Below are positions 1 to 14,666 of a stretch of DNA of 14,666 nt, in pieces. This stretch comes from Desulfuromonas sp. SDB. Lineage in GTDB: Bacteria > SDB-A. Below the pieces are notes generated by a model, which did not search any database, was not told where the DNA came from, and saw only the letters and a program-made list of their open reading frames with translations. Numbering within the stretch: position 1 is the first letter of the stretch; every line of letters starts with the position of its first letter. A program made the position numbers and the translations under genes. The stretch covers positions 1 to 14,666 of the forward strand of contig LKUE01000229.1 of the NCBI GenBank assembly GCA_001412365.1. The letters run 5' to 3'.

Positions 1-254
1 AATATTGAAGCTTTTTTTATGTCTCTGAAAGTATCAATTTGATCAGCTGAAAATATAATGATTTTTTCAATAGCCACACCATCAGAAATGCCGGGGACAT
101 TTATTCTCACGTATACATCTTGAGGACTTAATTGATAAGCTTGAACATCCGCTGAAATTTGATCAGCCGGTTTGGTCCTGGCAGAAATAAATATTCCTGA
201 AATTAACACTGCCACCAGGATTAATACAATTATTAAATAGTTTACATTCTTCAT
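1..254 (-). CDS. Membrane-anchored or exported protein, N-terminal fragment
   Basis: Partial gene: only the first 84 codons lie inside the window and the rest runs off the left edge. The ATG at 254 opens a frame beginning MKNVNYLIIVLILVAVLISG, a short basic start followed by a hydrophobic stretch of about 20 residues. This is a typical N-terminal membrane anchor or signal peptide, with the remainder (from about residue 25) predicted to be outside the inner membrane. The visible exported part alternates polar and hydrophobic residues (VYVRINVPGI), suggesting a beta-rich domain, but I recognise no family. No convincing Shine-Dalgarno sequence precedes the ATG. It lies 59 nt downstream of the large outer-membrane protein gene on the same strand and may share its transcript. 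Confidence is good that this is a gene, but none can be given for function. Confidence 0.7.
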   Translation of the reverse strand, partial: MKNVNYLIIVLILVAVLISGIFISARTKPADQISADVQAYQLSPQDVYVRINVPGISDGVAIEKIIIFSADQIDTFRDIKKASI

Positions 255-313
255 TAGCTATATTTTTTCAAAACCCCCGCCAATGTCAAGATTAATATTT
301 ACAGGGTTTAAGT

Positions 314-3300
314 CTAAAAAATAAATCTCACCCCCATGGAGAAATTTTGGAAGGTTCCCCGGTCAATAATCTTTTCTCCCCAATACTGAAGATAAAAGTA
401 GATATTTTGTGAAAAGCTGTAATTACAATAAATTCTCCAATGATAGGTTAATCCCGGATAATCAACCGCTGCTAAACCAGGGGGAACTTCCTGAATTGAG
501 TAGGCAACCGTTTTGATCCCCGCTTGAAGATCAACTCTAAGTTTAGATTTGTACAGCACACCTGGTACAAGGTCATAACTGTTTCCATGGAATTTCCCCA
601 GCTGGGGATATCCAATGTAGTTAAAATATTCACTGTAACCAGCAGTTACAGTAATTTGAGGTTCAATATCTCCCCAGCCATATCCGTAAAGGCACGAACC
701 TTCCGCAGTCTGCTGTTCAGATTTTCCCCTATATTCAAATTGTTCAATTTGTTCATAGTTATAGGAGCATTGAAATCTCAGATGATGTAAATTTCGAAAA
801 TCCCCCCCTCCATACCAGTGTAATCTATTAACCTGCTGATTAATTTCAGACTCCCGGGAAAAAATCAATTCCCGGTTAATCCCACTATACAATCTCAGAT
901 TATCTTTGCGGTAATGCAGTTTTATGCTTCCATGACGCAATGCGGAGACGGTGTAATCCTGATTGAAAGTATGCTCAGGATCAAACCAAATCAATTTATA
1001 GATATTGTCATATTTAGACACTTCTTTAAACTTTACAGTGACATCTAACCCATAGTTGTTCCAGTAAGGAAAGGCAGAAAATGTAAAATTCACCTGAGTA
1101 ACCGGAACTTGACTGTCTATCTCCTGCCAGCTGCGCAGATAATTTCCATGAATGTCCAGGTAGTATTCTCCGGAAACTGAATCATAGCTGTAATTACCCT
1201 GTCCTTCCTCTACCTGCTGGTAAATTGGCTTTTTACTGACTAACAATTCACGATTTAGCTGATATTGGGCTGCTATAATTTTCTTCCCCCCCCTGAACTC
1301 CTGGTATTCTAATTTAGCCAGGTAATAATCGAGATCAGGGTTTAAATTTATTTGTTCATTCTCTCTGATTTTTCGGGAAATATAAATTGAGATTACTCGG
1401 GAAGGTTGATAATACTGCAGTTGGCTGCCATAATCAGCATCAACCGTGTACAGATAGGAATGTTGATTTTGATTGAGGTAATACCTGCTGTAATGATAAA
1501 ACCAGTTCCAACTCAGAGAGGTATTAATAACCCAGGTTAATCTGCAAAGTGCTTGATATCTCCTGTAATCCAGACTGTCTCCATAATCTTTCCTGGATAA
1601 ATTTACCCAGGGAATAAAAGAAAAAATTTTAGTTCGGGCTATCAAATTGTAGTTATGCTGATATTTAATAATTCTCAGTGAAGAGGGGGAAATCATACCG
1701 GAATCAACCTGTTGGTTTTGATACCCCATGCCAATTAAACTATGATCAAAGGTTAACTCTGCATTAAATGCAATTGAGGATTTATGATCATATTCATTGT
1801 TTAATTGAGCCCCCTTCAAAGACATAAAAAAATTTCCCAGGGAAGAAGTGGTTAGTTGAAAATTTTTAAAACTTCCCCCTGGCAGCAGATAAGATGAAAA
1901 TTCAGCCAGACTGATATCCAATCCTCTTTGATTAAAACTGTAAAACAAATCGTCCATACGGGCATAAGTTCCGGTTATCTGAAATTTTGGGTTTATTACG
2001 GTTAAATCCAGCAGACCACCCCAACCGTAATTATCATCATCATCTTTAGGGGAAAACAAGTTCCAGTCAGTAAATGATCTGGCGGCGTCAACTTTAATCT
2101 GAAAAGCTGGTTTAATCACAGAAAGTTCAAAGATGTCTGCCTGTCTTTTGACCGGAGGCTGGACCTTTATCTTAGCTAGATAATTACCCTGTCCTTCTCC
2201 TACATATTGATAACCAGCAATAGTGTAATTGTAGACATAATCTCCCTGAGTGCTGTCAACATAACTGAAATTTACATTGTAATCTCCCTGCTCATATCCC
2301 TGATAAACATAGATACTATCCACCCTATCATAATATCCCTTGTCCAATCCGACATAGGTTCCTCCATCTACCCAGATTCTTCCTGCACTGTCCCCCAAGC
2401 TGGTCAACAGCTGTTGGGTGGAGGTGGTCATTGAAAATCCCAAAGGGGAGTCTTTTATATCCTGGAGAGTTATTCGGGATATTCCCGCAGTGAACCATGA
2501 ATAATTCCATTGATAACCGGTACTGTAAAGATAGCGCCGGTATTCAAAATTTGTAGTCTGATAATAAACAATAACTTTGTCATCATCATTCAATGTAATA
2601 TCCGGAGAAAAAGTTATTGTTCCCTTGTAGCTGTTGATTTCATAGTCAGAAAAATCCAGTAGAGAGCCGTTAACATACACTTTTTCAGACCCACTTAAAA
2701 TCTGCAAATACTGCTGCTGAGCATCAAGCGGATAAGGTCCTTGAAAACCGTAATCAACATCTATTACCGCTACTTGATTTTCACTTCTGATTTCTCCATA
2801 AAAACCTCCTGCCTTATGCTGATCGTACAGGACATTTAAATTAATTCCCAAAATATCCTGCCGAATGTCGCCGAAGATCCCGGATGTACGGATAATTTCC
2901 ATATCTCCCACCGTGGCTTCAAATAGCGGTGATATCATTTCTAAATAAACTTTGTCCAACTCAGATAAAGGGACCGGAACATCACTATTTCCCCCTTCCA
3001 GATGACCCCTGAACTGAACATCCTCAAAAATACGTCCGTAAAAACTAAGTGAAATATCCTGATCAATTTCTGTCTGTCCCCCTTCCTCAACCCTGAATCC
3101 AAAAGCCTGTTCTCCCCCAATCTGCAATTCTTCTCCCGGGGGAGGGCTGAATTCTTCAGATTCAGATTGAATTTCCAGTTGCAGAGTTTCCTCCCTGGGC
3201 AGATATAAATAATAACTGGAATCAGCCAGATTTCTCCAGGGGAGATAACCAACTGTCAATAAAAATTCCCGGTTCAGGGATTTAACCCATAAAATCCCAT

Positions 3301-3508
3301 TTTTCCAATCCACTGAATCAATTTCCAGAGGAGGAGAAATCACCACATAATTTTCCACCAGAGGGTATTCAGTTAACTGAATCTGGCTCTGCCCATGGTA
3401 AGCAATACTATCTACAACCCCCTGGGTGAAAACCGCTTCAGGAGAACTTTGTCCTGATAAAACTAAATTAACAAAAAAAAAGATTAAATCCAGGGTCTTG
3501 CCGCCAAT
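314..3508 (-). CDS. Large predicted outer-membrane beta-barrel protein (start unresolved)
   Basis: Long beta-rich, aromatic-rich protein: 1,014 residues if counted from the first conventional start (GTG at 3358). The open frame continues 50 codons further, back to a stop at 3509-3511. That extension contains LDLIFFFVNLVLSGQSS, which reads as a signal peptide, so the mature product is probably exported. No ATG, GTG or TTG lies in the extension; ATT (3508) or CTG (3493) would have to initiate, or the A9 run at 3473-3481 hides an indel. Counting from the GTG, residues about 222-266 show the VYVNG..L..SDYEI...KGTITF pattern seen in SprA-like and other large surface proteins. EGQGNY/QGDY motifs recur around residues 360-395 and 710-740. 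Many alternating Tyr/Trp strands follow, and the C-terminus ends VRFIF with terminal Phe, as in BAM-dependent barrels. The start overlaps the end of ndk, suggesting translational coupling. The specific family and cargo are unknown. Confidence 0.85.
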   Translation of the reverse strand: MGGKTLDLIFFFVNLVLSGQSSPEAVFTQGVVDSIAYHGQSQIQLTEYPLVENYVVISPPLEIDSVDWKNGILWVKSLNREFLLTVGYLPWRNLADSSYYLYLPREETLQLEIQSESEEFSPPPGEELQIGGEQAFGFRVEEGGQTEIDQDISLSFYGRIFEDVQFRGHLEGGNSDVPVPLSELDKVYLEMISPLFEATVGDMEIIRTSGIFGDIRQDILGINLNVLYDQHKAGGFYGEIRSENQVAVIDVDYGFQGPYPLDAQQQYLQILSGSEKVYVNGSLLDFSDYEINSYKGTITFSPDITLNDDDKVIVYYQTTNFEYRRYLYSTGYQWNYSWFTAGISRITLQDIKDSPLGFSMTTSTQQLLTSLGDSAGRIWVDGGTYVGLDKGYYDRVDSIYVYQGYEQGDYNVNFSYVDSTQGDYVYNYTIAGYQYVGEGQGNYLAKIKVQPPVKRQADIFELSVIKPAFQIKVDAARSFTDWNLFSPKDDDDNYGWGGLLDLTVINPKFQITGTYARMDDLFYSFNQRGLDISLAEFSSYLLPGGSFKNFQLTTSSLGNFFMSLKGAQLNNEYDHKSSIAFNAELTFDHSLIGMGYQNQQVDSGMISPSSLRIIKYQHNYNLIARTKIFSFIPWVNLSRKDYGDSLDYRRYQALCRLTWVINTSLSWNWFYHYSRYYLNQNQHSYLYTVDADYGSQLQYYQPSRVISIYISRKIRENEQINLNPDLDYYLAKLEYQEFRGGKKIIAAQYQLNRELLVSKKPIYQQVEEGQGNYSYDSVSGEYYLDIHGNYLRSWQEIDSQVPVTQVNFTFSAFPYWNNYGLDVTVKFKEVSKYDNIYKLIWFDPEHTFNQDYTVSALRHGSIKLHYRKDNLRLYSGINRELIFSRESEINQQVNRLHWYGGGDFRNLHHLRFQCSYNYEQIEQFEYRGKSEQQTAEGSCLYGYGWGDIEPQITVTAGYSEYFNYIGYPQLGKFHGNSYDLVPGVLYKSKLRVDLQAGIKTVAYSIQEVPPGLAAVDYPGLTYHWRIYCNYSFSQNIYFYLQYWGEKIIDRGTFQNFSMGVRFIF
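1191..1207. repeat. 17-nt repeat, copy 1 (codes EGQGNY)
   Basis: Identical 17-nt sequence to 2181-2197 inside the large outer-membrane protein gene. In the protein it encodes the recurring EGQGNY turn motif, so it reflects duplicated or conserved strands rather than a mobile element. Confidence 0.7.
2181..2197. repeat. 17-nt repeat, copy 2 (codes EGQGNY)
   Basis: Partner of 1191-1207, about 990 nt away in the same frame of the same gene. Related QGDY-coding sequences lie nearby at about 2230-2330. Confidence 0.7.
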
Positions 3509-3927
3509 TTATAATCAATTAATTCAGGAGTGGAAAAAAACAATGCAATTTCCCGTTCTGCTGAAGATAAACTATCTGAAGCATGGATAATATTCTGCCT
3601 GACCCTAATTCCATAATCTCCCCGGATGGTTCCCGGATCTGCATCTAAGGGATCAGTAGCTCCACACATTTTTCGGACTACTTCAATAGCTCTATCTCCT
3701 TCTAAAATTATAACAACGGAGGGACCAGAGGTAATAAATTTAATTAAAGGCTGATAAAAATCCTTGGCTTGATGCTCCTGATAATGGACTTTAGCTAATT
3801 CCGGAGTTATTACAATCATTTTCATGGCAACAATTTTCAACCCCCTCTTTTCAAATCTGGAGATAATATCTCCAATTAACTCCCGTTGAACTGCATTTGG
3901 TTTGATAATTACTAATGTCCTTTCCAT
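3484..3927 (-). CDS. ndk: Nucleoside diphosphate kinase
   Basis: Transfers the gamma-phosphate of a nucleoside triphosphate to a diphosphate through a phosphohistidine, balancing cytoplasmic NTP and dNTP pools. The 147-residue length is normal for the family. The signature NIIHASDS places the phosphorylated His at 115. The other expected active-site residues are present: Lys9 in IIKPNAV, Tyr49, Arg85, Thr91, Arg102 and Asn112. The ATG at 3927 has a good Shine-Dalgarno sequence (AAAGAGG) a few bases upstream. It follows the membrane-protein gene by 15 nt on the same strand. Its last codons overlap the frame of the large outer-membrane protein gene. No motif is damaged, so it should be active. 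Identification is secure. Confidence 0.98.
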   Translation of the reverse strand: MERTLVIIKPNAVQRELIGDIISRFEKRGLKIVAMKMIVITPELAKVHYQEHQAKDFYQPLIKFITSGPSVVIILEGDRAIEVVRKMCGATDPLDADPGTIRGDYGIRVRQNIIHASDSLSSAEREIALFFSTPELIDYKLAARPWI

Positions 3928-3942
3928 AACAACCTCTTTATT

Positions 3943-5721
3943 TTATTGGTGACACCTGCTTATAAACTTAATGAACCTGTCCCTGGATTGTAAATTAAAA
4001 TCATCTAAAACCACCACTTGTCCTGAAAAATTATCTAAATTTTTCACTGAATTTAAATCATCAGAGAACAAATTATCAGCATAAATCAAATCATTGTGTT
4101 GAACAGAGACCAGCAGACCATTTCTGGACAATTCTGCAATAACTAAATTTCTTAAATTAATCTGGTCTATTTCCACCAAGTTTAAATCAAAACAAGGAGA
4201 AAAATTAAAATTTATCTGAGGGTGCAGACACAACCATATTAATATCCAAACGGTTATTACCAGAAGTGCTTTCCTGGATTTCTGAACAGCTAAAACTACA
4301 CTTATGATCAGAACAAAAAATATTCCGGTCCATAAGTAATTATTATAGTAAGCATGTCTGGAGTAAATTCCCAGCTGATTGGAAATATAGTTGAAATTTT
4401 CACATAAATTCCCTGACTGAAACATCTGGGGATAAGCGATAATACATATTTGTCCCTGGTAATAATCAAAAAATATAAAATTTGAAAATTTATTCCAGGT
4501 CCTTTCTAAAACTTGTCCGTTAGTAAATAACTGTTTATCATGATATACCGACCGTCGCCCCCCTCGCTCAACTGGAGAGCTTTTAATTAAACCATAAACT
4601 GGTGAAGAAGCTGAACTAATCCAAACCGGCGAATCATTTATAAGCTCGAAATTTTCCCTGCAATTTTCCGGATAAATCAAGCCGGCAAAAAATTCATGAG
4701 GGATACTGATATCCAGGTCTAAACTATCAAAATAACTTTTCAGCTTGATCAGATTATCGGTTACCGGATCAGTAACAAAAGTCACTGATCCCCCCGCTTT
4801 AACCCAGGATTCAATATTTTTAATCTGCTTAGGAGATAGACTGCTTACATTTCCCAGTACATAAATTTCCTGATAACTGCTTAAATTTTCCAGAGCATTT
4901 TCGTTTTTGACCTGAAATCCATTTTTCAACAGAAGCCGGTTAAAAGAGGTTATCCTCTGTAATATTTCCTGATCAGAGTTGACCGAGGGGGCAACAAAAT
5001 TTTGAGAGTTCAGGTGATAAACCGCTACTGATCTCGCCGGTTTCAACAAGGGAGAAATCAATACTGCAAGTATACTCACTGCAACTATTCCTAAAAACAA
5101 TGTAGCTAACACTGGGGGAAAATTCCGGGGGATGAGTAGTCCGTTTAGCACTAAACCCAGTCCAATAAACAGCATCTGTTTATTAACCAAGCACCACAAT
5201 CCTAAAACTATCAACACCCTCACCAGCGCTATTAATTTCAACCAATTATTTGGAGTATTTATAAAAGACAGCCAAGACCAGCAAAAAATAAAAATCAATA
5301 TGTACATTAATAGCAACTCAACCGGAGTGGTAACGGAGTAATGATAGTATCTAAAACAAAGCCATAACAAGGAGTTAAATATCAAAAAGAAAAACAGAAG
5401 ATTATCTCCCTGGGATGTTTTTAATCTCCAGCATACCAACAAAAATGCCAGCAGCAAAAAGACATAGCTGAATGGGCTAATCCAGCCCAATCCTATTACC
5501 AAAAGCAACATTATGATACTCCGGGCATATATACACATCCCTATTAATCCCCCCAGGGATAATCCTGCTCCCCACCAGGTATGGGAAAAAGGAAGGAAAA
5601 TTAAGAATACTGCGGCAGGGAAATAAATCCAATGTTCACGGTTGAACTGAAGATGAGGGTGAAGGACAACTCTGATGAGATCAGAAAAATTAGCAGTTGC
5701 TGTATTTATTTTACTTTTCAA
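3943..5721 (-). CDS. Polytopic membrane protein with GATase-like (DUF4350/GldG-like) domain
   Basis: A 592-residue inner-membrane protein of unassigned role. The first 225 residues are almost entirely hydrophobic, with roughly eight to ten predicted transmembrane helices. Residues about 250-430 form a soluble domain with the pattern of the glutamine-amidotransferase-like fold found in DUF4350 and GldG-type proteins: a helix (NRLLLKNGFQV), then EIYVLGNVSSLSPKQIKNIESWVKAGG and a following strand. Helices at about 462-480 and 484-500 follow, then a soluble tail. That tail (about 520-590) again reads helix-NGLLV-...-VVVLDDFNLQSRDRFIKFI, like a second, shorter copy of the same fold. The start is TTG at 5721, directly after an in-frame TAA, with no strong Shine-Dalgarno sequence. 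Such proteins often sit with ABC or MoxR-type modules; none is here. It lies 40 nt after the amidohydrolase gene and 15 nt before ndk. The domain call is pattern-based. Confidence 0.8.
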   Translation of the reverse strand: MKSKINTATANFSDLIRVVLHPHLQFNREHWIYFPAAVFLIFLPFSHTWWGAGLSLGGLIGMCIYARSIIMLLLVIGLGWISPFSYVFLLLAFLLVCWRLKTSQGDNLLFFFLIFNSLLWLCFRYYHYSVTTPVELLLMYILIFIFCWSWLSFINTPNNWLKLIALVRVLIVLGLWCLVNKQMLFIGLGLVLNGLLIPRNFPPVLATLFLGIVAVSILAVLISPLLKPARSVAVYHLNSQNFVAPSVNSDQEILQRITSFNRLLLKNGFQVKNENALENLSSYQEIYVLGNVSSLSPKQIKNIESWVKAGGSVTFVTDPVTDNLIKLKSYFDSLDLDISIPHEFFAGLIYPENCRENFELINDSPVWISSASSPVYGLIKSSPVERGGRRSVYHDKQLFTNGQVLERTWNKFSNFIFFDYYQGQICIIAYPQMFQSGNLCENFNYISNQLGIYSRHAYYNNYLWTGIFFVLIISVVLAVQKSRKALLVITVWILIWLCLHPQINFNFSPCFDLNLVEIDQINLRNLVIAELSRNGLLVSVQHNDLIYADNLFSDDLNSVKNLDNFSGQVVVLDDFNLQSRDRFIKFISRCHQ

Positions 5722-5761
5722 TTAAAGCTATTATTAGTTATGCCGGGGAGTTTGTCCAGCC

Positions 5762-6934
5762 CTAGGATTTACCTAATTTCAACTGAATTAAATTCCAAAA
5801 TATTTCCACTCCTTTGATCAATGCATTTTCATCAAAATTGAAATTAGATGAATGGTGAGGAGGGTATTGCTGAGTTGAATTACTTCCTCCCGCTCCCAGA
5901 AAAGCCATAGCCCCGGGATATTTATTTAAGTAGAAAGAAAAATCCTCCGCTACCAGCAAAAGCTGATTTTCAATCAAGCTATCACATATGCCCTGAGCCG
6001 CCTTTCTAAAATCTCTAGCCTGTTCAGGATGGTTACGGGTAGGGGGATAGCTGGCATAAAAATTTAAATCAATTTTTGTCCGGTGAGTTAATCCACATCC
6101 TTCTTTTATTTCCTGTAACCGGGTTTTTATGAAATTCCGATTTGGCTCACTGAATGTTCTGAAAGAACCCAGCAGCTGCGCCCGGTCGGGGATGACATTA
6201 TGAGCCTGACCCGAGGAAAATTTGCCTATAGTCATAACTGTCTGATCAAGGGGATTCATATTTCTGGAAATTACGGATTGAACTGCTAAAACCAAGTCTG
6301 CTCCGATTACGATGGGATCAATTCCGGTATGGGGCATGGCACCATGAGTGCTAATCCCGTGTACAATGAATTCAAACTCATCTGCCGAAGCTAAAAATTC
6401 CTTATCCGGGCAAATAAAAGCGCCGGTAGGTGCACCGGTATAAAGGTGCAGGGCATAAGCCTCTTCAATACCCATGCTTTTAACCAGTTCACTGTTTACC
6501 ACTTCTTGTCCCCCTGCCCCTCCTTCTTCCGCTGGCTGAAAGCAAAATACAACCGATCCTTTTAACTCTGGAGAAATTTCACTGAGTAGTTTAGCCACCC
6601 CCAGCAGCATAGCGATGTGACCATCATGGCCACAGGCATGCATAACTCCAGGATATTTTGATTTAAAATCTAAACATCCTTGTTCTTCAATCTCCAGGGC
6701 GTCCATGTCCGCTCTCAGCAGAATTTTAAGTCCGGGATTTAATTTTCCATGGGCGAGAACTGCAGTCTTTTGAAAGTCATCATACACCTTATATCCCCAT
6801 TGACATAAAAGGCCGGAGATAAATTTTGCAGTTTTATTTTCTTCCCATGAAAGTTCAGGAAACTGGTGAAAATGTCTTCTCCAGGAAATTACTTCCTGGC
6901 TGAGATCATTTAACCATGTCTGGATTTTACCCAT
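5762..6934 (-). CDS. M20-family amidohydrolase (N-acyl amino acid / hippurate hydrolase type)
   Basis: Probable two-metal (Zn or Mn) cytoplasmic hydrolase that cleaves an acyl group from an amino acid or a related amide. The 390-residue length fits the M20D/AmhX/hippurate-hydrolase group. Motifs in order: RRHFHQFPELSWEE (19-32), RADMDAL (74-80), MHACGHDGH (98-106, metal ligands Cys101 and His103), QPAEEGGAGG (133-142, catalytic/metal Glu136-137), LHL with His163, the dimerisation-domain region near 185-300, and PPHHSSNFNFDE near the C-terminus supplying the last metal His. There is no signal peptide. The ATG at 6934 has only a weak purine-rich stretch (AAGAAAG) upstream. The gene starts 25 nt after tRNA-Leu on the same strand, so its mRNA leader probably arises by tRNA 3' processing. 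The exact substrate cannot be read from sequence. Confidence 0.93.
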   Translation of the reverse strand: MGKIQTWLNDLSQEVISWRRHFHQFPELSWEENKTAKFISGLLCQWGYKVYDDFQKTAVLAHGKLNPGLKILLRADMDALEIEEQGCLDFKSKYPGVMHACGHDGHIAMLLGVAKLLSEISPELKGSVVFCFQPAEEGGAGGQEVVNSELVKSMGIEEAYALHLYTGAPTGAFICPDKEFLASADEFEFIVHGISTHGAMPHTGIDPIVIGADLVLAVQSVISRNMNPLDQTVMTIGKFSSGQAHNVIPDRAQLLGSFRTFSEPNRNFIKTRLQEIKEGCGLTHRTKIDLNFYASYPPTRNHPEQARDFRKAAQGICDSLIENQLLLVAEDFSFYLNKYPGAMAFLGAGGSNSTQQYPPHHSSNFNFDENALIKGVEIFWNLIQLKLGKS

Positions 6935-6959
6935 TTGTTTACTTTCTTAAATAATTTAA

Positions 6960-7041
6960 TGCCGGGAGTGGGACTCGAACCCACAAGGCAAAAGCCGGCG
7001 GATTTTAAGTCCGCTGCGTATACCATTTTCGCCATCCCGGC
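6960..7041 (-). tRNA. tRNA-Leu(TAA)
   Basis: The acceptor stem GCCGGGA pairs with TCCCGGC, followed by discriminator A. The anticodon stem GCGGA/TCCGC encloses the loop CTTAAAA, giving anticodon TAA. The T arm reads GTGGGTTCGAGTCCCAC. An extended variable arm (CGGCTTTTGCC) identifies a class II tRNA, as expected for leucine. CCA is not encoded, so a CCA-adding enzyme is needed. It is the last of three same-strand tRNAs and lies 25 nt before the amidohydrolase start; the A+T-rich inverted repeat TTAAATTATTTAA sits in that gap. Confidence 0.97.
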
Positions 7042-7043
7042 AT

Positions 7044-7115
7044 AGGCGGCGTCCGGACTTGAACCGGAGAATAGCGGTTTTGCAGACCGCCGCCTTACCA
7101 CTTGGCTACGCCGCC
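7044..7115 (-). tRNA. tRNA-Cys(GCA)
   Basis: The acceptor stem GGCGGCG pairs with CGCCGCC, followed by discriminator T, the usual identity element for cysteine tRNA. The anticodon stem GCGGT/ACCGC encloses CTGCAAA, giving anticodon GCA. The T arm is TCCGGTTCAAGTCCGGA. CCA is not encoded. It is separated from tRNA-Leu by only 2 nt and from tRNA-Gly by 11 nt, so the three are almost certainly one precursor. Confidence 0.97.
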
Positions 7116-7126
7116 AGCAATTTTTA

Positions 7127-7199
7127 AGCGGGAGACGGGATTCGAACCCGCGACATCCACCTTGGCAAGGTGGCGCTCTACCAACTGAGCTACTCCCGC
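7127..7199 (-). tRNA. tRNA-Gly(GCC)
   Basis: The acceptor stem GCGGGAG pairs with CTCCCGC, followed by discriminator T, as is usual for bacterial glycine tRNA. The anticodon stem CCACC/GGTGG encloses TTGCCAA, giving anticodon GCC. The D arm AGCTCAGTTGGTAGAGC and T arm GCGGGTTCGAATCCCGT are canonical. CCA is not encoded. It is the first tRNA after the promoter at 7235-7262. Confidence 0.98.
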
Positions 7200-7234
7200 A
7201 TATTTTAATCCTGTACTAATTGACAAGTATGTGA

Positions 7235-7262
7235 ATTTTAACAAATTGCTTTGTGCTGTCAA
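7235..7262 (-). promoter_or_regulatory. Sigma70-type promoter for the tRNA cluster
   Basis: On the minus strand TTGACA (7257-7262, a perfect -35) is followed after 16 nt by TAAAAT (7235-7240, 5 of 6 to the -10 consensus). Transcription would begin near 7228, about 29 nt before tRNA-Gly. It is the best promoter match in the window. It can also drive the amidohydrolase and following genes by read-through, because no terminator is visible after tRNA-Leu. Confidence 0.75.
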
Positions 7263-7271
7263 GTTATAAAG

Positions 7272-8033
7272 TTAAAAACCCAACTTCAGCATCAAATCAC
7301 TGCCTGCTACAATCACAATTAAATCCTGCTGCCCCCCTTCACAGGGTAAAATACTATCCCACTGGAATAAAAGATGGGCAGGAGCGTAAAGAATATTATT
7401 ATTTTGGGGCATAGCTTCATCAGCATTAGCTGCCGCCAGTGAAAATTTGTGAAAACTGGCAAGCCAGCTTATATTTCTATCCCATTCCAACCGGTGAGTT
7501 TCCCATAACTGACCTGATTCCCTGGATAAATCCCGGCAATCTGTCCAAATAAATACTGGTTGATCAGATAAGTCCTGAAATATTTTAACTGGACGGAAAA
7601 AAGTTCTGCCCGGAGAAAACCAAATGCATTTATAACTGTTTAAATTTATGCTGTATTTATTATTTAAATAACTAATTAATTTATCAGTGTAACCGGTTAT
7701 TTCCGGTAAACGTGATTCAGTTGAAGCAGAATATAAAATAAAACTTATAGTGGTTTCAGGAGGAGGGAAGAAAGAATTTGCCTTTACAAAATAAAAAGGG
7801 AGGGAGTCAGTTTCAATAATTTCAGTAATAGCTTGTGAATCCTGTTTCATAAATTCACCGGCAACAGGATTGTACATACTGGCATGGTTTACAATAATAA
7901 TTGCAAAACTGTCCGTTTTCTCCACCGGAGCTTCGACAGTCAAGCTATCTGTAGAAGTAACTTCAATAGGTTGAGGAGTGCTGCAACCAATACTCAGCAG
8001 TAAAAACAGATAAATAATATTTTTAATATTCAA
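7272..8033 (-). CDS. Predicted lipoprotein, family not recognised
   Basis: A 253-residue protein beginning MNIKNIIYLFLLLSIGCSTP: a basic start, a hydrophobic core and Cys17 in a lipobox-like LSIGC, so it is probably lipid-modified and anchored on the periplasmic side of a membrane. A Ser/Thr/Pro/Glu-rich linker (about 18-42) precedes a mixed alpha/beta domain starting FAIIIVNHASMYNP. I see no catalytic signature I can name. Four Cys occur in the mature part or lipobox, at least two of which could pair. The start is TTG at 8033, overlapping the TGA of the upstream alkyltransferase-like gene (TTGA), and an in-frame TAG upstream excludes a longer ORF with a better start. This overlap implies translational coupling. 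It is the last protein gene before the tRNA promoter, and no terminator is evident after it. The function is unknown. Confidence 0.75.
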   Translation of the reverse strand: MNIKNIIYLFLLLSIGCSTPQPIEVTSTDSLTVEAPVEKTDSFAIIIVNHASMYNPVAGEFMKQDSQAITEIIETDSLPFYFVKANSFFPPPETTISFILYSASTESRLPEITGYTDKLISYLNNKYSINLNSYKCIWFSPGRTFFRPVKIFQDLSDQPVFIWTDCRDLSRESGQLWETHRLEWDRNISWLASFHKFSLAAANADEAMPQNNNILYAPAHLLFQWDSILPCEGGQQDLIVIVAGSDLMLKLGF

Positions 8034-8722
8034 GTCAGCGATACTAATTCTCTAATTATTTGATTTTTGCATATTAAATTACCTTCATTATTAACAAAAT
8101 GATAAGAAGGGATTACCAGTGGCAATGGATTTTTAGCCAGGGCATTATCAATAACTTTACTATTAAAATTAAACTGGCTGGATTTAATGGAGCTCAGAGG
8201 TATTAAATTATCTTTGTATTTACTCCAGCCAATTTTATATAGATATTTCAGAACTTTTATCTGCTGGGGAGTTAGTTTTTCCATAGATTTGATAAAATCC
8301 CAATCAATTTTAATCTTACGGATTATCCTATTGTCAGGATTGTCGAAGTTTATGATGGCATTGACCCACTTTTTCAGCCACCGTCCTTCTCTATCTTCCA
8401 CCACCTCCATGGAAGTAAAATACTTGTCCAGCCATTGGAAAAAAATATCTTCTGATAATTTTTCCTCTTCGGGAATAACTACTTTTACCAATCCCTTAAT
8501 GGAAACTTTTTTTGATTTTCCCGAGTAATTTAAGCTAGCCTGGGCGGCGATAAAAAATTCACTGTTTTTCAGCGAGGATATGTGTAGATCTCCGGAGGCA
8601 TATATTAGATAATTTCCCTTATAGGAATACTTGATATTTTTTATTCTTTGATTCCGATTTTGCTTATTAGTGAACTTATCAGGTTTTCTGCTTTCATCGG
8701 ATCGAGTAATTTTTGCTGTCAT
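8030..8722 (-). CDS. Degenerate O6-alkylguanine-DNA alkyltransferase-like protein
   Basis: A 230-residue protein whose C-terminal third follows the AGT/Ogt/ATL DNA-binding domain. LTPQQIKVLKYLYKI (150-164) matches the family's TPFQ..V...L..I helix. NALAKNPLPLVIP (193-205) matches the conserved ..NP.P..IP segment, and FVNNEGNL matches the following RVV...G.L. In active enzymes the next residues are PCHR, with Cys accepting the alkyl group. Here they are PSYH (Pro205-Ser206-Tyr207-His208), so methyl transfer by the usual chemistry should be impossible. ATL proteins also lack the Cys but keep His-Arg; this one has lost both. The arginine-finger motif (RAVG) is also replaced, by KVID. The N-terminal part is basic (1-30) and then weakly resembles the AGT N-domain (FFQWLDKYF). 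ATG at 8722 has GGAG 8 nt upstream. It overlaps the lipoprotein start. DNA-lesion or DNA-structure binding is inferred, not shown. Confidence 0.65.
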   Translation of the reverse strand: MTAKITRSDESRKPDKFTNKQNRNQRIKNIKYSYKGNYLIYASGDLHISSLKNSEFFIAAQASLNYSGKSKKVSIKGLVKVVIPEEEKLSEDIFFQWLDKYFTSMEVVEDREGRWLKKWVNAIINFDNPDNRIIRKIKIDWDFIKSMEKLTPQQIKVLKYLYKIGWSKYKDNLIPLSSIKSSQFNFNSKVIDNALAKNPLPLVIPSYHFVNNEGNLICKNQIIRELVSLT

Positions 8723-8744
8723 TAGTTTCTCTCCATGTTAGACC

Positions 8745-8774
8745 TTTATAATTAACCTAACCCCTTTAAACCAA
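8745..8774 (-). promoter_or_regulatory. Weak promoter candidate before the alkyltransferase-like gene
   Basis: On the minus strand TTGGTT (8769-8774) is followed after 18 nt by TATAAA (8745-8750). The -10 matches five of six consensus bases, the -35 only three. Transcription would start about 16 nt before the ATG at 8722. The -35 overlaps the perfect palindrome ACCAATATTGGT (8770-8781), which could be an operator half-site pair or chance. Confidence 0.3.
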
Positions 8775-8784
8775 TATTGGTCAA

Positions 8785-10239
8785 TCAATCAAATTGAAGT
8801 TCACAAATTGAAAATTCAAATGGTTCTAAATCAAAAAACCATTTAGTTTCTTGATTATCATTAATTTCGCGGCAGTATTCCTGATCGGTGAAGATTTCCC
8901 TGAACTTCAAATAGTTTGGTTTAGATAAGATCACATCCGTACTTAAGTATCCTCTCTTCTCTTCATCAGTATAATTAATTATTATCAGATAAAATTCTTG
9001 CTGGTGTTTCCATAAATATGCGTAAACTCCCCCGTAATCTTCATCTAATCCGTGAACAGTCAACAGTTTCCAATTTCCATAATGAAATACATCTCGGTTA
9101 AGAAGATCAAGTAATTTAATATAAAATTGATTAACTTGTTGATTAATTGACTGATGAGGCCACCGGGAAAACTGCACCGGTATTTTTAGTTGATACCCCT
9201 CCAGCTGCCCTTGATGAACAAGTCTCAATCCAGGCAAAGTCAAGGTTATAACCGCTGCCGCAAATAATTCCTGATTAAACCAGATAGATGCGGCTCTTTG
9301 TTCATCATGGTTTTCAATAAACCTAACTAAATGCTGATAGTATTGCCGGTCTGCATGAAGATGACCAAATACACCTTGATGATCATGATTTTTTAATCGA
9401 TCGTACAATGTCTTATCGTAGGTGTAGTCAAATCCCTGCAGTTGAAGATCCCATTCCATACCCCAGTATACTTCGGCAATAAACAAGAAATCAGGATGAT
9501 TTAATTTAATTTGTTTAATTGCCTCCACCCAAAATTCATAATCACATTCCACTGTTTTCTGCCAGGTTTTACTGAAAACGGAATTTATCACCAGCATAGC
9601 CATATCACATCTAAGCCCATCGCATAAAAAAGCAATTTCTTTTAACTGCTCAATCAATATTGATCTGGTTTTTTCCTTGCTGTAGTCCAACTGGGCAGTA
9701 TCTGTCCAGGGAGAGAAATTAGGATCCTTTCCCATAGCAATGCAGTATGAGTTAACATCCACTGCCTGATTGCTCTCCACCGCTCCTTGATCAAGGTGCA
9801 CATAGATGTCAGGATATTTATAAATCCAAGGATGATCCAAGGCGGTATGATTGGGTACAAAATCCAGAATAATTTTCAAGGGTTCGCTTCTGGCTTTAAA
9901 ATTCAACAATCCTTGTTTTCCCCCCAGCTCAGGGGCAACTTCATAATCCCCTATGGCATAAGGGGATCCGGTTAGATCACAGTCAGGGTTGAAATCAGCT
10001 AAATGCTCTTGTCCCCATTGATTAAGAATGGAAATATTTCTGGCAATGTGAGCAGATATCCTGCTCCGCTTCCAAATTCCCATCAGCCAAATTCCATCCA
10101 GTTTAAGTTGTTTAAGTTTATCTATTTCCTGCTCAGGAATATTGGAAAGATTAATTTTATATCCATATTGCTCAGTTAAACGGTTTAACCAGGCAACTGT
10201 ATTTAATTCTAATATTACCGGATATTTATTCCACATCAT
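8785..10239 (-). CDS. GH13 (alpha-amylase family) glycosidase, cytoplasmic
   Basis: A 484-residue TIM-barrel enzyme of glycoside hydrolase family 13, acting on alpha-glucosidic bonds by retaining chemistry. All four conserved regions are visible: DFVPNH (126-131), GLRCDM with nucleophile Asp212, FIAEVYW with acid/base Glu256, and FIENHDE with transition-state-stabilising Asp312. The SPYAIGDYEVAPELGG segment (92-107) also fits the family. The C-terminal 90 residues look like the usual beta-sandwich domain C. There is no signal peptide, so it should act on an intracellular substrate such as glycogen, a maltooligosaccharide or a small glucoside; hydrolase and transferase activities cannot be separated here. 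The ATG at 10239 lies inside the end of topA (14-nt overlap; a second ATG follows directly), implying coupled translation. The pairing with topA is not a functional association I recognise. Confidence 0.92.
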   Translation of the reverse strand: MMWNKYPVILELNTVAWLNRLTEQYGYKINLSNIPEQEIDKLKQLKLDGIWLMGIWKRSRISAHIARNISILNQWGQEHLADFNPDCDLTGSPYAIGDYEVAPELGGKQGLLNFKARSEPLKIILDFVPNHTALDHPWIYKYPDIYVHLDQGAVESNQAVDVNSYCIAMGKDPNFSPWTDTAQLDYSKEKTRSILIEQLKEIAFLCDGLRCDMAMLVINSVFSKTWQKTVECDYEFWVEAIKQIKLNHPDFLFIAEVYWGMEWDLQLQGFDYTYDKTLYDRLKNHDHQGVFGHLHADRQYYQHLVRFIENHDEQRAASIWFNQELFAAAVITLTLPGLRLVHQGQLEGYQLKIPVQFSRWPHQSINQQVNQFYIKLLDLLNRDVFHYGNWKLLTVHGLDEDYGGVYAYLWKHQQEFYLIIINYTDEEKRGYLSTDVILSKPNYLKFREIFTDQEYCREINDNQETKWFFDLEPFEFSICELQFD

Positions 10240-12430
10240 CTTTATCTTCTATTTTACTTTTGCACTGAGGGCAGAATAAATAATTATTGCGGCGATAGGT
10301 CTTTTTAACCATTAGCTTGAATCCACAGCTGGGGCAGGTTTTATTTGTCGGTTTATTCCATATTATAAAGTCACATTGATTACAACGCCAATATATTTTA
10401 CCCTTGGAACTCTGTTTTTCAATTATTTCTCCGTCACACTCGGTTTGAGGGCAGTCAATGTTCATGAAAAAGGGCAAAGTGGTTTTGCATTTAGCATAAT
10501 TTGAGCATTTCAAGAATCGCCCGTATCTGCCGTGAACTGCTAAAAGAGCATTTCCGCATTTTGGACATTTCCGGTCAGTTTCTTTAGGGGGGGGGTGGTC
10601 GGTTAATACATCTTTCTTTCCAGGGCATTGAGGATAGTTTTCACAAACTAAAAACAATCCATGGGCACTTTTCTTTATCTCCATCTTACTTCTGCACAGC
10701 GGACAAATTTTATCTTCCTCGGATATTTCTATAGGCACCGGATTATTTCTTATGTCTTCTAACCGGTGCTTAAATGGATTATAAAAATCACTTAATACTT
10801 CGTTCTTAGTTTTGGTATTCTGTTCAATTTCATCTAATTCATTTTCCATTTTTGCAGTGAAATTCACATTGAATAAATCGGGAAATGACCTGGTAAGGTA
10901 TTGGGATACCACTTCTCCTAACTTGGTTATCACCAAAGCTTTATTTTGCTTATAAACATATTTCCGGTCCTGAATAATTGAAATAATAGGGGCATAAGTA
11001 CTGGGTCTTCCTATACCCAGGGAATCCAACTGCTTGATCAGGGAAGCTTCGGTATATCTGGGAGGAGGCTGGGTGAAATGTTGTTGGGACTGACAGTCCT
11101 TGATTTTATATTTTTCTCCTTTTCTAAATTTTGAATAATCAATTGTTGATGAGGACTTGGCAATCACATCAGGATCAATGATTTCTCTAAATCCAGCAAA
11201 GGTTACCTGGGTATAGCTGGTTCTCAATTCATATTTTGAGAGGACGGAGAAAATCAAGGTATACACTTTTTCCTTGGAATCCTTACATTGAGAGCTAACC
11301 AAACGGTTCCAGATCATTTGGTATAATCTCAACTGATCCCGGGGCAGTTTTGATTTCAACTGTTCAGGGGTTCTGTAAACTGAAGTAGGTCTTATCGCTT
11401 CATGAGCTCCTTGAATTTTTTTATTGTTCAAAGAATACTTTTTCGGCTGGGGGGGGATTAGTTCTGCTTTTCCCTGATCTGTTAAAAATTGCCTGGTTTC
11501 CTCTACTGCCTGATCGGAAATTCTATAAGAATCAGTTCTCATATAAGTTATTAAGCCAATGGTTTGATCATCAATATCCACTCCTTCAAACAACTGCTGG
11601 GCCAGGGTCATAGTTTTTTTTGCCGAATACCCGAGTATTTTATTGGCATCCTGCTGAAGAGTGCTGGTGGTATAAGGAGGAGGGGAGTGACGGCGGCGAT
11701 CTTTTATATTAATTTCAGTTAATACTGCGGGGTGGGATTCAACATCCTTTATAATTTGACCTGCCTGTTTTTCAGTGGAGATGTTTGCCTTCTTTCCTTT
11801 AATTTTCTCCAGCCGGGCGGTTAATTCCAACTTATCCTTGGCCAATATAAAATCCAGAGTCCAGTATTCTTCAGATTTAAACGCCTTTCTCTCCTGCTCT
11901 CTTTCCTCTATTAATCTTAACGCAACTGTTTGAACTCTACCTGCGGACAATCCCCGTTTAATTTTAGTCCAAAGCAAGGGGCTTATCTCATATCCCACCA
12001 AACGGTCCAATATCCTCCTGGTAACCTGGGCATCAATTTTTGAATAGTCTAAGTCCAAAGGGTTGTCCAGGGCTGAATTAATACCCTGGGGAGTTATCTC
12101 GTAGAATAGTAATCGTTTCACCGGTTTTTTTTCAGGCAGTTCTTCTTTGATGTGCTGGGCAATAGCCTCTCCTTCCCGGTCAGGATCAGTGGCGATGTAT
12201 ATTGAGTTAGCCTGTTTTGCTTCAGAAATAATTTTTCTCAAATATTTCCTCTTGGAGTTAAGCACCACAATTCTTGGTTTGAAATTATCTTCCACATCCA
12301 CCCCTAATTGAGAAACAGGAAGATCTTTTATATGCCCGGAAGTAGAAACTACTTTAAAATCCTGATCAAGATATTTGGAGATAGTCTTTGCTTTAGTGGG
12401 AGATTCAACAATTAATAATTTTTTAGCCAC
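10226..12430 (-). CDS. topA: DNA topoisomerase I (type IA)
   Basis: Relaxes negatively supercoiled DNA by transient 5'-phosphotyrosyl cleavage. The TOPRIM domain opens the protein (LLIVESPTKAKTI with Glu9, and TDPDREGEA with Asp82, Asp84 and Glu86). The catalytic Tyr296 lies in GLITYMRTDSYR. Four C-terminal four-Cys zinc motifs follow, at about 576-602, 622-648, 660-686 and 699-723. The length (734 residues) is typical. I chose the GTG at 12430 over the GTG at 12436: AAGAGG (12436-12441) stands 5 nt before the former but overlaps the latter, and MAKKLLIVESPTKAKTI is the classical TopA start. It begins 2 nt after the smg stop and overlaps the GH13 start by 14 nt. A C9 run (10587-10595) codes for Pro residues between zinc motifs 1 and 2; slippage there would remove motifs 2-4. 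Confidence 0.98.
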   Translation of the reverse strand: MAKKLLIVESPTKAKTISKYLDQDFKVVSTSGHIKDLPVSQLGVDVEDNFKPRIVVLNSKRKYLRKIISEAKQANSIYIATDPDREGEAIAQHIKEELPEKKPVKRLLFYEITPQGINSALDNPLDLDYSKIDAQVTRRILDRLVGYEISPLLWTKIKRGLSAGRVQTVALRLIEEREQERKAFKSEEYWTLDFILAKDKLELTARLEKIKGKKANISTEKQAGQIIKDVESHPAVLTEINIKDRRRHSPPPYTTSTLQQDANKILGYSAKKTMTLAQQLFEGVDIDDQTIGLITYMRTDSYRISDQAVEETRQFLTDQGKAELIPPQPKKYSLNNKKIQGAHEAIRPTSVYRTPEQLKSKLPRDQLRLYQMIWNRLVSSQCKDSKEKVYTLIFSVLSKYELRTSYTQVTFAGFREIIDPDVIAKSSSTIDYSKFRKGEKYKIKDCQSQQHFTQPPPRYTEASLIKQLDSLGIGRPSTYAPIISIIQDRKYVYKQNKALVITKLGEVVSQYLTRSFPDLFNVNFTAKMENELDEIEQNTKTKNEVLSDFYNPFKHRLEDIRNNPVPIEISEEDKICPLCRSKMEIKKSAHGLFLVCENYPQCPGKKDVLTDHPPPKETDRKCPKCGNALLAVHGRYGRFLKCSNYAKCKTTLPFFMNIDCPQTECDGEIIEKQSSKGKIYWRCNQCDFIIWNKPTNKTCPSCGFKLMVKKTYRRNNYLFCPQCKSKIEDKDDVE

Positions 12431-12432
12431 TG

Positions 12433-12819
12433 TCACCTCTTGGTCATTAAGATTGCATTAACCAACATTTCCACTGACCGCAAATCATATCTATCTTCAC
12501 CGCTGCTTTCCACCACTTGAAAAAATTGTTTAACATCCTGTTCATCCAACATTCCGCTGTCCCAAAATTGGAGAAAATAGAGCAAGGCATCATCGGTGAG
12601 ATTGTCAATTATGGTTACAATACTGTCATCAGAAACAGTCACCTGATCTTCAGACAATCTTTCTTCATTGGAAAAAATCATGGAAATGCTGTGCTGGATT
12701 TCATAAGTTGAAATTCCCAGCAATTCCAATTCTTCAATTAAATCACCAACATCTTCCCCCTTAAAAATTCCTAAATATAAAGACTTTAAAAGCTGTTTTC
12801 TAAGCGAATTGTCAAACAA
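12433..12819 (-). CDS. smg: Smg/DUF494-family protein
   Basis: A small acidic, helical cytoplasmic protein of the DUF494 (Smg) family, whose biochemical role is not established. It shows the family pattern: an N-terminal helical pair, a Ser/Thr-rich spacer, then DNLTDDALLYFLQFWDSGMLDEQD and a final hydrophobic helix (SVEMLVNAILM). The open frame reaches 12867, but the start chosen is TTG at 12819. GGGAGG (12825-12830) lies exactly 5 nt before it, and MFDNSLRK then matches the usual MFDVL.. start of Smg proteins. That gives 128 residues. The stop is 2 nt from the topA start, so translation is probably coupled. smg beside topA or topA-like zinc-ribbon genes is a known arrangement in other bacteria, which supports both calls. 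Confidence 0.88.
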   Translation of the reverse strand: MFDNSLRKQLLKSLYLGIFKGEDVGDLIEELELLGISTYEIQHSISMIFSNEERLSEDQVTVSDDSIVTIIDNLTDDALLYFLQFWDSGMLDEQDVKQFFQVVESSGEDRYDLRSVEMLVNAILMTKR

Positions 12820-12824
12820 TAATA

Positions 12825-12830
12825 CCTCCC
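12825..12830 (-). promoter_or_regulatory. Ribosome binding site that fixes the smg start
   Basis: GGGAGG on the minus strand lies 5 nt before TTG 12819. The longer-frame TTG at 12867 has no comparable site, so the shorter product is preferred. Confidence 0.7.
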
Positions 12831-12890
12831 GAATAAAAACTGCAATTAACTGCAGTCTTATTTTCAAATAACACTTGTTTAGAGTGTGGC

Positions 12891-12918
12891 ATTATACATG
12901 TAAAAACTTTGAAATCAA
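12891..12918 (-). promoter_or_regulatory. Promoter candidate for smg-topA
   Basis: On the minus strand TTGATT (12913-12918) is followed after 16 nt by a perfect TATAAT (12891-12896). The predicted start near 12884 lies within the imperfect inverted repeat ACACT...AGTGT (12871-12887), leaving a leader of about 65 nt before the TTG at 12819. The leader also contains CTGCAGTTAATTGCAG-type symmetry around 12842-12856. Confidence 0.6.
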
Positions 12919-12974
12919 AACTTTTTTCATTTAAAACAAAATATATACTCTCTGATGGAAATGCAAAGGTTATT

Positions 12975-12983
12975 TGCTATAAT
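12975..12983 (+). promoter_or_regulatory. Extended -10 promoter candidate for the SPFH gene
   Basis: TGCTATAAT is a consensus extended -10 element (TGnTATAAT). No good -35 hexamer lies 16-18 nt upstream, which extended -10 promoters tolerate. Transcription would begin near 12990, about 37 nt before the ATG. The AAGGAGG ribosome site at 13016-13022 is close to ideal, suggesting strong translation. Confidence 0.55.
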
Positions 12984-13026
12984 TTTCCAGCTCATGATAT
13001 AAGTTATATATCAACAAGGAGGTAAT

Positions 13027-13944
13027 ATGAATTTTCCGGCATTTTTATTTATCTTTTTAGCTATTGCAGGAGGAGTTGCCCTGTTTGCCATTGGCAAGAA
13101 AATATTCGCCATTATTGCCATTGTATTCTTCATCGTGGCTGCCTTCTTCGCCCAAACTCTGGTTATCGTGGATGCAGGGGAAGTGGGAATACAGATATTA
13201 TTCGGAAAGGTAATCAAGCCTACTCTGTATGAAGGACTGCACATCAAAAACCCTCTGGCCAGAGTAGTAACCTACTCCATCCGCCTGCAGGAATACACCA
13301 TGAGTGTGGTGCAGGGAGAAGGGGAACGATACCACTCCGATCCCATAACCGCAAGAACTTCGGACAACTCTGAAATTACTATTGATGTCACCATCTGGTG
13401 GAAAGTTAATCCTGATTCCGCAGGTTACATCTATTCACGGGTATCCGACAACATGGAACGGTTGAGGGATTTAATCATCCGTCCAGCAACCCGGGCGGTA
13501 ATCCGTGATGTTTTCAGCAAATACAAGCTGGATGACTGTTTCCGGAACCGCTCAGAAATAAGGCAGATGCTCTATGATACTCTTGCCTACAGACTCCATT
13601 CCAAGGGAATTTTAGTTGATGATGTCCTGCTCAGGGATTTGCGGCCTCCCCAGACTGTAGACCAGGCAATTCAGTTAAAGCTTGCCGCTGAACAACAGCT
13701 TCAACAGCGTTATTATGAAATTCAAATAGCCCGGCAGGATTCTATCAAGAGAGTGGTGGAAGCGGGTGGAATTGCCGCCTCCCAGGAGATCATTACCAGT
13801 CAGCTATCCGCCATTTACAATCAGTGGAACGCTATTGAAGCAATCCGGGAAATGAGTAAATCAGGAAACAATACCATCGTAGTTATCCCCACTTCCCCAG
13901 AAGGAACAGGGATTCCCCTGATCTTAAATACAGATAACCAGTAA
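13027..13944 (+). CDS. SPFH/prohibitin-family membrane protein
   Basis: A 305-residue band-7 (prohibitin/HflC-like) protein. These assemble into large membrane-attached rings and modulate proteases or organise membrane domains. Two hydrophobic segments (about 4-21 and 26-46) anchor the N-terminus. The SPFH domain follows: VDAGEVGIQILFGKV (48-62), GLHIKNP (70-76), TARTSDNSEITIDVTIWWKV (108-127) and RDLIIRPATRAVIRDV (147-162). A charged coiled-coil-like helix (about 210-280) carries QLKLAAEQQLQQR, then a hydrophobic tail. Length and order fit family members with two N-terminal helices. It is transcribed against its neighbours, diverging from smg and converging on the hydrolase. AGGAGG gives a strong ribosome site. 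Sampled GC is higher than in the flanking minus-strand genes, consistent with high expression. No partner protease is in view. Confidence 0.93.
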   Translation: MNFPAFLFIFLAIAGGVALFAIGKKIFAIIAIVFFIVAAFFAQTLVIVDAGEVGIQILFGKVIKPTLYEGLHIKNPLARVVTYSIRLQEYTMSVVQGEGERYHSDPITARTSDNSEITIDVTIWWKVNPDSAGYIYSRVSDNMERLRDLIIRPATRAVIRDVFSKYKLDDCFRNRSEIRQMLYDTLAYRLHSKGILVDDVLLRDLRPPQTVDQAIQLKLAAEQQLQQRYYEIQIARQDSIKRVVEAGGIAASQEIITSQLSAIYNQWNAIEAIREMSKSGNNTIVVIPTSPEGTGIPLILNTDNQ

Positions 13945-13948
13945 TGGT

Positions 13949-13989
13949 AAAAAAATGCCCGGGGTGGTTTAATCAAAAAAATCCGGGCA
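13949..13989 (-). terminator. Rho-independent terminator for the MBL-fold gene
   Basis: On the minus strand TGCCCGG (13983-13989) pairs with CCGGGCA (13956-13962), a 7-bp GC-rich stem followed immediately by TTTTTTT (13949-13955). The loop of 20 nt is long and contains the gene's own stop codon at 13969-13971, so the hairpin overlaps the end of the coding sequence. For the convergent plus-strand gene the stem exists too but lacks a good U tract. The long loop lowers confidence. Confidence 0.6.
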
Positions 13990-14616
13990 GTAGTAATTTA
14001 AACTTTCGGTTTCCTGGTCTAAGCTGGTATTGGGGCCATGGCCAGGAAACACCTGATAGTTTACTCCCCAGGAGTAATACTTCTTAATGGAATGGCATAG
14101 CTTATTAATATCTCCGGAAGGAAGATCGCAGCGACCGATTCCTTGCTTAAATAAAGTGTCTCCAGTAAATAAGTTAGGTCCTACTCTAACTGATATTCCT
14201 CCTGCGGTATGACCGGGGGTATGAATTAACTCCACTTTCACTTGCTGATTTGATTTATCTGCCATCATCAGCAATTCAGTTTCCGAATTCACCACAATGT
14301 CCGTATGAAATTTTTTCACTTTCTGCCCAAATAATATTTCACCGGTGTAAAGGGGATTGCCCAGATGGATGTAATCCTGGTGATGCATCACAATGTGGGC
14401 GGAACTGAACATTTGTTTTAGCGGGTTCACTGCTCCAATATGATCGTAGTGGTTATGAGTCAGTATAATGTAGGAGCAGATTAGGGAAGTGTTTTTTAAA
14501 TATTGGGTCAGAGGGGGGGATAAAGCTCCCGGATCAATAACGGCAAAGCACTGATCTGTTTGCAAAATATAACAGTTGGTTTCCAAAGATCCTACCGTAA
14601 ATTTAATAATTTTCAT
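13969..14616 (-). CDS. Metallo-beta-lactamase-fold hydrolase, glyoxalase II-like
   Basis: A 215-residue binuclear metal hydrolase of the YcbL/glyoxalase II-like group, probably a cytoplasmic thioester or related ester hydrolase. Motifs in order: LTHNHYDHIGA with ligands His54, His56, Asp58 and His59; TPGHTAGG with His136; FTGDTLF with bridging Asp153; and FPGHGP with His193. The length matches the short single-domain form, which lacks the glutathione-binding C-terminal domain of classical GloB; the substrate is therefore open. ATG at 14616 has GAGG 6 nt upstream. It converges on the SPFH gene with a 24-nt gap and has a terminator-like hairpin overlapping its end. The 50 nt upstream to the window edge are too short to define the preceding gene. 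Confidence 0.93.
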   Translation of the reverse strand: MKIIKFTVGSLETNCYILQTDQCFAVIDPGALSPPLTQYLKNTSLICSYIILTHNHYDHIGAVNPLKQMFSSAHIVMHHQDYIHLGNPLYTGEILFGQKVKKFHTDIVVNSETELLMMADKSNQQVKVELIHTPGHTAGGISVRVGPNLFTGDTLFKQGIGRCDLPSGDINKLCHSIKKYYSWGVNYQVFPGHGPNTSLDQETESLNYYCPDFFD

Positions 14617-14666
14617 TAACTACCTCATAAAATTTCAATTTTTTCTTTGCAGCATAAAATATACAT

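Follow-up and report, generated by a model that had tools for sequence, protein, structure and literature searches.

The AGT fold has been described in two roles, either repairing (AGT) or sensing (ATL) alkylated bases. The features that define AGT and ATL proteins are the PCHR motif, a HTH, an arginine finger, a flipping tyrosine, an asparagine hinge and a catalytic triad with a glutamate, and in ATLs the HTH, including the arginine finger, and the tyrosine are retained (PMC10779285, a 2023 review). Here we analyzed a 14,666-nucleotide stretch of DNA from Desulfuromonas sp. SDB (hereafter the window) and focused on a gene, which we call X, whose product resembles these proteins. Our preferred interpretation, with a probability of about 0.68, is that X is a lineage-specific AGT-family paralogue that no longer performs repair chemistry or reads lesions and has been reused as a putative binding or scaffold protein.

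Like AGT/Ogt/MGMT proteins (PF01035), X shows homology in the C-terminal domain, an Asn hinge, an NPLPxxIP core and a two-part layout. Unlike them, X has no acceptor Cys, catalytic His, arginine finger, Tyr or GGY.GG loop, and its N-terminal domain is not recognizable by sequence as that of an AGT. Like ATLs such as E. coli ATL and S. pombe Atl1, X combines AGT homology with loss of the acceptor Cys. ATLs, however, retain HR, the arginine finger and the Tyr, usually with a Trp in place of the Cys, whereas X has lost the Cys, the His, the finger and the Tyr. X also has a further conserved N-terminal domain that ATLs do not have.

The X locus and its gene neighborhood

X is an intact ORF with an ATG start that encodes 230 residues, with NALAKNPLPLVIPSYHFV near the C-terminal end. 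The features of the locus are as follows:

7272-8033, minus strand: lipoprotein gene with a TTG start and a lipobox-like LSIGC; conserved neighbor with no Pfam family
8030-8722, minus strand: X, putative pseudo-AGT gene, 230 amino acids; ORF with three orthologues in other genomes
8627-8722, minus strand: Lys/Arg-rich N-terminal tail of X, residues 1-32, poorly conserved (10-12% identity to orthologues)
8288-8626, minus strand: N-terminal domain of X, residues 33-145, the best-conserved part (45-50% identity across genera, 74-82% in the sister genus)
8033-8287, minus strand: AGT-like C-terminal domain of X, residues 146-230 (hhalign against AGT profiles; under the PF01035 cut-off)
8156-8158, minus strand: arginine-finger position, Lys189 in X and Gly, Gly and Ser in the orthologues (family alignment)
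8108-8131, minus strand: NPLPLVIP, residues 198-205, in which the Asn hinge and core strand are kept (NPLP and P205 invariant in 4/4)
8099-8110, minus strand: PSYH, residues 205-208, at the PCHR site; PFFR, PFYR and PFYR in the orthologues (family alignment)
8785-10239, minus strand: alpha-amylase-family gene, conserved upstream neighbor (PF00128, 4.5e-11; same place in locus L025)
10226-12436, minus strand: topA, DNA topoisomerase I, in the same conserved gene run (PF01131, 4.4e-116; same place in L025)

The alignment revealed longer Lys-rich tails in the orthologues. The N-terminal domain contains the motifs YASGDL, NEFFIAA-like, IKG, EDRE..WL.KW and IDWD, and searches of Pfam, PHROGs and PDB gave no significant hit for it. 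A weak profile match between this region and the C-terminal region of IleRS (G038, E = 1.3e-4 per genome) was rejected, because hhalign against 18 IleRS C-terminal sequences gave a probability of 0.4% and a score within those of shuffles.

The window and L025 share the gene order topA, amylase, X, lipoprotein, tRNA-Gly, tRNA-Cys, tRNA-Leu and M20 peptidase. The initial annotation had described X as translationally coupled to the lipoprotein gene, an odd partner for a DNA-repair fold. The two frames do overlap, by four bases in the window (8030-8033) and by 14 in L025; the partner is less odd than supposed, because X and the lipoprotein gene both end the conserved topA-amylase run. Within the lipoprotein family, the motifs KANSFF.PPE, SPGR.FFRP and HR.EWD.N were strongly conserved in both genera. 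The tRNA-Gly, tRNA-Cys and tRNA-Leu cluster (window 6959-7199) recurs at the same position and with the same arrangement in L025, L004 and L006. Upstream of topA, and overlapping it by four bases, lies a small protein gene (window 12433-12867) that is conserved in L025 (5757-6143) and whose product had no significant Pfam match. The window also contains a 1014-amino-acid ORF (314-3358), whose product, judged by reading the sequence, resembles a beta-rich protein of the surface or outer membrane, and a large ORF is similarly placed in L025 (14953-18090).

The resemblance of X to AGT proteins exceeds chance

As a single sequence, X scored 14.1 bits against PF01035, below the curated cut-off of 27, and 13.4 bits against the NCBIfam archaeal AGT model. 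AGT chains in PDB were among its best matches, with E of about 0.3 to 0.7. When the four-member X family was aligned to 27 AGTs with hhalign, the probability was 91% and the score 46.6, whereas column-shuffled X families reached a maximum of 19.3 (1.4%, n = 150). Against a set of 21 AGTs the probability was 86%, compared with at most 3.2% for fully shuffled copies. Both AGT sets were collected by Pfam PF01035 only and not for likeness to X; a set of 30 AGTs that included sequences found by the X-family profile gave 96% and was set aside as circular. We also ran the X-family profile against 386 whole genomes. Outside the phylum, 25 genomes contained matches; of 16 such non-orthologous loci that we read, 14 fell on AGT-family proteins. 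We conclude that the resemblance of X to AGT exceeds chance. There is also a good probability that the C-terminal part of X is related to the AGT DNA-binding domain (86-91%, against no more than 3.2% for shuffles), and the alignment to the AGT/ATL family made by eye in the initial annotation was right.

Masking the eight NPLPLVIP columns abolished the AGT signal, and the homology claim therefore leans on this block, the bulk of the signal coming from some 30 columns that surround NPLPxxIP. If the NPLP block was kept and the rest was shuffled, none of 150 copies reached the real score, although the margin was narrow (maximum 46.44 vs 46.63). Likewise, none of 120 copies in which shuffling was confined to the residues preceding position 146 reached the real score (maximum 42.9), so collinear signal also comes from sequence that precedes the C-terminal domain. 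Residues 146-182 made no measurable contribution, as 22 of 120 shuffles reached the real score. There is a weak hint that the N-terminal domain of X may correspond to the old AGT N-terminal domain.

AlphaFold2 models of X built from two-sequence alignments had a mean pLDDT of 36 (full length) and 33 (trimmed). In a PDB fold search with the pLDDT-33 model, no match had E ≤ 0.001 and none of the matches listed was AGT-like; we give this search no weight and infer the AGT fold of X from sequence alone. The low confidence of both models could be explained if X were no AGT relative but a lineage-specific protein of separate origin in which NPLPLVIP arose by chance, as could the non-significant single-sequence matches and the collapse of the signal when eight columns are masked. 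We consider this explanation quite unlikely: shuffled families fell far below the real score, sequence before the block added collinear score in both partial shuffles, and the genome-wide profile search landed mainly on AGTs.

X and its orthologues lack the residues for repair and lesion reading

We compared functional positions across the X family, with residues given in the order window X, G002, G003 and G001. The acceptor Cys position is occupied by S, F, F and F, the catalytic His position by Y, F, Y and Y, and the position of the following Arg by H, R, R and R. In X, the Ser codon at the acceptor site is TCT (8107-8105, minus strand), a single base away from TGT. The position equivalent to the arginine finger (human R128), counted as nine residues before the Asn hinge, holds K, G, G and S, and the finger is absent in all four. 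No conserved equivalent of the base-flipping Tyr (human Y114) was found before the recognition helix in the four members, a region in which the alignment is loose. The GGY.GG active-site loop was likewise absent from all four: at this place the alignment has a gap of three residues and lacks a pair of glycines. All four members share the Asn hinge and KNPLPxxxP unchanged. Neither X nor its orthologues carry the PCHR of AGTs, with its nucleophilic Cys and catalytic His, and in place of the P[W/A]HR site of ATLs, in which HR is kept, X has YH and the orthologues have FR or YR.

For the window protein, the initial annotation had correctly given the ORF, its coordinates and residues, the Cys-to-Ser, His-to-Tyr and Arg-to-His substitutions, and a change in the arginine-finger motif, which is a Lys in X. 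Its suggestion that X may be more diverged than described ATLs also agrees with the additional loss of the finger, tyrosine and active-site loop. Conservation of PSYH, which it had raised as a question for homologues, was not observed: the orthologues differ at the catalytic positions, so PSYH is simply the variant that X has at a site under weak constraint (S/F, Y/F, H/R) rather than a conserved signature.

The same annotation had proposed that X represents an ATL branch used for lesion sensing. As a diverged ATL, X would bind alkylated or distorted DNA and recruit repair factors through an altered pocket, with Ser/Phe replacing Cys/Trp and Tyr/Phe replacing His. Such a role is consistent with the AGT homology of X, its basic tail and the nearby topA, with the bulky aromatics at the pocket positions of the orthologues, which are loosely like the ATL Trp, and with the trapping of a stable complex with DNA by means of an AGT that carried the Cys-to-Ser change (PMC10779285). 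However, the arginine finger, tyrosine and active-site loop are missing from X and from 3/3 orthologues, the pocket residues differ among orthologues, and the genome already encodes an ATL-type PWHR protein. We regard a diverged, lesion-sensing ATL as unlikely. By its sequence, X is best filed in the AGT/ATL homology group as a new variant and would not be functionally an ATL, because ATLs keep the arginine finger and tyrosine and the X family is without both.

X is maintained in one lineage

Orthologues of X were found in all three other genomes examined from the same phylum and the same family, with 36-40% identity to X. No further full-length relative was found by profile search in the 386 genomes, most of which are from other groups, and when about 85,000 species genomes were scanned twice with short peptide patterns, the G002 orthologue was the sole hit. 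Viral contigs and PHROGs yielded no relatives. The best reading is that X is lineage-specific, being present in four genomes of one small uncultured candidate phylum.

Within the sister genus, the N-terminal domain of X had a dN of 0.11-0.17 and a dS from 1.9 to saturated; with dS near saturation, dN/dS ratios are indicative only, and the ordering of conservation is clear. The N-terminal domain was 74-82% identical and the C-terminal domain 55-64%; in the same genomes, the neighboring amylase was 61-66% and the lipoprotein 51-60% identical. We conclude that X is under purifying selection, which is strongest on the N-terminal domain.

The differences at the catalytic positions among orthologues could also be expected of an AGT gene that is decaying and will eventually be lost. 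This we find highly improbable, given that the ORF is intact in all four species, which span two genera, that synteny is conserved, that dN lies well under the near-saturated dS, and that the N-terminal domain is more conserved than the neighboring amylase. The initial annotation had taken unconstrained residues as the mark of a decaying gene; this description largely fits the catalytic site and does not fit the gene, which is clearly maintained.

A putative role for X as a binding or scaffold protein

If X is a reused AGT paralogue, as we prefer, the retained KNPLPxxxP core would hold the old AGT fold together as a scaffold, and the conserved N-terminal domain and Lys-rich tail would do the present work of a binding protein. 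X would be expected neither to transfer alkyl groups nor to flip bases. A DNA-binding role may be compatible with the missing arginine finger, because non-specific backbone contacts need none. X could perhaps be a nucleic-acid or protein adaptor that works in the same process as the topA, amylase and lipoprotein genes of the run, with TopA and the lipoprotein as candidate partners by gene position alone.

We raise more tentatively the idea that the AGT fold has a third functional class, of which X is the founding member. This class would be a conserved non-base-flipping pseudoenzyme that serves as an adaptor or nucleic-acid binder via a distinct N-terminal domain and is tied to the topA run in one candidate phylum. 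A selected family that has the core of the fold without the residues for repair or sensing would show that the AGT fold is reusable, and it would caution against labeling genes of this kind alkyltransferases or ATLs. The reach of these proposals is limited to four genomes of one uncultured lineage, and the function of X is putative.

Other AGT-type proteins

The source genome also encodes a canonical AGT with PCHR (L002, G000:C319) and a short, separate ATL-type protein with PWHR in the sequence NLPWHRV (L003, G000:C25). With these two separate proteins in the genome, repair roles appear to be covered. A PCHR protein is also encoded in each of the related genomes G001, G002 and G003. X is the third member of the AGT/ATL homology group in one genome. 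In another genome, an AGT-like ORF (L061, 1435-1743) has PCYR (NPYPIIIPCYRVIRSNG), in which the acceptor Cys is kept and the catalytic His is changed to Tyr.
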